Both the position numbers and the translations under genes were made by a program. A DNA stretch of 64,000 bases, taken from the NCBI RefSeq assembly GCF_003933745.1, contig NZ_RSEB01000003.1, positions 806,001 to 870,000 of the forward strand, read 5' to 3'. Numbering within the stretch: position 1 is the first letter of the stretch; every line of letters starts with the position of its first letter. The notes under the pieces are model-generated. The model did no database searches and was not told the DNA's origin. It saw only the letters and a list, made by a program, of their open reading frames with translations. Source of the DNA: Glycomyces terrestris (GTDB lineage: Bacteria > Actinomycetota > Actinomycetes > Mycobacteriales > Micromonosporaceae). Below are positions 1-64,000 of this stretch, piece after piece.

Positions 1-417
1 CTAACAATCATCGCTGCTCTTGAAGAGCTATCGCCTGAAGGTGTCAGTATCCGTATCGAGCCACATGGGTCGGATCTCCCGAACTGCGGCTTCGTCGGCA
101 CACTGGACCCGCGCTACTTCCGCGACGATGGAGGGTCCTTCGCGATTCGTCACGGATATAAGCCTCAACTGTGGACAACTGTGGCTTACATCAGCCGGTA
201 TGCTGACACCGATGTCGCAGATGTGACCGCCATCTCCGATCCTATCCAGAACCTGTATACCGGAGAACGGATCGACCGCGGTGCTCTCGCCAAGATTGTA
301 CAGGGAGTTGGAAACTATATGGGAGACTTCGGAATGACCGAGGCTCCAACTGCACCAGGTGGCGCTATTACGCCAATTGCGGTGTACAAACATATTACGA
401 AATATGAGGTTGAATGA
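1..417 (+). CDS. Hypothetical protein, 3' end only (5' part outside window)
   Basis: The frame is open from the first base of the window and ends at TGA 415-417, giving at least 138 residues; an internal GTG at 181 is in the same frame and need not be the start. The visible C-terminal half is mixed alpha/beta in character, ends in KHITKYEVE and has no membrane segment or motif that I recognise. Base composition is clearly lower in GC than the chromosome to the right, like the rest of the region up to the tRNA at 3.6 kb, so I infer it belongs to the integrated element. Function unknown. Confidence 0.5.
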   Translation, partial: LTIIAALEELSPEGVSIRIEPHGSDLPNCGFVGTLDPRYFRDDGGSFAIRHGYKPQLWTTVAYISRYADTDVADVTAISDPIQNLYTGERIDRGALAKIVQGVGNYMGDFGMTEAPTAPGGAITPIAVYKHITKYEVE

Positions 418-1110
418 CGGCCATGCGAATTCCTTCTGCATAGGTGGGACGGCTCGCCACCTTGCCGCAGCCGACGCTTGCGGCGGCAAGTAGCCCTCTC
501 TGCTCCTGCGATGGTGCCGCCGACCGCCACGGTCTCGATCCCAAGAGACCCGGACGCCGTTCATTCGGCCTGGGCAAGAACGGAGCCGGAGTCTCGCGCG
601 TCGACCACAGGCGGTGGTGTCGGATCGCGACGCTCGCCCCGATCCCTCTGTCGCTGCCCTGGCGCCCCTGCGCCCACCTGGATCGGAGTCCTGCCCGTGT
701 CGGCCGTACTTCGTCTGGTTCGTCTCGTTGGCGCCGCCGCCCGCGGAACGGCCGGAGGCCGCACGCCCCGGGCGAGCGGCGTGCGCCAGGCGCGCGAAGC
801 GCGCCCTTGATCCAGTAGAGAAAGTTTGAACACAAGCCGGGGCTACCAGGTTCATGAGCGCCGTTCGGCTAGTCTCAGATTCCACTGATGCTTCGGTTGG
901 TCCGAATGTCGGTGAAAGCCCGTCCACCCCGTTAGGCGGTGTCTCTTGTTCGATCGAGATTCGGATATCAACGTAACCGCAATACTCATTGGTGTTGCGG
1001 TGCTGGTGCTTTGCGGCCTTGGTTGTCTTGGAATGACAGGAGGAGGCGGCGGTCCCTGGCAGTAGACATCGGGTGGCAGTCGAACCTTTGGCTGCCACCT
1101 ACACGGAGAC
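418..1110. other. Stretch without a convincing gene
   Basis: No reading frame here has convincing codon usage; long frames on both strands are Arg/Ala/Pro-rich shadows. It contains a short GC-rich hairpin (arms GGCGCGC 789-795 and GCGCGCC 799-805, loop GAA) without a T tract, and one possible short membrane-peptide ORF at 946-1065, listed separately. It separates the partial gene on the left from the end of the XRE-type regulator on the right, and is probably a decayed or regulatory part of the mobile element. Confidence 0.5.
946..1065 (+). CDS. Possible 39-residue single-membrane-helix peptide
   Basis: A frame from TTG 946 to TAG 1063-1065 encodes a short peptide whose centre (TAILIGVAVLVLCGLGCLG) is a plausible transmembrane helix, followed by a glycine run and PWQ. 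A purine-rich AGGCGG lies about 8-13 bases before the TTG. An in-frame stop at 913-915 limits any upstream extension. No family is recognised. The composition is far from that of a random GC-rich shadow frame, but the start codon is weak and the ORF is short, so this is only a candidate. Confidence 0.25.
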   Translation: MFDRDSDINVTAILIGVAVLVLCGLGCLGMTGGGGGPWQ

Positions 1111-2286
1111 CTACCCAGCGAGGGCGCGGAGACGTTCCTGAAAGTCCTTGGTGGCGCTCTCTTCCGGGAATCGCTGCTGGAGTTCGCCGGACAGTTCGCC
1201 TGCGACCATGAGCAGGGACGGCAAAGACTTCCGCTCGGAGTCGAAGACTCGGTCCGCCTGCTCGATTGCCTGGTCAAGCTCGCCTTTCCGAGCGGCCGTG
1301 ATCGCGAGGACCAGGCGGGCCTCCTGGTTCCTCATCGGCGAGATCTCAATGCCGTTCGGCGTGGTCCCGAACTTGATCACTTCGCCTGCGTACTGAGTCG
1401 CGAGGTCGTAGTCCTGTGCCTGCGAGTACGCGTCCATGGCGTAGAACTGCCACTTCGGAAGGTCGATCGCGAAGTGGTTATCTGACCGTGAGGGAGCCTC
1501 GAAGCGCTCAAGGATCTCCGCGCCCTCGTCTAGGGCCCTGCGGACACCCTGGACGTCCCCGAGTCGACCGAGCGCCTTGGCCTCCTGCCCGATGAGTTGG
1601 ACGGCGAAGTTGTGTCCTGCCGCGAGGTGGCGGCCCTCGGCAACCGCGTTGAGAACATCGGGATAGCGCCCCTGGGTCAGAGCGATCCACGCCTTCATTT
1701 CGAGGGCCCAACCGTGGATCTCGGGCGCTCCGGCCTCGACGCCGAGGTTCGACGCCATGATGCGGGTTGCCTCGGCCGATGCTCGCATACCGAGGTCGTA
1801 CTCAAGGCAACCGATGAGTAGTGCGAGCCACCCAGCGTTGACTAGCAGCTCCCTATGAGCTTGCAGCCCAATGGGTTGCTTGATCATTCGAGCGACCTCG
1901 CGGAGCCACCTGTGGCCCTCGGCGCGAAGCTGGGTCGGGTCGGTGGTGGCGTACTGGCAACAGAGGTCCTCGACCGTGGACCGGAGGGCTTCAATGGTGG
2001 TGCTGCTGGTGTCGGTCGCACGGATGCGCTCCAGAAGTTCGACCGTCTCGTTGGGCCGAAGATCCCGCGCGGCGGCGATATCGAGGTGTGCGGCTCCGAT
2101 GAGATCGCCCCGGGCGTTCAGTAGCTCGTCACAGCGTTGAGCAACGCCCTCGGACGGTTTCTGCCGGCCGTTGATGAGCTTCGACAGGTGGCCCTTGTTG
2201 CACGGGATCGCGGCAGCAAGCTGGTTCTGTGACCAGCCCCGTTCCTGAAGGAGGCGGCGCAGCGTCTCGGCAAACAATGACCTCAT
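1111..2286 (-). CDS. XRE-family transcriptional regulator with TPR-like C-terminus
   Basis: A 391-residue protein starting at ATG 2286 (MRSLFAETLRRLL). The N-terminal ~60 residues form a Cro/C1-type helix-turn-helix (SQNQLAAAIPCNKGHLSKLI is the recognition region). The remaining ~300 residues are alpha-helical and resemble the tetratricopeptide-type domain of actinobacterial XRE regulators. The frame stays open upstream, but the ATG at 2286 starts just ahead of the HTH and faces a divergent short ORF across an intergenic region rich in GTTGCC/GGCAAC copies. It probably represses itself and the divergent gene; in integrative elements such regulators often control maintenance or transfer. The ligand is unknown. 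Confidence 0.75.
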   Translation of the reverse strand: MRSLFAETLRRLLQERGWSQNQLAAAIPCNKGHLSKLINGRQKPSEGVAQRCDELLNARGDLIGAAHLDIAAARDLRPNETVELLERIRATDTSSTTIEALRSTVEDLCCQYATTDPTQLRAEGHRWLREVARMIKQPIGLQAHRELLVNAGWLALLIGCLEYDLGMRASAEATRIMASNLGVEAGAPEIHGWALEMKAWIALTQGRYPDVLNAVAEGRHLAAGHNFAVQLIGQEAKALGRLGDVQGVRRALDEGAEILERFEAPSRSDNHFAIDLPKWQFYAMDAYSQAQDYDLATQYAGEVIKFGTTPNGIEISPMRNQEARLVLAITAARKGELDQAIEQADRVFDSERKSLPSLLMVAGELSGELQQRFPEESATKDFQERLRALAG

Positions 2287-2300
2287 GCCTCCATCGTGCG

Positions 2301-2349
2301 GTTGCCTAGTTGCCAACGTCAACGAGGCAACTTGGAACGTCTGGGCAAC
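2301..2349. promoter_or_regulatory. Operator region: four GTTGCC/GGCAAC hexamers
   Basis: GTTGCC occurs at 2301-2306 and 2309-2314, and its complement GGCAAC at 2326-2331 and 2344-2349. The copies form nested inverted repeats between the XRE regulator (starting at 2286, minus) and the 49-codon ORF (starting at 2377, plus). The arrangement is seen directly; binding by the neighbouring XRE protein is inferred from position. Confidence 0.5.
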
Positions 2350-2376
2350 TTCTGTCCCGCCTGGGACCTTGGTCCC

Positions 2377-2526
2377 ATGATGGCACAGATTTCGAACACC
2401 CAAGCGACGGAGATCATTGAGCGGATTGAGGCGATGCGAGTTCAGGTGCGCGGGATCAAGAAACGCGTCATGGCTCTTGAGTCCGCTGGCTCTCCAGCTG
2501 AGCAACCCGCTCGGACAGGTCGTTGA
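2377..2526 (+). CDS. Small helical protein divergent from the XRE regulator
   Basis: ATG ATG at 2377/2380 opens a 49-codon frame ending at 2526. The peptide begins MMAQISNTQATEIIERIEAM and is predicted to be helical and charged, with no membrane segment. There is no clear ribosome-binding site, so translation could be leaderless from a promoter in the operator region. Its 3' end overlaps, on the other strand, the tail of a coiled-coil coding fragment that ends at 2468. It may be a genuine small element gene or a remnant cut by the rearrangement that also truncated the integrase. Confidence 0.35.
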   Translation: MMAQISNTQATEIIERIEAMRVQVRGIKKRVMALESAGSPAEQPARTGR

Positions 2527-2640
2527 TCTCGGCCTGCAACCCCTCGAGTTGGGTGAGGATGGCCTCGCCGGGGTTGACCTCGACCGGGTCGGGGGCCTCG
2601 GCGCCGTCGCGTTCCAGGACGAGTGTTCCACGCCCCTGGA
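2468..2640 (-). pseudogene. Fragment: C-terminal coiled-coil tail of an unknown gene
   Basis: On the minus strand the last ~57 codons before TGA at 2468-2470 read as natural protein: GTLVLERDGAEAPDPVEVNP, then a heptad-like stretch (ILTQLEGLQAEINDLSERVA) ending in TQEP. Upstream of about 2640 this frame runs antisense through the integrase and loses protein character. I therefore read it as a gene tail joined to the integrase remnant by a deletion or rearrangement. Similar short coiled-coil tails occur on many element proteins; the parent gene is unknown. Confidence 0.4.
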
Positions 2641-3579
2641 TCGCGCGGACAAGGTCCTCGCTCTCGCCAAGGATCATGCCACGTCGACCGTGAAGCTGCT
2701 GCTTAGCCTGCTGCGGCGGATCATCCGGTTCGCCGAGGCGCGCGGCAAGGTCATGCGGAACGTCGCCGAGCTGGTCGACCCGCCCGAAGGGCAGGAGGGC
2801 CGCCCGTCCAAGTCCATGACTATCGAGCAGGCGCACGCCGTGCTCAAGGTCAGCCGCGGATCCTGGCTTCACGGCTACATCGCGTTGTCGGTCTTCACCG
2901 GTGTCCGTACCGAGGAGGCACGGCCGCTGAGGTGGCGGAATACCCACCTGAACCCGGTTGCCGGGCAGCTCTGCACCTGCGGCGAGCGACACCGCGAGAC
3001 CATAGCCCCGCACGTCGAGGTGTGGCGCTCAGTGCGCACCAAGGGAGAGACCAAGACGCCCAAGTCGCGGCGGACCATCGCGCTGCCGCGCCAGGTGGTG
3101 ACGGTCCTGACCGCCGTCCGCGTCTCAGCCGAGATCGACGCCGAGGACGCCGGGCGGGCCATCCGGCCCGAGCACTACGTGTTCGCCACCGGGGTCGGCA
3201 CCGTGCGCGACGCAGCCAACGTCCGCGTGACCTGCGCAAGGCGGTCAAGGATGCCAAGATCGAGGGCACCTGGACGCCTCGGGAGTTCCGGCACACCTTC
3301 GTGTCGCTCATGGCGTACGCGGGCGTGCGAGAGGAACTGATCGCCGACCTCGTCGGCCACCAGCGGACCAGTACCACGAGAACGGTCTACCGCCACCAGC
3401 TCCGGCCGGTCATCACGGCCGGAGCCGAAGCCCTGGATGACCTCTTCGACAGTGGACAGCTTGGCGCGTTAGGTAACAAGAATCCGGGGTCTGACCTGCG
3501 GATACGCCACCCGATAGGTAGCAAATTGGGTAGCGAAAAGGCCACAAGGGATAACCTTGTGACCTGTTTTGCCTGGTAG
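2641..3579 (+). pseudogene. Tyrosine-recombinase integrase, 5'-truncated and frameshifted
   Basis: Integrase-like sequence begins near 2641 within the core-binding domain (RADKVLALAKDHATSTVKLL), so roughly the first 150 or more residues normal for actinobacterial integrases are absent. The catalytic domain follows with box I arginine (FTGVRTEEARPL). At about 3226 the frame must shift: one frame reads to VFATGVGTVRDAANVR and a second continues with DLRKAVKDAKIEGTWTPREF, RHTF, VGHQ and the catalytic tyrosine in TVYRHQ. One missing base near 3226-3227 explains this. The gene ends at 3579, a few bases from the tRNA-Ala 3' end, the normal place for an integrase beside its attachment site. It is inactive as written, unless the shift is a sequencing error. 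Confidence 0.8.
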
Positions 3580-3583
3580 ATCA

Positions 3584-3615
3584 TGGTGGAGCTTAGGGGA
3601 TTCGAACCCCTGACC
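3584..3615. other. Probable attachment site overlapping the tRNA 3' end
   Basis: Tyrosine integrases of this type usually insert in the 3' half of a tRNA gene and the integrase gene lies next to the junction. Here the integrase ends at 3579 and the T arm/acceptor of tRNA-Ala starts at once. The element would extend leftwards past the window edge; the second att copy is not in view, so limits are approximate. Confidence 0.45.
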
Positions 3616-3659
3616 TTTTCCATGCCATGGAAACGCGCTACCAACTGCGCCAAAGCCCC
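3584..3659 (-). tRNA. tRNA-Ala(GGC)
   Basis: The minus strand folds as a canonical tRNA: acceptor GGGGCTT pairing with AAGCTCC, a D arm with GCGC stems, an anticodon stem TTTCC/GGAAA around loop ATGGCAT (anticodon GGC), and a T arm AGGGG/CCCCT with TTCGAAT. The discriminator is A and CCA is encoded at 3586-3584. It decodes GCC, the favoured alanine codon here. Its 3' end faces the integrase remnant, so it is the likely integration target. Confidence 0.96.
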
Positions 3660-4057
3660 TTGAGTGGCGTTCCAGAGGTCGTAGACCTTGGAACCGGGAC
3701 TAGTTTACACAGTGTTCGGCGGGGGTCCCAGGGTGGGGCGCGAGACCGGGGTCACGTTGGTGAGCTGGGGTTTTGCTGGGGAGGAGTTGGGCGAGGATGC
3801 GGCGGGTGTCGGGAGGCATTTGGGGGCTGGCGGTCGGGCACTTCGGTCTGGGGGCTCGGTGGAGGTCGGCTTTCCCGCCGGGGCGCGGGCTCCGCTCTTG
3901 CTGCCGGTGTCACGCCTGCTGCCCGGTTGTCTGAAGAATTGCCTTGCTCGGTGGGTTTGTGGTGCGCTGGGTGGGAGACTCTTTCGGACTTCCGGGTCCG
4001 CGGCCTTGTGGGGCCGGAGAGCGACTTGACGGCATGCAGACTCCGGGAGGACTGAGG
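3660..4057. other. Intergenic region between tRNA-Ala and the pcaD-like gene
   Basis: No gene is supported; frames here are Gly/Arg-rich shadows. A -10-like TAAACT on the minus strand (3707-3702), about 40 bases upstream of the tRNA 5' end, could serve the tRNA. A short interrupted inverted repeat (AGGTC, GACCT) surrounds 3675-3690. Confidence 0.4.
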
Positions 4058-4831
4058 ATGATCCCCGTTCACGAGATCGATGGCGAAGGCACGCCGCTCG
4101 TTCTGCTCAACTCGCTCGGGGCCACGCTCGAGATGTGGCAGCCGCAGGTGACGCCCTTGAGCGCCCGGTTTCGGTTGGTTCGTTTCGATGCTCGGGGGCA
4201 TGGTCGTACGCCGTATGAGGGGGACGGTGCCCTCGCGTTGGACGAGCTTGTCGGAGATGTGATCGACCTGCTGGACCACCTCGGGATCGAGCGGGCGCAC
4301 GTCGCCGGGGTGTCGCTCGGGGGTGGGGTCGCGATGCGGTTGGCGGTTGCGCATCCTGAGCGGGTCGATCGGTTGGTGCTCGTCTCGGCCGCGGCGAAGG
4401 TCGGGACCGTGGATAGTTGGCGTGAACGTGCTGCGAACGTGCGGGCCGACGGAACCGAGTCGATCAGTGAGGCCGCGATGGGCCGCTGGTTCTCGGCCGC
4501 GTTCCGCGAGTCGCAGCCGGACACGGTCGAGGCGTTCCGGGAGCGGTTCGACGCCTGCGACGACGAGGGGTATGCCGCGTGCTGCGAGGCCCTGGGCGGC
4601 ATGGACCAGCGGGGTGACGTGGAGCGGATCGCGGCGCCCGCGCTCATCGTGGGCGGCACCGCCGATGAGGTGACGACGCCGGCCGATGCGGCGTTCCTCG
4701 ATGAGCGCATCCCGGATTCGCGCATGCTCCTCGCCGAGGGCGCCAAGCACATGGTGACCGCGGAGCGGCCGGACTGGTTCAATCGGGCGCTCGTCGCGTT
4801 CGTCGACGAGGGGGAGGCCGGCGGGCGGTGA
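4058..4831 (+). CDS. pcaD: 3-oxoadipate enol-lactonase-like alpha/beta hydrolase
   Basis: A 257-residue alpha/beta hydrolase; 3-oxoadipate enol-lactonases are about this length. ATG 4058 is chosen because GGGAGG precedes it by about 8 bases, although the frame is open further upstream. The nucleophile elbow is GVSLGG (Ser86), the acid is in GTADEVTTP (Asp203) and the histidine in GAKHMV (His231). The family hydrolyses beta-ketoadipate enol-lactone to 3-oxoadipate in protocatechuate/catechol breakdown. The next gene is an IclR regulator of the type that controls this pathway, which supports the call. The other pca genes are not in the window, so a different ester or lactone substrate remains possible. 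Confidence 0.75.
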   Translation: MIPVHEIDGEGTPLVLLNSLGATLEMWQPQVTPLSARFRLVRFDARGHGRTPYEGDGALALDELVGDVIDLLDHLGIERAHVAGVSLGGGVAMRLAVAHPERVDRLVLVSAAAKVGTVDSWRERAANVRADGTESISEAAMGRWFSAAFRESQPDTVEAFRERFDACDDEGYAACCEALGGMDQRGDVERIAAPALIVGGTADEVTTPADAAFLDERIPDSRMLLAEGAKHMVTAERPDWFNRALVAFVDEGEAGGR

Positions 4832-4920
4832 GGTCCTTGGCTCGCAGTCGGATCGGGCCCAGGAGGCGGGCGGGGCGCTCGGTCGCGCGCGCCGGCCGGG
4901 TGCGCGGCTAGGCTGAGGGC

Positions 4921-5718
4921 ATGCAGGACCGCGATGAGGCGGCGCCGAGACCGCGCAGCTCCGACTTCGTGCGGACGCTGGCGCGCGGGCTCGCGGTCAT
5001 CCGGTCGTTCTCGGCCGAGCGGGAGGCCATGACGCTGAGCGAGGTCGCGAAGGCGACCGGGCTGACGCGTGCCGCATCGCGGCGGTTCCTCTTGACGCTC
5101 ACCGAGCTCGGGTACGTGCGGTTCGACGGCCGCCACTTCGCGCTCACACCGCGGGTGCTCGAACTCGGGTTCGCGTACCTGTCGAGCCTGTCCCTGCCGG
5201 AGGTCGCGCAGCCGCACCTGGAACGCCTGGTCGCCGAGGTGCAGGAGTCGGCGTCGGTCGCGGTGCTCGACCAGGGCGACATCGTCTACGTCGCGAGGGT
5301 CGCGACGCGGCGGATCATGCGCGTCTCGATCAACATCGGCACCCGCTTCCCCGCGGTGAGCACTTCGATGGGCCGGGTGCTGCTGGCGGACTTGGACGCC
5401 GAGCGGTTGGACGCGGTGCTCGCCTCGTCCGAGAAGACCGTGTTCACCCCGCACACGATCACCGACGAGGATCTGCTCCGCGCCGAGTTGGACCGGGTCC
5501 GGGCGCAGGGGTGGGCGTTCGTGGACCAGGAGCTGGAGGAGGGGCTGCGGGCGATCGCGGTGCCGATTCGGGACCAGTCGGGGAGGGCGGTCGCGGCCGT
5601 GAACGTCTCTTCGCATGCCAGCCGCACCGATCTCGACTCGGCGCGGCGCGACCTGCTGCCGCCGCTCAAGGCGGCCGCCGCGCGGATGCTCGCCGACATG
5701 GCCGTGCGGTTCGACTGA
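4921..5718 (+). CDS. pcaR: IclR-family regulator, PcaR-like
   Basis: 265 residues starting at ATG 4921. The N-terminal winged helix-turn-helix (TLSEVAKATGLTRAASRRFL, about residues 38-57) is followed by an IclR effector-binding domain with typical segments SVAVLDQGDIVYVAR, the GTRFPAVSTSMGRVLLA loop and EEGLRAIAVPI. IclR proteins of this subgroup regulate beta-ketoadipate pathway genes in response to aromatic intermediates. It lies 89 bases after the enol-lactonase on the same strand, which suggests a local regulator. The assignment to PcaR rather than another IclR type is by context. Confidence 0.75.
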   Translation: MQDRDEAAPRPRSSDFVRTLARGLAVIRSFSAEREAMTLSEVAKATGLTRAASRRFLLTLTELGYVRFDGRHFALTPRVLELGFAYLSSLSLPEVAQPHLERLVAEVQESASVAVLDQGDIVYVARVATRRIMRVSINIGTRFPAVSTSMGRVLLADLDAERLDAVLASSEKTVFTPHTITDEDLLRAELDRVRAQGWAFVDQELEEGLRAIAVPIRDQSGRAVAAVNVSSHASRTDLDSARRDLLPPLKAAAARMLADMAVRFD

Positions 5719-5740
5719 GATCGGCCGGGGCGACGCGGTT

Positions 5741-5769
5741 CGGGCCGGGCCGCACCGCGGCCCGGCCCG
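5741..5769. terminator. Hairpin terminator between convergent genes
   Basis: Perfect 13-bp arms CGGGCCGGGCCGC (5741-5753) and GCGGCCCGGCCCG (5757-5769) around ACC. It sits between the 3' ends of the IclR gene and the minus-strand amidase gene, and can serve both. No U-tract, as is common in high-GC actinobacteria. Confidence 0.75.
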
Positions 5770-5773
5770 GGCG

Positions 5774-7141
5774 TCAGTCCCAGCTCAGGCCCGGCGCGTA
5801 GCGGCGCGGGCGGAGTTTGGCGATCAGCTGGGCCGCGACGTCGAAGAGGCGGCCGGTGGAGCCGGGCGGGCCGACGAGTTGGACCGTAGCCGGTGCGCCG
5901 TCGGAGCGCATGCCGACCGGGACGACCAGCGCCGGGAGGCCGGCGAGGCTGAACGGGGCCGTGAACGCGGCGGCCGAGGCGAGGTGGGCGACGTTGGAGC
6001 GCAGCGGCTCCAGCGACCACTCCTTCGCGGCGGGCGGGGCCGCGGGCAGGCCCGGGGTGATGAGGACGTCGTAGTCCTCCAGGTCGAACCAGTCCTCGAG
6101 GTGGCGGCGGACGCGGTTGCCGTCGCCGAGGACGCCGCCGAACAGGCCCCGCAGGTAGGTGCGCTCGCCCACGGACACCAGGCGCTTGGTGCGCCGCTGG
6201 AGTCCGTCGGGGCCGCACTTGAGGCTGCGCAGGTACGCGGCGCAGCTCCACGCGCCCGACGAGGCCGGCGTGAGGCGCGCGCCGAAGCGCGGCCTGGCGC
6301 GGAAGGTGTCGTGGCCGAGGTCGGTGAGGGACCGGACGGCCTTGAGCAGCCACTTCGTGGCGTCGTCGTCGACGCGGGCCGGGAGCGGGGCGATGTTGGT
6401 GGCCGCGATGCGCAGGCGCCCGGGGTCGCCCGTCGAGCGCGGGGCGCGGTGGGTGAGCGCCGCGTACGCGAGCGCCGCGTCGTCCACTGTGGTCGCCATG
6501 ACGCCGACGTGGCCGCCGAGCCAGTGCTCGGGGTCGGTGTTGATGTCGGCGGGGACGTGCTCGGGGCTGTAGGCGACGATGCCGCAGGCCGCGGCGGCGG
6601 TGCGGACGCCGCCGGCGGAGCCGGGGCCGTCGAGGCCGATGCCGATGGGGGCCGCGCCGGTGGCGACCGCGAGGGCGGTGCCGCCGGAGGGGCCGCCGAC
6701 GCCGCGGTCGGGGCGCCAGGGGTTGGCCGGGACGTTGCCGTCGTCGTCGGTGGCGGGCCAGAGGCCGAGCTCTGAGGAGCGTCCGAAGGCGACGACGACC
6801 GCGCCGGCACCGCGGATGCGCTGCACCGCACGGTGGTCGGTGTCGGCGATCGGGAGGACGGCGGCGTTCGAGCCGAGCCGCGGAGCGTGCCCGGTGACCG
6901 GCAGCTGCTCGCACACCGCGACGGGGACGCCCGCGGCGGGGAGGGCGTCGCGGTTCTCGATCTCGTCGACGGCCGCGGCCTCGGCGAGGGACTCGATCTT
7001 GCGGACGCTGGTGAGGGCGCCGTCGATCTCGCGGTGGTCCTCGATGCGGCGCAGGTGGTGGTCGACGACGAACGCCGCGTCCGCGTCGCCGCGCCGGACC
7101 GCCTTCGCTATCTGCTGCGCGGTGGTTCCCGACCAGCTCAC
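5774..7141 (-). CDS. Amidase-signature protein lacking the catalytic lysine
   Basis: 455 residues from GTG 7141 with AAAGGA about 7 bases upstream. The amidase-signature fold is recognisable: GVPVAVCEQLPVTG (residues 71-84), a GRSSELG strand, the glycine/serine loop VGGPSGGTALAVATGA (Ser152) and DGPGSAGGVR (Ser175). In active members the first motif is GVPVAVKD, whose Lys is part of the Ser-cisSer-Lys triad. Here the codon at 6913-6911 is TGC, so the residue is Cys77, and the second motif carries extra residues compared with DTGGSIR. It may be a non-hydrolytic homologue or have altered chemistry. It lies 51 bases downstream of the metB-like gene and may be co-transcribed. The substrate cannot be inferred. 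Confidence 0.75.
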   Translation of the reverse strand: MSWSGTTAQQIAKAVRRGDADAAFVVDHHLRRIEDHREIDGALTSVRKIESLAEAAAVDEIENRDALPAAGVPVAVCEQLPVTGHAPRLGSNAAVLPIADTDHRAVQRIRGAGAVVVAFGRSSELGLWPATDDDGNVPANPWRPDRGVGGPSGGTALAVATGAAPIGIGLDGPGSAGGVRTAAAACGIVAYSPEHVPADINTDPEHWLGGHVGVMATTVDDAALAYAALTHRAPRSTGDPGRLRIAATNIAPLPARVDDDATKWLLKAVRSLTDLGHDTFRARPRFGARLTPASSGAWSCAAYLRSLKCGPDGLQRRTKRLVSVGERTYLRGLFGGVLGDGNRVRRHLEDWFDLEDYDVLITPGLPAAPPAAKEWSLEPLRSNVAHLASAAAFTAPFSLAGLPALVVPVGMRSDGAPATVQLVGPPGSTGRLFDVAAQLIAKLRPRRYAPGLSWD

Positions 7142-7192
7142 TGATCGTCCTTTCTCGCGGGGGACTGGGGTTTCGACGGGAGGACGATCGGG

Positions 7193-8338
7193 TCAGCCGA
7201 GCGCCTGGCGCAGGTCGGCCAGGAGGTCGTCGGCGTCTTCGATGCCGACCGACAGGCGCACGAGGTCCGCGGGGACCTCGAGGTCGCTGCCGGCGACCGA
7301 GGCGTGGGTCATCCGCCCCGGGTGCTCGATGAGGGATTCGACGCCGCCGAGGGACTCCCCGAGCGTGAACACCTCGGTGCGGGCGCACAGGTCGAGTGCG
7401 GCCTGCTCGCCGTCCTTGTGCCGGAAGGAGACCATGCCGCCGTAGCGCTTCATCTGCTTGCCGGCGACGTCGTGTCCGGGGTGCTCGGCGAGGCCGGGGT
7501 AGCGCACCTCGGCGACCTTGGCGTGCCCGGAGAGGAACTCGGCGACGCGTTCGGCGTTGTCGCAGTGGCGGTCCATGCGGACGCCGAGCGTCTTGACGCC
7601 GCGCAGGGTCAGGAACGCGTCGAAGGGGCCGGCGACGGCGCCCATCGCGTTGTGGTGGAACGCGATCGACTCGGCGAGGGCCTCGTCGCGGACGACGACC
7701 GCGCCGCCGACGACGTCGGAGTGCCCGCCGATGTACTTGGTGGTGGAGTGGACGACGACGTCGGCGCCGAGCGCGAGCGGCTGCTGGAGGTAGGGGCTCG
7801 CGAAGGTGTTGTCGACGACGACGAGCGCGCCGCGGCGGTGCGCGGTCTCGGCGATCTGCTCGATGTCGGCGATGTTGAGCAGCGGGTTGGTGGGCGTCTC
7901 GATCCACACCAGCTTGGTGCCCTCGCACATGACCGCGGCGAGCGCCGCGAGGTCGGTGAGGTTCGCGGCCGTGTACTTCAGGCCCCAGCGGGCGGCGACC
8001 TTGTCGAACAGGCGGAACGTGCCGCCGTAGGCGTCGTTCGGGATGATGACGTGGTCGCCGGGGGCGAGCAGCGCGCGCAGGACGGTGTCCTCGGCGGCGA
8101 GGCCGGAGGCGAACGCGAAGCCGCGGGTGCCGCCCTCGATCGCGGCCAGGCAGGTCTCGAGCGCCGTGCGGGTGGGGTTGCCCGACCGGGAGTACTCGTA
8201 GCCGCCCCGCAGGCCGCCGACCCCGTCCTGCTTGTACGTGGAGGTCGCGTAGATCGGCGGAACGACCGCTCCCGTCAGCGGATCCGGCTCCTGACCGGCG
8301 TGGATGGCGAGTGTCGAGAACCCGTGACCGTCATGCAT
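7193..8338 (-). CDS. metB: Cystathionine gamma-synthase (or gamma-lyase)
   Basis: 381 residues of the Cys/Met-metabolism PLP enzyme family (fold type I), the usual length. Visible family marks are YEYSRSGNPTRTALE, GDHVIIPNDAYGGTFRLF, ETPTNPLLNIADI, VVVDNTFASPYLQQPL and the PLP-lysine segment HSTTKYIGGHSDVVGG (Lys201). The enzyme condenses O-succinyl/acetyl-homoserine with cysteine to cystathionine, or in the reverse pathway cleaves cystathionine; sequence alone does not separate MetB from the gamma-lyase. A cystathionine beta-synthase is encoded at 34.8 kb in this window, so a reverse transsulfuration role is plausible. Confidence 0.88.
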   Translation of the reverse strand: MHDGHGFSTLAIHAGQEPDPLTGAVVPPIYATSTYKQDGVGGLRGGYEYSRSGNPTRTALETCLAAIEGGTRGFAFASGLAAEDTVLRALLAPGDHVIIPNDAYGGTFRLFDKVAARWGLKYTAANLTDLAALAAVMCEGTKLVWIETPTNPLLNIADIEQIAETAHRRGALVVVDNTFASPYLQQPLALGADVVVHSTTKYIGGHSDVVGGAVVVRDEALAESIAFHHNAMGAVAGPFDAFLTLRGVKTLGVRMDRHCDNAERVAEFLSGHAKVAEVRYPGLAEHPGHDVAGKQMKRYGGMVSFRHKDGEQAALDLCARTEVFTLGESLGGVESLIEHPGRMTHASVAGSDLEVPADLVRLSVGIEDADDLLADLRQALG

Positions 8339-8432
8339 GTCCCTAAGCTAGCCGACGCGAGTACCACTGGCCATGGATAGGCGCGCTATCGTGCAGACGA
8401 CACTTACCACTTCCGTATTTAGGAGATGCCTC

Positions 8433-8696
8433 ATGGGCTTCGACGAAGTGCACCAGATGGACATCACCGGCGACGGTGTCGACGAGACGGTCGGCGTGCG
8501 CCGCAACGAGGACGGCTCCGTCGAGTACCACGTGGACGTCGACGGCGACGGCACCGCGGACCTCCTCGCGGTCGACAAGGACGGCGACGGCGTCATCGAC
8601 CACGTGCTGGTCGACCACGACGGCGACGGCAAGTACGACACGGTCGGCGTGGACGCCGACGGCGACGGCGAGATCGACGCGATCGCCGAGAAGTAG
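8433..8696 (+). CDS. Small acidic protein of 13-residue D-x-D-G-D-G repeats
   Basis: 87 residues from ATG 8433 with AGGAG at 8421-8425. After a short N-terminus, calcium-loop-like segments recur with an exact 13-residue spacing: DVDGDGTAD (35-43), DKDGDGVID (48-56), DHDGDGKYD (61-69) and DADGDGEID (74-82); two weaker copies precede them (residues 10-18 and about 23-31). The loops resemble dockerin/thrombospondin type 3 or EF-hand calcium-binding loops. There is no signal peptide, so the protein should be cytoplasmic. Divergent from metB with about 95 bases between. Probably binds Ca2+; biological role unknown. Confidence 0.8.
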   Translation: MGFDEVHQMDITGDGVDETVGVRRNEDGSVEYHVDVDGDGTADLLAVDKDGDGVIDHVLVDHDGDGKYDTVGVDADGDGEIDAIAEK

Positions 8697-8889
8697 CACC
8701 GCCGCACGGCGGTGCCGCCGTGAAGGAACGGCTCCGAGCAGGCGAGGCGCCTCGAAGCGGGCCCTTCAGGCAGGAACGCCCACAGACTTCGCACCGCGGG
8801 CGCCCCCGCGCGCGCCACCGGCCCTCACGGGACGGGCACGCGGCAGGGGCGCCCGCGGTCGTCGCTTTGTCGAGGAGCCTTCCGGTCCC

Positions 8890-9300
8890 CTAGGACGCCT
8901 CGCCCTTCGCGGCCTCGGCCGCGGCGCGCTCGGCGTCGGAGCGCTCGACGCAGAACTCGTTGCCCTCGGGGTCGCGCATGGTCACCCAGCCGGTGCCGTC
9001 GGGCTTGCGGTGGTCCTCGTAGACCGTCGCGCCCAGGGCGAGGAGCCGGTCGACCTCCTCGTCGCGGGTGGTGTCCGGGGAGATGTCGAGGTGGAGCCGG
9101 TTCTTGATCTCCTTGCCCTCCGGGACGTTGATGAAGAGGAGCCCGGGGTGCTCGCCGCCGGGGCCGATGAAGTTCTCCTCGTCCTCGGGGCTGTTGGGGT
9201 ACTTCGGGTGCTCGGTGTAGCCGGTGACCTCGGCCCAGAACTTCGACAGGGTGTAGCCGTCGCGGGCGTCGAACGTGACCTGGTTGATCTTTGAAACCAT
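8890..9300 (-). CDS. VOC-family (glyoxalase-like) protein
   Basis: 136 residues from ATG 9300 (MVSKINQVTFDARDGYTLSK). The pattern is a single vicinal-oxygen-chelate module pair: the N-terminal strand INQVTFDARD, an FWAEVTGY turn, HLDISPDT, LLALGATVYED and a C-terminal RDPEGNEFCVE strand typical of the glyoxalase/bleomycin-resistance superfamily. An in-frame upstream ATG (9336) lies in sequence without protein character. The tail is Ala/Glu-rich. Such stand-alone proteins have no assigned substrate. Confidence 0.8.
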   Translation of the reverse strand: MVSKINQVTFDARDGYTLSKFWAEVTGYTEHPKYPNSPEDEENFIGPGGEHPGLLFINVPEGKEIKNRLHLDISPDTTRDEEVDRLLALGATVYEDHRKPDGTGWVTMRDPEGNEFCVERSDAERAAAEAAKGEAS

Positions 9301-9365
9301 CCGCACACCGTAGCGGCCCCGCCCGACGCATGGCACTGGATGTCCGCGCGTGACAGACTTGCGGG

Positions 9366-9971
9366 ATGACCACCATGCACCCGGTGCTCAAGCACCCCAT
9401 CGAAGGCACCCCCGGTCCCGGCGCCGCGATCGCCTACTTCGGCATGGGCTGCTTCTGGGGCGCCGAGCGGCTGTTCTGGCGCGTCCCCGGCGTGTGGACG
9501 ACGAGCGTCGGCTACATGGGCGGGAGCACCGAGAAGCCCTCCTACGAGGAGATCTGCACCGGGCTGACCGGCCACGCCGAGGTCGTCAGGGTCGTCTACG
9601 AGCCCGCGAAGGTCGGCTTCGACGACCTGCTCAAGGTCTTCTGGGAGAACCACGACCCGACCCAGGGCATGCGCCAGGGCAACGACATCGGCACACAGTA
9701 CCGGTCGGTCGTCTACACGACGACGCCCGAGCAGCAGGCCGCCGCGGAGGCGAGCAGGGAGGCGTTCGAGCCGGTCGTGCGCGCCGCCGGGCTCGGACCG
9801 ATCACCACCGCGATCCGGCCCGCCGGGGCCTACTGGCTCGCCGAGGACTACCACCAGCAGTACCTGCACCACAATCCGAACGGCTACTGCAACCACGGCC
9901 CGAACGGCCTCTCCTGCCCGGTCGGCGCCGCCAAGGCGCAGACCGAGGTCGAGCCGCCGCGCGCCCGCTGA
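9366..9971 (+). CDS. msrA: Peptide-methionine (S)-S-oxide reductase
   Basis: 201 residues starting at ATG 9366. The catalytic motif [11 protein letters not shown] contains Cys29. Other MsrA marks are [42 protein letters not shown] and [20 protein letters not shown], with C-terminal cysteines that act as resolving residues. It repairs oxidised methionine using thioredoxin. Length matches the longer actinobacterial form. It runs in the same direction as the photolyase gene 80 bases downstream; both are damage-repair functions. Confidence 0.93.
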
Positions 9972-10051
9972 CGCGCCTCCGCGCCGCGGGCGCCCCCGGC
10001 GGCTAGGCTGCCGGGGCCGCCCGCCCGGGCGGCCGCACCGTGGGAGCCGCC

Positions 10052-11230
10052 ATGACCCGGACCGCCGTCCTGCTGTTCACGCGCGACCTGCGCGTCCACG
10101 ACAACCCGGCCCTGGCCGCGGCCTGCCGCGCGGCCGACCGGGTGGTGCCGCTGTACGTCGAGGACCCCGGCCGCCGCACGAACGAGAACCAGCGCGCCTT
10201 CCTCCTTGCGGCCCTTGACGACCTGCGCGACTCGCTCGAGGCGCTCGGCGGCGGCCTGGTGGTCCGCGCCGGGGACACCGCGGCGCAGGTCGCGGAGGTG
10301 CGCGAGGCGACCGGCGCCGACCTCGTCGTGTGCGCCTCCGACGCCGGCCGGTTCGCCGCCAGCGTGCTCGAACGCCTCGGCGGGGACGCCGAACTCCGGG
10401 TCGCCCCCGGTCCGGCCGTCGTCGAGCCCGGCCGGCTCCTGCCCAGCGGCGGCGGCGACCACTACAAGGTCTTCACCCCCTACTGGCGCGCCTGGTCGCA
10501 GGCCCGCTGGCGCGAGACCGCGCCCGAGCCCGAGCGCCTGCGCGTCCCCGACCTCCCCGACTCGCACGCGCTCGCGCCCGCCGAGCCGACCGCCGCGGAC
10601 CTGCCGCCGGGCGGCGAGCGGGCCGGGCTCGCCCGCCTCGACGAGTGGGCCCCGGCCTCGGGCGACTACGCCGACCGCCACGACGACCTCGCCGGGGACC
10701 GCACCTCCCGCCTGAGCCCCTACCTCGCCCTCGGCTGCCTCTCCGCGCGCGAGCTGGCCGCCGACCCGCGCCTGCCCGAGGCGATGGTGCGGCAGCTGTG
10801 CTGGCGCGACTTCCACCTCCAGGTCCTCGCCGCGTTCCCGGCCCTCACCGACACCGCGTACCGCAGCGGCGCGAACGACGTCTGGGAGACCGACATGACG
10901 GCGCTGGAGGCGTGGAAGCACGGCACCACCGGCATCGGCATCGTCGACGCCGGGATGCGCCAGCTCCTCGCCGAAGGCTGGATGCACAACCGGGCCCGGC
11001 TCATCACCGCCGGATACCTGGTCAAGACCCTCGGCCTCGACTGGCGCGACGGCGCGGCCCACTTCGCGGCGCACCTGGTCGACCTCGACGAGGCGAACAA
11101 CTGGGGCAACTGGCAGTGGACGGCCGGCACGGGCAACGACACCCGCCCGGGCCGCGGGTTCAACCACGAGCGCCAGGCCGGCCGCTTCGACCCCGACGAG
11201 GCCTACCGGCGGCGCTGGTCGCTGCCCTGA
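10052..11230 (+). CDS. phr: Deoxyribodipyrimidine photolyase
   Basis: 392 residues from ATG 10052, with TGGGAGCC just upstream. The N-terminal photolyase domain starts VLLFTRDLRVHDNPAL. The FAD-binding domain shows TSRLSPYLALGCLSAREL, a WRDFHLQVLAAFP segment, GIGIVDAGMRQLLAEGWMHNR and NNWGNWQWTAGTGNDTRPGR, all typical of class I CPD photolyases. It uses blue light to split pyrimidine dimers. It is shorter than the usual 430-480 residues but all core blocks are present. Its last 28 bases overlap the 3' end of the convergent MarR gene. Confidence 0.9.
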   Translation: MTRTAVLLFTRDLRVHDNPALAAACRAADRVVPLYVEDPGRRTNENQRAFLLAALDDLRDSLEALGGGLVVRAGDTAAQVAEVREATGADLVVCASDAGRFAASVLERLGGDAELRVAPGPAVVEPGRLLPSGGGDHYKVFTPYWRAWSQARWRETAPEPERLRVPDLPDSHALAPAEPTAADLPPGGERAGLARLDEWAPASGDYADRHDDLAGDRTSRLSPYLALGCLSARELAADPRLPEAMVRQLCWRDFHLQVLAAFPALTDTAYRSGANDVWETDMTALEAWKHGTTGIGIVDAGMRQLLAEGWMHNRARLITAGYLVKTLGLDWRDGAAHFAAHLVDLDEANNWGNWQWTAGTGNDTRPGRGFNHERQAGRFDPDEAYRRRWSLP

Positions 11231-11712
11231 GGGGACTCCCATTCGGCGCTGACCTCGCGCATCGCCTCGGTGCTCACCTCGAGGAAGCGGGCCACGACCG
11301 CCCGCTCCTCGGGCGTGAACCCGGCCCATGAGCGCGCGAACGCGATCCCGAGCGGCACGAACAGGTGCCGGTTCGCCTCGACCGCGGCCTCGGGCACCTC
11401 GAGCGCGACGCGGCGGCGGTCGCCGGCGGGGCGCGAGCGCTCGACGTGGCCGAGGGCCTGGAGCCGGTCGATGAGCGCGGTCGTGGCAGAAGGGCTCAGG
11501 CCCAGCTCCTTCGCGAGCGCCCCGGGGGACATCGGCTCGCCGCGGCGGGCCGCGTCCATGATCACCGCGAGCGCGTTGACGTCGGTGCGGTGCAGCCCGT
11601 GGGCGGCGCCGAAGCGCTCGGCGTAGCGGTCGGACTCGACGGTGAGGTTCTGGAGGAGCCGGGTGAGGTCCCGGTCCGTGGGGGCGTCCGCACCGTCGGT
11701 GTCGTGCGTCAT
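11203..11712 (-). CDS. MarR-family transcriptional regulator
   Basis: 169 residues from ATG 11712 (MTHDTDGADAPTDRDL). A winged HTH is clear: MSPGALAKELGLSPSATTAL is the recognition region, followed by the wing segment HVERSRPAGDRRRVALEV. It is divergent from an MMPL exporter, and the 100-bp gap contains two overlapping palindromes that lie across the likely promoters. By position it represses the exporter and itself, with release by a small ligand. The 3' end overlaps the convergent photolyase gene by 28 bases. Confidence 0.88.
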   Translation of the reverse strand: MTHDTDGADAPTDRDLTRLLQNLTVESDRYAERFGAAHGLHRTDVNALAVIMDAARRGEPMSPGALAKELGLSPSATTALIDRLQALGHVERSRPAGDRRRVALEVPEAAVEANRHLFVPLGIAFARSWAGFTPEERAVVARFLEVSTEAMREVSAEWESPQGSDQRRR

Positions 11713-11755
11713 AGGCGAGGTCCTGTCCTGGTCGGTGGTCGACCTGTATCTTACT

Positions 11756-11784
11756 ATTTCGACCATCGAAATATTCTTCGATGG
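11756..11784. promoter_or_regulatory. Overlapping palindromic operators in the marR-mmpL gap
   Basis: Two perfect inverted repeats overlap: ATTTCGA (11756-11762) with TCGAAAT (11766-11772), and CCATCGAA (11763-11770) with TTCGATGG (11777-11784). This AT-rich patch is unlike the surrounding GC-rich DNA and sits between divergent MarR and MMPL genes. MarR dimers bind such sites. Confidence 0.65.
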
Positions 11785-11814
11785 AAACACCGTCTGGACG
11801 CGAGGAGACCCCGC

Positions 11815-13896
11815 ATGGCCCCCGAACGACCGCGACCCGTCCGCCGACTGCGCTGGCTCCTGCCGGCGCTCCTGGCGCTCGCCTGGCTCGCCCTCGGCGC
11901 GTTCGCGGGGCCGTTCGCCGGGAAGCTCAGCGAGGTCGCCAGTAACGACGGCTCGGCGTTCCTGCCGTCCTCGGCGGAGTCCACCGAGGTGAACGAGCTG
12001 CGCGCCGCCTTCGACGACACCGGGGCCGCGGTCGCGATCGTCGTCGCCGAGCGCGCCGGCGGGCTCGCCGAGGACGACCTCGCCTACCTCCAGGCCGCGA
12101 GCGGCGAGCTCGCCGCACTCGACTTCAACGCCGGGCCGCCGATCCCGCCGCAGCCCTCCGAGGACGGCGAGGCCGCCCAGCTGGTCGTCCTCATCGACGC
12201 GGGCGCCGACGAGGCCGAGGCCGTGGCCGAGATCCGCTCGGTCCTCGCCGAGGACCGCCCCGACGGCCTCGACGTGCTCGTCACCGGCCAGGCCGCGCTC
12301 GGCGCCGACCTCGGCGAGGCGTTCGCCGGCGTCGACGGGCTCCTGCTCCTCGTGGCCGCCGCGGTCGTCGCGGTGATCCTGGTCCTCGTCTACCGCTCCC
12401 CGCTCCTGCCGGTCCTCGTGCTCCTGTCGTGCGGGTTCGCGCTCGCGGCCGCCAGCGCCGCCGTGTACGCGCTCGCCGACGCGGGCGCGATCGACCTGAA
12501 CGGCCAGAGCCAGGGCATCCTGTTCATCCTCGTCTTCGGCGCCGCCACCGACTACGCGCTCCTCCTGGTGGCCCGGTTCCGCGAGGAGCTCGACGCGGGC
12601 GCCGACCGCTTCACCGGGGTCCGCAGGGCGCTGCGCGGCACGATCGAGCCGATCGCGGCCTCCGCGGGCACCGTCGTCCTCGGCGTGCTGTGCCTGCTGT
12701 TCAGCCGGCTCGAGTCGAACCAGGGCCTGGGTCCGGTGGCGGCCATCGGGATCGGCGCGGCGTTCCTCGCCGCGGTCACGTTCCTGCCGGCCGTGCTCGC
12801 GATCTTCGGGCGGGCCGCGTTCTGGCCGCGCCGCATCGGCACGGCCGGGCCGCGCCGCTCGCGCCTGTGGTCGAACGTCGCCGCCCTCGTCGCCCGCCGC
12901 CCCCGCGTCGTGTGGGCGACGACGGCCGCGGCCCTGGCGATCGCGGCCGCGTTCACGGTGCAGCTCAAGGCGGACGGCACCGCGCAGACCGAGGTGTTCC
13001 TCACCGACGTGGACTCGGTCGCGGGCCAGGAGGTCCTCGCCGAGCACTTCCCGGGCGGCTCCGGCGCGCCCGCGGTGATCATCGCGAACGCGTCGGCGCT
13101 CGACGAGGTCCTCGCCGCCGCCGACGTCGACGGCGTCGCGGAAGCCGCTCCCGCCCTTGACGAGTCGGGCCGGGTGCGCACCGCCGACGGCCTGGTCGAG
13201 ATCGAGGCCGTCCTGGAGGACGCCCCCGACTCCGACGCCGCCGTGGCCACTGTGGAGCGGTTGCGGGAGGCGGTGCACGCCGTCGACGGCGCCGACGCGC
13301 TCGTGGGCGGCCCCACCGCGATCCAGCTCGACACCCTGGAGACCTCCGAGCGCGACCGGGCCGTCATCATCCCGATCGTCCTCGCCGTGATCCTCCTGGT
13401 GCTCATGCTCCTGCTGCGCTCCATCGTGGCGCCGCTCCTGCTCACCGCCACCGTCGTCCTCTCCTTCGGCGCGACCATGGGCGTCTCGGCCCTGGTCTTC
13501 AACCACCTCTTCGGATTCCCCGGCGCCGACCCCACGGTCGTCCTCTTCGGATTCGTGTTCCTGGTGGCCCTCGGCATCGACTACAACATCTTCCTCATGA
13601 CCCGCGTTCGCGAGGAGTCCGCGCGGCTCGGCACGAAGGCCGGGACGCTGCGCGGCCTGGTCGCCACCGGCGGGGTCATCACCTCCGCCGGCGTCGTCCT
13701 CGCCGCCACGTTCTCGGCCCTCGCGGTCCTGCCGATCCTGTTCCTCGCGCAGATCGCGTTCGTCGTCGCGTTCGGGGTGCTCCTCGACACCGTCATCGTC
13801 CGCTCGCTCCTGGTCCCGGCCCTCACCGTCGACATCGGGAAGGCCGTCTGGCGGCCGTCCCGGCTCGCCCGGGTAAGGCCCCCGGGCCGCGAGTAA
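11815..13896 (+). CDS. MMPL-family RND transporter
   Basis: 693 residues from ATG 11815, preceded by GAGGAG at about 11801-11806. The layout is the duplicated MMPL plan: TM1 near residues 12-30, an external domain, five helices, TM7 and a second external domain with five more helices. Proton-relay Asp-Tyr pairs characteristic of the family appear in FGAATDYALLL and LGIDYNIFLM. Such proteins export lipids or hydrophobic toxins across the membrane. Control by the divergent MarR regulator suggests a drug- or metabolite-inducible pump rather than an essential cell-wall lipid exporter. Confidence 0.88.
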   Translation: MAPERPRPVRRLRWLLPALLALAWLALGAFAGPFAGKLSEVASNDGSAFLPSSAESTEVNELRAAFDDTGAAVAIVVAERAGGLAEDDLAYLQAASGELAALDFNAGPPIPPQPSEDGEAAQLVVLIDAGADEAEAVAEIRSVLAEDRPDGLDVLVTGQAALGADLGEAFAGVDGLLLLVAAAVVAVILVLVYRSPLLPVLVLLSCGFALAAASAAVYALADAGAIDLNGQSQGILFILVFGAATDYALLLVARFREELDAGADRFTGVRRALRGTIEPIAASAGTVVLGVLCLLFSRLESNQGLGPVAAIGIGAAFLAAVTFLPAVLAIFGRAAFWPRRIGTAGPRRSRLWSNVAALVARRPRVVWATTAAALAIAAAFTVQLKADGTAQTEVFLTDVDSVAGQEVLAEHFPGGSGAPAVIIANASALDEVLAAADVDGVAEAAPALDESGRVRTADGLVEIEAVLEDAPDSDAAVATVERLREAVHAVDGADALVGGPTAIQLDTLETSERDRAVIIPIVLAVILLVLMLLLRSIVAPLLLTATVVLSFGATMGVSALVFNHLFGFPGADPTVVLFGFVFLVALGIDYNIFLMTRVREESARLGTKAGTLRGLVATGGVITSAGVVLAATFSALAVLPILFLAQIAFVVAFGVLLDTVIVRSLLVPALTVDIGKAVWRPSRLARVRPPGRE

Positions 13897-14036
13897 GGGC
13901 CCTGAGGGCGCTGAGGCCCGGAACTAAGGCCGGTGCGGGCGGACGCGACGCGGACGCCCGATGCCCGCCCCCGGGCCTCAGCACGAGTATTGGTGTCAGG
14001 CCGGAAACGCCGGCCGACGACACCGAAGGAACGACG

Positions 14037-14282
14037 ATGAACGACTTCGACCTGCACTACCTCCACTACGCCCGCGCCGAGGAGCTCCGCCGGGAGGCCG
14101 AGAACGAGCGCCAGGCCCGCCGGCTCATCAAGGCCGCGAAGGAGACCCGCCGCGGCGGCTCCCACGTGCGCCACGCCGGCGTCGCCGACCGCGTCGCCCG
14201 GGCCCTGGGCCTGCGCCACGCCGACGAGCACCGCGAGGAGGACGCCGCCTCCCGCGAAAGCGACCGGACCGCCGTGTCCTAA
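14037..14282 (+). CDS. Hypothetical charged small protein
   Basis: 81 residues from ATG 14037, with GAAGGAACG just upstream. It is highly charged and mostly helical (EELRREAENERQARRLIKAA), with no membrane segment. The C-terminal half is Arg/His/Glu-rich. It ends 9 bases before the large LuxR-type regulator gene and may be co-transcribed. I do not recognise a family. Confidence 0.55.
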   Translation: MNDFDLHYLHYARAEELRREAENERQARRLIKAAKETRRGGSHVRHAGVADRVARALGLRHADEHREEDAASRESDRTAVS

Positions 14283-14291
14283 GGGCATGTC

Positions 14292-17200
14292 ATGATTGCA
14301 GACATGCCGCGCCTAGGTTCCGACCTCCCGCTCTTCGCCCGCGACGCCGAGCTCGCCGCGCTGCGCGACGCGCTCGCGGACGCGGCGAACGGCAGGCCGG
14401 CCACCGTCCTCGTCTCCGGGGACGCCGGAGTCGGCAAGACCAGGCTCCTCCACGAGTTCAACGACAGCGCCGGTGACGGTGTCCTCACCGTCACCGGCCA
14501 CTGCCTCGACACGGCCGACTCGGCCCTCCCCTACCTCCCCTTCGCCGAGATCGTCGGCGCCCTCGCCCGCGACGAGCCCGACCTCGTCGCCGCCCACCCC
14601 GGCCTGCGGCCCCTCCTCCCCGGCCACCCCGGCACGGCCGACGGCGACCTGGGCCGCCTCGGCCTCTTCGAGGCCTTCCACGCCGCGCTCGCCGACCTCT
14701 CGGCCACCCGCACCGTCGTCCTCACCCTCGAAGACCTCCACTGGGCCGACCGCTCCAGCCGCGACCTCCTCGCCTTCCTCACCTCCCGCCTCACCGGCCA
14801 GCGCCTCCTCATCCTCGGTTCCTACCGCGCCGACGCCGTCCACCGCGGCCACCCCCTGCGGCCCCTCCTCGCCGAGCTCGTGCGACTCCCCGCCGTCCAG
14901 CGCCTCCAGATCGACCCGTTCGACTCCCAGCACGCCGCCGACTTCGTGCGCGAGCTCAACGCCGGCCTCGACGAGGTCTCCGTCTCCAAGATCGCCGCGG
15001 CCTCCGAGGGGAACGCGTTCCTCGCCGAGGAGCTCGCCGCCGCCGAGACCCACACCGTCACGTTCGAACTCGCCGAAGTCCTCCTCGCCCGCCTCGAACG
15101 CCTCCCCGACGCCGCCCGCGGCGTCGTCCGCCTCGCCTCCGTCCTCGGCCGCCGCTTCACGTACGCCCGCCTGAACGCCGCCGCCTGGTCGATGCTCGAC
15201 GAGACCGGCCTGCGCCACGAGCGCGAACTCGACGAGGCCCTGCGCGCCGCCATCTCGCACGGCATCATCGCGCAGAAGAGCGCCGACACGTACGCGTTCC
15301 GCCACGCCCTCCTCGGCGAGGCCGTCTACTCCGACCTCCTTCCCGGCGAACGCATCCGCTACCACCAGAAGATCGCCGAGTCCCTCGCCGGCGACGACGG
15401 CAAGGGCGCCGCGGCCGAGCTCGCCCACCACGCCTACGAGTCCGGCGACCTCCGCTGCGCCCTCACCGCGTCCGTGCGCGCCGCCGACGAGGCCTTCGAA
15501 CTCGCCGCCCCCGCCGAAGCCCTCCTCCACCTCGAACGGGCCCTGTCCCTGTTCGAGCGCGTCCCCGAGGCCCAGCGCCCCGAAGGCGTCACCGAACTGC
15601 GCCTCACCCTCCGGGCCGCGATCGGCGCCGAAGCCTCCGGCGAGGTCAAGCGCGCCCAGTCGTACTCCGCCGCCGCCGTCCGCCTGGCCGACGCCGCCGG
15701 CGACCGCGTCGCCGGCGCCTCCGCGCGCCGCAAGTACGCCAAGCACCTCCTCACCGTCGAGGGCAACGAAGCCGAGGCCTACAAGGTCGCCTGGGAGGCA
15801 TGGGAACTCGTCAAGGACGAGGAGCCCCGCGCCGTCAAGGCCTGGGCGCAGGCCGTCGTCGCCCGCGCCACCTGGTCCAACCGCCGCCACAAGGAGGCCT
15901 CCGAGTGGGCCGCCCAGGCGATCGCGACCGCCGACGCCGTCATCGACTCCGGCGCCGAGGACGAGCACGGCGGCGCCCGCGCCGCGAAGGCCGACGCGAT
16001 CCTCACCATGAGCATGGCCGCGTTCCGCTTCGGCGGCCTCTCCACCGACGACACCATCGCCCGCAGCGAGGAGGCCCTCGACCTCGTGCGCGGCCTCGGC
16101 TGGTACGAGGTCGAACTGCGCGCCCACTTCAACATGGGCCTGGTCCTGGTCGAGCACGCCCGCCTCGCCGAGGCCCTGGCGCACTTCGACCGCGGCATGG
16201 AGCGCGCCCTGTGCACCGGCGACAAGTGGAGCGCCTTCGGCCTCGAGATCGCCGTCCGCCAGGTCATCTGCAACTACATGCTCGGCCGCTGGGACGAGGT
16301 CGACGCGAACGGCGAGATCGCCTCCAGCGTCATGCCCGGCGTCGTCCTCACCCGCCTCGCCGCCGCCGTCCTCCTCGTCGACGTCGCCCGCGGCCGCTTC
16401 GAGACCGCCGACCGCCGCCTCGACTACCTCGCCGACCGCTGGCAGATCGACGGCCAGGTCCTCGCCCTCACCGCCCTCTGCGGCGCCGAGCTCGACCGCT
16501 GGCGCGGCCGCCCCGCCGACGCGCTCCGCCGCGTCGAGCGCGCCACCGAGTGGATGGCCGGCATGAAGGGCTACCACCTCGCGGGCGTGTCCGTGTGCGC
16601 CGCCGGCATCGGCGCCGCCGCCGACCTCGCCCACCGGCGCCGCCGCGACGGCGACACCGCCGGAGCGAAGGACGCCGTCGCCGCCGGCGAGCGCCTCGCC
16701 GAACGCGGCCGCTACTTCCTCGAACACGGCCAGCCGCTCTCCGGCACGCTCGGCCCCGAAGGCCTCGCCTGGGCCGCCCAGCTCGAAGCCGAGGCCTCCC
16801 GCCTCGACGGCGACGGCGACCCGGCCCTGTGGCGGCGCGCCGCCGACGCCTTCGACTACCGCGGCGCCGCCGACCGCGCCGAGACCGCGGCGGCCCCGCC
16901 GACAGCGCCCGCGCGGCTCGACGCCGCCGAGACCGGCGCGATCCCCGTCGCGCCCGCCCGCGACTGGGCCGAGCCCTACCGGCAGGCGTACGCGCGCTGG
17001 CGCCTGGCCGAGGCGCTCCTCGCCGCCCCCGGCGCCGACGCCCGCGCGCAGGCCGCCGAGGTCCTGGTCGCGGCCAAGCGCACCGCGATCGCGCTCGGCG
17101 CGCAGCCGCTGCGCGAGGAGCTGTGCGCGCTCGCCGAGCGGGCCCGCCTCGACACGGCGATGCCGTCCTCGACCCCGTTGACGCCCAGGGAGCTCGCGGT

Positions 17201-17372
17201 GCTGCGCCTGGTGGCGCGCGGCCTGACGAACCGGCAGATCGGCGCCGAGCTGTTCATCTCGGAGAAGACCGTGAGCGTGCACCTCTCGCGGGCCATGGCG
17301 AAGCTCGAGGTCGCCGGCCGCGCCGCCGCCGTGAACGCCGCCCACCTCCGCGGCTACCTCACCGAGGAGTAG
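14292..17372 (+). CDS. Large AAA-ATPase LuxR-family regulator (LAL type)
   Basis: 1026 residues from ATG 14292 (a second ATG at 14304 is possible). Residues 43-50 form a Walker A loop, GDAGVGKT, and VVLTLEDLHWAD is the Walker B region, so the N-terminus is an AAA/STAND ATPase. The centre is helical and TPR-like. The C-terminus is a LuxR/GerE helix-turn-helix (LTPRELAVLRLVARGLTNRQ, then a recognition helix in SEKTVSVHLSRAMAKL). Such LAL proteins are ATP-responsive activators, often of secondary metabolism or sugar use. No biosynthetic cluster is adjacent, so the target is unknown. Confidence 0.88.
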   Translation: MIADMPRLGSDLPLFARDAELAALRDALADAANGRPATVLVSGDAGVGKTRLLHEFNDSAGDGVLTVTGHCLDTADSALPYLPFAEIVGALARDEPDLVAAHPGLRPLLPGHPGTADGDLGRLGLFEAFHAALADLSATRTVVLTLEDLHWADRSSRDLLAFLTSRLTGQRLLILGSYRADAVHRGHPLRPLLAELVRLPAVQRLQIDPFDSQHAADFVRELNAGLDEVSVSKIAAASEGNAFLAEELAAAETHTVTFELAEVLLARLERLPDAARGVVRLASVLGRRFTYARLNAAAWSMLDETGLRHERELDEALRAAISHGIIAQKSADTYAFRHALLGEAVYSDLLPGERIRYHQKIAESLAGDDGKGAAAELAHHAYESGDLRCALTASVRAADEAFELAAPAEALLHLERALSLFERVPEAQRPEGVTELRLTLRAAIGAEASGEVKRAQSYSAAAVRLADAAGDRVAGASARRKYAKHLLTVEGNEAEAYKVAWEAWELVKDEEPRAVKAWAQAVVARATWSNRRHKEASEWAAQAIATADAVIDSGAEDEHGGARAAKADAILTMSMAAFRFGGLSTDDTIARSEEALDLVRGLGWYEVELRAHFNMGLVLVEHARLAEALAHFDRGMERALCTGDKWSAFGLEIAVRQVICNYMLGRWDEVDANGEIASSVMPGVVLTRLAAAVLLVDVARGRFETADRRLDYLADRWQIDGQVLALTALCGAELDRWRGRPADALRRVERATEWMAGMKGYHLAGVSVCAAGIGAAADLAHRRRRDGDTAGAKDAVAAGERLAERGRYFLEHGQPLSGTLGPEGLAWAAQLEAEASRLDGDGDPALWRRAADAFDYRGAADRAETAAAPPTAPARLDAAETGAIPVAPARDWAEPYRQAYARWRLAEALLAAPGADARAQAAEVLVAAKRTAIALGAQPLREELCALAERARLDTAMPSSTPLTPRELAVLRLVARGLTNRQIGAELFISEKTVSVHLSRAMAKLEVAGRAAAVNAAHLRGYLTEE

Positions 17373-17534
17373 ACCCGCCCCGCGCCCGCCGAATCGGCGC
17401 GCCCGGGTGCTCCCGGCCCCGGCGGCACCGCAACCGGGGGTTGACGCCGGGTCCGCGCGTAGCCCTGGGGGTGTACGCGCAATGCCTTCTCCGGCCCGAT
17501 GCCGCGGCGCGGCCCGGGAACGACCATTGCGTCC

Positions 17535-19061
17535 ATGAAGCGGCGTAGAGCACTGAAGTGGACCCTCATCGGTGTCGGCGGCGGCGTGGGCGCGATCGCC
17601 CTCGGCGGCGTCGGGACCGTCGGCTACCTGTGGGCCGACGCGAAGACCGACACCGCCGGCAAGGTCGACTTCGACACCCCCCTCGCGATCCCCCCGCTCG
17701 CCGAGGCCGAGGAGGACCCCTCGGGCGCGCGCGTCTTCAACCTGGAGATCAAGGCCGGGACGACCCCCCTCAAGGCCGGCCGCGAGACCGCGACCTGGGG
17801 GATCAACGGGAACTTCCTGGGCCCGACCATCCGCGCCAAGCGCGGCCAGGAGGTCGCGTTCTCGGTGTACAACGGGCTCGACGAGGGCACCTCCCTCCAC
17901 TGGCACGGCATGCACCTGCCCGCGGTCATGGACGGCGGGCCCCACCAGGAGGTCGAGCCCGGCGGCGACTGGACTCCCCAGTGGACTATCAATCAGCCGG
18001 CGGCGACCCTCTGGTACCACCCGCACCCGCACGGGCGCACCGGGAACCACGTCTACCGCGGCCTCGCCGGGATGTTCATCGTCGACGACGAGGAGTCCGA
18101 GGCGCTCCCGCTCCCCAAGACGTACGGCGTCGACGACGTGCCCCTCATCGTCCAGGACCGGAAGTTCCACGACGACAACCAGTTCGACGACAAGAGCCCG
18201 TTCATGAGCATGCAGGGCGTCCTCGGCGACCACATCATGGTCAACGGGACCCTCGGCCCCTACTTCGACGTCACGACCCGCCTCGTGCGGCTGCGCCTGC
18301 TCAACGGCTCCGTCTCGCGCCTCTACAACTTCGGGTTCGCCGACGGCCGCCCGTTCTCCCTCGTCGCCACCGACGGCGGCCTCCTCCCCTCCGCGTGGGA
18401 GACCGACCGGATCCAGCTCTCCCCGGGCGAGCGGGTCGAGATCGTGGTCGCGTTCGAGCCCGGCGAGACCGCCGTGCTCCGCTCCCACCCGGCCGACGAG
18501 GGCTACGAGGGCCCGCTCGGGCGCGTCAACGGCGCCGAGGACCTGCTCGACATCATCGAGTTCCGGGCCGCCGGCACCCTGGCCGACGACACCGCGATCC
18601 CCGAGGCGATGGGCGCCGCGCCCGACCTCGACCCGGCCGACGCCGTCGAGGAGCGCTCGTTCTCCCTCTCGGGCTTCAGCCAGATCAACGGCGAGTCGAT
18701 GGACGCGGGCCGCATCGACTTCGGCGTGCGCGAAGGCACCGTCGAGGTGTGGGAGGTGAGCAACGCGGACGGCTACATGCACAACTTCCACGTGCACGAC
18801 GTCCAGTTCCAGGTCGTCTCCGTCGACGGCGACGAGCCGCCGGAGCGCCTGCGCGGCTGGAAGGACACCGTGCAGCTCGTGCCGAAGCGCAAGTACCGGC
18901 TGGCCATGCGGTTCGCCGACTACACCGACCCGAACCTGCCGTACATGTACCACTGCCACATCCTCGCCCACGAGGACACGGGGATGATGGGCCAGTTCGT
19001 GGTCCTCGGCGAGGGCGAGGAGATCGGCGCGGTCCCCGCGCCGGCGCACTCCCACGGCTGA
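17535..19061 (+). CDS. Multicopper oxidase, exported
   Basis: 508 residues from ATG 17535. The N-terminus MKRRRALKWTLIGVGGGVGA is a twin-arginine-like signal with a hydrophobic core. Three cupredoxin domains follow, with all copper ligands visible: HWHGMH (type 2/3), WYHPHPHG, HNFHVHD and the C-terminal MYHCHILAHEDTGMMGQF that contributes the T1 Cys-His-Met. Methionine is the axial ligand. Related to CotA/CueO-type oxidases, which oxidise metal ions or phenolics at the cell surface. The frame is open upstream but without protein character. Confidence 0.88.
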   Translation: MKRRRALKWTLIGVGGGVGAIALGGVGTVGYLWADAKTDTAGKVDFDTPLAIPPLAEAEEDPSGARVFNLEIKAGTTPLKAGRETATWGINGNFLGPTIRAKRGQEVAFSVYNGLDEGTSLHWHGMHLPAVMDGGPHQEVEPGGDWTPQWTINQPAATLWYHPHPHGRTGNHVYRGLAGMFIVDDEESEALPLPKTYGVDDVPLIVQDRKFHDDNQFDDKSPFMSMQGVLGDHIMVNGTLGPYFDVTTRLVRLRLLNGSVSRLYNFGFADGRPFSLVATDGGLLPSAWETDRIQLSPGERVEIVVAFEPGETAVLRSHPADEGYEGPLGRVNGAEDLLDIIEFRAAGTLADDTAIPEAMGAAPDLDPADAVEERSFSLSGFSQINGESMDAGRIDFGVREGTVEVWEVSNADGYMHNFHVHDVQFQVVSVDGDEPPERLRGWKDTVQLVPKRKYRLAMRFADYTDPNLPYMYHCHILAHEDTGMMGQFVVLGEGEEIGAVPAPAHSHG

Positions 19062-19145
19062 CAGGCGGCTCCCCACCGGGAGCGAGCGGCGCGGGCGGGC
19101 ACCAGGAGTAGCCGCCGACCCCCGCCCCGCCGCGGCACCAGGGCA

Positions 19146-19201
19146 GGCGGCGCCGGTCCGGCCGATTCCGTAGGCACCACGGGGTCCGGACCGGCGCCGC
19201 C
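19146..19201. terminator. Long-arm hairpin between convergent genes
   Basis: Perfect 16-bp arms at 19146-19161 and 19186-19201 (GGCGGCGCCGGTCCGG and its complement) enclose a 24-base loop. It lies between the 3' ends of the multicopper oxidase and the PH-domain gene. Confidence 0.6.
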
Positions 19202-19220
19202 GCTCACGTCGTCACGGGCG

Positions 19221-19595
19221 TCAGAGGGAGCTGGCGGCGATGTGCTTGGCGATGGCGGGCAGGTCGACGTTCTCCTTGAACTCGAACCGGACCTTGCCGA
19301 GGCCGCTGAACCACAGGTCCAGCTCGCCGTCGTTGTCGGCCAGGCCGTCGGTCTCGATCGAGAACGCCTGGATCTTGTTGAACGGCAAGGAGGCGTAGTC
19401 CTTCTTGCGTCCGGTGATGCCCTGGACGTTGACGGCGATGACGCGCTTGTTCGTGAACACGATGAAGTCGCGGACGCCCTCGTACGTCAGGACGACCTCC
19501 TCGCCGTCGACCAGCAGGGGCTGGACCTCGTCGCGGAAGCCGGGGTCGTCGGACTGCTTGAGCTTGAAAACCGAACCGTTCTCGAAATCGATCAT
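19221..19595 (-). CDS. Bacterial PH-domain protein
   Basis: 124 residues from ATG 19595 (MIDFENGSVFKLKQ). The pattern of short strands, EEVVLTYEGVRDFIVFTNKR then VIAVNVQGITGRKKDYASLP, and a C-terminal helix DLPAIAKHIA matches the stand-alone bacterial pleckstrin-homology-like family. No membrane segment or signal peptide. Such proteins are cytosolic and of unknown function; ligand binding by the fold is possible. Single-gene unit, convergent with the multicopper oxidase. Confidence 0.75.
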   Translation of the reverse strand: MIDFENGSVFKLKQSDDPGFRDEVQPLLVDGEEVVLTYEGVRDFIVFTNKRVIAVNVQGITGRKKDYASLPFNKIQAFSIETDGLADNDGELDLWFSGLGKVRFEFKENVDLPAIAKHIAASSL

Positions 19596-19629
19596 GCGGG
19601 CAGGATATCGCCCCGGCCCCATGGACGCG

Positions 19630-21294
19630 TCAACGCGGATACTCCTGCGCCGCAAGGGCCGTGGCCTGCGCTACGACCACTTTGAGCGGCCGCCCGAGCA
19701 CGGCCGCGGCGGCCGCGGCGTCCTCGTACTCGACCGAGGCGTTCACGATCTCGCCGTGCTCCAGTGCGATCTTCACCCCGACCGCCTGACCGTCCACATC
19801 GACCCGCGTGTAGCGGCGTTCGAGCGCGTACTTGTCGATCTCGTAGGAGCGCATGCCGATCGTGGTCGTGTGCCGCACCAGCGCCGACCGCACCGCGTCG
19901 ACCGCCTCGGCCCGGCACAGGACGTGGACCGTGTGCGCGGGGCGGCCCTTCTTCATGAGGATCGGGGTGAGCCACGCGTCCGAGGCCCCCGCGTCGAGGA
20001 GCGCGGCGAGGGCCGAGGGCCACAGCCGCGGGTCGAGGTCGTCGACGTTCGTCTCGATGACCACCGGACGGCCGCCCTGCCGCGGCCCGGTCTCCGATGC
20101 GGGACCGGCATGGTGGTGGTCCTGGTGAGGGCCGTGCTGGTGGCCGGAGTTCGAGTGGTGTTGGCGGCCTTGGGGTCCCGGTTCGGCGTGGTCGTCGTTG
20201 TGGTCTTGGCGGTGGTCGTGCGCTCGATGCTCGGGGTGGTGGTCGTGATGGTGGCCTTGGGGTCCGGGCCCAGTGTGGACGTCGCTGTGGTCTTGGTGGA
20301 GATCGTGCGCTCGGTGTTCGGGGTGTTGGTGATCGTGAGGGAGGTCTTGGTGGTGGTGGTCCCGGGTGTGCGCCCGGCCTTCCGCCTGCTCGGGCCCGTG
20401 CGGGTGGCCGTGCTCCTCGCTGTGGTCGGGCCCATCTGCGTGCCCGTGTCTCTCGCCGTGGTCGGACCCGTGCGAGTGGTTGTGCTCCTCGGCGTGCCCG
20501 TGATCATGCGCATGGCCGTGCCCGGCCGCCTCGCCGGAGCTGCGGTGGACGTGGCCCGACCGCTTCGGGGCCGCGACCTCGTGGCCGATGACGAGCCGCA
20601 GCAGGTTCGCCCGCTCCTGCGGGTCGCGTCCGCCCGCGCCGACGCCGACGCGCTCCACGACCATCTCCGGCAGGGGCCCGTACGCGTCAGCTGCGGCTGC
20701 GATGATCGCCGCGCCGGTCGGCGTGCACGCTTCGTACGGCACCGCGCCCACCACGGGCGCGCCCGCGTCGGCGAGCACCCGCAGCACCGCCGGGGCCGGC
20801 AGCGGGATCGACCCGTGCGAGCCGCGCGTGGTGCCGCCGCCGACGGTCACCGTGGACGCGGTCAGGCGCGTGACGCCCAGCGAGGCCAGGCCCGCGGCCG
20901 CGCCCACGATGTCGGCGATCGAGTCGAGCGCCCCCACCTCGTGGAAGTGCACCTCCTCCTCGTCGATGCCGTGCGCCGCGGCCTCGGCCGCCGCCAGCCG
21001 CGAGAACGCCCCCAGCGCGAGCGCCCGAGCGGCCTCGTCGAGGTCGGCGCCCTCGAGCATGGCGCGGATCGACCGCCAGCGGCGGTCATGCCGCGACTCC
21101 GGCACCTCGACGTCGACCTTCGTCCCCGCCAGGCCGTGGCGCGCGGTCCGCTTGGCGCGCAACCGGATCGGCTCGGTGTCGAGGGTGTCGACGGCCGCCT
21201 GCATCACTTCGAGGGGCACGCCCGCGTCGGCGAGGGCGCCGAGGACCATGTCGCCGCTGGCGCCCGCCGAGCAGTCGAGCCACGCGATCGTCAT
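19630..21294 (-). CDS. larC: Nickel-pincer cofactor protein LarC with a His-rich insertion
   Basis: 554 residues from ATG 21294, overlapping the larB stop by 4 bases. The N-terminal half (IAWLDCSAGASGDMVLGALA, HFHEVGALDSIADIVG, YEACTPTGAAII) and the C-terminal part (VVIETNVDDLDPRLWPSALA) are LarC (DUF111) sequence. LarC inserts nickel into the pyridinium cofactor of lactate racemase and relatives in a CTP-dependent step. Between them, roughly residues 248-396 (about 20101-20553) form an insertion with about 47 histidines by my count, including internal repeats such as PEHRAHD twice. It probably stores or delivers nickel. The gene is one uninterrupted frame, unlike the split larC1/larC2 of lactobacilli. 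Confidence 0.9.
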   Translation of the reverse strand: MTIAWLDCSAGASGDMVLGALADAGVPLEVMQAAVDTLDTEPIRLRAKRTARHGLAGTKVDVEVPESRHDRRWRSIRAMLEGADLDEAARALALGAFSRLAAAEAAAHGIDEEEVHFHEVGALDSIADIVGAAAGLASLGVTRLTASTVTVGGGTTRGSHGSIPLPAPAVLRVLADAGAPVVGAVPYEACTPTGAAIIAAAADAYGPLPEMVVERVGVGAGGRDPQERANLLRLVIGHEVAAPKRSGHVHRSSGEAAGHGHAHDHGHAEEHNHSHGSDHGERHGHADGPDHSEEHGHPHGPEQAEGRAHTRDHHHQDLPHDHQHPEHRAHDLHQDHSDVHTGPGPQGHHHDHHPEHRAHDHRQDHNDDHAEPGPQGRQHHSNSGHQHGPHQDHHHAGPASETGPRQGGRPVVIETNVDDLDPRLWPSALAALLDAGASDAWLTPILMKKGRPAHTVHVLCRAEAVDAVRSALVRHTTTIGMRSYEIDKYALERRYTRVDVDGQAVGVKIALEHGEIVNASVEYEDAAAAAAVLGRPLKVVVAQATALAAQEYPR

Positions 21295-21977
21295 CGTTCC
21301 GCTTTCACGTTCAGGATCCGGGCCGCGGCCATCGCCGCCCCGAAGCCGTTGTCGATGTTCACCACGGTCACCCCCGGTGAGCAGGAGTTCAGCATCGTCA
21401 GCAGCGGCGCGAGCCCGCCGAACGCGGCCCCGTACCCGACCGAGGTCGGCACCGCCACCACCGGCGCGGCGACGAGCCCGGCCAGGACGCTCGGCAGCGC
21501 CCCGTCCATGCCCGCCACGACGATCACGCACGCCGCCTCCCGCAGCTCAGGCAGCTTGTCGAGGAGCCGGTGGAGTCCGGCCACCCCCACGTCGGCGGTC
21601 AGGCGGGCGTCGATGCCGTTCGCGCGGGCCGTGATCTCGGCTTCGCGCGCCACCGGCAGGTCCGAGGTCCCGGCGCACACGACCGCGAGCGGCCCGGCCT
21701 CCGGGGCCGGGAACTCCCCGACCGCGCACACGCCCGCCTCGACCAGGACCTCGGCGCCGAACGCCTCCCGCACGGCCGCCTCGCACGCCGCGTCGCAGCG
21801 GGTCGCGACCGCCACCCGGCCCGGGTGCGCCTCGCGCAGGGCCTTCAGCGCGCCCACGACCTGCTCCGGGGTCTTCCCCGCCGCATACACGGCCTCGGCC
21901 GTCCCCGTCCGGGCCGGCCGCCCGACGTCGATCTTCGCCCACCCCAGGTCCCGGTAGGCCCCCTCCTCGTAATGCAC
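21291..21977 (-). CDS. larB: Nickel-pincer cofactor biosynthesis protein LarB
   Basis: 228 residues from GTG 21977, chosen because GGGAGG lies about 8 bases upstream; the frame extends a few codons further to 22010. The C-terminal ~150 residues match the AIR-carboxylase-like (PurE-related) domain of LarB: AGTSDLPVAREAEITA, DVGVAGLHRLLDKL, VIVVAGMDGALPSVLAGL and PTSVGYGAAFGG. LarB carboxylates and hydrolyses nicotinic acid adenine dinucleotide at the start of pincer synthesis. It overlaps larC by ATGA, so the two are translationally coupled. The third enzyme LarE and a LarA racemase are not in this window. Confidence 0.9.
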   Translation of the reverse strand: MHYEEGAYRDLGWAKIDVGRPARTGTAEAVYAAGKTPEQVVGALKALREAHPGRVAVATRCDAACEAAVREAFGAEVLVEAGVCAVGEFPAPEAGPLAVVCAGTSDLPVAREAEITARANGIDARLTADVGVAGLHRLLDKLPELREAACVIVVAGMDGALPSVLAGLVAAPVVAVPTSVGYGAAFGGLAPLLTMLNSCSPGVTVVNIDNGFGAAMAAARILNVKAER

Positions 21978-22000
21978 GACCCCATCCTCCCACCCGTCAC

Positions 22001-22187
22001 CCGCCACCACCCAATCCCGAGCCAGGGACGGCTCCGGGACCCGCTCCCCGCCACCACCGATCCCGAGCGCTGACGGCTCCGGAACCTGCCGGCGGGGGCG
22101 GCCGTCGAGGCCGTGCCCTCACCGCTTACCACCAGGCCGAGCCGCTCTGCGGCACCAGCCCCCGGACCGCCACCACCCGATCCCGAG
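22001..22187. repeat. Three direct repeats in the larB-GDPD gap
   Basis: CCGCCACCACC followed, directly or after one C, by (A/G)ATCCCGAGC occurs near 22001-22022, 22048-22068 and 22167-22187. The copies flank unrelated spacers. Each may be a degenerate dispersed repeat or a regulator site; the first lies immediately upstream of the larB start. Confidence 0.5.
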
Positions 22188-22292
22188 CCGGACACCGCCC
22201 GTTCACGCCGAACCGGACGTGTTCACCGCCGCCACGCGAACCGGACACCGCTGTGCGGCACGGACGTCGTACCGAGCGACTATCGTCGAGGG

Positions 22293-23024
22293 GTGTCCCA
22301 GCCGCTGATCGCCGCCCACCGCGGCGCGAACGAATACCTCCCGGAGCACTCCATCGCCGCGTTCCGGCAGGCGATCGTGGAGGGCGCCGACGCGTTCGAG
22401 TTCGACATCCGCCTCACCGCCGACGGGCACCTCGTCCTCCACCACGACCGCACCGTCAAGCGCACCTCCAACGGCAAAGGCGCCGTGGCAGACCTCACAC
22501 TCGCCCAGCTGCGGGCGTTCGACTTCGCCCACCGCTACCCCGCCTGCGCCGGCAACCCCGAAGCCGAGCGCATCCCCACGATCGAGGACCTCTTCTCCCT
22601 CGTCGTCGACTCCGGCAAGGACATCAAGCTCCTCATCGAGGCCAAGCACCCCTGCAAGTTCGGGCCCCGGCTCGAACTGCGGCTCTGGGAGACCCTCCGG
22701 CGCTGGCCCGGCCTCGACGTCACGGTCATGTCGTTCTCGCGCGCCGCGCTCAAGACCTGGCGCGGCCTCGACACCAGCACACCCCTGGTCTGGATCTTCG
22801 AATACCCCTTCCGGCGCCCCCCGGAGGGCGTCCAGGTCCTCAGCTCCCGCGTCGACTACATCGATTCGACCCCCGAATTCGTCGAACGCAGCCACGAGGC
22901 CGGGTACGAGGTGTACACCTGGACCGTCAACGACGCCGACACCGCGCACCGCATGGCCGGCCTGGAGGTCGACCTGATCTTCACCGACCGCCCGGCCGCC
23001 ATCCGGCAGACCCTCACCGGCTGA
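22293..23024 (+). CDS. Glycerophosphodiester phosphodiesterase
   Basis: 243 residues from GTG 22293, preceded by GAGGG. The GDPD motifs are clear: IAAHRGANEYLPEHSIAAFR (catalytic His and the HRG/E motif), EFDIRLTADGHLVLHHDRTVKRT, LLIEAKHP and the C-terminal YTWTVNDADTAHRM plus VDLIFTDRP. The enzyme hydrolyses glycerophosphodiesters such as glycerophosphocholine to glycerol-3-phosphate and an alcohol. No signal peptide, so cytoplasmic. Stands alone, about 270 bases from larB on the opposite strand. Confidence 0.9.
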   Translation: MSQPLIAAHRGANEYLPEHSIAAFRQAIVEGADAFEFDIRLTADGHLVLHHDRTVKRTSNGKGAVADLTLAQLRAFDFAHRYPACAGNPEAERIPTIEDLFSLVVDSGKDIKLLIEAKHPCKFGPRLELRLWETLRRWPGLDVTVMSFSRAALKTWRGLDTSTPLVWIFEYPFRRPPEGVQVLSSRVDYIDSTPEFVERSHEAGYEVYTWTVNDADTAHRMAGLEVDLIFTDRPAAIRQTLTG

Positions 23025-23140
23025 CCCCCGAACCGGCCCAAGACGGACTCAGGGTCCGCCGGTAATGCTGGCGTCGCGCCATTCGAAAAGGTAGGTTGCT
23101 GTATAGCTCCGACCGGAACCGAGTAGGGAAGGGGACCGCG

Positions 23141-23542
23141 ATGCCAGCTGCGATACCGGCGCCAGAGCGGCTGCGCGTCCCCCACCAGTCCGGGGCCCCC
23201 AGCCAGGTCCGCCGGTGGCTCCGCGACGCCCTCCCCGACCTCCCCGACGAGGCCCGCGACGACCTCCTCGTGTGCGCGACCGAGCTCGTCTCCAACGCCG
23301 TCCGCCACGCCCGCCCGCTCCCCGGCAACGAGGTCTGCGTCACGTACGTGCTCGGCCCCGCCGACGTCGAGGTCCGCGTCATCGACGGCGGCTCCCGCAC
23401 CCACCCGCACGTCTGCGCGGTCAACCTCGACTCCGCCCACGGACGCGGCATGTTCATAGTGTCCAAACTGTCCAGCGACTGGGGCGCCCGCACCCTCGGC
23501 GACGGCACCCAGGAAGTCTGGGCCCGCATCCCCCTCCGCTGA
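23141..23542 (+). CDS. Anti-sigma-factor-type ATP-binding protein (RsbW-like)
   Basis: 133 residues from ATG 23141, with AGGGAAGGGGA upstream. It is a GHKL/HATPase_c fold without a kinase phosphoacceptor domain: the N box is ATELVSNAVRHA, followed by VEVRVIDGGSRTHP and HGRGMFIVSKLSSDWG. Actinobacteria encode many such single-domain ATPases that bind anti-sigma antagonists or sigma factors. No partner gene is adjacent. A compact single-gene unit. Confidence 0.85.
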   Translation: MPAAIPAPERLRVPHQSGAPSQVRRWLRDALPDLPDEARDDLLVCATELVSNAVRHARPLPGNEVCVTYVLGPADVEVRVIDGGSRTHPHVCAVNLDSAHGRGMFIVSKLSSDWGARTLGDGTQEVWARIPLR

Positions 23543-23597
23543 ACCCCGTCGCGGCCCCGCCCCACCACCGCCGAACGCCGCCTCGGCAACCCGAAAC

Positions 23598-23725
23598 TGT
23601 CGGACCCCGCTGGCACTCTTGCGACCGGGGGCCCACCGAACCCGCCAGGACAGCGCACGAGCCTGCGTTCGAACCAACCCGCACCGATGTCGGACCACCG
23701 TGGCACCCTTAACAACCGGGGGCCC
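23598..23725. repeat. Two copies of a ~37-bp intergenic repeat
   Basis: Copy 1 at 23598-23634 and copy 2 at 23688-23725 share the blocks TGTCGGACC, TGGCAC, CTT and ACCGGGGGCCC in the same order, with one length change. They lie downstream of the anti-sigma-type gene and upstream of the membrane protein gene. This kind of dispersed TGTCGGACC...TGGCAC sequence may be repeated elsewhere in the genome. Confidence 0.6.
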
Positions 23726-23796
23726 GCGATCCCGGCCCCGCGAGGGCCGGTGCCTGCCGTCCAGCGGCGCGAGACCCGTCCCCGTACGCTGGGCGG

Positions 23797-25095
23797 GTGT
23801 CGAACCGTCCGATCTTCATCGACCTCACCTTCTACGCCGTCGCCGCGCTCTTCGCGGGCGCCACCGCGCTGTGGACCACCCTCGAACCGCACGCCCAGTG
23901 GGGCGCCGTCGCGTTCGGCGGCTACCTGCCGGCCGCGATCTGCGCCGCCGTGCTCCTCACCCAGACCGGCGCGGTCTGGCGCGGGCGCGCCTTCGTCGCC
24001 GCCGGCGCGGCCGTCGCCGTCACCGCGATGCCCTTGGCGTTCATGGCCGTCGACCGCGCCAACGGCACCGCCGGCCGCGCCCAGGAAGAGGTCCTCGTCG
24101 TCGAGTCCTCCGGCGCCCGCCTCCTCGACACCGGCAGCCCCTACCTGCACGCCGACGCCATCGCCGCCCTCCCCGAGCCCCTCCTCGGCTACAACCCGTA
24201 CCAGCCCGGCATGGCCGTCTTCGGCCTCCCCGCCGCCGCCTTCGGCGAGCACTGGTGGACCGACGCCCGCGTCTGGTTCCTGCTCACCGCCGCCGCCTGC
24301 GCGGCCGCCGCCGTCAACCTCCTGCGCGGCCGCCCCGGCGACCTCGGCGCCGGCAAGGGCCCGCTCCTGCGCGCCTTCCAGGCCACGTTCGTGTTCCCCG
24401 TGTGCGCGTTGACGTTCGCGACCGGCGGCGACGACATGCCCGTCGTCGCCCTCATCGTCCTCGCGCTCGCCTTCGCCCACCGCGACCGCGCGCTCGCCGC
24501 CGGCCTCGCGGTCGGCGCCGCCGCGGCCCTCAAGCTGTTCGCCTGGCCCGCCGCCGTCGTCATCGCGTTCCTCATGTGGCGCAAGGGCGGCCTGCGCCCC
24601 TACCTCGCCGGCTTCGCGCTCCCGGTCGCCGTCTCGATGCTCCCGGTGCTCCTGGTCGACGCCCGCGGGTTCTTCGACAACGTCATCGCGTTCGGTCTCG
24701 GCCACGGCGTCGTCACCTCGCCCGCGCAGTCCCCGCTGCCCGGGTTCCTCATCGCGCAGCACGTGCCGGGCGGCGACCTCATCGCCCCCGCGCTCCTGGG
24801 CCTCGCCGCCGTCGTGATCGCGGTCCTGCTGTGGACGCGGCCCCCGGCGTCCGCCGCGTCGGCCGCCCTGTGGTGCGCCGCCGGGCTCTCGACCGCGTTC
24901 CTGCTCATGCCCTCGACGCGCTTCGGGTACCTGCTCTACCCGGTGGTGCTCCTCGGCTGGTGGCTCCCGCTGCGCGACGCGATCTCGGGCGCCGCCCACG
25001 GCACCCTGTTCGCCGGGCTCGACGACGAGGCGGTCGACGAGCTCGAGCACGAGACCGGCCCCGGTCCCTCGCTCGCCGTCGAATGGTGGCGCTGA
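23797..25095 (+). CDS. Polytopic membrane protein, GT87-like
   Basis: 432 residues from GTG 23797. About ten hydrophobic helices alternate with short loops; a long first extracellular loop contains GSPYLHADAIAALPEPLLGYNPYQPG, and SPYLHAD followed by YNPYQPG is typical of the DUF2029/GT87 mannosyltransferase-like family, which uses polyprenyl-phosphate sugars. Helices follow with TGGDDMPVVALIVLALAFAH and KLFAWPAAVVIAFLMWR. The C-terminal 30 residues are acidic and cytosolic. A role in cell-envelope glycan assembly is likely, but the substrate is unknown. Confidence 0.6.
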   Translation: MSNRPIFIDLTFYAVAALFAGATALWTTLEPHAQWGAVAFGGYLPAAICAAVLLTQTGAVWRGRAFVAAGAAVAVTAMPLAFMAVDRANGTAGRAQEEVLVVESSGARLLDTGSPYLHADAIAALPEPLLGYNPYQPGMAVFGLPAAAFGEHWWTDARVWFLLTAAACAAAAVNLLRGRPGDLGAGKGPLLRAFQATFVFPVCALTFATGGDDMPVVALIVLALAFAHRDRALAAGLAVGAAAALKLFAWPAAVVIAFLMWRKGGLRPYLAGFALPVAVSMLPVLLVDARGFFDNVIAFGLGHGVVTSPAQSPLPGFLIAQHVPGGDLIAPALLGLAAVVIAVLLWTRPPASAASAALWCAAGLSTAFLLMPSTRFGYLLYPVVLLGWWLPLRDAISGAAHGTLFAGLDDEAVDELEHETGPGPSLAVEWWR

Positions 25096-25108
25096 ACCGC
25101 GCGGCCGG

Positions 25109-26542
25109 TCAGACGGCCATGTCGACGAAGCGCGACAGGTGCAGCTGGGCCGCCACGGTGATCGTGTCCGTGGCGCCGTTGCGGTGCTTGGCGACGATGA
25201 AGTCGGCCTCGCCGGCGCGCGGCGACTCCTTGTCGTAGTAGTCCTCGCGGTGCAGGAGGATGACGACGTCGGCGTCCTGCTCCAGCGAGCCGGACTCGCG
25301 GAGGTCGGACAGCTGCGGGCGCTTGTCGGTGCGCTGCTCCGGTCCGCGGTTGAGCTGGGCGACCGCGATCACTGGGCACTGCACCTCCTTCGCGAGGAGC
25401 TTGAGCCCGCGGGAGATCTCGGAGACCTCCTGCTGGCGCGACTCGACCTTCTTCGGCGAGGTCATGAGCTGGAGGTAGTCGACGACGATGAGCTTGAGGT
25501 CGTGGCGCTGCTTCAGGCGCCTGGCCTTGGCCCGGATCTCCATCATCGTCATCGACGCGGTGTCGTCGACGAACAGCGGCGCCTCGGAGATGTCGCCCAT
25601 GCGCTTGGCCAGGCGGGTCCAGTCGTCGTCGGAGAGGTCGCCCGAGCGCAGGACGTGCATCGGGACGCGCGTCTCCGCGCTGAGCAGGCGCATCACGATC
25701 TCGAGCTTGCTCATCTCAAGGGAGAACAGGGCCGCGGCGTGGCGGTGGTGGAGCGAGGCGTGCCGCATGAAGTCCATTGCGGCCGTTGACTTTCCGGCAC
25801 CGGGACGCCCAGCGACGATGATGAGCTGGCCGGCCTGGAGGCCGGACAGCAGCCGGTCGAGGTCGGCGAAGCCGGTGGGGATGCCGGTCATGACGCCCTG
25901 GTTGGCGCCGATCGCCTCGATCTCGTCCATGGCGGGCTGGAGGAGGTCGGACAGGACCGCGAAGTCCTCGCTCTGGCGGTTGTCGGTGACCTCGTAGACG
26001 GCCTGCTGGGCGAGGTCGACGAGGTCGTCGATGTCGCGCCCGCCCTGGCCGCCGCCGTAGCCGTACTGGACGACCTTGGTGCCGGCCTCGATGAGGCGGC
26101 GCAGGATCGCCTTCTCCTTCACGATCTTCGCGTAGTAGCCGGCGTTCGCGGCCGTGGGCACGGCGTTGAGGAGGTCGTGGAGGTAGGGGCCGCCGCCGAT
26201 CTTGGCGAGGTCGCCGGTGTCGGCGAGGGCCGCGGCGATCGTGACGGCGTCGGCGGGCTCGCCGTTGCCGAACTTCTCGATGACGGCGTCGAAGATCATG
26301 CCGTGGGAGGGCTTGTAGAAGTCGCCGGGGCCGAGGACCTCGATGACGTCGGCGATCGCGTCCTTGCTCATGAGCATGCCGCCGAGGACCGACATCTCGG
26401 CCTGGAGGTCCTGGGGCGGGGTGCGCTCGTAGGTGCGGGCGGCGCCGCCGCCGAACGGGTCCTCCGGCGGGGCGTCGAAATAGGACCCGTTCGTGCCGTT
26501 GGCGCGGCGCGAGAAGACGCCGTCAGTCGACACGTCCGTCAT
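25109..26542 (-). CDS. dnaB: Replicative DNA helicase DnaB
   Basis: 477 residues from ATG 26542, which has GAGGGGGTGG about 8 bases upstream; a GTG 7 codons earlier is also possible. The N-terminal DnaB domain begins around RTPPQDLQAEMSVLGGMLMS and the RecA-like motor has Walker A GRPGAGKS, Walker B LKLIVVDYLQLM, and the Arg finger region AQLNRGPEQRTDKRPQLSDL. No intein is present. DnaB is the ring helicase loaded at the origin. Its upstream region carries a phased DnaA-box cluster, so transcription may respond to DnaA. It does not sit in the rplI operon here; a divergent membrane-protein gene lies between. Confidence 0.95.
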   Translation of the reverse strand: MTDVSTDGVFSRRANGTNGSYFDAPPEDPFGGGAARTYERTPPQDLQAEMSVLGGMLMSKDAIADVIEVLGPGDFYKPSHGMIFDAVIEKFGNGEPADAVTIAAALADTGDLAKIGGGPYLHDLLNAVPTAANAGYYAKIVKEKAILRRLIEAGTKVVQYGYGGGQGGRDIDDLVDLAQQAVYEVTDNRQSEDFAVLSDLLQPAMDEIEAIGANQGVMTGIPTGFADLDRLLSGLQAGQLIIVAGRPGAGKSTAAMDFMRHASLHHRHAAALFSLEMSKLEIVMRLLSAETRVPMHVLRSGDLSDDDWTRLAKRMGDISEAPLFVDDTASMTMMEIRAKARRLKQRHDLKLIVVDYLQLMTSPKKVESRQQEVSEISRGLKLLAKEVQCPVIAVAQLNRGPEQRTDKRPQLSDLRESGSLEQDADVVILLHREDYYDKESPRAGEADFIVAKHRNGATDTITVAAQLHLSRFVDMAV

Positions 26543-26653
26543 GCCGTCCACCCCCTCGGTCACCGTGCGTTCATGGAGACAGTACCGCCCGCATACGACA
26601 GAAGGGCGGTGTCAACGACGCTATGTCGCGCCGCGCACGGTTGCAAACGCCCC

Positions 26654-26794
26654 TGTGGACAACCTGTGGACAAGGCTGTGGATAACCTGTGGATAACCGG
26701 GGGCGGGCCTGTGGACAACCTGTGGACAAAGAGGTGAGCGAGGCTCCGTTCATGGTGCGGAGCTGCGGCGACGTCATCCACTGCCTGTGGATGA
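26654..26794. promoter_or_regulatory. Cluster of DnaA boxes between dnaB and a divergent gene
   Basis: TGTGGACAA/TGTGGATAA (complements of the DnaA boxes TTGTCCACA and TTATCCACA) occur at 26654, 26665, 26677, 26688, 26710 and 26721, all in the same orientation, with starts 11-12 bases apart and one vacant 11-base slot at 26699. A near-match TGTGGATGA lies at 26786. The array occupies the promoter region of dnaB. Could be a DnaA-controlled promoter or DnaA-titration site; it is not next to dnaA/dnaN, so it is probably not oriC itself. Confidence 0.75.
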
Positions 26795-26865
26795 AAATCC
26801 GTTCGTGCCAACTTGGCACTAGCATGGGGGGCGACCCCGGCACGGATCAGAAGAGAGACCGGCTC

Positions 26866-27255
26866 ATGACCGCTCCGCAGCGCCCCGAGCGCAGGCCCCG
26901 GCTCGACCCCGAGGGCGACGACCGCCCGGGCGAGCGCGCGTTCACCCCCACGCTGCTCGTGACGCTCGCCTGGTACGCGGTGCCCGCGCTCGTCTACCTC
27001 ACCTGGGTGCTGTCGCAGCCGCCGGTGGACGCGACGTGCGCCGAGACCGGCTGCTCCTTCGCCGACCGCATTGGCGCGGCCGTCTCGGGCGGTTGGGCGT
27101 GGACGCTCTCGGCGCTCACCGCGAGCCTCCTCGTGGCCGTCCTGCTGCGCCTCCCGCGCGCGGGATGGCGCGCCGGCGTGGCGGGGTCGGCCGCGGCGAT
27201 CCTGGGGGCGGGCCTGGTGACGGTGATCCTGCGGACGGCCGGCTGGGTGATCTGA
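26866..27255 (+). CDS. Small three-helix membrane protein
   Basis: 129 residues from ATG 26866, with AGAGAG a few bases before. A charged N-terminus precedes three helices: LLVTLAWYAVPALVYLTWVL, WAWTLSALTASLLVAVLLRL and GVAGSAAAILGAGLVTVIL. A Cys pair (CAETGC) lies in the loop between helices 1 and 2. The position, between dnaB and the S6/SSB/S18/L9 operon, suggests a conserved neighbour, but I recognise no family. Confidence 0.65.
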   Translation: MTAPQRPERRPRLDPEGDDRPGERAFTPTLLVTLAWYAVPALVYLTWVLSQPPVDATCAETGCSFADRIGAAVSGGWAWTLSALTASLLVAVLLRLPRAGWRAGVAGSAAAILGAGLVTVILRTAGWVI

Positions 27256-27525
27256 GCGGCTGGACTGGCCGGGACGGGCCGCCGGCGCGGCGCCGCCGCG
27301 CGGCGGCCGTACGGGCGGCCCCGGGTACCCGCCCGAACCCACCTTCACCACAACCGGTGAAAAGACCAAGGAGTCGAAAAGCACCAACCTCCCACACGGG
27401 GGCGACGGCGGTGGTCGGGTGTGGAAGGGGCAGGGCGGCAAGGGGTTCGAACACGAGTGGGCAAAGCGGGGCGAAACCGGCGAGTCGGGCGCGACGGGTT
27501 CACTCGAAGGTGTGGACGGACATGA

Positions 27526-27560
27526 CGAAGGCCCGCGACCGGGGAGGTCGCGGGCCTTCG
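27526..27560 (-). terminator. Terminator of the rpsF-ssb-rpsR-rplI operon
   Basis: Perfect 15-bp arms at 27526-27540 and 27546-27560 (GAAGGCCCGCGACC core) around GGGGA lie 11 bases downstream of the rplI stop. No U-run follows. Confidence 0.8.
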
Positions 27561-27571
27561 ACGTGCCGTGC

Positions 27572-28033
27572 CTACTTCTTGCGGCGCTTGGCCGGGGTGA
27601 CCTGGAGCTTGAACTTCGCGGTCACCTCCGGGTGCAGCTTGACCGTGACGTCGTAGGTGCCGACCGACTTGATGGTCGAGGCGAGCTCGACGCGGCGGCG
27701 GTCGATCTTCGGGCCGCCGGCCTCGTCGACGGCCTTGACGATGTCGGCCGCGGTGATGGAGCCGAACAGGCGGTCGCCGTCGCCGGTGCGGGCGACGATG
27801 TGGGCGTCCGTCTGCTTCAGCTGGTCCGCCACCGAGCGGGCCTTGTCGAGGTCGTGGATCTGGCGGGAGGCACGCGCGCGCTGGATCGCGTCGACCTCCT
27901 TCTGACCGCCCTTGGTCCACGCGATCGCGAGGCCCTGCGGCAGCAGGTAGTTCCGGCCGTAGCCGGGCTTGACCTCGACGACGTCGCCGGCCGAACCGAG
28001 GTTGGGCACCTCATGAGTCAGGATGATCTTCAT
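27572..28033 (-). CDS. rplI: 50S ribosomal protein L9
   Basis: 153 residues, normal for L9. The N-terminal rRNA-binding motif MKIILTHEVPNLGSAGDVVE and GYGRNYLLPQGLA are diagnostic; the C-terminal domain follows the long helix, with GDGDRLFGSITAADI. GGAAGGAG precedes the ATG. It is the last gene of rpsF-ssb-rpsR-rplI, 14 bases after rpsR, and is followed by a strong hairpin. Confidence 0.97.
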   Translation of the reverse strand: MKIILTHEVPNLGSAGDVVEVKPGYGRNYLLPQGLAIAWTKGGQKEVDAIQRARASRQIHDLDKARSVADQLKQTDAHIVARTGDGDRLFGSITAADIVKAVDEAGGPKIDRRRVELASTIKSVGTYDVTVKLHPEVTAKFKLQVTPAKRRKK

Positions 28034-28047
28034 GTTGCGCTCCTTCC

Positions 28048-28293
28048 TTAGCGGGTCTGGCTGGTGTACGGGAGCAGGGCCATCTCGCGGGCGTTCTTGA
28101 CGGCCGCGGCGATCTGGCGCTGCTGCTGGGTGGTCACGCCGGTCACACGGCGGGCACGGATCTTGCCGCGGTCGGAGATGAACTTCCGCAGCAGCGCCGT
28201 GTCCTTGTAGTCGACGTAGGTGATGCCCTCTTTTTCAAGCGGGTTGGGCTTCTTCTTCGGCTTCCGCAGGGGAGCCGATTTCGGGTTCGCCAT
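28048..28293 (-). CDS. rpsR: 30S ribosomal protein S18
   Basis: 81 residues with the S18 core [40 protein letters not shown] and [15 protein letters not shown]. It binds S6 on the 30S platform. Only one copy in this window; no zinc-binding cysteines, so it is a zinc-independent form. Third gene of the operon. Confidence 0.96.
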
Positions 28294-28355
28294 GAGTTGT
28301 CTTGCCTCTTACTCGAGATCGTGTTCCGGATGCCGCCGGCGAGGGCGGGCTCCGG

Positions 28356-28871
28356 TTAGAACGGCGGGTCCTCGTCGAAGCCGCCGGATCCGGCGCCGCC
28401 GCCGGCCGGGGCTGCCGAGGCCCAAGGGTCGTCGGGCATCGAACCGCCGGCGCCGGCACCGCCGCCGCCCCCGAAGGAGCGACCGCCGCCGCCTCCGCCG
28501 CCGGACGAGCCGGACCGGTTGAGCTTCGCGGTGGAGAACCGCAGCGCGGGGCCCACTTCCTCGACGTCGAGCTCGAACACAGTGCGCTTCTCGCCCTCGC
28601 GGGTCTCGTAGCTGCGCTGCTTGAGCCGGCCCTGCACGATCACGCGGGTACCGCGTGAAAGCGACTCGGCGACGTTCTCGGCGTACTGGCGCCAGACGCT
28701 GCAGGTGAGGAACAGGGCCTCACCGTCCTTCCACTGGTTCGACTCGCGGTCGAACGTGCGCGGGGTCGATGCGATACGGAACTTCGCGACGGCGGCACCG
28801 GACGGCGTGTAACGCAGCTCGGGGTCGTCGACGAGGTTGCCGATAACCGTGATGACTGTCTCTCCTGCCAT
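28356..28871 (-). CDS. ssb: Single-stranded DNA-binding protein
   Basis: 171 residues. The OB fold begins [20 protein letters not shown] and includes [18 protein letters not shown] and [18 protein letters not shown] glycine-rich linker follows, ending in the conserved acidic tip DEDPPF that recruits repair and replication proteins. Second in the ribosomal operon, the standard bacterial layout; length matches the main replicative SSB of actinobacteria. Confidence 0.97.
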
Positions 28872-28910
28872 GACCTATCTCCTTGACGGTCTCGCAGTTG
28901 CAGGGTCGGG

Positions 28911-29201
28911 TTACCGAAGCTCCGGTCGCAGCACCTTGGTCCGCAGCACCGACTCGTTGAGCCGCAGCTGGCGGTCCATCTCAGCGACGGGACCGGGCTC
29001 GGACTGCAGGTCGACGACGGCGTAGACGCCCTCGTTGCTCTTGTTGATCTCGTATGCCAGACGGCGACGGCCCCAGACGTCGATCTTGTCGACGGCCCCT
29101 CCGGCGTCCTTGACGCCCTTGAGGAACTTCTCCAGCGTCGGGCCGACCTGTGCCTCCTCGATGTTCGGTTCGAGGATCACCATGAGTTCATAGTGACGCA
29201 A
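28911..29201 (-). CDS. rpsF: 30S ribosomal protein S6
   Basis: 96 residues if translation begins at TTG 29201, which is preceded by AGGAGGTGG at a good distance; no ATG or GTG fits better and the resulting N-terminus, (M)[12 protein letters not shown], is canonical. An in-frame internal ATG would remove the first conserved strand. The rest ([32 protein letters not shown]) matches S6. First gene of the operon with ssb, rpsR and rplI. Confidence 0.95.
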
Positions 29202-29463
29202 GATCGATCCACCTCCTTCGGTCTCAATCGGCTGCGGTCTCTCCGCAGCAGGAGGAATCACTTGCGCGCTGCCCAGTGGGCAACCTGGCAATCGTACCTG
29301 CTTACAGGCGGTGCGGCCGGGGCCGCTCCGCCTGGGTGTGACGCTACCTGCCGGGTGCGACAGCCCGCAGCCCGACACCGCACCGAAACGGCGCCCGCGT
29401 CCCGTTCGCGGCGGGCCCGCGCCGCGCCCGGACCGCGCAGGCGGCCGCGCTAAGTTTGAACGC

Positions 29464-31125
<1,662 letters not shown>

Positions 31126-31166
31126 CAGCGCCACGTAGCACCGTCACGCAGCGGCGCCGCCGCCGC

Positions 31167-31200
31167 AGCGGCCGCCGACCCCTGGAGGTCGGCGGCCGCT
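31167..31200 (+). terminator. Terminator of the fumarase gene
   Basis: Perfect 14-bp arms at 31167-31180 and 31187-31200 (AGCGGCCGCCGACC and its complement) around CCTGGA; TCCTGTTG follows. It lies 42 bases after the fumarase stop. Confidence 0.8.
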
Positions 31201-31442
31201 CCTGTTGCGCCCGTTGCCATGCGAGCACTTTGCGGCGCCTCACAACGGTTGTCCGGTTCGGTGCGGACGGCCATTTCTCCGCGCCGCACGGCGCATTCCG
31301 CGGACCGCCCGTGTCGGCCATGTGCGGATTCGGCCCGGTTCGTACGGCGCCGGAACGCCTGCAAGCCAGGCGAAACCGCGCATCCGTGCGATTTCCGGCG
31401 TCCCATGCAAGGTCCTTTCCGGAGTTACGATCAGCTCCCCCC

Positions 31443-31454
31443 TACCGATCGGTA
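31443..31454. promoter_or_regulatory. Perfect palindrome TACCGATCGGTA upstream of the MHYT gene
   Basis: A 12-bp perfect palindrome with C-runs on both sides, 17 bases before the MHYT start codon, so it overlaps the promoter or leader. The shape resembles TetR-family operators. The regulator is not identified. Confidence 0.4.
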
Positions 31455-31470
31455 CCCCCTCGGAAGCACG

Positions 31471-32274
31471 ATGATCGAACACTTCTCCCACGGGTACGCG
31501 ACCCTTCCCGTCGCGTTCCTCGTCTCGATGACCGGCTCGGCCCTCGGCCTCCTCCTCGCGAAGCACGCCCGCCGCCACGCCCGGCCCGCCCGCCGCGCGC
31601 TGTGGCTCCTGCTCGCCGCGTTCGCCATCGGCGGCACCGGCATCTGGGTCATGCACTTCGTCGCGATGCTCGGCTTCGCCGTCCGCGACGCGCGCCTCCT
31701 CTACGACCCCTGGACGACCGCGCTCAGCGCCCTGATCGCCGTCGCCGTCGTCGCCTGCGGCCTCTTCGCGATCGGCCTGGGCCGCTACTCGCCGGCCCGG
31801 CTCGCGGCCGCCGGGACGCTCACCGGCCTCGGCGTGGCCGCCATGCACTACACCGGCATGGCCGCCGTCAGCGCCGACGTCGACCTCGCCTACGGCCGCG
31901 GGTCCGTGGCCGCCTCCGTCGCGATCGCGATCGCCGCCGCGACCACCGCGCTGTGGCTCTCGTGGCGGCTCCAGCGCGCCTCCACGATGTGGCTGGCCGC
32001 GGCCGTCATGGCGCTCGCGGTGAACCTCATGCACTACACCGCGATGTTCGGCGTCCGCACCGACGGCGCCGCCGCGGCCGAGCCGAGCGGCGTCGAGGCC
32101 GCCGACCTGGTCTTCCCGATGGCGACCCTCACCGCGGTCGTGCTGCTGTTCCTCGTCTTCACCGTCGTCATGGTCCCCACCGACGAGGAGCTGCGCGCCG
32201 ACGAGCACCTCTCGACCCTCCAGCGCCGCACCACCGACCGGCCCGTCGCGGGCCGCAAGCCGCCCCGCTACTGA
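31471..32274 (+). CDS. MHYT-domain membrane sensor, no output domain
   Basis: 267 residues from ATG 31471. Seven hydrophobic segments with the three characteristic motifs: GIWVMHFVAML, GVAAMHYTGMAAV and NLMHYTAMFG. The conserved His/Met residues are thought to bind copper or another ligand in a membrane sensor (MHYT family). Most MHYT proteins carry GGDEF/EAL or kinase domains; here the chain ends ~40 residues after helix 7 (a cytosolic tail with ERRTTDRP-like charged sequence), so signalling would need a partner. Single-gene unit. Confidence 0.85.
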   Translation: MIEHFSHGYATLPVAFLVSMTGSALGLLLAKHARRHARPARRALWLLLAAFAIGGTGIWVMHFVAMLGFAVRDARLLYDPWTTALSALIAVAVVACGLFAIGLGRYSPARLAAAGTLTGLGVAAMHYTGMAAVSADVDLAYGRGSVAASVAIAIAAATTALWLSWRLQRASTMWLAAAVMALAVNLMHYTAMFGVRTDGAAAAEPSGVEAADLVFPMATLTAVVLLFLVFTVVMVPTDEELRADEHLSTLQRRTTDRPVAGRKPPRY

Positions 32275-32291
32275 CCCACCGCGGACGCGAG

Positions 32292-32322
32292 GACCGGCCC
32301 CGCTCGACGAGCGGGGCCGGTC
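32292..32322. terminator. Bidirectional terminator
   Basis: Perfect 14-bp arms GACCGGCCCCGCTC (32292-32305) and its complement (32309-32322) around GAC, between the convergent MHYT and chitinase genes. Confidence 0.85.
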
Positions 32323-32344
32323 CTGCCGCGGGAGGGGGAGCGGA

Positions 32345-33520
32345 TCAGCCGCCGACGGTGTTCGCGAAGTGGTAGCCGTTCGTGCGGTCCCAGTTGATCG
32401 ACCAGGTCATGGCCCCGCCGATCCCCGGGTAGGCCTGCGACGGGACGAAGTCGCCGCATCGCTGGCGCGTCTCCAGGCAGGTGATCGCGTCGTTGACCAT
32501 CGTCGGGTTCACGTAGCCCGAGCCCGCGGCGCTCGGCACGGCCGGGAGGCCGAGGCCGACCTGGCTCGGGGCGAGCCCGGCCTGGAGCTGGATGCACGCC
32601 TGGGCGGTGAGGAAGTCGATGTCGCCCTGGGCGTACACCTTCCCGTCGCAGCCGAGCATCGTGCCGGAGTTGTAGTACTGCATGTTGACGATGGTGAGGA
32701 GGTCCTTGGTGTTCACGGCGAGCCGGTAGTACCCGGCCGAGGTGGACTGGAAGTCGATCGTCTGCGGCGCCATCGTGTAGGTGAAGCCGGGCCGCCGCGA
32801 GTCGATGGAGCGGAGCGCGGTCTCGATCGCGCCGGCGTCGATGCCGTGCTCGAGGTCGATGTCGACGCCGTCGAAGCCGAACTCGGTCATGAGGGCGACC
32901 ACGGAGTCCGCGAACGCCGCCGAGGTGGCCGCGCTGTTGATCGTGACGTTCCCGCGCTCGCCGCCGACCGAGACGACGACCTTGCGGCCCTGGGCCTGGA
33001 TCGCGTCGATGTCGGCCTTGAACTCGGCCTCGGTGTACCCGGCGTTCGTGAGGCTGGAGTCGAGGGCGAAGTCGACCTGGCCGGGCGTGGCGGTGGACTC
33101 GGCGAAGGCCACGGCGATGATGTCGTACGTCGCGGGGACGGCGCTCAGCTCCATGACGCCGGAGCCGTTGTCGAAGTTGTGCCAGTAGCCGGTGAGGTGG
33201 TTGCCGCCCTGGCCGGGGCCGCCGGTCGGCTCCTCGCTGGTGGGCGGCTCGGCGCCGTCGCAGGCGCCGAGGTCCTCCCAGACGCCCCACTGGCCGGTGG
33301 TGCCGGGGGTCTCGCCGGTGGTCCACCACTTGGCGCGGTACTCGCGGTCCTGGTGGCTGACGCGGTCGCCGCCGACGTACACGGCGCTGGACCGCCAGGG
33401 CGCGCCTTCGCAGGCGGCGACGGCCGAGGCGCTCCCGGCGAAGGCGACCGGGATCGCGGCGGCGCCCGCCGCGGCGAGGGTGGCGGCGGCGATGACCGCC
33501 GCGGTGCGTAGGCGTCGCAA
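32345..33520 (-). CDS. Secreted chitinase, GH18 with CBM5/12
   Basis: 391 residues from TTG 33520, with GGAGG only about 4 bases before it. A Sec signal (RTAAVIAAATLAAAGAAAIP) precedes a chitin-binding module, about residues 36-88, with the pattern VYVGGDRVSHQDREYRAKWW. A short Pro/Gly/Thr linker leads into a GH18 catalytic domain: LTGYWHNF, KVVVSVGG and the active-site motif DGVDIDLEH with Glu224 as acid. The closest type is family 18 class III-like chitinase of actinobacteria. Secreted; degrades chitin. The AT-rich leader contains a probable operator. Confidence 0.9.
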   Translation of the reverse strand: MRRLRTAAVIAAATLAAAGAAAIPVAFAGSASAVAACEGAPWRSSAVYVGGDRVSHQDREYRAKWWTTGETPGTTGQWGVWEDLGACDGAEPPTSEEPTGGPGQGGNHLTGYWHNFDNGSGVMELSAVPATYDIIAVAFAESTATPGQVDFALDSSLTNAGYTEAEFKADIDAIQAQGRKVVVSVGGERGNVTINSAATSAAFADSVVALMTEFGFDGVDIDLEHGIDAGAIETALRSIDSRRPGFTYTMAPQTIDFQSTSAGYYRLAVNTKDLLTIVNMQYYNSGTMLGCDGKVYAQGDIDFLTAQACIQLQAGLAPSQVGLGLPAVPSAAGSGYVNPTMVNDAITCLETRQRCGDFVPSQAYPGIGGAMTWSINWDRTNGYHFANTVGG

Positions 33521-33533
33521 GGGACCTCCATAT

Positions 33534-33551
33534 ATTTAAAGATTCCTAAAT
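33534..33551. promoter_or_regulatory. Imperfect palindrome in the chitinase leader
   Basis: On the plus strand ATTTAAAGATTCCTAAAT is a near-palindrome with arms ATTTA/TAAAT. On the minus strand it reads TTTAGGAATCTTTAAA, close to the TAGGAAA-TTTCCTA-type sites known before many actinobacterial polysaccharidase genes, where ROK-family repressors bind. Just upstream of the chitinase start. Confidence 0.4.
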
Positions 33552-33690
33552 GTATCTCCTTCATCGTGTCGGCCGGCGCGGCCGTTGTCAAGGGCCCGGC
33601 CCGCAGAAAAATCCGACTCGCCCGGATTGCGGGCCGCTTCCGCAAGCCCCGCAACCGAACGAGTCGGACTCCTTACCGTTCGCCGTGCGC

Positions 33691-34089
33691 CTACGCCGCC
33701 CCGCGCCCCCGCCGCTCCTCGCGGGCCCCGCCGCGCAGCCGCCGCTCGCGCTTCCCGCGCGCGAGCTCGGTCTCCAGGGCCCCGAGCGGCCCGGCGAACG
33801 CGTCCTCGAAGCGCGCCAGCCACGCCCGCACCGCCGCGAGCCCGGCCTCGTCGACGGCGTAGATCCGCCGCGTCCCCTCCGCCCGCACCGACACCAGGCC
33901 GGCCTCCCGGAGCGCCTTGAGGTGCTGGGAGACCGCCGGCTGCGAGAGGCCGCCGCGCCCCCGGCCGCCCGCGGGCAGCTCCTTCAGGATCGCGGACACC
34001 GTGCCGGCGGACGCCTCGCCCTCGGCGAGGAGCTCCATGATCCGGCGGCGCACCGGGTCGCCGAGCGCGTCGAAGACGGCGTCGCTCAC
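33691..34089 (-). CDS. ArsR-family transcriptional regulator
   Basis: 132 residues from ATG 34089, which overlaps the stop of the upstream SRPBCC gene (ATGA). The winged HTH is canonical: AVFDALGDPVRRRIMELLAE at the N-terminus and GLSQPAVSQHLKALREAGLV as the recognition part. The C-terminal tail is Arg-rich. No metal-binding CxC motif is seen, so it is likely a non-metal ArsR. With its partner it should repress the operon via the palindrome at 34755. Confidence 0.88.
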   Translation of the reverse strand: MSDAVFDALGDPVRRRIMELLAEGEASAGTVSAILKELPAGGRGRGGLSQPAVSQHLKALREAGLVSVRAEGTRRIYAVDEAGLAAVRAWLARFEDAFAGPLGALETELARGKRERRLRGGAREERRGRGAA

Positions 34090-34742
34090 GCCTCCGGCTC
34101 CTCCGGCGGCGCGACGGTGTAGAACGCCACGACCGCTTCGAGGGCCGCGTCGGCCGCCGCCGGGTCATCGCCGGCCGCGACCGCGGCCTTCGCCCAGTCG
34201 CCGCCGGTGGCGCGCGCGAACTCGATCCCGCCCGGGCCGGTCATCCACGCCTCGAACTCCGCGCCGTCGAGCGGCGTCCCGGTCTCGAGGTAGACGCCGA
34301 GGCCGTACAGGCTGCCGTCCCAGCCGATGCCGACCGCGCCCGGCCCGTACTGGCGCCACATCTCCGGGTCGACCGGCGCCTCGTGCACGAGCTCGAGGAC
34401 GGTCCCGCCCTCGGCCTTGCTCAGGTTCACCTCCAGCCACGACACCTGGCCGCCGAACTCCCAGGTCACCGCCAGGGAGTCGGGGGCGTCGCAGCGCTCG
34501 ACGAGCCCGCCGGCGTTGCCGTCGAACTGGTACCGGCCGCCGACCTCGAGGTCGCCGGCCACCGGCAGGAACCAGCGCGGCAGCCGCTCGGCGCTGGTGA
34601 GCGCGTCCCACACGTCGGCCTGGTCGGCGCGGTAGCGGCGGCGCGCGACGAGCACCTTCGTCGCGGCGCCCCCGCGCTCGCCGGAGCGGATCTCGCGGGC
34701 CACCAGTCCGGCGGCCTCGATCGGGTTCTGAGGATCGGGCAT
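34086..34742 (-). CDS. SRPBCC/AHSA1-type protein
   Basis: 218 residues from ATG 34742. It is an SRPBCC (AHSA1, activator-of-Hsp90-like) fold: VARRRYRADQADVWDALTSA, RLPRWFLPVAGDLEVGGRYQ, and VTWEFGGQVSWLEVNLSKA. First gene of a two-gene operon with the ArsR regulator; this AHSA1-ArsR pairing is common in actinobacteria and the AHSA1 partner is thought to bind a hydrophobic ligand. Ligand unknown. Confidence 0.85.
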   Translation of the reverse strand: MPDPQNPIEAAGLVAREIRSGERGGAATKVLVARRRYRADQADVWDALTSAERLPRWFLPVAGDLEVGGRYQFDGNAGGLVERCDAPDSLAVTWEFGGQVSWLEVNLSKAEGGTVLELVHEAPVDPEMWRQYGPGAVGIGWDGSLYGLGVYLETGTPLDGAEFEAWMTGPGGIEFARATGGDWAKAAVAAGDDPAAADAALEAVVAFYTVAPPEEPEA

Positions 34743-34754
34743 GTCGCCTCCTTG

Positions 34755-34772
34755 TATAAGTTGCTACTTATA
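34755..34772. promoter_or_regulatory. Palindromic operator before the AHSA1-ArsR operon
   Basis: TATAAGT (34755-34761) and ACTTATA (34766-34772) flank TGCT: a perfect 7-bp inverted repeat, AT-rich, 13 bases upstream of the AHSA1 ATG. The site covers the promoter -10 region. Autorepression by the ArsR protein is the straightforward reading. Confidence 0.65.
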
Positions 34773-34811
34773 TTAGGGGGAGGCGGCGCGCCCGTCAACG
34801 GAACGCCGGAA

Positions 34812-36182
34812 TCAGCGCTCCACGTAGCTCAGCAGGTCCTGCCGGGTCACCACCCCGACCGGCTTGCCCTCGGCGAACACCATGAGCGCGTCCCGGTCCT
34901 GGAGCGCGGCCACCGCCCGCTCCACCTGCTCGCCCGAGCCGATCGTCGGCAGCGGCTCCCCGATGTGCCGCTCGATCGGGTCGTGCAGCGTCGCCTTCCC
35001 CCCGAACAGCGCGTCCATCAGGTCCCGCTCGGCGACCGCGCCCGCGACCTCGCCCGACGTCACCGGCGGCTCCGCCTTGAGCACCGGCATCTGGCTCACC
35101 CCGAACTGCCGCATGATGTCGATCGCCTCGCGCACCGTGTCCTGCGGGTGCACGTGCACGAGCTCCGGGAGGTCCCCGTCCTTGCCTGCCAGCACCTCGC
35201 CCACGGTCGTCTCGCCGGACGCCCCCAGGAACCCGTACTCGGTCATCCACGAGTCGTTGAAGATCTTCGACAGGTAGCCCCGGCCGCCGTCCGGCAGGAT
35301 CACCACGATCACGTCCTCGGGCGACGCCTCCTTCGCGACCGCCACCGCGCCCACCACGGCCATCCCCGCCGACCCGCCCACGAGCAGGCCCTCCTCGCGG
35401 GCCAGGCGCCGCGTCATCGCGAACGACTCCGCGTCGGTGACCTCCACGATCCGGTCGGCCAGCCCCCGGTCGTAGTTCGCCGGCCAGAAGTCCTCGCCCA
35501 CGCCCTCGACCAGGTACGGCCGGCCCGTGCCGCCCGAGTACACCGACCCCTCCGGGTCCGCGCCCACGACCTGCACCCGCCCGCCCGACACCTCCTTGAG
35601 GTACCGGCCGATCCCGGTGATCGTCCCGCCCGTGCCGACCCCCGCCACCAGGTGCGTGATCCGCCCGTCGGTCTGCTCCCAGATCTCCGGGCCCGTCTGC
35701 GCGTAGTGCGACGCCGGGTTCGCCGGGTTCGAGTACTGGTCCGGCTTCCACGCGCCCTCGATCTCGTCGATGAGCCGGTCCGACACCTTGTAGTACGAGC
35801 GCGGGTCCTCCGGGTCCACCGCCGTCGGGCACACCACGACCTCCGCGCCGTACGCCTTCAGCACGTTCCGCTTGTCCTCGGACACCTTGTCCGGGCACAC
35901 GAACACGCACTTGTAGCCGCGCTGCTGCGCCACCATCGCCAGGCCCACACCGGTGTTCCCCGACGTCGGCTCCACGATCGTGCCGCCCGGCCGCAGCGCC
36001 CCCGACGCCTCGGCCTCGTCGATCATGCGCTGGGCGATCCGGTCCTTGATGGACCCGCCCGGGTTCAGATACTCGACCTTGGCCAGGACGGTCGCCGGCG
36101 CGCCGTCGGTGACGGCGCCCAGCTTCACCAGCGGGGTGTCGCCGATGAGGCCGAGGACGGATTCGTAGTACTGCATCCCCAC
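34812..36182 (-). CDS. cbs: Cystathionine beta-synthase
   Basis: 456 residues from ATG 36182 (a second ATG 6 bases later). PLP fold type II: LVKLGAVTDGAPATVLAKVE, the lysine site NPGGSIKDR (Lys46), PTSGNTGVGLAMVAQQRGY and AGVGTGGTITGIGRYLKE. Residues ~330-456 form two CBS domains (VHPQDTVREAIDIMRQFGVS; DALMVFAEGKPVGVV), which can bind S-adenosylmethionine or adenosyl nucleotides. Converts homocysteine and serine to cystathionine. With MetB at 7.2-8.3 kb the window encodes the full cystathionine route. Confidence 0.93.
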   Translation of the reverse strand: MGMQYYESVLGLIGDTPLVKLGAVTDGAPATVLAKVEYLNPGGSIKDRIAQRMIDEAEASGALRPGGTIVEPTSGNTGVGLAMVAQQRGYKCVFVCPDKVSEDKRNVLKAYGAEVVVCPTAVDPEDPRSYYKVSDRLIDEIEGAWKPDQYSNPANPASHYAQTGPEIWEQTDGRITHLVAGVGTGGTITGIGRYLKEVSGGRVQVVGADPEGSVYSGGTGRPYLVEGVGEDFWPANYDRGLADRIVEVTDAESFAMTRRLAREEGLLVGGSAGMAVVGAVAVAKEASPEDVIVVILPDGGRGYLSKIFNDSWMTEYGFLGASGETTVGEVLAGKDGDLPELVHVHPQDTVREAIDIMRQFGVSQMPVLKAEPPVTSGEVAGAVAERDLMDALFGGKATLHDPIERHIGEPLPTIGSGEQVERAVAALQDRDALMVFAEGKPVGVVTRQDLLSYVER

Positions 36183-36355
36183 AGCCTAGAGCCTCACCCG
36201 AAAAGTACCGACTGGTCCGGGTCGCGCGTCACCGCCGCGCCCGACCGCGCGCGCACGTCCCGCTGCGTGGATACGATCGGCGGTGGTGCGCCCGCCGCCG
36301 GGCCGACCGGCGAGAATCGGGGCGCACACCTCTTTCGCAACGTAGGGAGACAGGC

Positions 36356-37786
36356 ATGAGCACCGCCGACATCGGCGTGGTCGGGCTGGCCGTGATGGGC
36401 TCGAACCTCGCCAGGAACTTCGCCCGGCACGGCTTCACCGTCGCCGTCTACAACCGCACGTACGCCAAGACCACCGAGCTGATCGACGCGCACGGCGACG
36501 AGGGAGCGTTCGTGCCCTCCGAGGAGCTGGCCGACTTCGTCGCCTCCCTCAAGCGCCCCCGCAAGGCCATGATCATGGTCCAGGCCGGCCCCGCCACCGA
36601 CGCCGTCATCGACCAGCTCGCCGCCCTCATGGAACCCGGCGACATGATCATCGACGGCGGCAACGCCCACTTCGAGAACACCCGCCGCCGCGAGGCCGCC
36701 CTCCGCGACCGGGGCCTCCACTTCGTCGGCACCGGCGTCTCCGGCGGCGAGGAGGGCGCCCTCCTCGGCCCCGCGATCATGCCCGGCGGCTCCGAGGAGT
36801 CCTACGAGTCCCTCGGCCCCATCCTCGAGGCCATCGCCGCCAAGGCCCCCGACGGCACCCCCTGCTGCACCCGCCTCGGCCCCGACGGCGCCGGCCACTT
36901 CGTCAAGATGGTGCACAACGGCATCGAGTACTCCGACATGCAGCTCATCGGCGAGGCCTACGACCTCCTGCGCCGCGGCGTCGGCATCGAACCCGCCGAC
37001 CTCGCCAAGATCTTCGCCGTTTGGAACGCCGGCGACCTCGACTCCTACCTCATCGAGGTCACCGCCGAGGTCCTCGGCCACACCGACGCCGCCACCGGCA
37101 AGCCCCTCGTCGACGTCATCGTCGACCAGGCCGGCCAGAAGGGCACCGGACGCTGGACCGTCCAGAACGCCCTCGACCTCGGCGTCCCCGTCACCGGCAT
37201 CGCCGAGGCCACCTTCGCCCGCGCCCTCTCCTCCGGCGTGAAGCAGCGCGAAGGCGCCGTCGACCTCCTCACCGGGCCCAGCGCCAAGACCGACTTCCCC
37301 GAGACCTTCGTCGAGGACGTCCGCCAAGCCCTCTACGCCTCCAAGATCGTCGCCTACGCCCAGGGCTTCGACCAGATCGCCGCCGCCTCCGCCGAGTACG
37401 ACTGGGGCATCGACCTCGGCTCCTGCTCGGCCCTGTGGCGCGCCGGCTGCATCATCCGCGCCCGCTTCCTCGACCGCATCACCGAGGCCTGGCGCTCCGA
37501 CCCCGAGCTCCCGACGCTCCTGGCCGCGCCCGAGTTCACCAAGATCGTCACCGACGCCCAGGACGCCTGGCGCCGCGTCGTCGCCACCGCCGCCCTCGCC
37601 GGCATCCCGACCCCGGGCTTCTCCTCGGCGCTGGCGTACTACGACGGCCTGCGCTCGCGGCGCCTCCCGGCGGCCCTCATCCAGGGCCAGCGGGACTTCT
37701 TCGGCGCGCACACGTACAAGCGCGTCGACCGCGAGGGCACCTTCCACACCGACTGGTCGGGCGACCGCGCCGAGCACGAGGTCTGA
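36356..37786 (+). CDS. gndA: 6-phosphogluconate dehydrogenase
   Basis: 476 residues from ATG 36356, with GTAGGGAGA upstream. Rossmann start IGVVGLAVMGSNLARNFARH, VSGGEEGALLGPAIMPGG (substrate-binding serine-glycine loop), HFVKMVHNGIEYSDMQLIGE with catalytic Lys and the IEYSDMQ motif, and a C-terminal helical domain with QGQRDFFGAHTYKR. Length matches the NADP-dependent decarboxylating enzyme of the pentose phosphate pathway. Ends in a strong terminator; single-gene unit. Confidence 0.95.
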   Translation: MSTADIGVVGLAVMGSNLARNFARHGFTVAVYNRTYAKTTELIDAHGDEGAFVPSEELADFVASLKRPRKAMIMVQAGPATDAVIDQLAALMEPGDMIIDGGNAHFENTRRREAALRDRGLHFVGTGVSGGEEGALLGPAIMPGGSEESYESLGPILEAIAAKAPDGTPCCTRLGPDGAGHFVKMVHNGIEYSDMQLIGEAYDLLRRGVGIEPADLAKIFAVWNAGDLDSYLIEVTAEVLGHTDAATGKPLVDVIVDQAGQKGTGRWTVQNALDLGVPVTGIAEATFARALSSGVKQREGAVDLLTGPSAKTDFPETFVEDVRQALYASKIVAYAQGFDQIAAASAEYDWGIDLGSCSALWRAGCIIRARFLDRITEAWRSDPELPTLLAAPEFTKIVTDAQDAWRRVVATAALAGIPTPGFSSALAYYDGLRSRRLPAALIQGQRDFFGAHTYKRVDREGTFHTDWSGDRAEHEV

Positions 37787-37796
37787 GCGACGCCAA

Positions 37797-37825
37797 GCGC
37801 CCCCGCCCGGACCGGGCGGGGGCGC
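37797..37825. terminator. Bidirectional terminator after gndA
   Basis: Perfect 13-bp arms GCGCCCCCGCCCG (37797-37809) and its complement (37813-37825) around GAC, between convergent gndA and the Nudix operon. Confidence 0.85.
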
Positions 37826-37832
37826 CGTCGCG

Positions 37833-38036
37833 TCAGGCGACGAACCAGGGCCCGTAGGAGCCGCCGAGGTCGACCGGTTCGGCGGCGAGGTCCTCGCCGT
37901 CCTCGACGCCGCCGCCGGGGGTGAACCAGCGCTCGACGCCCTCGCGGCAGCGGTTGCCGCCGACGTGGAGGACGGTGTCGTCGGGGGCGAGGACGAGGAT
38001 GCGGGCGGAGGTGCGGTAGTCGCCTTCGGGGATCAC
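37833..38036 (-). CDS. Truncated Nudix-like protein
   Basis: 67 residues from GTG 38036. The N-terminal Nudix strand (RTSARILVLAPDDTVLHVGG) and the following RWFTPGGGVEDGED are clear, but the chain ends 22 residues later, without the REUxEExGU Nudix box. It is 4 bases downstream of a full Nudix gene and in the same orientation. A deleted relic; alternatively a short interaction fragment. The closing residues (EPVDLGGSYGPWFVA) match no Nudix element I know. Confidence 0.6.
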   Translation of the reverse strand: MIPEGDYRTSARILVLAPDDTVLHVGGNRCREGVERWFTPGGGVEDGEDLAAEPVDLGGSYGPWFVA

Positions 38037-38040
38037 GGCG

Positions 38041-38571
38041 TCAGCTCACCGACGTGTCGGCGGTGCGGCTGCCGGCGGGGACGAGGCGCAGGGGCGCGGC
38101 GGGGACGTCGCCGGCGATGAGCCGCTTGATGAGGTGCAGGAGCGGGTCGAACGGGGCGTCGTGGCCCTCGGCGGCGGCGAGCTCGTCGACGCCGATCCAC
38201 CGGAACTCGAGGTCGAGCTCGTACGGGTCGCCGCCGGAGACGCGCGGCTGGAACCGCTCGACGCGGATGAAGAACAGGTAGTTGTCCTGGGTGAAGACCG
38301 CGCCGTCGCGGGCGCGGCTGAAGGAGCGCCGGGCCACCGGGCCGGCCACGTCGCCGGGGTCGACGCGCAGGCCGGTCTCCTCGAACAGCTCGCGCACGGC
38401 GGCGTCGAGGGGGGTCTCGCCGGGGTCGATGCCGCCGCCGGGGAGGAACCAGCGGGCGGGGCGTTCCGCGGTCGCGGACCGGCCGATGAACAGGACCGCG
38501 TCCTGTTCGTCGATCACGATGCACCGCGCGCCGTACCGGTCGATTCGGGTGGGTTCGTTCGTCGCGCTCAC
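38041..38571 (-). CDS. Nudix hydrolase
   Basis: 176 residues from ATG 38571, which overlaps the upstream gene's stop by 4 bases. The Nudix box is complete: GGGIDPGETPLDAAVRELFE followed by ETGL. The N-terminal strand is RYGARCIVIDEQDAVLFIGR. Nudix enzymes hydrolyse nucleoside diphosphates linked to other moieties; the substrate is not predictable here. Middle gene of a three-Nudix operon. Confidence 0.9.
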   Translation of the reverse strand: MSATNEPTRIDRYGARCIVIDEQDAVLFIGRSATAERPARWFLPGGGIDPGETPLDAAVRELFEETGLRVDPGDVAGPVARRSFSRARDGAVFTQDNYLFFIRVERFQPRVSGGDPYELDLEFRWIGVDELAAAEGHDAPFDPLLHLIKRLIAGDVPAAPLRLVPAGSRTADTSVS

Positions 38572-39125
38572 CGGTCAAGTATGGGGGCACGCTCGGTAGT
38601 CGTCCAGCCCCTATCGGTGTCCCACGTCCAAGCGCCCCATGGGATGCGAAGCGGCGCAGCGGGTCTCGCTCCGTCCAGGAGGCCCCTCAGCAGGGCCGAG
38701 GGGCCCGCGGGGAACACCAGCGCGTCGACCTCGGCGACCTCGGCGGCGCTCAGCCACCGCGCGGCCGTGAACTCGCGCCGCTCGATCGCCTCGAGCCCGT
38801 CCCGGGCCGGCTCGAAGTGCGGCACCCGCACGAAGAAGTACGCGTCCTCGGACTCGATCACCAGGCCGGGGCCGTCGGACCAGACGCCGGCGGTCTCGGC
38901 CACGACCGGACCCAGGTCCCCGGTGAGCCGCAGCCCGGTCTCCTCGAACACCTCGCGGACCGCGCCGTCCTCCAGGGACTCGCCCTCGTCGAGGCCGCCG
39001 CCGGGCGTCACGTAGTACTCCACGCCCGGGCCCATGTAGTCGCGGCTGTGGAACAGCAGCACCCGGTCGTCCTCGTCCACCAGCAGCACCCGCGCGCACC
39101 GCCGCCGCCACACCCTGGTTCCCAT
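38568..39125 (-). CDS. Nudix hydrolase
   Basis: 185 residues from ATG 39125. Complete Nudix box: GGGLDEGESLEDGAVREVFE then ETGLRL. N-terminal core VWRRRCARVLLVDEDDRVLL; C-terminal segment AWTWDTDRG. Paralogous with the next gene (similar strands and lengths). First of three adjacent Nudix-related genes in one operon, joined by an ATGA overlap, which suggests tandem duplication. No ribosome-binding site is evident upstream of the ATG. Confidence 0.88.
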   Translation of the reverse strand: MGTRVWRRRCARVLLVDEDDRVLLFHSRDYMGPGVEYYVTPGGGLDEGESLEDGAVREVFEETGLRLTGDLGPVVAETAGVWSDGPGLVIESEDAYFFVRVPHFEPARDGLEAIERREFTAARWLSAAEVAEVDALVFPAGPSALLRGLLDGARPAAPLRIPWGAWTWDTDRGWTTTERAPILDR

Positions 39126-39167
39126 CACCCGAGCATCCCACCGCCGGGCCGCGCCGCCAAACGGGTC

Positions 39168-39196
39168 GGGCCCGCGGCGCATCGCGCCGCGGGCCC
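39168..39196. terminator. Hairpin after the DUF6220-like gene
   Basis: 13-bp arms GGGCCCGCGGCGC (39168-39180) and its complement (39184-39196) around ATC, 25 bases past the stop of the membrane gene ending at 39221. Confidence 0.75.
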
Positions 39197-39220
39197 CGGT
39201 CTCCTGTCAAGTCTCGGCCG

Positions 39221-39643
39221 TCACGCGGCGGCGGGCACCGCCGCCGCGGCGCCCCTGCGCTCCTCGACGAGGCGCTTGGCCAGCCGCCCCGACGCCTCGG
39301 CCACGCCCATGATCATGAGGGCGTTGATCGCGTGGAACCCGAAGATGAACTGCCCCGGCACGGTGCCGGCGACGCTCACCAGGGCGATGAGCGACTGGAG
39401 CACGACCAGGCCGAACACGCCCGCGGCGAGGCCGGTGAGCTTCTTCCCCGACCGCGACAGGGCCGCGAACAGGATGCCCAGCAGCGCCACGACGGCGATC
39501 ACGCGCCCGTTCATGATGTGGAAGGCGAACGACTCGTCGGGCGAGCCCGTGCCGAGCGCGCCGTACCCGGCCAGGAAGAACTGGATCCCGATCAGGGCGT
39601 GCAGCAGCCCGACCCACACCCGATAGAACTTAAGCATCGACAT
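39221..39643 (-). CDS. Small four-helix membrane protein, DUF6220-like
   Basis: 140 residues from ATG 39643 (MSMLKFYRVWVGLLHALIGI). Four hydrophobic helices, with conserved-looking HALIGIQFFLAGYG, an intracellular HIMNGRVIAVVALLGILFAAL and FIFGFHAINALMIMGVAEA, fit the DUF6220 family. The paired histidines could bind haem or metal but this is speculation. The start overlaps the end of the AhpD-like gene by 14 bases, so the two are co-translated. Confidence 0.7.
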   Translation of the reverse strand: MSMLKFYRVWVGLLHALIGIQFFLAGYGALGTGSPDESFAFHIMNGRVIAVVALLGILFAALSRSGKKLTGLAAGVFGLVVLQSLIALVSVAGTVPGQFIFGFHAINALMIMGVAEASGRLAKRLVEERRGAAAAVPAAA

Positions 39644-40634
39644 TCCTCGTTTCGATCTCGTCTTGGACGGCGTCCACGGCGGTCATCGCGCCGTACGTCA
39701 GCAGGTGGACCACGCAGTGGTCGGTGAACACCCCGCCCCGCCACGAGTCCACATCGGACTCCGTGACGGCGCCGGGCGCGAGCGCCGCCGCCACCGCCAG
39801 CCGCGCCCCCAGCCCCGCCTCCCGCGGCAGGCCCGCCCCGCCCACCAGCTCCGGCAGCGACTCCCCGACCTCCGCGCCCCGCCGGCCCACCGTCCGCTCC
39901 ACCGCGTCCGCGGCCGCGTCCGACAGCAGCATCGACCCGTACGCGGCCATCGACCGCACCGTCCCGTACGCCCGGCCCACCGGCGACCCCGCCGCCCACG
40001 CCGGCTCCCGCACCGTCATCGCCGCGGCCCAGTCCGGCCGCTCCTCCAGCAGCGCCAGACTCGCCCCCGGCTCCAGGTCCGCGGCCATCGACTGCCGCAG
40101 CAGCCGCGACCCCACCGACCGGCCCAGCCGCGTCGTCAGCACCGGACTCGGCGACTCGTTCTCCGCCAGCGCCTTCACCAGACGCGTGATCAGCTCGAAC
40201 ACCAGGACCGTGCCCAGGAACCGCGGCGCGGCCTCCGCCGCGAACGGCCCCGACACCGACGGCTCCGCCGCCCAGTCCGCCAGCGCCGCCCACTCCGGCG
40301 GCGCCACCCCCGACCGCAGCCCCTCCGCCAGGTCCGGCTCCCCGGCCGCGTGCAGCAGCGTCGCATGCGCGTCCGTGCAGAACCGGCAGCCGTTCCGCAC
40401 CGCGACCACGGTCGCCACCACCTCCTTCGCCTTCCGCTCCTCCGGGCCGCCGACCAGCAGCGACTCGCGCAGCAGCGACCACACCGGCGCGAGCAGCTCC
40501 GGCGCCGGCGAGAACATCGTGACCGCCGGGCCCAGCACGCCCAGCTCGCTCCTCACCTGCCGGTACACCTCGGCCACGACGCCGTCGGCCAGCTTGGGAT
40601 CGACAGGGACGACATGCCTGACTGCGGGGGACAT
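39630..40634 (-). CDS. AhpD-like/carboxymuconolactone decarboxylase-family protein
   Basis: 334 residues from ATG 40634. The N-terminal part has an AhpD core, VVAVRNGCRFCTDAHATLLHAAGE, with the redox CxxC and His; a second helical repeat follows (residues ~170-320) without the motif. The double-length form is typical of actinobacterial 'peroxidase-related' CMD proteins. Probably a thiol peroxidase or reductase. Co-transcribed with the downstream membrane protein. The start ATG is chosen because the upstream extension has shadow-like composition; AGGAGGCGCC precedes it. Confidence 0.8.
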   Translation of the reverse strand: MSPAVRHVVPVDPKLADGVVAEVYRQVRSELGVLGPAVTMFSPAPELLAPVWSLLRESLLVGGPEERKAKEVVATVVAVRNGCRFCTDAHATLLHAAGEPDLAEGLRSGVAPPEWAALADWAAEPSVSGPFAAEAAPRFLGTVLVFELITRLVKALAENESPSPVLTTRLGRSVGSRLLRQSMAADLEPGASLALLEERPDWAAAMTVREPAWAAGSPVGRAYGTVRSMAAYGSMLLSDAAADAVERTVGRRGAEVGESLPELVGGAGLPREAGLGARLAVAAALAPGAVTESDVDSWRGGVFTDHCVVHLLTYGAMTAVDAVQDEIETRNVDA

Positions 40635-40849
40635 GGGGGCGCCTCCTCGGTTGAAGCCTCCGGGCGGCCCAGCGGCCGCCGCACCACTCCAGACTCCCCG
40701 CCGCCGCGCCCCGCCGCGTCCGCCCCGAGACGGCAATCGCGGCCTCCCCCCGCGCAGCACCGCACCCAGCGGCGTACACCCTGCGGGGTACGCCCGAGCT
40801 GCACCGCGAGCCGACGCCGCAGGTCCCGGGCCGCCCTAGAATCGAGCAC

Positions 40850-42112
40850 ATGTCTCAGCACCCCGAGCCCCGGACGGCCGGCGCGCGCCCCGAGATCCTC
40901 TCCGGCCGCCGGCTCGACCTCGTCGTCACCGGCGTCATGCTCGCCGACACCCTCGCCGCCGGCCTCATCAAGGACGTCCGCGACGGCATGCCGACCTGGG
41001 GCTGGCTCCCGCTCATGCTGGGCCCCCTGGTGTTCCCGCTGTGGCGGCGCCACCCCCGGCTCGTCCTCGTCGTCAGCGTCGGCTCGGTCCTCGCCTCCGG
41101 GCCCCTCGGCGTCGGCCCCCTCGCGGTCGTCCCGGCCCTCGTCGCCATCGCCGTCGCCATGTACACCGGCTACCGGGCCCTCAGCGTCTCTACGGTGTTC
41201 GCCCTCTCGGCCGTCACCGCCCTCGGCAACCTCCACAACGCGGGCTGGGAGGTGAACGGCCAGGTCGTCGAGCGCACCCTCCTGGTCATCGGCTGGCTCC
41301 ACGTCGCCCTCATCTCCGGCCTGTCCCGCCGCCAGCGGGACGCGTACATGGCCGAGGCCGAGCACGTGCGCGAGGAGGCCGTCAAGCGCAAGGCCGCCGA
41401 CGAGCGCGTCCGCATCGCCCGCGAGCTCCACGACTCCCTCACCCACTCGATCTCCGTCATCCGCGTCCAGGCCGGCGTCGCGATCCACTTGGCGCGCAAG
41501 CGCGGCGACGAGCCGCCCTCCGCGCTGGTGGCGGTGGAGGAGGCCGCGAAGGACGCGACCCGGGAGCTGCGCGAGACCCTCACGATGCTCCGCGACGACG
41601 ACGGCCACCGCCTGGCCCGCGTCGAGGACCTCGCCGACCGCTACCGGGGCCTCGGCTTCACCGTCGAGGTCGACTGCGCGATCGACTGCGGCGCCGACTG
41701 CCCCGTGGCGCTCGACGCCGAGGTCGACCACGCGGCGTACCGGATCGTCCAGGAGGCGCTCACGAACGCGGTCCGCCACTCCTCCGGCGACGCGGTGCGG
41801 GTGCGCGTCGCCCGCGAGGACGGCGCGGTCGTCGTCGAGGTCGCCGACAACGGCACGCCCGGCCGGGTCGTGCCCGGCCGCGGCCTCACCGGCATGCGCG
41901 AACGCGTCGACGCGCTCGGCGGCACGCTCCACGTCGGACCCGGCGAGTACGGTTTCACCGTCCGCGCGTCCCTCCCCGACGACACCGCGGCAACCGGCAC
42001 CGCGGCAACCGGCACCGCCGAAGCCGATGCCGCCGAAGCCGATGCCGCGGCGCCCGGCCGCGCTGCCAGGCCCGCCGCCGCGGCCGAGCCCGAACTGGAG
42101 GAGTCGCGTTGA
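40850..42112 (+). CDS. Sensor histidine kinase, NarX/DesK type
   Basis: 420 residues from ATG 40850. Four to five N-terminal membrane helices, then a dimerisation/phosphoacceptor helix ERVRIARELHDSLTHSISVI (HisKA_3 H box) and an HATPase_c domain: EALTNAVRHSSG, VVEVADNGTPGR and GLTGMRERVDALGGTL. The C-terminal tail has tandem 15-bp repeats coding TAATG/TAEAD-type pentapeptides. Stop overlaps the response regulator start, so this is a co-translated two-component pair. Signal unknown. Confidence 0.92.
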   Translation: MSQHPEPRTAGARPEILSGRRLDLVVTGVMLADTLAAGLIKDVRDGMPTWGWLPLMLGPLVFPLWRRHPRLVLVVSVGSVLASGPLGVGPLAVVPALVAIAVAMYTGYRALSVSTVFALSAVTALGNLHNAGWEVNGQVVERTLLVIGWLHVALISGLSRRQRDAYMAEAEHVREEAVKRKAADERVRIARELHDSLTHSISVIRVQAGVAIHLARKRGDEPPSALVAVEEAAKDATRELRETLTMLRDDDGHRLARVEDLADRYRGLGFTVEVDCAIDCGADCPVALDAEVDHAAYRIVQEALTNAVRHSSGDAVRVRVAREDGAVVVEVADNGTPGRVVPGRGLTGMRERVDALGGTLHVGPGEYGFTVRASLPDDTAATGTAATGTAEADAAEADAAAPGRAARPAAAAEPELEESR

Positions 42113-42771
42113 TCAGGGTGCTGCTCGCCGACGACCAGCCGCTCATGCGCGGCGGGTTCCGGGCGCTCATCGACGCCGAGGACGACATGACCGTGGTCGC
42201 CGAGGCCGCCGACGGCCCCACCGCCGTGCGCCTCGCCGCCGACACCCTCCCCGACGTCGCCCTCCTCGACGTCGAGATGCCCGGCGGCGACGGCATCGGC
42301 GCGGTGCGCGCCATCGCCGCCGACGACCGGCTCGCCGGGGTGCGCGTCGTCATGCTCACCAACTACTCCTTCGACGCGTACGTGTTCGACGCCCTGCGCG
42401 CCGGCGCCGCCGGGTACCTCGTCAAGGACACCGAGCCGGAGGAGCTGCTGCGCTGCGTGCGCGCGGCCGCCGCCGGCGAGACGCTCCTGTCGCCCCAGAT
42501 CGCCGCGAAGCTCGTCGCCGAGTACGTCGCGCACCCGCCCTCGCGCCTCGCCGGGCAAGTCGACGGGCTCACCTCCCGCGAGACCGAGATCGTCGCGCTG
42601 GTGGCGCGCGGCCTGACGAACACGGAGATCGCCGAGCGCCTGTTCATCAGCCCCGCCACGGCGAAGACCCACGTGCACCGGGCGATGATGAAGCTCGCGG
42701 TCCGCGACCGCGCGGGCCTGGTGGTGTTCGCCTACGAGTCGGGCCTGGTGCAGCCCAAGGGAAGCGCCTGA
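42109..42771 (+). CDS. NarL-family response regulator
   Basis: 220 residues from TTG 42109 (GAGGAG 12 bases upstream; GTG 42118 is the alternative). Receiver domain: IRVLLADDQPLMRGGFRALI, phospho-Asp in VALLDVEMPGGDGIG, and the Lys of GYLVKDTEPEELL. LuxR-type HTH: GLTSRETEIVALVARGLTNT, EIAERLFISPATAKTHVHRA. Overlaps the kinase gene by 4 bases (TTGA). Probably controls envelope or stress genes; targets unknown. Confidence 0.93.
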   Translation: MIRVLLADDQPLMRGGFRALIDAEDDMTVVAEAADGPTAVRLAADTLPDVALLDVEMPGGDGIGAVRAIAADDRLAGVRVVMLTNYSFDAYVFDALRAGAAGYLVKDTEPEELLRCVRAAAAGETLLSPQIAAKLVAEYVAHPPSRLAGQVDGLTSRETEIVALVARGLTNTEIAERLFISPATAKTHVHRAMMKLAVRDRAGLVVFAYESGLVQPKGSA

Positions 42772-42905
42772 CCCGGCCCGAGCCCGTGTCCCCTTTTCGG
42801 GTGACATTCCGGCCCGGGCCCCCGGTTCTTGTCGGACCCTTCGGCAATGCTCGTGCCTACGGTCCCCCTTCTGGGAGGGCGGGGGTTAGCGACGGCATAC
42901 GGCCT

Positions 42906-43775
42906 TCAGCGCTCAGCGGCGCTCGGCTCCGTCGCCTCGCCCTCGGCCGTCCCGGCCGTGTCCGTCGCGGGGTCGCCGGTCGCGTTGTACTCGAAGCCGA
43001 ACACCAGGGCCGCGTTCGTGATCCACAGCCACACCAGGAACACGATCACGCCACCGAGCGGGCCGTACGTCTTGTCGTAGTTCCCGAACGTGGCCGCGTA
43101 CAGCCCGAACCCGGCCGAGGCCGCCAGCCACAGCACCACCGCGAGCGCCGCGCCGGGCGCGCGGCGCCCGAACCGGGACCGCTTCGCCGGGGCGAGCCAG
43201 TACAGGAGCGCCACGATCACGATGACGAGCACCGTGATCGCGGGCCACTTCACCCACGTCCACACCGCGACCGCCGCGTCGTCGGCGTGCACGGCCCGTC
43301 CGATCACGCGCGCCACGGACCCGCCGGCGGCCGCCACGACCGCGCACACCGCGGTGAGCGCGCCGACGACGACGGTGAGCACGAGCCGCACGATGAGCAC
43401 CGTCCACCACTTGCGGGTCTCCTCGGTCCCGTTGACCGCGTTGAGGGCCCGCGAGAACGCGGCCACGTAGTTCGAGGCCGCCCACAGGGCCGCGACGAGG
43501 CCGAACAGCGCCACGAGCCCGGCCCGCGCCGGGTTCATCTGGAGCCGCGCGACGGCGTCCTCGATGATCGACATCGAGTCGCTCGGCAGGAGCGTCCCGG
43601 CGCCCTCGAGGAGCGACGCGGTCGCGTCCTCGTCGAGGAGGCCGATGAGGCTGGTGCCCACGAGGATCGCGGGGAACAGCGAGAGCACTGAGTAATATGT
43701 GAGAGCCGCCGCGGTGTCGCCGCGGCTCTCCGCGGCGTATCGCTTGGCGGCTTTGACGATCGAGCGTCCACCCAT
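42906..43775 (-). CDS. YihY/BrkB-family membrane protein
   Basis: 289 residues from ATG 43775. The YihY/BrkB signature AAALTYYSVLSLFPAILVGT is at residues 22-41, followed by WAASNYVAAFSRALNAVNGT and GPLGGVIVFLVWLWITNAAL. Six helices, an acidic C-terminus. The family was once called ribonuclease BN but is a membrane protein of unsettled function. Single-gene unit. Confidence 0.88.
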   Translation of the reverse strand: MGGRSIVKAAKRYAAESRGDTAAALTYYSVLSLFPAILVGTSLIGLLDEDATASLLEGAGTLLPSDSMSIIEDAVARLQMNPARAGLVALFGLVAALWAASNYVAAFSRALNAVNGTEETRKWWTVLIVRLVLTVVVGALTAVCAVVAAAGGSVARVIGRAVHADDAAVAVWTWVKWPAITVLVIVIVALLYWLAPAKRSRFGRRAPGAALAVVLWLAASAGFGLYAATFGNYDKTYGPLGGVIVFLVWLWITNAALVFGFEYNATGDPATDTAGTAEGEATEPSAAER

Positions 43776-43823
43776 CCCTCCACCGTCTCAGACCTGATGC
43801 GGCCGTGGGGCGGTTCGCGGGGA

Positions 43824-44264
43824 TTAGTCGCCCGCGGCGCCGGGCTCGCGGCCCGCGCCCGGACCGGTGGCGAGCGCCCAGATGACGAACACGTCGACGG
43901 CGATGACAAGGGTCGCCCAGAGGGGGTACTGCGGCGCGAGGAAGAACTGGTTCATGGCCGACACCACCGCGACCAGCAGCCCCGCGTACCCGCCGCGGCG
44001 CAGCCGCTCGAGTCGCCGCGGCCGCACCGCCCCCAGTTGCAGGAACCCGATCCCGATGGCGGCCAAGCCGATCGCGAGGTTGACCCAGCCCCAGCCGGTG
44101 TTGTCGGCGCGGTACCAGTAGCCGCCGCCGGCGAACAGGTACGAGTCGCCGCTCGCCACCGCGTACCCGATGAACACCTGCCAGGCCCCGACGAGCAGCA
44201 GGAGGATCCCGGCGAGCGGGGAGCCGGTGCCCCGGCGGCGAGGATGCCAGTCCTCTTCGGTCAT
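43824..44264 (-). CDS. Four-helix membrane protein, DUF7144-like
   Basis: 146 residues from ATG 44264. Helices: GILLLLVGAWQVFIGYAVAS, WVNLAIGLAAIGIGFLQLGA, GLLVAVVSAMNQFFLAPQYP and TLVIAVDVFVIWALATG. The FLAPQYPLWATLVIAVDVFV ending is typical of a large actinobacterial membrane family. A GGYWYRADNTGWGWVN turn lies between helices 1 and 2. Function unknown. Confidence 0.7.
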   Translation of the reverse strand: MTEEDWHPRRRGTGSPLAGILLLLVGAWQVFIGYAVASGDSYLFAGGGYWYRADNTGWGWVNLAIGLAAIGIGFLQLGAVRPRRLERLRRGGYAGLLVAVVSAMNQFFLAPQYPLWATLVIAVDVFVIWALATGPGAGREPGAAGD

Positions 44265-44379
44265 GCGCGGTCCCCCCGGACGTGGACGGGCGCGGCCCGG
44301 CCGCACCCCTGCGCCCCCAGCCTAGGCGACGACGGTCCGCTACCGCGGCATCCACACTCGACGCCGGGCCCGCGCGCCT

Positions 44380-44973
44380 TCACGCGCCCCCGGGGGCCGC
44401 GACGCGCCGCAGCCAGTTGGCGAGGAGGGCGCTGCCGTCCTCGGTGAGGATCGACTCGGGGTGGAACTGGACGCCCTCGACGTCGACGCCGCGGTGCCGC
44501 AGCCCCATGACGGTCCCGTCGTCGCTGGTCGCGGTCACCCGCAGCGGGTCGCGGACGCTGTCGGGTTCGACGGCCAGCGAGTGGTACCTGGTGGCGGTGA
44601 ACGGGTTCGCGAGCCCGGCGAAGACGCCCGCGCCGTCGTGGCGGATCGGGGAGGTCTCGCCGTGCCGCAGTTCGGCGGCCCGCGAGACGACCGCGCCCCA
44701 GTGCTCGGCGATCACCTGGTGCCCCAGGCACACCCCGAGGATCGGGACCTCGCCCGCGAACCGGTCGAGGAGGTCGTGGCCGAGCTTGGCCTCGTCAGGC
44801 CGGCCGGGCCCGGGCGAGAGCAGCAGCCCGGCGGGCCGGAGCCGCTCGGCCTCGGCCACGTCGGTGCGGTCGGAGCGGCGCACGTCGACGCGGGCCCCGA
44901 GGGCCCGCAGGTAGGAGACGATGGTGTGGACGAACGAGTCGCGGAAGTCCACCACCAGGACGCCCCCGGTCAC
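44380..44973 (-). CDS. pabA: Glutamine amidotransferase of PabA/TrpG type
   Basis: 197 residues from GTG 44973. Class I glutaminase: nucleophile in ILGVCLGHQVIAEH, acid/base pair in VEGVQFHPESIL; the N-terminus VLVVDFRDSFVHTIVSYL is the family's D-N/F-x-DSF strand. Supplies ammonia for anthranilate or 4-amino-4-deoxychorismate synthesis. In actinobacteria this gene sits in the sortase-crgA neighbourhood, as here. Which chorismate partner it serves is not decided by sequence. Confidence 0.9.
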   Translation of the reverse strand: MTGGVLVVDFRDSFVHTIVSYLRALGARVDVRRSDRTDVAEAERLRPAGLLLSPGPGRPDEAKLGHDLLDRFAGEVPILGVCLGHQVIAEHWGAVVSRAAELRHGETSPIRHDGAGVFAGLANPFTATRYHSLAVEPDSVRDPLRVTATSDDGTVMGLRHRGVDVEGVQFHPESILTEDGSALLANWLRRVAAPGGA

Positions 44974-44989
44974 GGCGCGGCCCCGCGGG

Positions 44990-45280
44990 TCACCCCTCGT
45001 CCTCCGCGGTCGGAGACTCGGCGGTCTCCCACTGGTCGGGGTCGAACTGGGTGTCGTGGCAGTCGACGCCGGGCGTGCACGTCGGCGAGGCGCCGTCGCC
45101 CTCGGGCTGCTCGACGTTCACGCCGCCGGCAGGGTCGACGTTGCTCCACGGCATGTGCGGGCGCACCGCCGGGAACAGCACGAACCACAGCAGCGCGAAC
45201 GCGCCGGCGCCGAGCGCGAGCGAGCCGATGATCTTGCCGGGCAGGCCGAACGGGAGCTTGCTCCAGATCCACGAGTACAC
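44990..45280 (-). CDS. Single-helix membrane protein, sortase partner
   Basis: 96 residues from GTG 45280. A tryptophan-rich start (YSWIWSKLPFGLPGK) leads into one helix, GSLALGAGAFALLWFVLFPA, and a C-terminal extracytoplasmic tail with a Cys pair (CTPGVDC), rich in Asp/Glu. One base separates it from the sortase stop, and pabA starts 16 bases later, so the three are one operon. I recognise no family; the position suggests a sortase-associated or division-associated role. Confidence 0.7.
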   Translation of the reverse strand: MYSWIWSKLPFGLPGKIIGSLALGAGAFALLWFVLFPAVRPHMPWSNVDPAGGVNVEQPEGDGASPTCTPGVDCHDTQFDPDQWETAESPTAEDEG

Positions 45281-45281
45281 G

Positions 45282-46415
45282 TCAGGCCTCCGCGTCGATC
45301 GCCGCGGCCGGCAGGTCGCCGGCGGGGTCGCGTTCGATGGTCTCCACCAGCTGGCTGTACACGACGTACCGCTCGTAGTTGTCCCACAGGGGATGGCAGG
45401 TGAACAGCGTCAGCCAGTAGTCCTCGTCGCCGGGCTCGGCGCCGGGCTCGCCGGGGACGGGCGCGGTGATCTCGACCTGGGTCTCGTCGACGACGACGTG
45501 CTCCTGCACCTCGTACACGTAGAAGTAGTCCTTGGTCTCGATGACGACCTTGTCGCCGGGCTGGAGGTCGCGGATCTTCTGGAAGATCGCGGGCACGTTG
45601 TGGCCGGCGAGCGTGAAGTTGCCCTGCTCGCCCGGCATCGCGCCGTCCAGGTAGCGGCCGGGCGCGTACTCGATGTCGGCCGGCTCGGTGCCCTCGACGA
45701 GCGTCCACGACTCGGCCCGGATGTCCGGGGCCCACATGCGCGCGAACGCGTCGCCGAGCTCGGGGACCGGGTTGCCGTCGTCGCCCTCCTCCTCGGCCTC
45801 CCACATGGTGTCGAGGTCGGTGGAGAGGGTCTGCTGCTCGTTGTTGATCTCACCGGAGACGCCGAAGACCTCGTACCCCGCGTACAGGAGCACGACCGCG
45901 CCGAGCGTGATGAGCGCTTCCCCGAGGCCGCGCACGGTGGCGCGCACGCCGCCCTCGCCGCGGTGGCGCTTCACGGTGCGCTTCTTGCGGACCTCGCTCT
46001 CGGCGCCGGGCGGGGCCGGGACGTCGTCGGCGGGGATCACCGGGAGGATCGCGGTGCCGTCCGGCTCGGGCACGAGCGGGGCCTTGGCGAGCTTCGGGGG
46101 GCGCAGCGCGGTCGTGGCGTCGAAGTCGGGCTCGGCCGGCTCGGCGGGCGGCATGCCCGCGCCGTACGGGGCGGACCCGGGCACCTTCGCCGTGCCGTTC
46201 GGGACGCTCGCGCGGCCCGGACCCGGCGGGCGGGGCGGGCTCGGCTGCGTCGGCGGGCCGGCGGGGCCCTGCGGTGCGCGCGCCTGCGGGGGCGGTCCCG
46301 GGTGCGGCCGGCGGCCGGCGGCGGGAGCGCCCTGAGGACTGGAAGGCGGCCCCTGCGGCGGGTGCGGGCGAGCCGGCGGCTCGTCCGCAAAGGGGGACCA
46401 GTCCTGATCGCTCAC
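45282..46415 (-). CDS. srtE: Class E sortase
   Basis: 377 residues. A Pro/Gly-rich cytoplasmic N-terminus (~170 residues) precedes one membrane helix (ALITLGAVVLLYAGYEVFGV) and the extracytoplasmic sortase domain: GNFTLAGHNVPAIFQKIRDL with the catalytic His, YWLTLFTCHPLWDNYERYVV with the catalytic Cys and Arg. Class E sortases of actinobacteria anchor LAxTG-type proteins to the cell wall. Divergent from crgA with about 320 bases between, the usual layout near the replication origin. Confidence 0.9.
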   Translation of the reverse strand: MSDQDWSPFADEPPARPHPPQGPPSSPQGAPAAGRRPHPGPPPQARAPQGPAGPPTQPSPPRPPGPGRASVPNGTAKVPGSAPYGAGMPPAEPAEPDFDATTALRPPKLAKAPLVPEPDGTAILPVIPADDVPAPPGAESEVRKKRTVKRHRGEGGVRATVRGLGEALITLGAVVLLYAGYEVFGVSGEINNEQQTLSTDLDTMWEAEEEGDDGNPVPELGDAFARMWAPDIRAESWTLVEGTEPADIEYAPGRYLDGAMPGEQGNFTLAGHNVPAIFQKIRDLQPGDKVVIETKDYFYVYEVQEHVVVDETQVEITAPVPGEPGAEPGDEDYWLTLFTCHPLWDNYERYVVYSQLVETIERDPAGDLPAAAIDAEA

Positions 46416-46733
46416 CTGGAAATTCCCCTCGATCGTGCCCGTGTGCTGAACATGCGGGCGCTGTTGTAACCATAACGCGCGAGGCCATCCTAGGGTTGTC
46501 CCGCGAGGGCGAGTATCGCCCGAACGGGCAGCCCAGCGCCCCGGCCCGGAGCCCGGGCGGGACGGGGCCCGGAGCCGCGGCCCCGGATCGCCCGATACCC
46601 CTTACACGCCGTGGCGGCCCCGGATCATGCAGTCCGGCCCCGGTGTGTGAGCTACGCGATGCCGCGCGGACGGCGCGTCACCGGCGGACGGTACCCTGGG
46701 GGCCGGACATGTCCCTCAGTTGGAGAGTCGTCG

Positions 46734-46997
46734 ATGCCGAAGTCACGCATGCGCAAGAAGAAGGTCTACTCGAGCTCGGGCACCGGGAAGAGCACGACCT
46801 CGGGCGAGGCCTACGAGCCGAGCCCCACATGGGTCCCCGTCACCGCCGTCGCCCTCATCGTGATCGGCATCGGATGGCTCACGCTGTTCTACCTCTCCGG
46901 CATGGCGTACCCGGTGGCGGCCTGGGGCTACTGGAACCTCGCGGTCGGCTTCTCCTGCATGGTCGCGGCCCTGCTCGTCCTCTCGAAGTGGCGCTGA
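46734..46997 (+). CDS. crgA: Cell division protein CrgA
   Basis: 87 residues from ATG 46734, with TTGGAGAGTC upstream. Basic N-terminus MPKSRMRKKKVY and two helices (VPVTAVALIVIGIGWLTLFY, PVAAWGYWNLAVGFSCMVAA) are the CrgA pattern. CrgA coordinates septum formation with FtsZ and peptidoglycan enzymes in actinobacteria. In mycobacteria it is near ppiA and trpG; here ppiA-like and rhomboid genes lie 4 kb away and pabA is divergent. Confidence 0.93.
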   Translation: MPKSRMRKKKVYSSSGTGKSTTSGEAYEPSPTWVPVTAVALIVIGIGWLTLFYLSGMAYPVAAWGYWNLAVGFSCMVAALLVLSKWR

Positions 46998-47048
46998 CCC
47001 GCCCCTGAGCGCCCGCACGCGCCGCCCCGCGCGGCCGGAGCACGAGTC

Positions 47049-47081
47049 GGACCCCCGGCGCGCACGCGCCGCCAGGGGTCC
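47049..47081. terminator. Hairpin between crgA and the thiolase gene
   Basis: GGACCCC (47049-47055) and GGGGTCC (47075-47081) flank a second smaller GC palindrome, between two convergent genes. Confidence 0.55.
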
Positions 47082-47163
47082 CTCAAGGCGGATGCACCGG
47101 GACCGCTGCCGATCCGCCGGTCGACCCGGCCTCCGGTCCGCGCTCCCGGCACTCCGGACCGCC

Positions 47164-48333
47164 TTACAGCAGTTCGAACACGGTCGCGTTCGCCATGCCG
47201 CCGCCCTCGCACATCACCTGGAGGCCGCGCCGCAGCCCGGCCTCCCGCATGTGGTGGAGCATCGTCGCGGCCAGCCGCGCGCCCGAGGCGCCCAGCGGGT
47301 GCCCGAGGGCGATCGCGCCGCCGTTCGGGTTGAGCCGCTCCTCGTCCGCGCCGGTCTCGGCGAGCCACGCGAGCGGGATCGCCGAGAACGCCTCGTTCAC
47401 CTCGAACACGTCGATCTCGTCGAGGTCGAGTCCGGTGCGCCGCAGGATCTTCGCGGTCGCCGGGATCGGCCCGTCGAGCATGAGCACCGGGTCCGACCCG
47501 ACCGCGCACGCCGCCGCGATCCGCGCGATCGGCCGCGCCCCGAGCCGCCGCGCGTGCTCGTCGGTGGTGATGACCAGCGCGGCCGCCCCGTCCGAGATCT
47601 GCGACGACGACCCGGCCGTCACCGACCCGTCCGCGACGAACACCGGCTTGAGCCCGGCGAGTCGCTCCAGGCTCGTGTCCCGCCGGATGCCCTCGTCGAC
47701 CTCGACGAGGCCGTCCGGGGTCCGGACGGGGGCGATCTCGGCCGCGAACGCGCCCTTGTCGGTCGCCGCGGCCGCCTTCTCGTGGCTGGCGAGCGCGAAC
47801 GCGTCCATGGCCTCGCGCCCGATCCCGTACTTCGCGGCGACCCGCTCGGCCGCCACGCCCTGGTCGAACGGCATCGCCGCGGTCGTGTCGACCTGCGCCG
47901 CATAGCGTTCGCGCACCACCGGCCCGTACGGGACGCCGGCGTCGGCGCCGAGGCTCGACCCCATCGGGACGCGGCTCATCGACTCCACGCCTCCGGCGAC
48001 GACCACGTCGGCGTGCCCGGCGAGGACCGCCGCGGCCGCGAACGCGACCGCCTGCTGGCTCGAACCGCACTGCCGGTCGACGGTGGTCCCGGGGATCGCG
48101 TCGGGCCAGCCCGCGGCGAGCACCGCGTTCCGGGCGGCGTTCCAGGACTGCTCGCCGACCTGCGAGACGCAGCCGAGGACGACGTCGTCGACGGCGTCGG
48201 GCCCGAGCCCGGACCGCTCGAGGGCCGCGTTCATCGCGTGCGCGGCCAGGTCGACGGGGTGGACGCCGGCGAGCGCGCCGCGGCGCCGCCCGAGCGGCGT
48301 GCGGGCGGCGGCGAGGACGACGGCCTCAGGCAT
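47164..48333 (-). CDS. fadA: Acetyl-CoA acetyltransferase/thiolase
   Basis: 389 residues. Nucleophile in TTVDRQCGSSQQAVAFAA (Cys89), NPNGGAIALGHPLGASGARL with the His, and the C-terminal CEGGGMANATVF with the acid/base Cys. The pattern is of a thiolase of the AtoB/FadA type, about the usual 390 residues. Acts in acetoacetyl-CoA formation or fatty-acid beta-oxidation; which one is not clear. Start overlaps the end of the PEBP gene by 8 bases, so both share an operon. Confidence 0.9.
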   Translation of the reverse strand: MPEAVVLAAARTPLGRRRGALAGVHPVDLAAHAMNAALERSGLGPDAVDDVVLGCVSQVGEQSWNAARNAVLAAGWPDAIPGTTVDRQCGSSQQAVAFAAAAVLAGHADVVVAGGVESMSRVPMGSSLGADAGVPYGPVVRERYAAQVDTTAAMPFDQGVAAERVAAKYGIGREAMDAFALASHEKAAAATDKGAFAAEIAPVRTPDGLVEVDEGIRRDTSLERLAGLKPVFVADGSVTAGSSSQISDGAAALVITTDEHARRLGARPIARIAAACAVGSDPVLMLDGPIPATAKILRRTGLDLDEIDVFEVNEAFSAIPLAWLAETGADEERLNPNGGAIALGHPLGASGARLAATMLHHMREAGLRRGLQVMCEGGGMANATVFELL

Positions 48334-48844
48334 TGCGGTACACCGGGGCGATGACGGCGCGGGCGATCGCGTTGAACGTCAAGTGGAACGCCCCGATCGC
48401 CATCGACGACGCCGGGTCGACCGCGACCTGGTCCTTCAAGGCGTGCACGGCGAACAGGTACCGGTGCTCGGGGTCGCCGGGCGGCGGCGCGGCGCCGGCG
48501 TAGCCGACCCCGCCGGAGTCGTTGCGCAGCTGGATCGTGCCGAGCGGCGGCGCGGCGGACGCGCCCGTCGCCAGTTCCGTGACCGACGCGTCCAGGCCCA
48601 GCAGCATCCAGTGCCACCAGCCCGAACCGGTCGGCGCGTCCGGGTCGAAGCAGGTCACCGCGAACGCGGCGGTCTCCGCGGGGAACCCGGACCACGCCAG
48701 GTGCGGGGACACGTCCTGCCCGGCGACCTGCGCGGCCGGGAGGGTCTCGCCGTCGGCGACGTCGTCCGAGACGACCGTGAACGACGGGAGCGGGGGAAGG
48801 AAATCGTAGGGCCAGGGGGCCCGCTTGCGGTCGAGCGACGTCAT
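48326..48844 (-). CDS. YbhB/YbcL-type PEBP-family protein
   Basis: 172 residues. The phosphatidylethanolamine-binding-protein fold shows SPHLAWSGFPAETAAFAVTC (DPDAPTGSGWWHWMLLGLDA is the ligand-pocket strand) and YAGAAPPPGDPEHRYLFAVH, all typical of bacterial YbhB proteins. No signal peptide. First gene of an operon with the thiolase. The ligand is unknown. Confidence 0.9.
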   Translation of the reverse strand: MTSLDRKRAPWPYDFLPPLPSFTVVSDDVADGETLPAAQVAGQDVSPHLAWSGFPAETAAFAVTCFDPDAPTGSGWWHWMLLGLDASVTELATGASAAPPLGTIQLRNDSGGVGYAGAAPPPGDPEHRYLFAVHALKDQVAVDPASSMAIGAFHLTFNAIARAVIAPVYRNA

Positions 48845-49088
48845 TCGTCCTCCTCCTACCCCGGCCCGCGCGGGGAGCGGCGGGCCGCAGGTGCTGTGCT
48901 GTCTCAGCCTTCCCCTGCACCGTATCGCGCGCGGCGCGCCCGGCGGCGCGGACCGCGCCGCCGCCCGCCCCTGCCGCGCCCTGCCCGGCCCTGACCGGCA
49001 CTCCCTCCCGGTGCCGCCGGGTGGGACGCGCCGCGACCGGGGCCAATGCCGCTCGACGTCCGCCCCGCGGGCCGCTTACGCTGGTGGC

Positions 49089-50183
49089 ATGCCGAACACC
49101 GACGTCATCTCTTTCTCCCGGGGCGCCCCGTCGCTCGACATCGTCGACACCGAGGGCCTCAAGGCCGCGGCCGTGGCCGCCCTCGACGCCGACCCGGCCG
49201 GGACCACCGGCTACGGCACGTCCGTGGGCTACCCCGCGCTGCGCGAGTGGATCGCCGCGAAGCACGGCGTGAACCCCGAGAACGTGCTGGTCACCAACGG
49301 CTCGATGCAGGCCGACGCGTTCCTGTTCGACGCGCTCGTGCGGCCCGACTCGCCGGTGATCGTCGAACGGCCCACCTACGACCGGACGCTCCTGGGCCTG
49401 CGCGAGCGCCGCGGCCGGCTGCACCCGGTGCGCCTCCACGCCGACGGCATCGACGTCGACGAGCTCGAAGCCCTGCTCAAGGGCGGCGTGCGGCCCACGC
49501 TCGCGCACATCATCCCGAACTTCCAGAACCCCGCGGGCGTCACGCTCTCGGGCGAGAAGCGCACCCGCCTGCTCCAGCTCGCCGGCGAGTACGACTTCAC
49601 GATCTTCGAGGACGACCCGTACCTCGACATCCGCTTCCGCGGCGAGCAGTTCCCGACCATGCTCGAGCAGGACACCGAGGGCCGCGTCGTGTACGCGTCC
49701 TCGTTCTCCAAGACCGTCTGCCCGGGCCTGCGCACCGGCTACCTGGTCGGCCCCGCCGACCTGATCGCCCGCATCGCGGCCGCGGCCACCAACACGTACA
49801 TCGCGCCGAACATGTTCGCGCAGGCCACGATCTACCAGTTCGCGGCCTCGGGCGCGCTGGACCGCTCGATCGCGACCGTGAAGGCCGCCTTGGAGGAGCG
49901 CGTCGACCAGCTCGCCGCGTCCCTGCGCGCGCACCTGCCGAACGCCGAGTTCGTCGTCCCCGACGGCGGCTACTTCCTGTGGGTCGACCTCGGCGCGGGC
50001 GTCGACTGCGCGAAGGTCGCCGCCGCGGCCGCCGACGAGGGCGTCCAGGTCGTCAAGGGCACCGACTTCGTGCTCGAGGGCGGCGAGTCCTGCCTGCGCC
50101 TGGCGTACTCCGCGGTGAAGGCCGACCGGATCGACGAGGGCGTGCGCCGCCTCGCGAAGGCCGTGGAGTCCGCCCGCGCCTAG
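49089..50183 (+). CDS. PLP-dependent aminotransferase (class I/II, 2-aminoadipate type)
   Basis: 364 residues from ATG 49089; the frame is open further upstream but without protein character. The fold-type-I pattern is clear: GYGTSVGYPALREWIAAKHG, VTNGSMQADAFLFDALVRPD, PNFQNPAGVTLSGEKR, and the PLP lysine in YASSFSKTVCPGLRTGYLVG. It resembles the aminotransferase half of MocR proteins, alone as in LysN-type enzymes. No HTH domain is present. The substrate is not certain; 2-aminoadipate or aromatic amino acids are possible. Confidence 0.88.
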   Translation: MPNTDVISFSRGAPSLDIVDTEGLKAAAVAALDADPAGTTGYGTSVGYPALREWIAAKHGVNPENVLVTNGSMQADAFLFDALVRPDSPVIVERPTYDRTLLGLRERRGRLHPVRLHADGIDVDELEALLKGGVRPTLAHIIPNFQNPAGVTLSGEKRTRLLQLAGEYDFTIFEDDPYLDIRFRGEQFPTMLEQDTEGRVVYASSFSKTVCPGLRTGYLVGPADLIARIAAAATNTYIAPNMFAQATIYQFAASGALDRSIATVKAALEERVDQLAASLRAHLPNAEFVVPDGGYFLWVDLGAGVDCAKVAAAAADEGVQVVKGTDFVLEGGESCLRLAYSAVKADRIDEGVRRLAKAVESARA

Positions 50184-50585
50184 CCGCCGCACGTTCCGTG
50201 ACGATCATCTGACGTTCCGTCGAGAGTGGATGGCGGTTATACGCCATGGCGCATAACCGCCACCGCACCGCTCTTCCCAGAACGCGAGGCGGGAGCCACA
50301 ATCGGTTGCGTGGCCGCGGCCCTGCCGCGGCGGTAGCCGTTATCCCGCCCCCTGACGCCGGATCGGTGGACTCGCCCACTCCCCCCCGAGGGCGAGGCAC
50401 CGGTCCGGCGTTGCCCTTTCCCAGGCGTCTTTCCCCTGGAACGGGTGCGGGGACCCGTGCCCGCACGGATCCCCGATCACCCGGCCGCCGGTCCCGCCCG
50501 GCGGCTGTGGCGCCACCGGCCGGCGTCCGGCCGGATTCTTCACTTGTGCTCCTTCGCCGGAGCGGCGTCCCCCCGGATCGCCGCG
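50184..50585. other. Intergenic region with a 32-bp near-perfect palindrome
   Basis: No gene is supported. A palindrome occupies 50231-50262 (listed separately). Smaller GC palindromes occur further right (GTGCGGG and CCCGCAC arms, 50447-50468). The remainder is GC-rich without coding signal. Confidence 0.55.
50231..50262. promoter_or_regulatory. 32-bp near-perfect palindrome
   Basis: Outer arms TGGCGGTTAT and ATAACCGCCA and an inner CGCCATGGCG are exact; only one base pair (50241/50252) fails to match. Located 48 bases after the aminotransferase stop, so it may be its terminator; without a loop it would act as a protein-binding site at DNA level. Confidence 0.5.
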
Positions 50586-50948
50586 CTAGCGGCTGACGCT
50601 GTCGACCAGCTCCTCCTGGAGCGCGCGATCGTCGAGCTCGGTGTCGTCGAGCAGTTCGTCGGCGAGGAGCTGCTCGCCGATCGACTCACTGCGCTGCCGG
50701 TACCACAGGTAGGCGACGGCCCCGCCGATCGCCAGTCCCGCGCCGATCGCGCCCGCGACCCACGGCCACTTCGGGGCCGGGGGCTTGCGGAGCCCTACCT
50801 TCGCGAGGACGACGTTGACCCGCGGCGCCGCGGCCTCCTTCGTACCCCGCGCCGCCGCGACCCCCGCGTCCTTGAACGAGGTCACACCGTGCTTGAAATG
50901 GTCCACTGCCTCCCGGGCGGGAGTCGTGGAACGTCGGCTGAAGCCCAT
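50586..50948 (-). CDS. Small membrane-anchored protein
   Basis: 120 residues from ATG 50948, with GAGGAGG 9 bases upstream. A basic N-terminal half (FSRRSTTPAREAVDHFKHGV) precedes one helix, WVAGAIGAGLAIGGAVAYLW, and an acidic C-terminal tail (LADELLDDTELDDRALQEEL). Topology cannot be settled. Family not recognised. Divergent from the cyclophilin gene. Confidence 0.6.
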   Translation of the reverse strand: MGFSRRSTTPAREAVDHFKHGVTSFKDAGVAAARGTKEAAAPRVNVVLAKVGLRKPPAPKWPWVAGAIGAGLAIGGAVAYLWYRQRSESIGEQLLADELLDDTELDDRALQEELVDSVSR

Positions 50949-51064
50949 CGTGAATGCCTCCTCTAGGTGCCTGTACAACTCATCGTGCACCGGGCTGTGA
51001 CACCCGTCGAGGGAAACGGGGGAGAAAGTTGGACGAACCTCGGCCGTCTGGCACCATGGACGCC

Positions 51065-51577
51065 ATGACCAAGGCGACGCTGAAGACCAATGCCGGCGAC
51101 ATCATCATCGAGCTCCTCGACAACCACGCGCCCAAGACGGTGGCGAACTTCGTGGGCCTGGCCGAGGGCACCAAGGAGTACACCGACCCGGAGACCGGCC
51201 AGCCCGGCTCGGGACCGTACTACGACGGTGTGATCTTCCACCGGGTCATCGACGGCTTCATGATCCAGGGCGGCGACCCGACCGGCACCGGCCGCGGCGG
51301 CCCCGGCTACAAGTTCGCCGACGAGTTCCACCCCGACCTCCACTTCGGCGAGCCCTACCTCCTCGCGATGGCGAACGCCGGGCCCGGCACCAACGGCTCG
51401 CAGTTCTTCATCACGCTGGGCCCCACCCCGCACCTGAACTTCCGCCACACCATCTTCGGCAAGGTGACCGACGAGGACTCCAAGGCCGTCGTCGACCGGA
51501 TCGGCAAGACCCCGACCGGCCCGATGGACCGCCCCGTGAACGAGGTCGTCATCAACTCCGTCGTCATCGAGAAGTAA
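51065..51577 (+). CDS. ppiA: Cyclophilin-type peptidyl-prolyl isomerase
   Basis: 170 residues from ATG 51065 (an ATG 9 bases earlier is in frame). Cyclophilin core: TVANFVGLAEGTKEYTDPET, VIFHRVIDGFMIQGGDPTGT (catalytic FHRVI and GGDP), LAMANAGPGTNGSQFFITLG, and LNFRHTIFGKVT with H-TIFG. No signal peptide: cytoplasmic. Followed 10 bases later by the rhomboid gene in the same direction, probably one operon. Confidence 0.93.
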   Translation: MTKATLKTNAGDIIIELLDNHAPKTVANFVGLAEGTKEYTDPETGQPGSGPYYDGVIFHRVIDGFMIQGGDPTGTGRGGPGYKFADEFHPDLHFGEPYLLAMANAGPGTNGSQFFITLGPTPHLNFRHTIFGKVTDEDSKAVVDRIGKTPTGPMDRPVNEVVINSVVIEK

Positions 51578-51587
51578 CACCGCCTCG

Positions 51588-52526
51588 ATGAGCGAAGAGC
51601 AGTCTGCCCCGGTCTGCTATCGCCACCGGAACCGCCAGACGTACCTGCGCTGCGTGCGCTGCGACAAGCCGATCTGCGCCGACTGCCGGATCGACGCGCC
51701 CGTGGGCTTCCAATGCCCCGACTGCGTGGCCGAGGGCCGCCGGACGATGCGCAAGACGCGCTCATCGTTCGGCGGCGGCGCCCGCGCGGGCGCCGCGGGG
51801 ACCGTCACGAAGGTCCTCATCGGCGCGAACGTCGCCGTGTTCGTACTGGCGATCGTCTCAGAGCTCGTCGCGGGCGGCACCATCCAGGCCGTCACGGGCT
51901 CCGCGATGACGCCGCTGCACTGGCTCGGCGCCGAGATCGGGTTCCTCCCCGGGTACTCCACCGAGGTCACCGTGTCGGTCTTCGGCGCGTCGATCACCGC
52001 GCCGGTCGTGGCCGCGGGCGGGTACTTCCGCATGATCACGGCCATGTTCCTGCACTTCGGCGCCATCCACCTGCTGTTCAACATGGTGGTGCTGTGGATG
52101 CTCGGCCGCATCCTGGAGCGCGACCTGGGCCCCGCGCGGTTCCTCGCGGCCTACTTCCTCTCCGGCCTCGCCGGGTCGGTCGCGGTGTACCTGTTCTCCT
52201 ACGACTCGTTCACGGCCGGCGCCTCCGGCGCCGTCTACGGCCTGTTCGGGCTCCTCATCATGGTGAACCGCAAGCTCCGGCGCGACAACCAGGGTATCTA
52301 CGTGCTGCTCGGCCTCAACCTGGTGCTCACGATCTTCATGGGCTTCAGCCTCGCCGGCCACGTCGGCGGCCTCGTGGGCGGCCTGATCTGCGGCGCGATC
52401 CTCACGTTCGCGCCGCGCGAGCGGCGCCAGCTCCACTGGATCGGCTTCGCGGTCTTCCTGATCGCGCTTGCCGCGATCACGTTCTTCCAGACCGGCGCCC
52501 TCGACAACCGCTTCGACGTCGTCTAG
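51588..52526 (+). CDS. Rhomboid protease with N-terminal zinc finger
   Basis: 312 residues. N-terminal Cys/His cluster (CYRHRNRQTYLRCVRCDKPI, then CADC and CPDC) is a B-box-like zinc-binding motif found on actinobacterial rhomboids. Six to seven helices follow, with the intramembrane catalytic serine in TAGASGAVYGLFG (Ser213) and the partner His in SLAGHVGGL (His258). The oxyanion His region is FLHFGAIHLLFNM. Cleaves membrane proteins; the substrate is unknown. It is followed by a long tandem repeat. Confidence 0.92.
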   Translation: MSEEQSAPVCYRHRNRQTYLRCVRCDKPICADCRIDAPVGFQCPDCVAEGRRTMRKTRSSFGGGARAGAAGTVTKVLIGANVAVFVLAIVSELVAGGTIQAVTGSAMTPLHWLGAEIGFLPGYSTEVTVSVFGASITAPVVAAGGYFRMITAMFLHFGAIHLLFNMVVLWMLGRILERDLGPARFLAAYFLSGLAGSVAVYLFSYDSFTAGASGAVYGLFGLLIMVNRKLRRDNQGIYVLLGLNLVLTIFMGFSLAGHVGGLVGGLICGAILTFAPRERRQLHWIGFAVFLIALAAITFFQTGALDNRFDVV

Positions 52527-52564
52527 ACCCCGGGCCGCCGCCAGGCGGCCTGGGGTACCGTCCG

Positions 52565-53012
52565 CCGGGCTTCCGGGCTTCCGGGCTTCCGGGCTTCCGG
52601 GCTTCCGGGCTTCCGGGCTTCCGGGCTTCCGGGCTTCCGGGCTTCCGGGCTTCCGGGCTTCCGGGCTTCCGGGCTTCCGGGCTTCCGGGCTTCCGGGCTT
52701 CCGGGCTTCCGGGCTTCCGGGCTTCCGGGCTTCCGGGCTTCCGGGCTTCCGGGCTTCCGGGCTTCCGGGCTTCCGGGCTTCCGGGCTTCCGGGCTTCCGG
52801 GCTTCCGGGCTTCCGGGCTTCCGGGCTTCCGGGCTTCCGGGCTTCCGGGCTTCCGGGCTTCCGGGCTTCCGGGCTTCCGGGCTTCCGGGCTTCCGGGCTT
52901 CCGGGCTTCCGGGCTTCCGGGCTTCCGGGCTTCCGGGCTTCCGGGCTTCCGGGCTTCCGGGCTTCCGGGCTTCCGGGCTTCCGGGCTTGCGGGCTTCCGG
53001 GCTTCCGGGCTC
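52565..53012. repeat. Tandem array of 56 copies of an 8-bp unit (CCGGGCTT)
   Basis: CCGGGCTT repeats with no interruption from 52565 to 53012, exactly 448 bases or 56 units. Only two units differ: copy 54 (52989-52996) begins GCGGGCTT and copy 56 (53005-53012) ends in C. The array is in the gap between the rhomboid gene and the MobA-like gene. Because the unit is 8 bases, all three frames on each strand are open, so long ORFs seen there are artefacts of the repeat. Confidence 0.97.
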
Positions 53013-53289
53013 GGTTCTCAGTTCTCAGTTCGACCCCGTCCGGCTTCCCCGGTTTCGAGGTCGAGGTGTTCGGGCTTGACTCGCGTCTTCGAAGGGCCCC
53101 TCCCCCCCCACCCCCCAGCCCCACCCGCCCGAAGTCGAATTGCCTGCATGGTCGTGAGGGCCGCCGCTTTGGCGGTGGCCGGCGGTCGTCGTTGACCGCC
53201 CTGGTTGCAGCGGGCGCCACTCGGCGATCGCGCGACGCGCATCCCGGATAGGCCAGGCGTCGCGGTTCGTCAGGTGGGCGTCGGTGCCG
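53013..53289. other. Right flank of the repeat, no gene
   Basis: Contains a duplicated TTCTCAG (about 53016-53028), a C-rich tract around 53095-53125 and further GC-rich sequence. No coding signal. Together with the array it makes up most of the 763-base gap between the rhomboid and mobA-like stops. Confidence 0.5.
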
Positions 53290-53904
53290 CTATTTCAGCT
53301 CCGCGGCCCAGGTGCGGGCCTGGTCGAGGTCTTCCGGGGTGTCGCAGTCGAACCATGGGGGCGGACTCGCGTCCTCCCAGGTCACGGTCTCGACCTCGAT
53401 CCCGGTGAACAGGAGCCGCGCGGGGGCTCCCGGTTCGACCTCGGCCGCGTTGCGGCGCAGCCGGTCCGTCGGCCAGACGCCGCACAGCCACTGCCGGCGG
53501 CCGGCGTTGTCGCAGAAGACCGCTCCGGCCTCGGGCCCCGCCGCGTCCGCGGTGTCGACGAGGAGGCGCAGCGCCTCCGGCGACAGGAACGGGAGGTCCC
53601 CGGCCAGGACCGCCACGCGGGTGCAGTCCTCCGGAACCAGTTCCAGACCGGTCCTCACCGACCGCGCCGGGCCCGAACCCGGCGGGTCCTCGAGGACCTG
53701 GACCGCCCCTTCGGGTAGGGGCGCGGCGTCGGCGGGCCTCGTGCCCACGACCACGCGGGCGGCCGCGCCCGCGCAGGCCGCCAGGGCCCGTTCGAGGATC
53801 GTGGTGCCCGCGACGGACAGTTCGCTCTTCGCGCATCCGGCGAATCGCCGGGCCTTGCCGCCGACCAGGAGGATCGCGGCGAAATCGCTCGGGAGTTCAC
53901 CCAT
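53290..53904 (-). CDS. mobA: MobA-like NTP transferase
   Basis: 204 residues. Nucleotidyltransferase fold start AAILLVGGKARRFAGCAKSE (GG-x-R/K motif), GTTILERALAACAGAAARVV, a metal-binding LAGDLPFLSPEAL and C-terminal WFDCDTPEDLDQAR. These fit molybdenum cofactor guanylyltransferase, which attaches GMP to molybdopterin. The usual LAGGxSxRMGxDK is modified to LVGGKARRFAGCAK, so the nucleotide specificity may differ. No molybdenum genes are adjacent. Confidence 0.72.
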   Translation of the reverse strand: MGELPSDFAAILLVGGKARRFAGCAKSELSVAGTTILERALAACAGAAARVVVGTRPADAAPLPEGAVQVLEDPPGSGPARSVRTGLELVPEDCTRVAVLAGDLPFLSPEALRLLVDTADAAGPEAGAVFCDNAGRRQWLCGVWPTDRLRRNAAEVEPGAPARLLFTGIEVETVTWEDASPPPWFDCDTPEDLDQARTWAAELK

Positions 53905-54010
53905 GCACCCAGCCTAGCGACCAGGTCCGGCGCGCGGTGGCCGGTGGCCGGAGCGGTTCGGGCGCGTCTTCGGCGCGTTCGTGCGGTCATTCGGTTCCCT
54001 TCTGTTGGGT

Positions 54011-54040
54011 CGGTTGCGGTTGCGGTTGCGGTTGCGGTTC
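54011..54040. repeat. Hexanucleotide repeat (CGGTTG)4-CGGTTC
   Basis: Five consecutive 6-base units, 54011-54040, in the gap between the mobA-like and DUF4192 genes. A short slipped-strand repeat. Confidence 0.9.
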
Positions 54041-54161
54041 GGGCTCGGCCTGAACTGCGGAACCGGGTTCAGCCGCAGTCGGGGTCTGGGAGCCCGGTTC
54101 GGCGGCTTGGGCCGTGTGATCGGGCTCGGTGGCGGGGGAGGCCGGGCGTCGGCGTGCGGTC

Positions 54162-55142
54162 CTATTCCTCTCGTTCGGCGGCCTCCAGGTCGGCGGTGCC
54201 GATGTTCGTGAGGGCGGCCGGCGGGTAGCCGGCCTGGAGGGCGGCCCGGAGCAGTTGGGCGAGCCGGTAGTTCGGGCTCGCCCTCAGGGCCGTGTCGAAG
54301 GCTTCGAGCGCGAGGACGCCGTTGCCGAAGCGGTAGGCCGCGAAGCCCGCGACCGTGGCCGCCGGGGCCAGGAGGTCGTCGGCCATGTGGCGGGCCACCC
54401 AGAGCCACAGGTCGATCCGGTTCGCCTCGAACCGGCCGGTGCTGATGCGGCGCAGGGCGTAGTCGCGGATGTCCAAGTCGCCCAAGGCGAGTCCGATCGC
54501 GGCGATGTCGTCCGGGCCGGGGAGCGCGGTCGTGCCGAGCCAGTGGTCGATCGCGTGGAGGTCCTGGGACCGCTGGGCCGCCCAGTCGAGGTCGGCCTCG
54601 GCGGCGAGCACCGCCGCGACCGCCCGTTCGACCGCGGCGCGGCGGCCCGGCGGGGCCGGGGCGAGCTGGTCGGCGACCGCCGCGCGGTCGGCCGCGGCGT
54701 GGCAGCCCGCGACCGCGACTTCGCAGGAGGCCGGGGAGGACTCCGGGACCGGCAGGCCCTCGGCCGGGCAGCAGGGCTTGTCGCAGGTGAGGCTGAACCA
54801 GCGGCCCTCGAAAACGCGGAGCTTGTCGAGCGGCTTCACTCCGGCGTTGAAGAAGCGGGAGGCCGCGCGTTCGATCGACGCCTCGGCGACCTCCTGCTCG
54901 CCGTAGCCGATGACCACGCACTCGTCGCAGCCGTTGAGGCTGAGCTGCCCGGTGAGGTCCGGGAGGTGCTCGAGATGGTCGGCGGAGCCGGGGAGGTCGA
55001 CCCGGAAGGTGCACTGGAGGCGGCGGTCGACGAGGCCGACCACCACGAGGCTGTGCTCCGGATGGAAGCCCAGGAGCAGCGGGACGGTGGTGAGGAGGTC
55101 GTTGGGGCCGCTGATGCTGATTCTCGCCTGTGTCATGTTCAT
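54162..55142 (-). CDS. DUF4192-family protein
   Basis: 326 residues from ATG 55142 (or ATG 55136). Characteristic pattern: SGPNDLLTTVPLLLGFHPEH and SLVVVGLVDRRLQCTFRVDL near the start, SLNGCDECVVIGYGEQEVAE, then FFNAGVKPLDKLRVFEGRWF with SLTCDKPCCPAEGLPVP containing a Cys pair. A TPR-like tail ends the chain. The family is specific to actinobacteria, without known function. A run of A/T and DnaA-box-like sequence lies upstream. Confidence 0.8.
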   Translation of the reverse strand: MNMTQARISISGPNDLLTTVPLLLGFHPEHSLVVVGLVDRRLQCTFRVDLPGSADHLEHLPDLTGQLSLNGCDECVVIGYGEQEVAEASIERAASRFFNAGVKPLDKLRVFEGRWFSLTCDKPCCPAEGLPVPESSPASCEVAVAGCHAAADRAAVADQLAPAPPGRRAAVERAVAAVLAAEADLDWAAQRSQDLHAIDHWLGTTALPGPDDIAAIGLALGDLDIRDYALRRISTGRFEANRIDLWLWVARHMADDLLAPAATVAGFAAYRFGNGVLALEAFDTALRASPNYRLAQLLRAALQAGYPPAALTNIGTADLEAAEREE

Positions 55143-55193
55143 ACGTCAACTGTCCGTGAAGACGTCGATACAGGCAACAATTCTTTTTCGGGC

Positions 55194-55229
55194 TGTGGAT
55201 AACTCAAATGTGAAGAAAATTGTGGATGT
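55194..55229. promoter_or_regulatory. Isolated DnaA-box-like sequences
   Basis: TGTGGATAA at 55194-55202 is an exact DnaA box and TGTGGATGT at 55221 a near match, in an unusually AT-rich 100-base patch upstream of the DUF4192 gene. Probably chance or weak DnaA control. Confidence 0.3.
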
Positions 55230-55271
55230 GGATGGTTTGGTGGGTTGCGGAAACATGTGATAGCCGGACTT

Positions 55272-55297
55272 GGGGGCGGCGCCTTCGCGCCGCCCCC
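55272..55297. terminator. Hairpin after the membrane gene ending at 55314
   Basis: Perfect 11-bp arms GGGGGCGGCGC (55272-55282) and GCGCCGCCCCC (55287-55297) with CTTC loop, followed by TTG on the plus strand. It lies 17 bases past the stop of the minus-strand membrane gene. Confidence 0.75.
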
Positions 55298-55313
55298 TTG
55301 CCGTCCGGTGTGG

Positions 55314-55715
55314 TCAGAGGTGCTTCACGCCCGCGGCCTCCAGGACCGTGAACAGCGCGACCAGTGCCGCGCCGCCCAGCAGGACGATGTAGCCCGCGAC
55401 CGTCAGGTCCACGAGGCCCGTGAAAGGCAGGACCGCGAGGGCGATCGCGGCCAGGGCGTTGTTGACCACGACGGCGACGACCTGGCCGCGCACCAGGTCC
55501 GGGTGGCCGGCGACGAGCGCCAGGACGGCTGCGCAGCCGAGCAGGTACACGCCGAACGGCACCGCCCAGGCCGGGCCGAGGCCCAGGAGCGAGTCGACCA
55601 GGGCGAACCCGGCGGTCATGAGGAGGCCGAAGCCGGCGCAGGCGAGGGCGTCCTGGCGCAGGACCGAGCGCAGCCGGGTCCGGGCGGCGGTGGCGGTGGG
55701 GGCGGTCGTGCTCAT
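55314..55715 (-). CDS. Four-helix membrane protein
   Basis: 133 residues from ATG 55715, with GGAGG 6 bases upstream; a further upstream frame has shadow composition. Helices: ACAGFGLLMTAGFALVDSLL, FGVYLLGCAAVLALVAG, VNNALAAIALAVLPFTGLVD and VAGYIVLLGGAALVALFTVL. Divergent from an XRE regulator, which by context controls it. Family not recognised. Confidence 0.75.
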   Translation of the reverse strand: MSTTAPTATAARTRLRSVLRQDALACAGFGLLMTAGFALVDSLLGLGPAWAVPFGVYLLGCAAVLALVAGHPDLVRGQVVAVVVNNALAAIALAVLPFTGLVDLTVAGYIVLLGGAALVALFTVLEAAGVKHL

Positions 55716-55797
55716 GGGTTCCTCCACAAGGGGGTCCGGCGGGACTCGGGTCGTCCCGGTTCGACGCCAATGCTGGACCCGGCGGGTCCGGCCCGCA

Positions 55798-55814
55798 ATG
55801 ACCTCTGAGGTCAT
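55798..55814. promoter_or_regulatory. 17-bp palindromic operator between divergent genes
   Basis: ATGACCTC (55798-55805), T, GAGGTCAT (55807-55814): a perfect 8-bp inverted repeat between the membrane gene (55715, minus) and the XRE gene (55849, plus). A site for an XRE dimer. Confidence 0.65.
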
Positions 55815-55848
55815 GGCCGGGCGCCGCGGGCGCGGCTACGGTTGCGCC

Positions 55849-56649
55849 GTGACCGTCCAGACCCTCCCCGCGTTCGGCGGGCTGCTGCGCCAGTGGCGCG
55901 AGCGCCGCCGCCTCAGCCAGTTCGACCTGTCGGTGCAGACCGGGGTGTCCGCGAGGCACCTCTCGCGCATCGAGACCGGCCGCGCCGAGCCCAGCCGCCA
56001 GATGGTGCTGCGCCTCGCCGAAGCGCTCGACGTGCCGCTGCGCGAACGGAACGCGCTCCTGGTCGCGGCCGGGTTCGCACCCGCGTGGGCCGAGACCGAC
56101 TACTGGGACGAGCGGCTCGCGGTGGCGCGGGAGGCGGTCGGATGGATCCTGGAGCACCACGACCCGCTGCCGGCGGTGGTGGTCGACCGGTTCGGGACCC
56201 TCCTCGACTTCAACGGCGGGGCCGGCCTCCTCATGGAGGACGTCGACCCGGAGCTGCTGAGCGGCCGCGTGAACCTCGCGCGGGTCGCGCTGCACCCGCG
56301 GGGGCTCGCGCCGCGGCTGCGGAACTTCGGGGAGGTGCGGCAGTACTTCCTCGACCGGCTGCGGGCGCAGCTCGCCGTCGACGACCACCCGGCGGTGGCC
56401 GGGCTCATCGAAGAAGTGCTCGGATACGAGCCGGTCGCGCCCGACGACGGCGGCTGGGACGGGACCTCGCCGAGCCCGATCGCGCTGCCGCTGCGGGTGC
56501 GCAGTCGGCACGGGGACCTGTCGATGTTCACCACGATCGCGACGTTCGGCGCGCCGCGCGACGTGACCGTGTCCGAACTCGCCGTGGAGCTGTTCTTCCC
56601 GCTCGACAAGGCCACCAGGGCGGCCTTCGCCGCGGCCGCCGGGGCCTGA
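55849..56649 (+). CDS. XRE-family regulator, MmyB-like
   Basis: 266 residues from GTG 55849. N-terminal [23 protein letters not shown] followed by [16 protein letters not shown]. The C-terminal MmyB-type ligand-binding domain shows [20 protein letters not shown] and [20 protein letters not shown], and [20 protein letters not shown]. The family binds a fatty-acid-like or aromatic ligand in Streptomyces. A perfect palindrome overlaps its promoter and that of the divergent membrane protein. Confidence 0.88.
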
Positions 56650-56812
56650 GCGACGGCCCCCGTCGGGGGTGGGACGGACCCCATCGGGGCCGCGGAGGCG
56701 GCGCGGCCGGGCCCGGAGGGAGGCTAGGCTAGAGGGTCTGGGGCGGGCCGTCCGCGGGGGCGCGCGGCCGGCGGCCACGAGGACAAAACCACAGGTCAAG
56801 CGGGAGCGAAGC

Positions 56813-59800
56813 GTGTCGAACCAGTACGTCCACCTGCACGTGCACAGCGAGTACTCGATGCTCGACGGGGCCGCGAAACTCAAACCCCTGTTCGCGGAGG
56901 CGGAGCGGCTCGGGCAGCCCGCGATCGCGCTCACCGACCACGGCAACATGTACGGCGGGTACGCGTTCTACCAGCAGGCGAAGAAGTCCGGGATCAAGCC
57001 GATCCTCGGCATCGAGGCGTACCTGGCCCCGCACGACCGGTTCCACAAGAAGCCCGTGTTCTGGGGCGAGCCGGGCCAGCGGCCCGACGACATCTCCGGC
57101 GGCGGCGCGTACACGCACATGACGATGCTCGCGAAGGACTCCGCGGGCCTGCGGAACCTGTTCCGCCTCTCCAGCCTCGCGTCGTTCGAGGGCTACTACT
57201 ACAAACCGCGCATGGACCGGGAACTCATCGCGCAGCACGCGGCCGGGATCGTCGCCACCACCGGCTGCCCCTCCGGCGAGGTCCAGACCCGGCTGCGGCT
57301 CGGCCAGATCGACGAGGCGATGCAGGCCGCCGCCGACTACCGCGACATCTTCGGCGCCGAGAACTACTTCCTGGAGGTCATGGACCACGGGATCGGCATC
57401 GAGCAGCGCGTCAAGGACGAGCTGTACGACCTCGCGAAGCGCCTCAACCTGCCGCCGCTGGTCACGAACGACTCCCACATCGTCACCGCCGACCAGAAGG
57501 ACACGCACGAGGCGCTCCTGTGCGTCCAGTCCGGCACCACCCTCGACGACCCGAAGCGGTTCAAGCTCGACGGCGACGGCTACTTCCTGCGCTCGGCCGA
57601 CCAGATGTACGGGCTGCGCAGCGACGACCTGTGGCAGGAGGGCTGCGCGAACACGCTCCTCGTCGCCGACATGGTGTCGTCCTACGACGAGATCTTCGCC
57701 GTCCAGGACCGGATGCCGGTCATCCAGGTCCCCGAGGGCCACGACCAGGGGACGTGGCTGCGCGAGCAGGTCGCGGTCGGCCTCAAGGAGCGGTTCCCGG
57801 GCCAGGACGTGCCCGCGGAGTACCTGGAGCGGGCCGAGCTCGAGCTGAACGTCATCATCAACGCCGGCTACCCCTCGTACTTCCTCGTCGTCGCCGACCT
57901 CATCGCGCACGCCCGCTCCATCGGGATCTACGTCGGCCCCGGCCGCGGCTCGGCCGCCGGCTCGCTCGTCGCGTACGCCATGAAGATCACGAACATCGAC
58001 CCGATCGAGCACGGCCTCCTGTTCGAGCGGTTCCTCAACCCCGAGCGCGTCTCGATGCCCGACATCGACATCGACTTCGACGACCGCCGCCGCGGCGAGA
58101 TGATCACCTACGCCACCGAGAAGTACGGCAAGGAGTTCGTCGCCCAGGTCATCACGTTCGGCACCATCAAGACCAAGGCCGCGATCAAGGACGCCGCGCG
58201 CATCCACCACGGCCAGCCCGGCTTCTCGATCGCCGAGCGCATCACCAAGGCGCTCCCGCCGCCCGTCGCCGCCACCGACATCCCCCTCTCGGGGATCATG
58301 GACCCCGAGCACCCGCGGTACAAGGAGGCCGGCGAGGTCCGCAGCCTCATCGAGAACGACACCGAGGTCCGCACGATCTTCGACACGGCGCTCGGCCTGG
58401 AGGGCCTGATCCGCAATGCGGGCGTGCACGCCTGCGCGGTCATCCTCTCCTCGCAGCCCCTCGTCGACTGCATCCCCATGTGGGCCAGGCCCGACGGGTC
58501 GATCATCACCGGGTGGGACTACCCGTCCTGCGAGGACATCGGCCTGCTCAAGATGGACTTCCTGGGCCTGCGGAACCTCACCGTCATCGGCGACGCCATC
58601 GAGGCCATCAAGATCAACCGGGGCATCGACCTCGACCTCGACACGCTCGCCACCGACGACGCCAAGACGTACGAGCTCCTCTCCCGCGGCGACAGCCTCG
58701 GCGTGTTCCAGCTCGACGGCGGCGCCATGCGCGAGCTCCTCAAGCGCATGCAGCCCACCGAGTTCAACGACATCATCGCCGTCAACGCCCTCTACCGGCC
58801 CGGCCCGATGGCCGCGAACTCGCACAACAACTACGCCGACCGCAAGAACAAGCGCCAGGACGTCGTCCCGCTCCACCCCGAGCTCGCCGACGCCCTCGAG
58901 GAGATCCTCGCCGAGACGTACGGCCTCATCGTCTACCAGGAGCAGATCATGCGCATCGCGCAGAAGCTCGCCGGGTTCACGATGGGCCAGGCGGACATGC
59001 TCCGCAAGGCCATGGGCAAGAAGAAGCTCGACGTCCTGGAGAAGCAGTTCGCGGCGTTCGAGGCCGGCATGCAGTCGAACGGGTTCTCCAAGGAGTCCAT
59101 CAAGACCCTGTGGGACATCATGCTCCCCTTCGCCGGCTACGCGTTCAACAAGTCGCACGCCGCCGGGTACGCCCTCGTCGGGTACTGGACCGCGTACCTG
59201 AAGGCGAACTACCCCGCCGAGTACATGGCCGCGCTCCTCACCTCCGTCGGCGACTCCAAGGACAAGGCCGCCGTGTACCTCTCCGAGTGCCGCCGCATGG
59301 GCATCACCGTCATGCCCCCGGACGTCAACGAGTCCCGGCACATGTTCCACCCGGTCGGCAAGGACATCAGGTACGGGCTCGGGGCCGTCCGCAACGTCGG
59401 CGCGAACGTCGTCGCCGGCATCATCGAGGCCCGCGAGGAGAAGGGCGCCTACGCCGACTTCAAGGACTTTCTCCAGAAGGTCCCCGCGGCCGTGTGCAAC
59501 AAGCGGACCGTGGAGTCGCTCATCAAGGCCGGCGCGTTCGACTCCCTCGGGCACGCCCGCCGCGGTCTCGCCGAAGTCCACGAGAAGGCCATCGACGCCA
59601 TGGTCTCCATCAAGAAGGAGGAGGCCCGCGGCCAGTTCGACCTGTTCGGCGGCATGATGGCCGAGACCACCGACACGCTCGGCGTCGACCTCACCATCGC
59701 CGACGACGAATGGGACCGGCGCGACAAGCTCGCGTTCGAGCGCGAGATGCTCGGCCTGTACGTCTCCGACCACCCGCTCAACGGGTTCGAGCGGCTCCTG

Positions 59801-60355
59801 TCCTCCAACGCCGACCGGCCCATCGCGGCCCTCCACGGCGAGGACGTCCCCGACGGCGCGAACGTGCGCGTCGCCGGCATCCTCCAGAACGTCGCCAAGC
59901 GCGTCACCAAGCAGGGCAAGCTGTGGGCCTCGGCCACCCTGGAGGACCTCGCCGGCTCGATCGAGGTGCGGTTCTTCCCGAACACGTACGAGCTCGTCTC
60001 CGAATCGCTCGCCGACGACCTCGTCTGCTGCGTCAAGGGCAAGCTCGACCGCCGCGACGGCACCGCCCAGCTCATCGCCCAGGACCTCGCCGTCCTCGAC
60101 ACCTCGACCGGGCCCGAGTCGAACTCGGCGCCGATCACGCTCGCGCTCCGGGCCGCCTCGGTCAACCCCGCGCTCATCGAGAAGCTCTCCGACACGTTCA
60201 AGACCCACCGCGGCGAGGCCCAGGTGCGGGTCCAGCTCGCCAACGGGCCCAAGACGACCCTGTACGCGCTCGGCGACGCCTGGCGGGTGCGGCCCTCGAT
60301 CGAGCTCTCCGCCGACCTGAAGGCGCTCCTCGGCGCCGGCGCCCTCATCGGATAG
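56813..60355 (+). CDS. dnaE: DNA polymerase III alpha subunit
   Basis: 1180 residues from GTG 56813. PHP domain start [30 protein letters not shown], then the catalytic core [20 protein letters not shown], and the Asp triad in [20 protein letters not shown]; thumb and tandem HhH with [20 protein letters not shown] and an OB fold near residue 1000 ([20 protein letters not shown]). It is the replicative DnaE1 type by length. Single-gene unit ending in a terminator. Confidence 0.95.
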
Positions 60356-60360
60356 CGGCG

Positions 60361-60393
60361 GGACCGGGCCGGGCCCCGCGGCCGGCCCGGTCC
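60361..60393 (+). terminator. Terminator of dnaE
   Basis: Perfect 12-bp arms GGACCGGGCCGG (60361-60372) and its complement (60382-60393) around 9 bases, 6 bases after the dnaE stop and before the convergent SDR gene. Confidence 0.8.
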
Positions 60394-60415
60394 TGCCCCG
60401 CCGGTGCAGCGGCTG

Positions 60416-61273
60416 CTAGCGGTCGAAGTCCGTCGCCCGCGACACGTGCTCCCACGCGTCGAGCTCCGCCTCCTGCTCCTTCAGCGACTCCCGGATCCGG
60501 TCGACCGCGGTCCCGCCGAGCGCGAGCCGCAGCGGGACCTCCTCGGCCGCGAGCGCCTCCAGGATCGCCGCGGCCGCCTTCGCCGGGTCGCCCGGCTGGT
60601 TCCCGTCCGACGCCGCGAACGACGCCCGGAACGGGCCCACCGTCTCCTCGTAGCCCGCGACCGGCGCCGACTCTGAGTGCACGCCCCCCGCGAAGCTCGT
60701 GCGGAACGCGCTCGGCTCGACGATGAGCACGTCGACGCCGTGCGGCCGCACCTCGGCCGCGAGCGCGACGCTCAAGCCCTCCAGGGCGAACTTCGTCGCC
60801 GAGTACGCGCCCACCCCGGGGAACGAGGTGCGCCCGCCCATGCTGGAGAGCTGCACGATCGCGCCCGAGCGGCGGGCCCGCATGTGCGGGAGGGCCGCCC
60901 GGACCAGGTTCGCGGGCCCGAACACGTGCAGGTCCATGAGGGAGCGGAGCTCGGCGTCGGTGGTCTCCTCGACCGCGCCGAGGTGGCCGCGGCCGGCGTT
61001 GTTCACCAGGACGTCGATGCGGCCGTACCAGAGGAGGGCCTCGGCGACGACCGCTTGGACGCGGTCCGGGTCGGTCACGTCCAGCTGGACCGGGACGACC
61101 CGGCCGGGGTGGGCCGCGGCGAGGTCGTCGAGGGCCTCGGGGCGGCGGGCGGTCGCCACGACCGTGTCGCCGGCGGCGACCGCGGCCTCGGTGATCGCGC
61201 GGCCGAAGCCGGCGCTGCTGCCGGTGACGAGCCAGACGCGGCCTGCGGCGGTGCGGGTGGGCTGGGTGCTCAT
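60416..61273 (-). CDS. Short-chain dehydrogenase/reductase
   Basis: 285 residues from ATG 61273. Classical SDR: TGSSAGFGRAITEAAVAAGD (NAD(P) site), LDVTDPDRVQAV, VLVNNAGRG, the Ser-Tyr-Lys triad in LSSMGGRTSFPGVGAYSATK, and FALEGLSVALAAEV. Divergent from the LysR gene, which likely controls it. A 24-residue helical tail follows the core. The substrate is unknown. Confidence 0.88.
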   Translation of the reverse strand: MSTQPTRTAAGRVWLVTGSSAGFGRAITEAAVAAGDTVVATARRPEALDDLAAAHPGRVVPVQLDVTDPDRVQAVVAEALLWYGRIDVLVNNAGRGHLGAVEETTDAELRSLMDLHVFGPANLVRAALPHMRARRSGAIVQLSSMGGRTSFPGVGAYSATKFALEGLSVALAAEVRPHGVDVLIVEPSAFRTSFAGGVHSESAPVAGYEETVGPFRASFAASDGNQPGDPAKAAAAILEALAAEEVPLRLALGGTAVDRIRESLKEQEAELDAWEHVSRATDFDR

Positions 61274-61349
61274 GGGTTTCCTTCCGTCGGTGCTCCCTCA
61301 TTTATCCCCTTGGGGCCCTTGGGCGTCCAATACCGGTCTTCGACCGCCC

Positions 61350-61366
61350 CATAAACGCGGCTTATG
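61350..61366. promoter_or_regulatory. LysR-type T-N11-A box
   Basis: CATAA (61350-61354) and TTATG (61362-61366) separated by 7 bases form a T-N11-A motif right before the LysR start at 61375 and facing the divergent SDR promoter. Confidence 0.45.
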
Positions 61367-61374
61367 ATCGCGGG

Positions 61375-62238
61375 ATGGAGCTGCGGCAGCTGCGGTACCT
61401 GGCGGCGATCGCCGAGCACCGCAACCTCGGTCGGGCGGCGCGGGCGCTGTACGTCAGCCAGCCCGCGCTCTCCTACGCGCTCAAGCGCCTCGAGACCGAA
61501 CTCGGGGTGCGCCTGTTCGACCGCACGCCCGCCGGCGTCGAGCCGACCGCGGCCGGGGCGGACGTCCTGCGCGCCGCCGCTGAGGCCCTCGCCGCCGCCG
61601 ACCGGGTGGCCGCGGCCGCGGAGCGCCACCGCGCCGGCGGCGTCCTCCGCGTCGGGTTCGAGGCCAGCGGCGCCGGGGAGCTCACCACCCGCGCCCGCGC
61701 CGAGTTCGCGCGCCTGCGGCCCGCGGTCCGGGTGGTGCCCAAGCGGTTCGACTGGGGCGGCGAGGCCGCGGCCCTGCGCGAGGGGGCCGTGGACGCCGCG
61801 TTCGTGTGGCTCCCGGCCGACCTCGACGGCTGCGAGTCCCTGCTCGTCCACACCGAGCCGCGCGTCGTCGGCATGCCCGCCGGGCACCGCCTCGCCGCGA
61901 AGGACCGCGTCACCCTCGCCGACACCGCCGCCGAGCCGCTCATGTGGACGGACGCGGCGCCGCGCGCGTGGGTCGACTGGTGGGCCGTGAACCCCCGCCC
62001 CGACGGGTCCGAACCGGTGTGGGGGCCCAAGAACGACAACGTCGAGGAGATGCTCGACCAGGTCGCCGCCGGCGCCGCGGTGTGCTTCGCGCCCGCGTCC
62101 ACGGCCGCCTACTACGCCCGGCCCGGCCTCGCGTGGGTGCCGCTCGCCGACGCCGAGCCCCTGCGCGTCGTCCTCGCCTGGCGGCCCGGGCACCCGCTCG
62201 CGGAGGACTTCGCGGCCGTCGTCCGCACCCTCCTGTGA
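61375..62238 (+). CDS. LysR-family transcriptional regulator
   Basis: 287 residues from ATG 61375. N-terminal winged HTH: RQLRYLAAIAEHRNLGRAAR, then ALYVSQPALSYALKRLETEL. The C-terminal part is the LysR co-inducer domain, with VPKRFDWGGEAAALREGAVD and VCFAPASTAAYYARPGLAWV. Divergent from the SDR gene; a CMD-fold gene follows on the same strand after 84 bases. Ligand unknown. Confidence 0.9.
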   Translation: MELRQLRYLAAIAEHRNLGRAARALYVSQPALSYALKRLETELGVRLFDRTPAGVEPTAAGADVLRAAAEALAAADRVAAAAERHRAGGVLRVGFEASGAGELTTRARAEFARLRPAVRVVPKRFDWGGEAAALREGAVDAAFVWLPADLDGCESLLVHTEPRVVGMPAGHRLAAKDRVTLADTAAEPLMWTDAAPRAWVDWWAVNPRPDGSEPVWGPKNDNVEEMLDQVAAGAAVCFAPASTAAYYARPGLAWVPLADAEPLRVVLAWRPGHPLAEDFAAVVRTLL

Positions 62239-62322
62239 CGCGCATCGCAGGCACTGTGGTCACATCGGCGGCCCGGCGTCCGTCAGAGGGGTGCAAGCGA
62301 ACCACACCGAAGGAGCACCGCC

Positions 62323-62793
62323 ATGGGCATCACGCCCCGCATCGAGAACCCCGCCCAGTACCTGCCCGTCGTCAACGAGATCGCGGCCGCCGTCAACAAG
62401 GTGAACGCGGAGGGCGTCCTCCCCGGCACCCTCGTCAGCCTCGTCCTGCTGCGCGTCGGGCAGCTCCTCGGCAGCGCCTACTTCACCAGCCGCCAGCTGG
62501 AGGCCGCCGAGGACACCCCCGAACGGCTCGGCGCGGTCGCCACCTGGCGCACCTCGCCGCTGTTCACCGACGCCGAGCGGGCGGCGCTCGCGCTGGCCGA
62601 GGCCGTGCACACGCCGAACCCGACCGGGGAGCGCGTCAGCGACGAACTCGTCGACGAGGCCCGCAAGCACCTCTCCGAAAAGGAGATCGTCGTCCTCATC
62701 GGGGTGCTCGGGCAGATCGGGTTCTTCACCCCGCTGGCCCTCATCGGCAGCCCGAAGGTCGGCGTCTCCTTCGCGGAGCAGTGGACCCGGTAG
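62323..62793 (+). CDS. AhpD/CMD-fold protein without the CxxC motif
   Basis: 156 residues from ATG 62323, with AAGGAG upstream. Length and pattern match single-domain carboxymuconolactone decarboxylase-like proteins: a long N-terminal helix, VLLRVGQLLGSAYFTSRQLE where catalytic relatives read about QINGCAYCVDMHTKDA, then ERLGAVATWRTSPLFTDAER and ALALAEAVHTPNPTGERVSD. Both cysteines (now Ser51, Phe54) and the His (Gln58) are replaced, so thiol redox chemistry is not possible. Downstream of the LysR gene, same strand. Confidence 0.85.
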   Translation: MGITPRIENPAQYLPVVNEIAAAVNKVNAEGVLPGTLVSLVLLRVGQLLGSAYFTSRQLEAAEDTPERLGAVATWRTSPLFTDAERAALALAEAVHTPNPTGERVSDELVDEARKHLSEKEIVVLIGVLGQIGFFTPLALIGSPKVGVSFAEQWTR

Positions 62794-62815
62794 GCCCGAA
62801 CTGAAGGGAGACCGG

Positions 62816-62843
62816 AAGGGCCCGCGCCTCGCGCGGGCCCTTT
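62816..62843 (+). terminator. Terminator of the CMD-fold gene
   Basis: 12-bp arms AAGGGCCCGCGC (62816-62827) and its complement (62831-62842) around CTC, followed by a TTT tail; between convergent genes. Confidence 0.85.
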
Positions 62844-62871
62844 CCCTCTGCGCCCCTGTGTTGGTCGCGCC

Positions 62872-63219
62872 CTAGGCGAGGAGGCCGAGGGTGAGCGCGG
62901 CCGCGGCCGGGACCAGGTACATGAGCGGCGCGAACAGGGTCCCGTACGAGCGGGCGCGGAGCACGGTGGCGACCGCGCCGAGGAAGTACAGGACCAGGCC
63001 GATCCCGGCGGCGGTCCCGATCGCGGGGACGGCGAGGCCGGCGAGGAGGCCCGCGGCGCCGGCGGCCTTGGCGAGGCCGAGCGCGAACCACCAGCGCTCG
63101 GGGACGCCGTAGTGGCGCAGCGGGTCGACGACGTAGGGGGCCTCGGCCCAGATCGAGTACGCCGAGAACCCGGTCCAGAGGGCGGCGATGATCGTGACGG
63201 TGACGTAGGCGATGGTCAT
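62872..63219 (-). CDS. DoxX-like membrane protein
   Basis: 115 residues from ATG 63219. Four helices with the DoxX-like pattern: TIAYVTVTIIAALWTGFSAY, LGLAKAAGAAGLLAGLAVPA, GIGLVLYFLGAVATVLRARS and APLMYLVPAAAALTLGLLA, containing the conserved VPERWWFALGLAKAAGA turn. The family's function is not settled. Single-gene unit. Confidence 0.82.
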   Translation of the reverse strand: MTIAYVTVTIIAALWTGFSAYSIWAEAPYVVDPLRHYGVPERWWFALGLAKAAGAAGLLAGLAVPAIGTAAGIGLVLYFLGAVATVLRARSYGTLFAPLMYLVPAAAALTLGLLA

Positions 63220-63354
63220 GGGTCTGCTCCGGTTCTCTCGAGTGCTGTCGTCCGGGTGAACCGGCGGCCCCTCCCGACGTGACCGATCGTGACCAGGGTC
63301 ACGTATGCATGGTGCGGGGCCCGGAGCGCTCGGCTCCGGGCCCCGCGCGGGCGG

Positions 63355-64000
63355 CTAGTAGCCGAGGCCCGCCCAGAACTCGAGGCGGTGCACCTCGGCG
63401 AAGTCGGTGCGGCGCACGCCCGCGTCCGTGAAGGCGCGGGCCGAGCACTCGCCAGCGGTCCAGCGGCCGCGGCCGTCCGGGTCGCCGGTGCGCGCGAACG
63501 TCGTCCACGCCTTCGCCATCGCGTCGGCCACGGCCTCCTGCCGCGGCGTGCGGGGCTCGTAGAAGTCCGGCTCGAAGAGGTAGGCCACGTCGACCATGTG
63601 GTACGAGTCGACCGCCCACTCGGGGCGCGCGAAGGTCCCGAACCAGGGCGTGTCCGTCGCCGCGAGCTCGTACACGAACGCGTCGGTGTGCTCGCCGAGC
63701 GCCGCGGCCGTCGCGGAGAGCGCGGTCGCCCAGTGCGCGTCGGTCTGCACCGCGGCCAGGGCCTTCGCCGGGTTCTCGTACTCGGCGACCGGGTACTCGG
63801 CGGCGACCGCGGCCGCGTCACCGCCGAAGGCCTCCAGGGCCGTGAGGTAGTCCGCCTCGGTGATCCGCTCGCCGGTGAGGACCTCCTGGCCGCCGGTCAT
63901 GAGCTGCTCCTCGTCGCGGTTGATCCCGATGAGGACCGGCACGTCGGCGACGTCCCCGGCCGCGATCGCGTCGGCCGTGGCGACCGGCATGACCGGGCCG
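63355..64000 (-). CDS. Type B carboxylesterase, C-terminal part (start outside window)
   Basis: The frame is open to the right edge; 215 residues are visible. GPVMPVATADAIAAG and VPVLIGINRDEEQLM match the loop with the acidic residue of the carboxylesterase type B triad; WAVDSYHMVDVAYLFEPDF resembles the catalytic-His strand (GAYHGAELPYLF in other esterases), and the C-terminus is KAWTTFARTGDPDG...RWTAG. The N-terminal part with the nucleophile FGESAGG-type Ser lies beyond the window. The in-frame ATG at 63990 is not the start, as homology begins before it. Confidence 0.8.
   Translation of the reverse strand, partial: GPVMPVATADAIAAGDVADVPVLIGINRDEEQLMTGGQEVLTGERITEADYLTALEAFGGDAAAVAAEYPVAEYENPAKALAAVQTDAHWATALSATAAALGEHTDAFVYELAATDTPWFGTFARPEWAVDSYHMVDVAYLFEPDFYEPRTPRQEAVADAMAKAWTTFARTGDPDGRGRWTAGECSARAFTDAGVRRTDFAEVHRLEFWAGLGY

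Follow-up and report, generated by a model that had tools for sequence, protein, structure and literature searches.

Long, nearly pure short-unit tandem arrays in Glycomyces terrestris and an orthologous intergenic gap where unrelated arrays appear to form repeatedly

In a 64,000-nucleotide stretch of the Glycomyces terrestris chromosome (the window; contig C9:806001-870000 of a 5.24-Mb genome in 15 contigs), we find a long, nearly pure tandem array of the 8-bp unit CCGGGCTT between a rhomboid protease gene and a convergently transcribed mobA-like gene (Table 1). The array is a long example of a kind of repeat that is already known; the interesting part is that arrays recur in this one gap with different units. 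We propose that it is a young, fast-turning simple-sequence array (VNTR) at a locus of recurrent arrays, probably aided by a nearby C-rich tract and most likely near-neutral, and we regard this reading as the likely one.

Direct comparison of the 448 bp with (CCGGGCTT)56 leaves exactly two differences, 52989 C>G and 53012 T>C, so the 56-copy array with two single-base changes that a preliminary description of the window had claimed is exact. The first 53 units are identical and are followed by one GCGGGCTT, one CCGGGCTT and a last CCGGGCTC, placing both substitutions near the right end, and TRF reports 55.9 copies with 99% matches and a score of 887. The array is thus a simple-sequence tandem repeat, a short unit repeated head to tail well beyond chance. 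Its homogeneity implies recent expansion, in agreement with the earlier suggestion that it is recent or actively homogenized, and the Pfam matches of both neighbors bear out its claimed placement between rhomboid and mobA-like genes. Rhomboid orthologs are present in 20 of the 21 other Glycomyces. The array starts 38 bp past the rhomboid stop codon, 9 bp past a 12-bp GC hairpin, and lies 277 bp from the mobA stop. It is not a CRISPR array, as the units are contiguous and without spacers, nor a quadruplex heptamer of the GGGNATC type, as the unit CCGGGCTT is 8 bp long and contributes a single GGG, with a spacing of 5 between successive ones; the C-rich tract of this gap, which is quadruplex-prone, is outside the array. 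Elsewhere in the window, at about 26.65 kb, a cluster of DnaA-box-like sites marks a probable origin.

Table 1. Features of the rhomboid-mobA region of the window, and other arrays of the genome and of the same gap in other Glycomyces
Feature	Coordinates	Strand	Basis or remark
Rhomboid-family protease gene, 312 aa	51588..52526	+	Pfam PF01694, E 6e-31
Terminator-like GC hairpin 3' of rhomboid, CCCCGGGCCGCC-GCCA-GGCGGCCTGGGG	52528..52555	+	Read from sequence
Tandem array, 56 x CCGGGCTT (8 bp)	52565..53012	.	Substitutions at 52989 and 53012 only
C-rich tract, GGGCCCC head	53096..53131	+	G-quadruplex motif on minus strand
MobA-like NTP transferase gene, convergent with rhomboid	53290..53904	-	Pfam PF12804, E 5.2e-24
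Short perfect array, CGGTTG x4.8	54011..54039	.	Other side of mobA, before DUF4192 gene
TGCCGGA x70.7, 495 bp, G. terrestris (G000)	C14:33033-33527 (L135:13033-13527)		Longer than window array
CGTTGAG x80, 562 bp, G. terrestris (G000)	C8:22402-22963 (L163:2402-2963)		Longer than window array
Rhomboid-mobA gap array, G015: GCGTTCCCTGAGTC			14-mer, at contig end
Rhomboid-mobA gap array, G011: TTCGTGGC			
Rhomboid-mobA gap array, L059: GCCGGA			
Rhomboid-mobA gap array, L054: GCGATGGC			

The evidence for recurrence comes from the same gap in other species. Four copies of CCGGGCTT in succession are absent from all 21 other Glycomyces, and even three in succession are found in only 2 of 201 genomes sampled from the family and 2 of 396 sampled from the phylum (G. 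terrestris being counted in each), and in one viral contig. At least four other Glycomyces instead carry different arrays in the rhomboid-mobA gap (Table 1), two further species (L058 and L062) have 8-bp arrays beyond mobA, on its far side from this gap, and several species have the gap without an array. To ask how local this is, we considered 20-kb loci from 15 other species, which were picked because of G. terrestris and regardless of their own arrays. The loci contain four arrays called intergenic, and each of them lies in one of the two gaps next to mobA (an unclassifiable cluster at a contig end, L055, is outside this count). The gaps flanking mobA make up 6.4 of the 50.6 kb of intergenic DNA (12.7%), and the chance of four out of four is ~3e-4. 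With one genome per species, the comparison speaks to presence or absence among species only. These sequence comparisons suggest that the rhomboid-mobA gap is a locus of repeated, unrelated array formation across Glycomyces species. In the closest relative in the named collection, G. dulcitolivorans (G007; ~92% DNA identity nearby), the stretch from the hairpin to the C-rich tract holds no array, and the contig ends at the tract. Elsewhere in that genome (L204:433-505 and 767-840) lie two perfect 6-bp arrays, GGTGCG x12 and TGTCGG x12, ~260 bp apart, indicating that array formation also takes place in a close relative.

Nor is the array an isolated oddity: arrays of this kind are numerous in the genus and in its own genome. 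In 2.35 of the 5.24 Mb we searched for perfect arrays with a period of 5-14 that comprise 3 or more copies and 24 bp or more, and find 15, 12 of them non-coding; when 2.3 Mb of the genome was simulated with a third-order Markov model, no perfect array of this minimum length and copy number arose. Periods are 7 (six arrays), 6 (three), 8, 5, 12 and 13. Two arrays exceed the one in the window (Table 1). In the first example, the TGCCGGA array has no internal variant and lies between convergent genes that read as an NAD-binding/NmrA-like protein and a sigma-70-family factor. In the second, the CGTTGAG array starts 15 bp past the stop of a DnaJ-like gene and comprises 77 pure units followed by variants at the right end only. 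Of the three long arrays, two thus have their imperfect units at the right end only, and the third has none. Units are 6 or 12 bp long in the three arrays within called genes, and the non-coding units are mostly not multiples of three. Using gene calls from a simple codon-usage script, we classified 10 of the non-coding arrays by gap type: five are in convergent gaps, five in co-directional gaps and none in divergent gaps, and the sites of the remaining two are incompatible with a divergent gap. Convergent gaps account for 17% and divergent gaps for 34% of intergenic base pairs, giving binomial P values of ~0.015 for the convergent excess and ~0.006 for the divergent absence. This pattern is as expected of arrays that are tolerated where they are harmless. 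A separate run of simple sequence opens contig C14 (L113:1-85), where 61 G are followed by an AG-repeat run, either a real homopolymer or a sequencing or assembly artifact.

How far the assembled length can be trusted is a separate issue, and the possibility that it was made by the assembler, raised in the preliminary description, gains support here. The 16S-23S operon forms its own 5,072-bp contig, which shares 48-63 bp with the ends of three others, implying that 5 kb was not spanned in the assembly. By length, the arrays form two groups, one of up to 137 bp (perfect arrays up to 90 bp) and one of 447, 495 and 562 bp, and nothing lies between 137 and 447 bp. Both observations indicate that the assembly is probably a short-read assembly. 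The alternative is therefore that a real array of CCGGGCTT, shorter or longer than the one assembled, was expanded or collapsed at a short-read loop or during gap filling. Contigs that end inside arrays within the genus (C9 of G. terrestris, L055 of G. harbinensis and C11 of G015) are in keeping with this, but with so few arrays the rarity of intermediate lengths could be due to chance. Some array must in any case exist, given that both flanks join the same unit and that a variant unit was assembled near the right end. We judge an assembler-made length to be a serious possibility, with odds a little short of even. The array itself is real, and its 56 copies are to be read as "many" and not as a measurement; the true number we infer.

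As to the origin of the young, fast-turning array that we favor, a short sequence in an unconstrained gap between convergent genes may have been duplicated by chance and may then have grown by replication slippage, unequal exchange or both. We base slippage or exchange on the homogeneity of the array, the species-specific units and the known behavior of such repeats, and the same turnover would uphold the homogeneity. Loops would be left in place for want of MutS/MutL. The MutS_I domain was not found in G. terrestris, while 11 of 14 control genomes were positive. MutS is lacking in Actinobacteria generally, and its lack therefore explains by itself neither why Glycomyces would have more arrays nor the hotspot. 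The NucS_C domain is present in all 22 Glycomyces genomes, which excludes loss of NucS as the source of instability, and NucS is reported to be unable to correct indels (PMC8228993). With no MutS match and a NucS that reportedly does not act on indels, slippage loops of 5-8 bases would stay unrepaired. The resulting array would most likely be selectively near-neutral and is probably without function.

The neighboring quadruplex-prone C-rich tract probably helps this process. Most Glycomyces examined have a tract such as GGGGCCCTCCCCCCCGCCCCCACCC in the rhomboid-mobA gap. Tracts of this type are scarce in the sampled genome; one lies 108 bp from the window array, another 112 bp from the TGCCGGA array (right side), and a shorter one ~70 bp from a GGTGCGG array at the end of C9. 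Five of the 12 non-coding arrays have a quadruplex motif no more than 200 bp away, compared to 11% of random intergenic points, and a test of C/G richness within 200 bp of arrays yields P = 0.02, which becomes 0.10 when the two window arrays are left out. Several arrays have no C-rich tract nearby. The association comes from few cases, and because the tract was noticed beside arrays before being tested, we treat the link as a lead and not as a result. A stronger version, in which the conserved tract is a replication-stalling site that repeatedly seeds and expands new arrays of arbitrary local sequence next to it, and in which its copies elsewhere do likewise, is unlikely in our estimate. If it were true, the tract would be a heritable hotspot that produces satellites de novo in a bacterial chromosome. 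The tract is followed by a block with two inverted repeats (window 53160-53230) that is conserved at the gap in many Glycomyces and is possibly the mobA terminator. The tract and inverted repeats together are not a genome-wide dispersed repeat, as a 141-bp query matches a single place in the genome; the C-rich head alone recurs at a handful of sites. In another genus of the family (G149, L115:9498-9647), CCGGAAGC x7 is followed by CCGGAGGC x11 and directly by a G-rich tract, giving another example of an array adjoining quadruplex-prone sequence.

A regulatory or structural role, in which the array serves as a substitute terminator, as a spacer against transcription collision, or as a tuner of rhomboid or mobA expression in the manner of the clbR VNTR, seems to us improbable. 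The array does sit between convergent genes, at a hairpin that has no T-run and was not called by a terminator scan in which a T-run is obligatory; in G. dulcitolivorans the hairpin is followed by T-rich sequence, and in the window by the array. An array transcript could fold into a long stem, and an 8-bp VNTR in E. coli alters clbR expression about two-fold (PMC7364221). However, the array folds no better than shuffled sequences (z of 0.40 and -0.33 as RNA, -0.56 and -1.67 as DNA), its unit is conserved in no other Glycomyces while several species have no array in the gap, and the long arrays of the genome share no unit. A search for promoters at the array found none. Across the 12 non-coding arrays, TAnnnT is found in three left flanks and no right flank against a null of 2.5% per side, too weak for a promoter at the array edge, and the -10-like left flanks are partly due to stop codons (TAG) and gene ends. 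An Rfam search returned only a sub-threshold narK match (E 0.94). With the array past the rhomboid stop, 277 bp beyond that of mobA and with no promoter found, a phase-variable contingency locus is likewise rejected. Far less probable still is an extension or phase variation of the rhomboid protein by slippage, the extension having been called conceivable in the preliminary description. No stop interrupts any of the six frames through the array, in line with that description, but the stop codon of the gene and the hairpin come ahead of the array, such that array length cannot alter the frame before the stop, and most orthologs in which the 3' end was read have their stop at the equivalent position and carry no array.

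Among known systems, the young array that we propose has several relatives. The GGGNATC heptamers of Xanthomonas and Nostoc also form head-to-tail arrays of a short unit (7 bp), are mostly intergenic, are under-represented between divergent genes and vary in copy number, but they usually have four copies and at most 26 (PMC4692102). They belong to one unit family genome-wide, whereas in Glycomyces the unit differs per locus and 53-77 pure units are assembled. TAACTGA repeats of Beggiatoaceae, Cyanobacteria and Bacteroidetes are likewise intergenic and reach 43 copies in some species; their unit is fixed and in Beggiatoaceae lies mostly just upstream of start codons, as opposed to varied units near gene 3' ends in Glycomyces (PMC4679880). 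The E. coli clbR VNTR has an intergenic 8-bp unit in a variable number of 2-20 copies, but is located in a promoter/5' UTR and affects expression, while the Glycomyces array separates the ends of convergent genes and is longer as assembled (PMC7364221). Archaeal Borg repeats are also perfect, independently arising and locus-specific, with in-gene units divisible by three; the Borg units quoted are 18-21 bp, A-enriched and extrachromosomal, whereas those of Glycomyces are 5-14 bp, GC-rich and chromosomal (PMC9879509).

A survey of prokaryotic satellites found few in most species (PMC6749651). Long, nearly pure arrays of 5-8 bp units are unusual in bacteria, and the genus Glycomyces seems to form them at one orthologous gap. 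Such loci may be broken or mis-sized in short-read Glycomyces assemblies. If copy number is variable, the array would provide a strain-typing marker and a natural assay of how unstable repeats are in a bacterium that has no MutS match.
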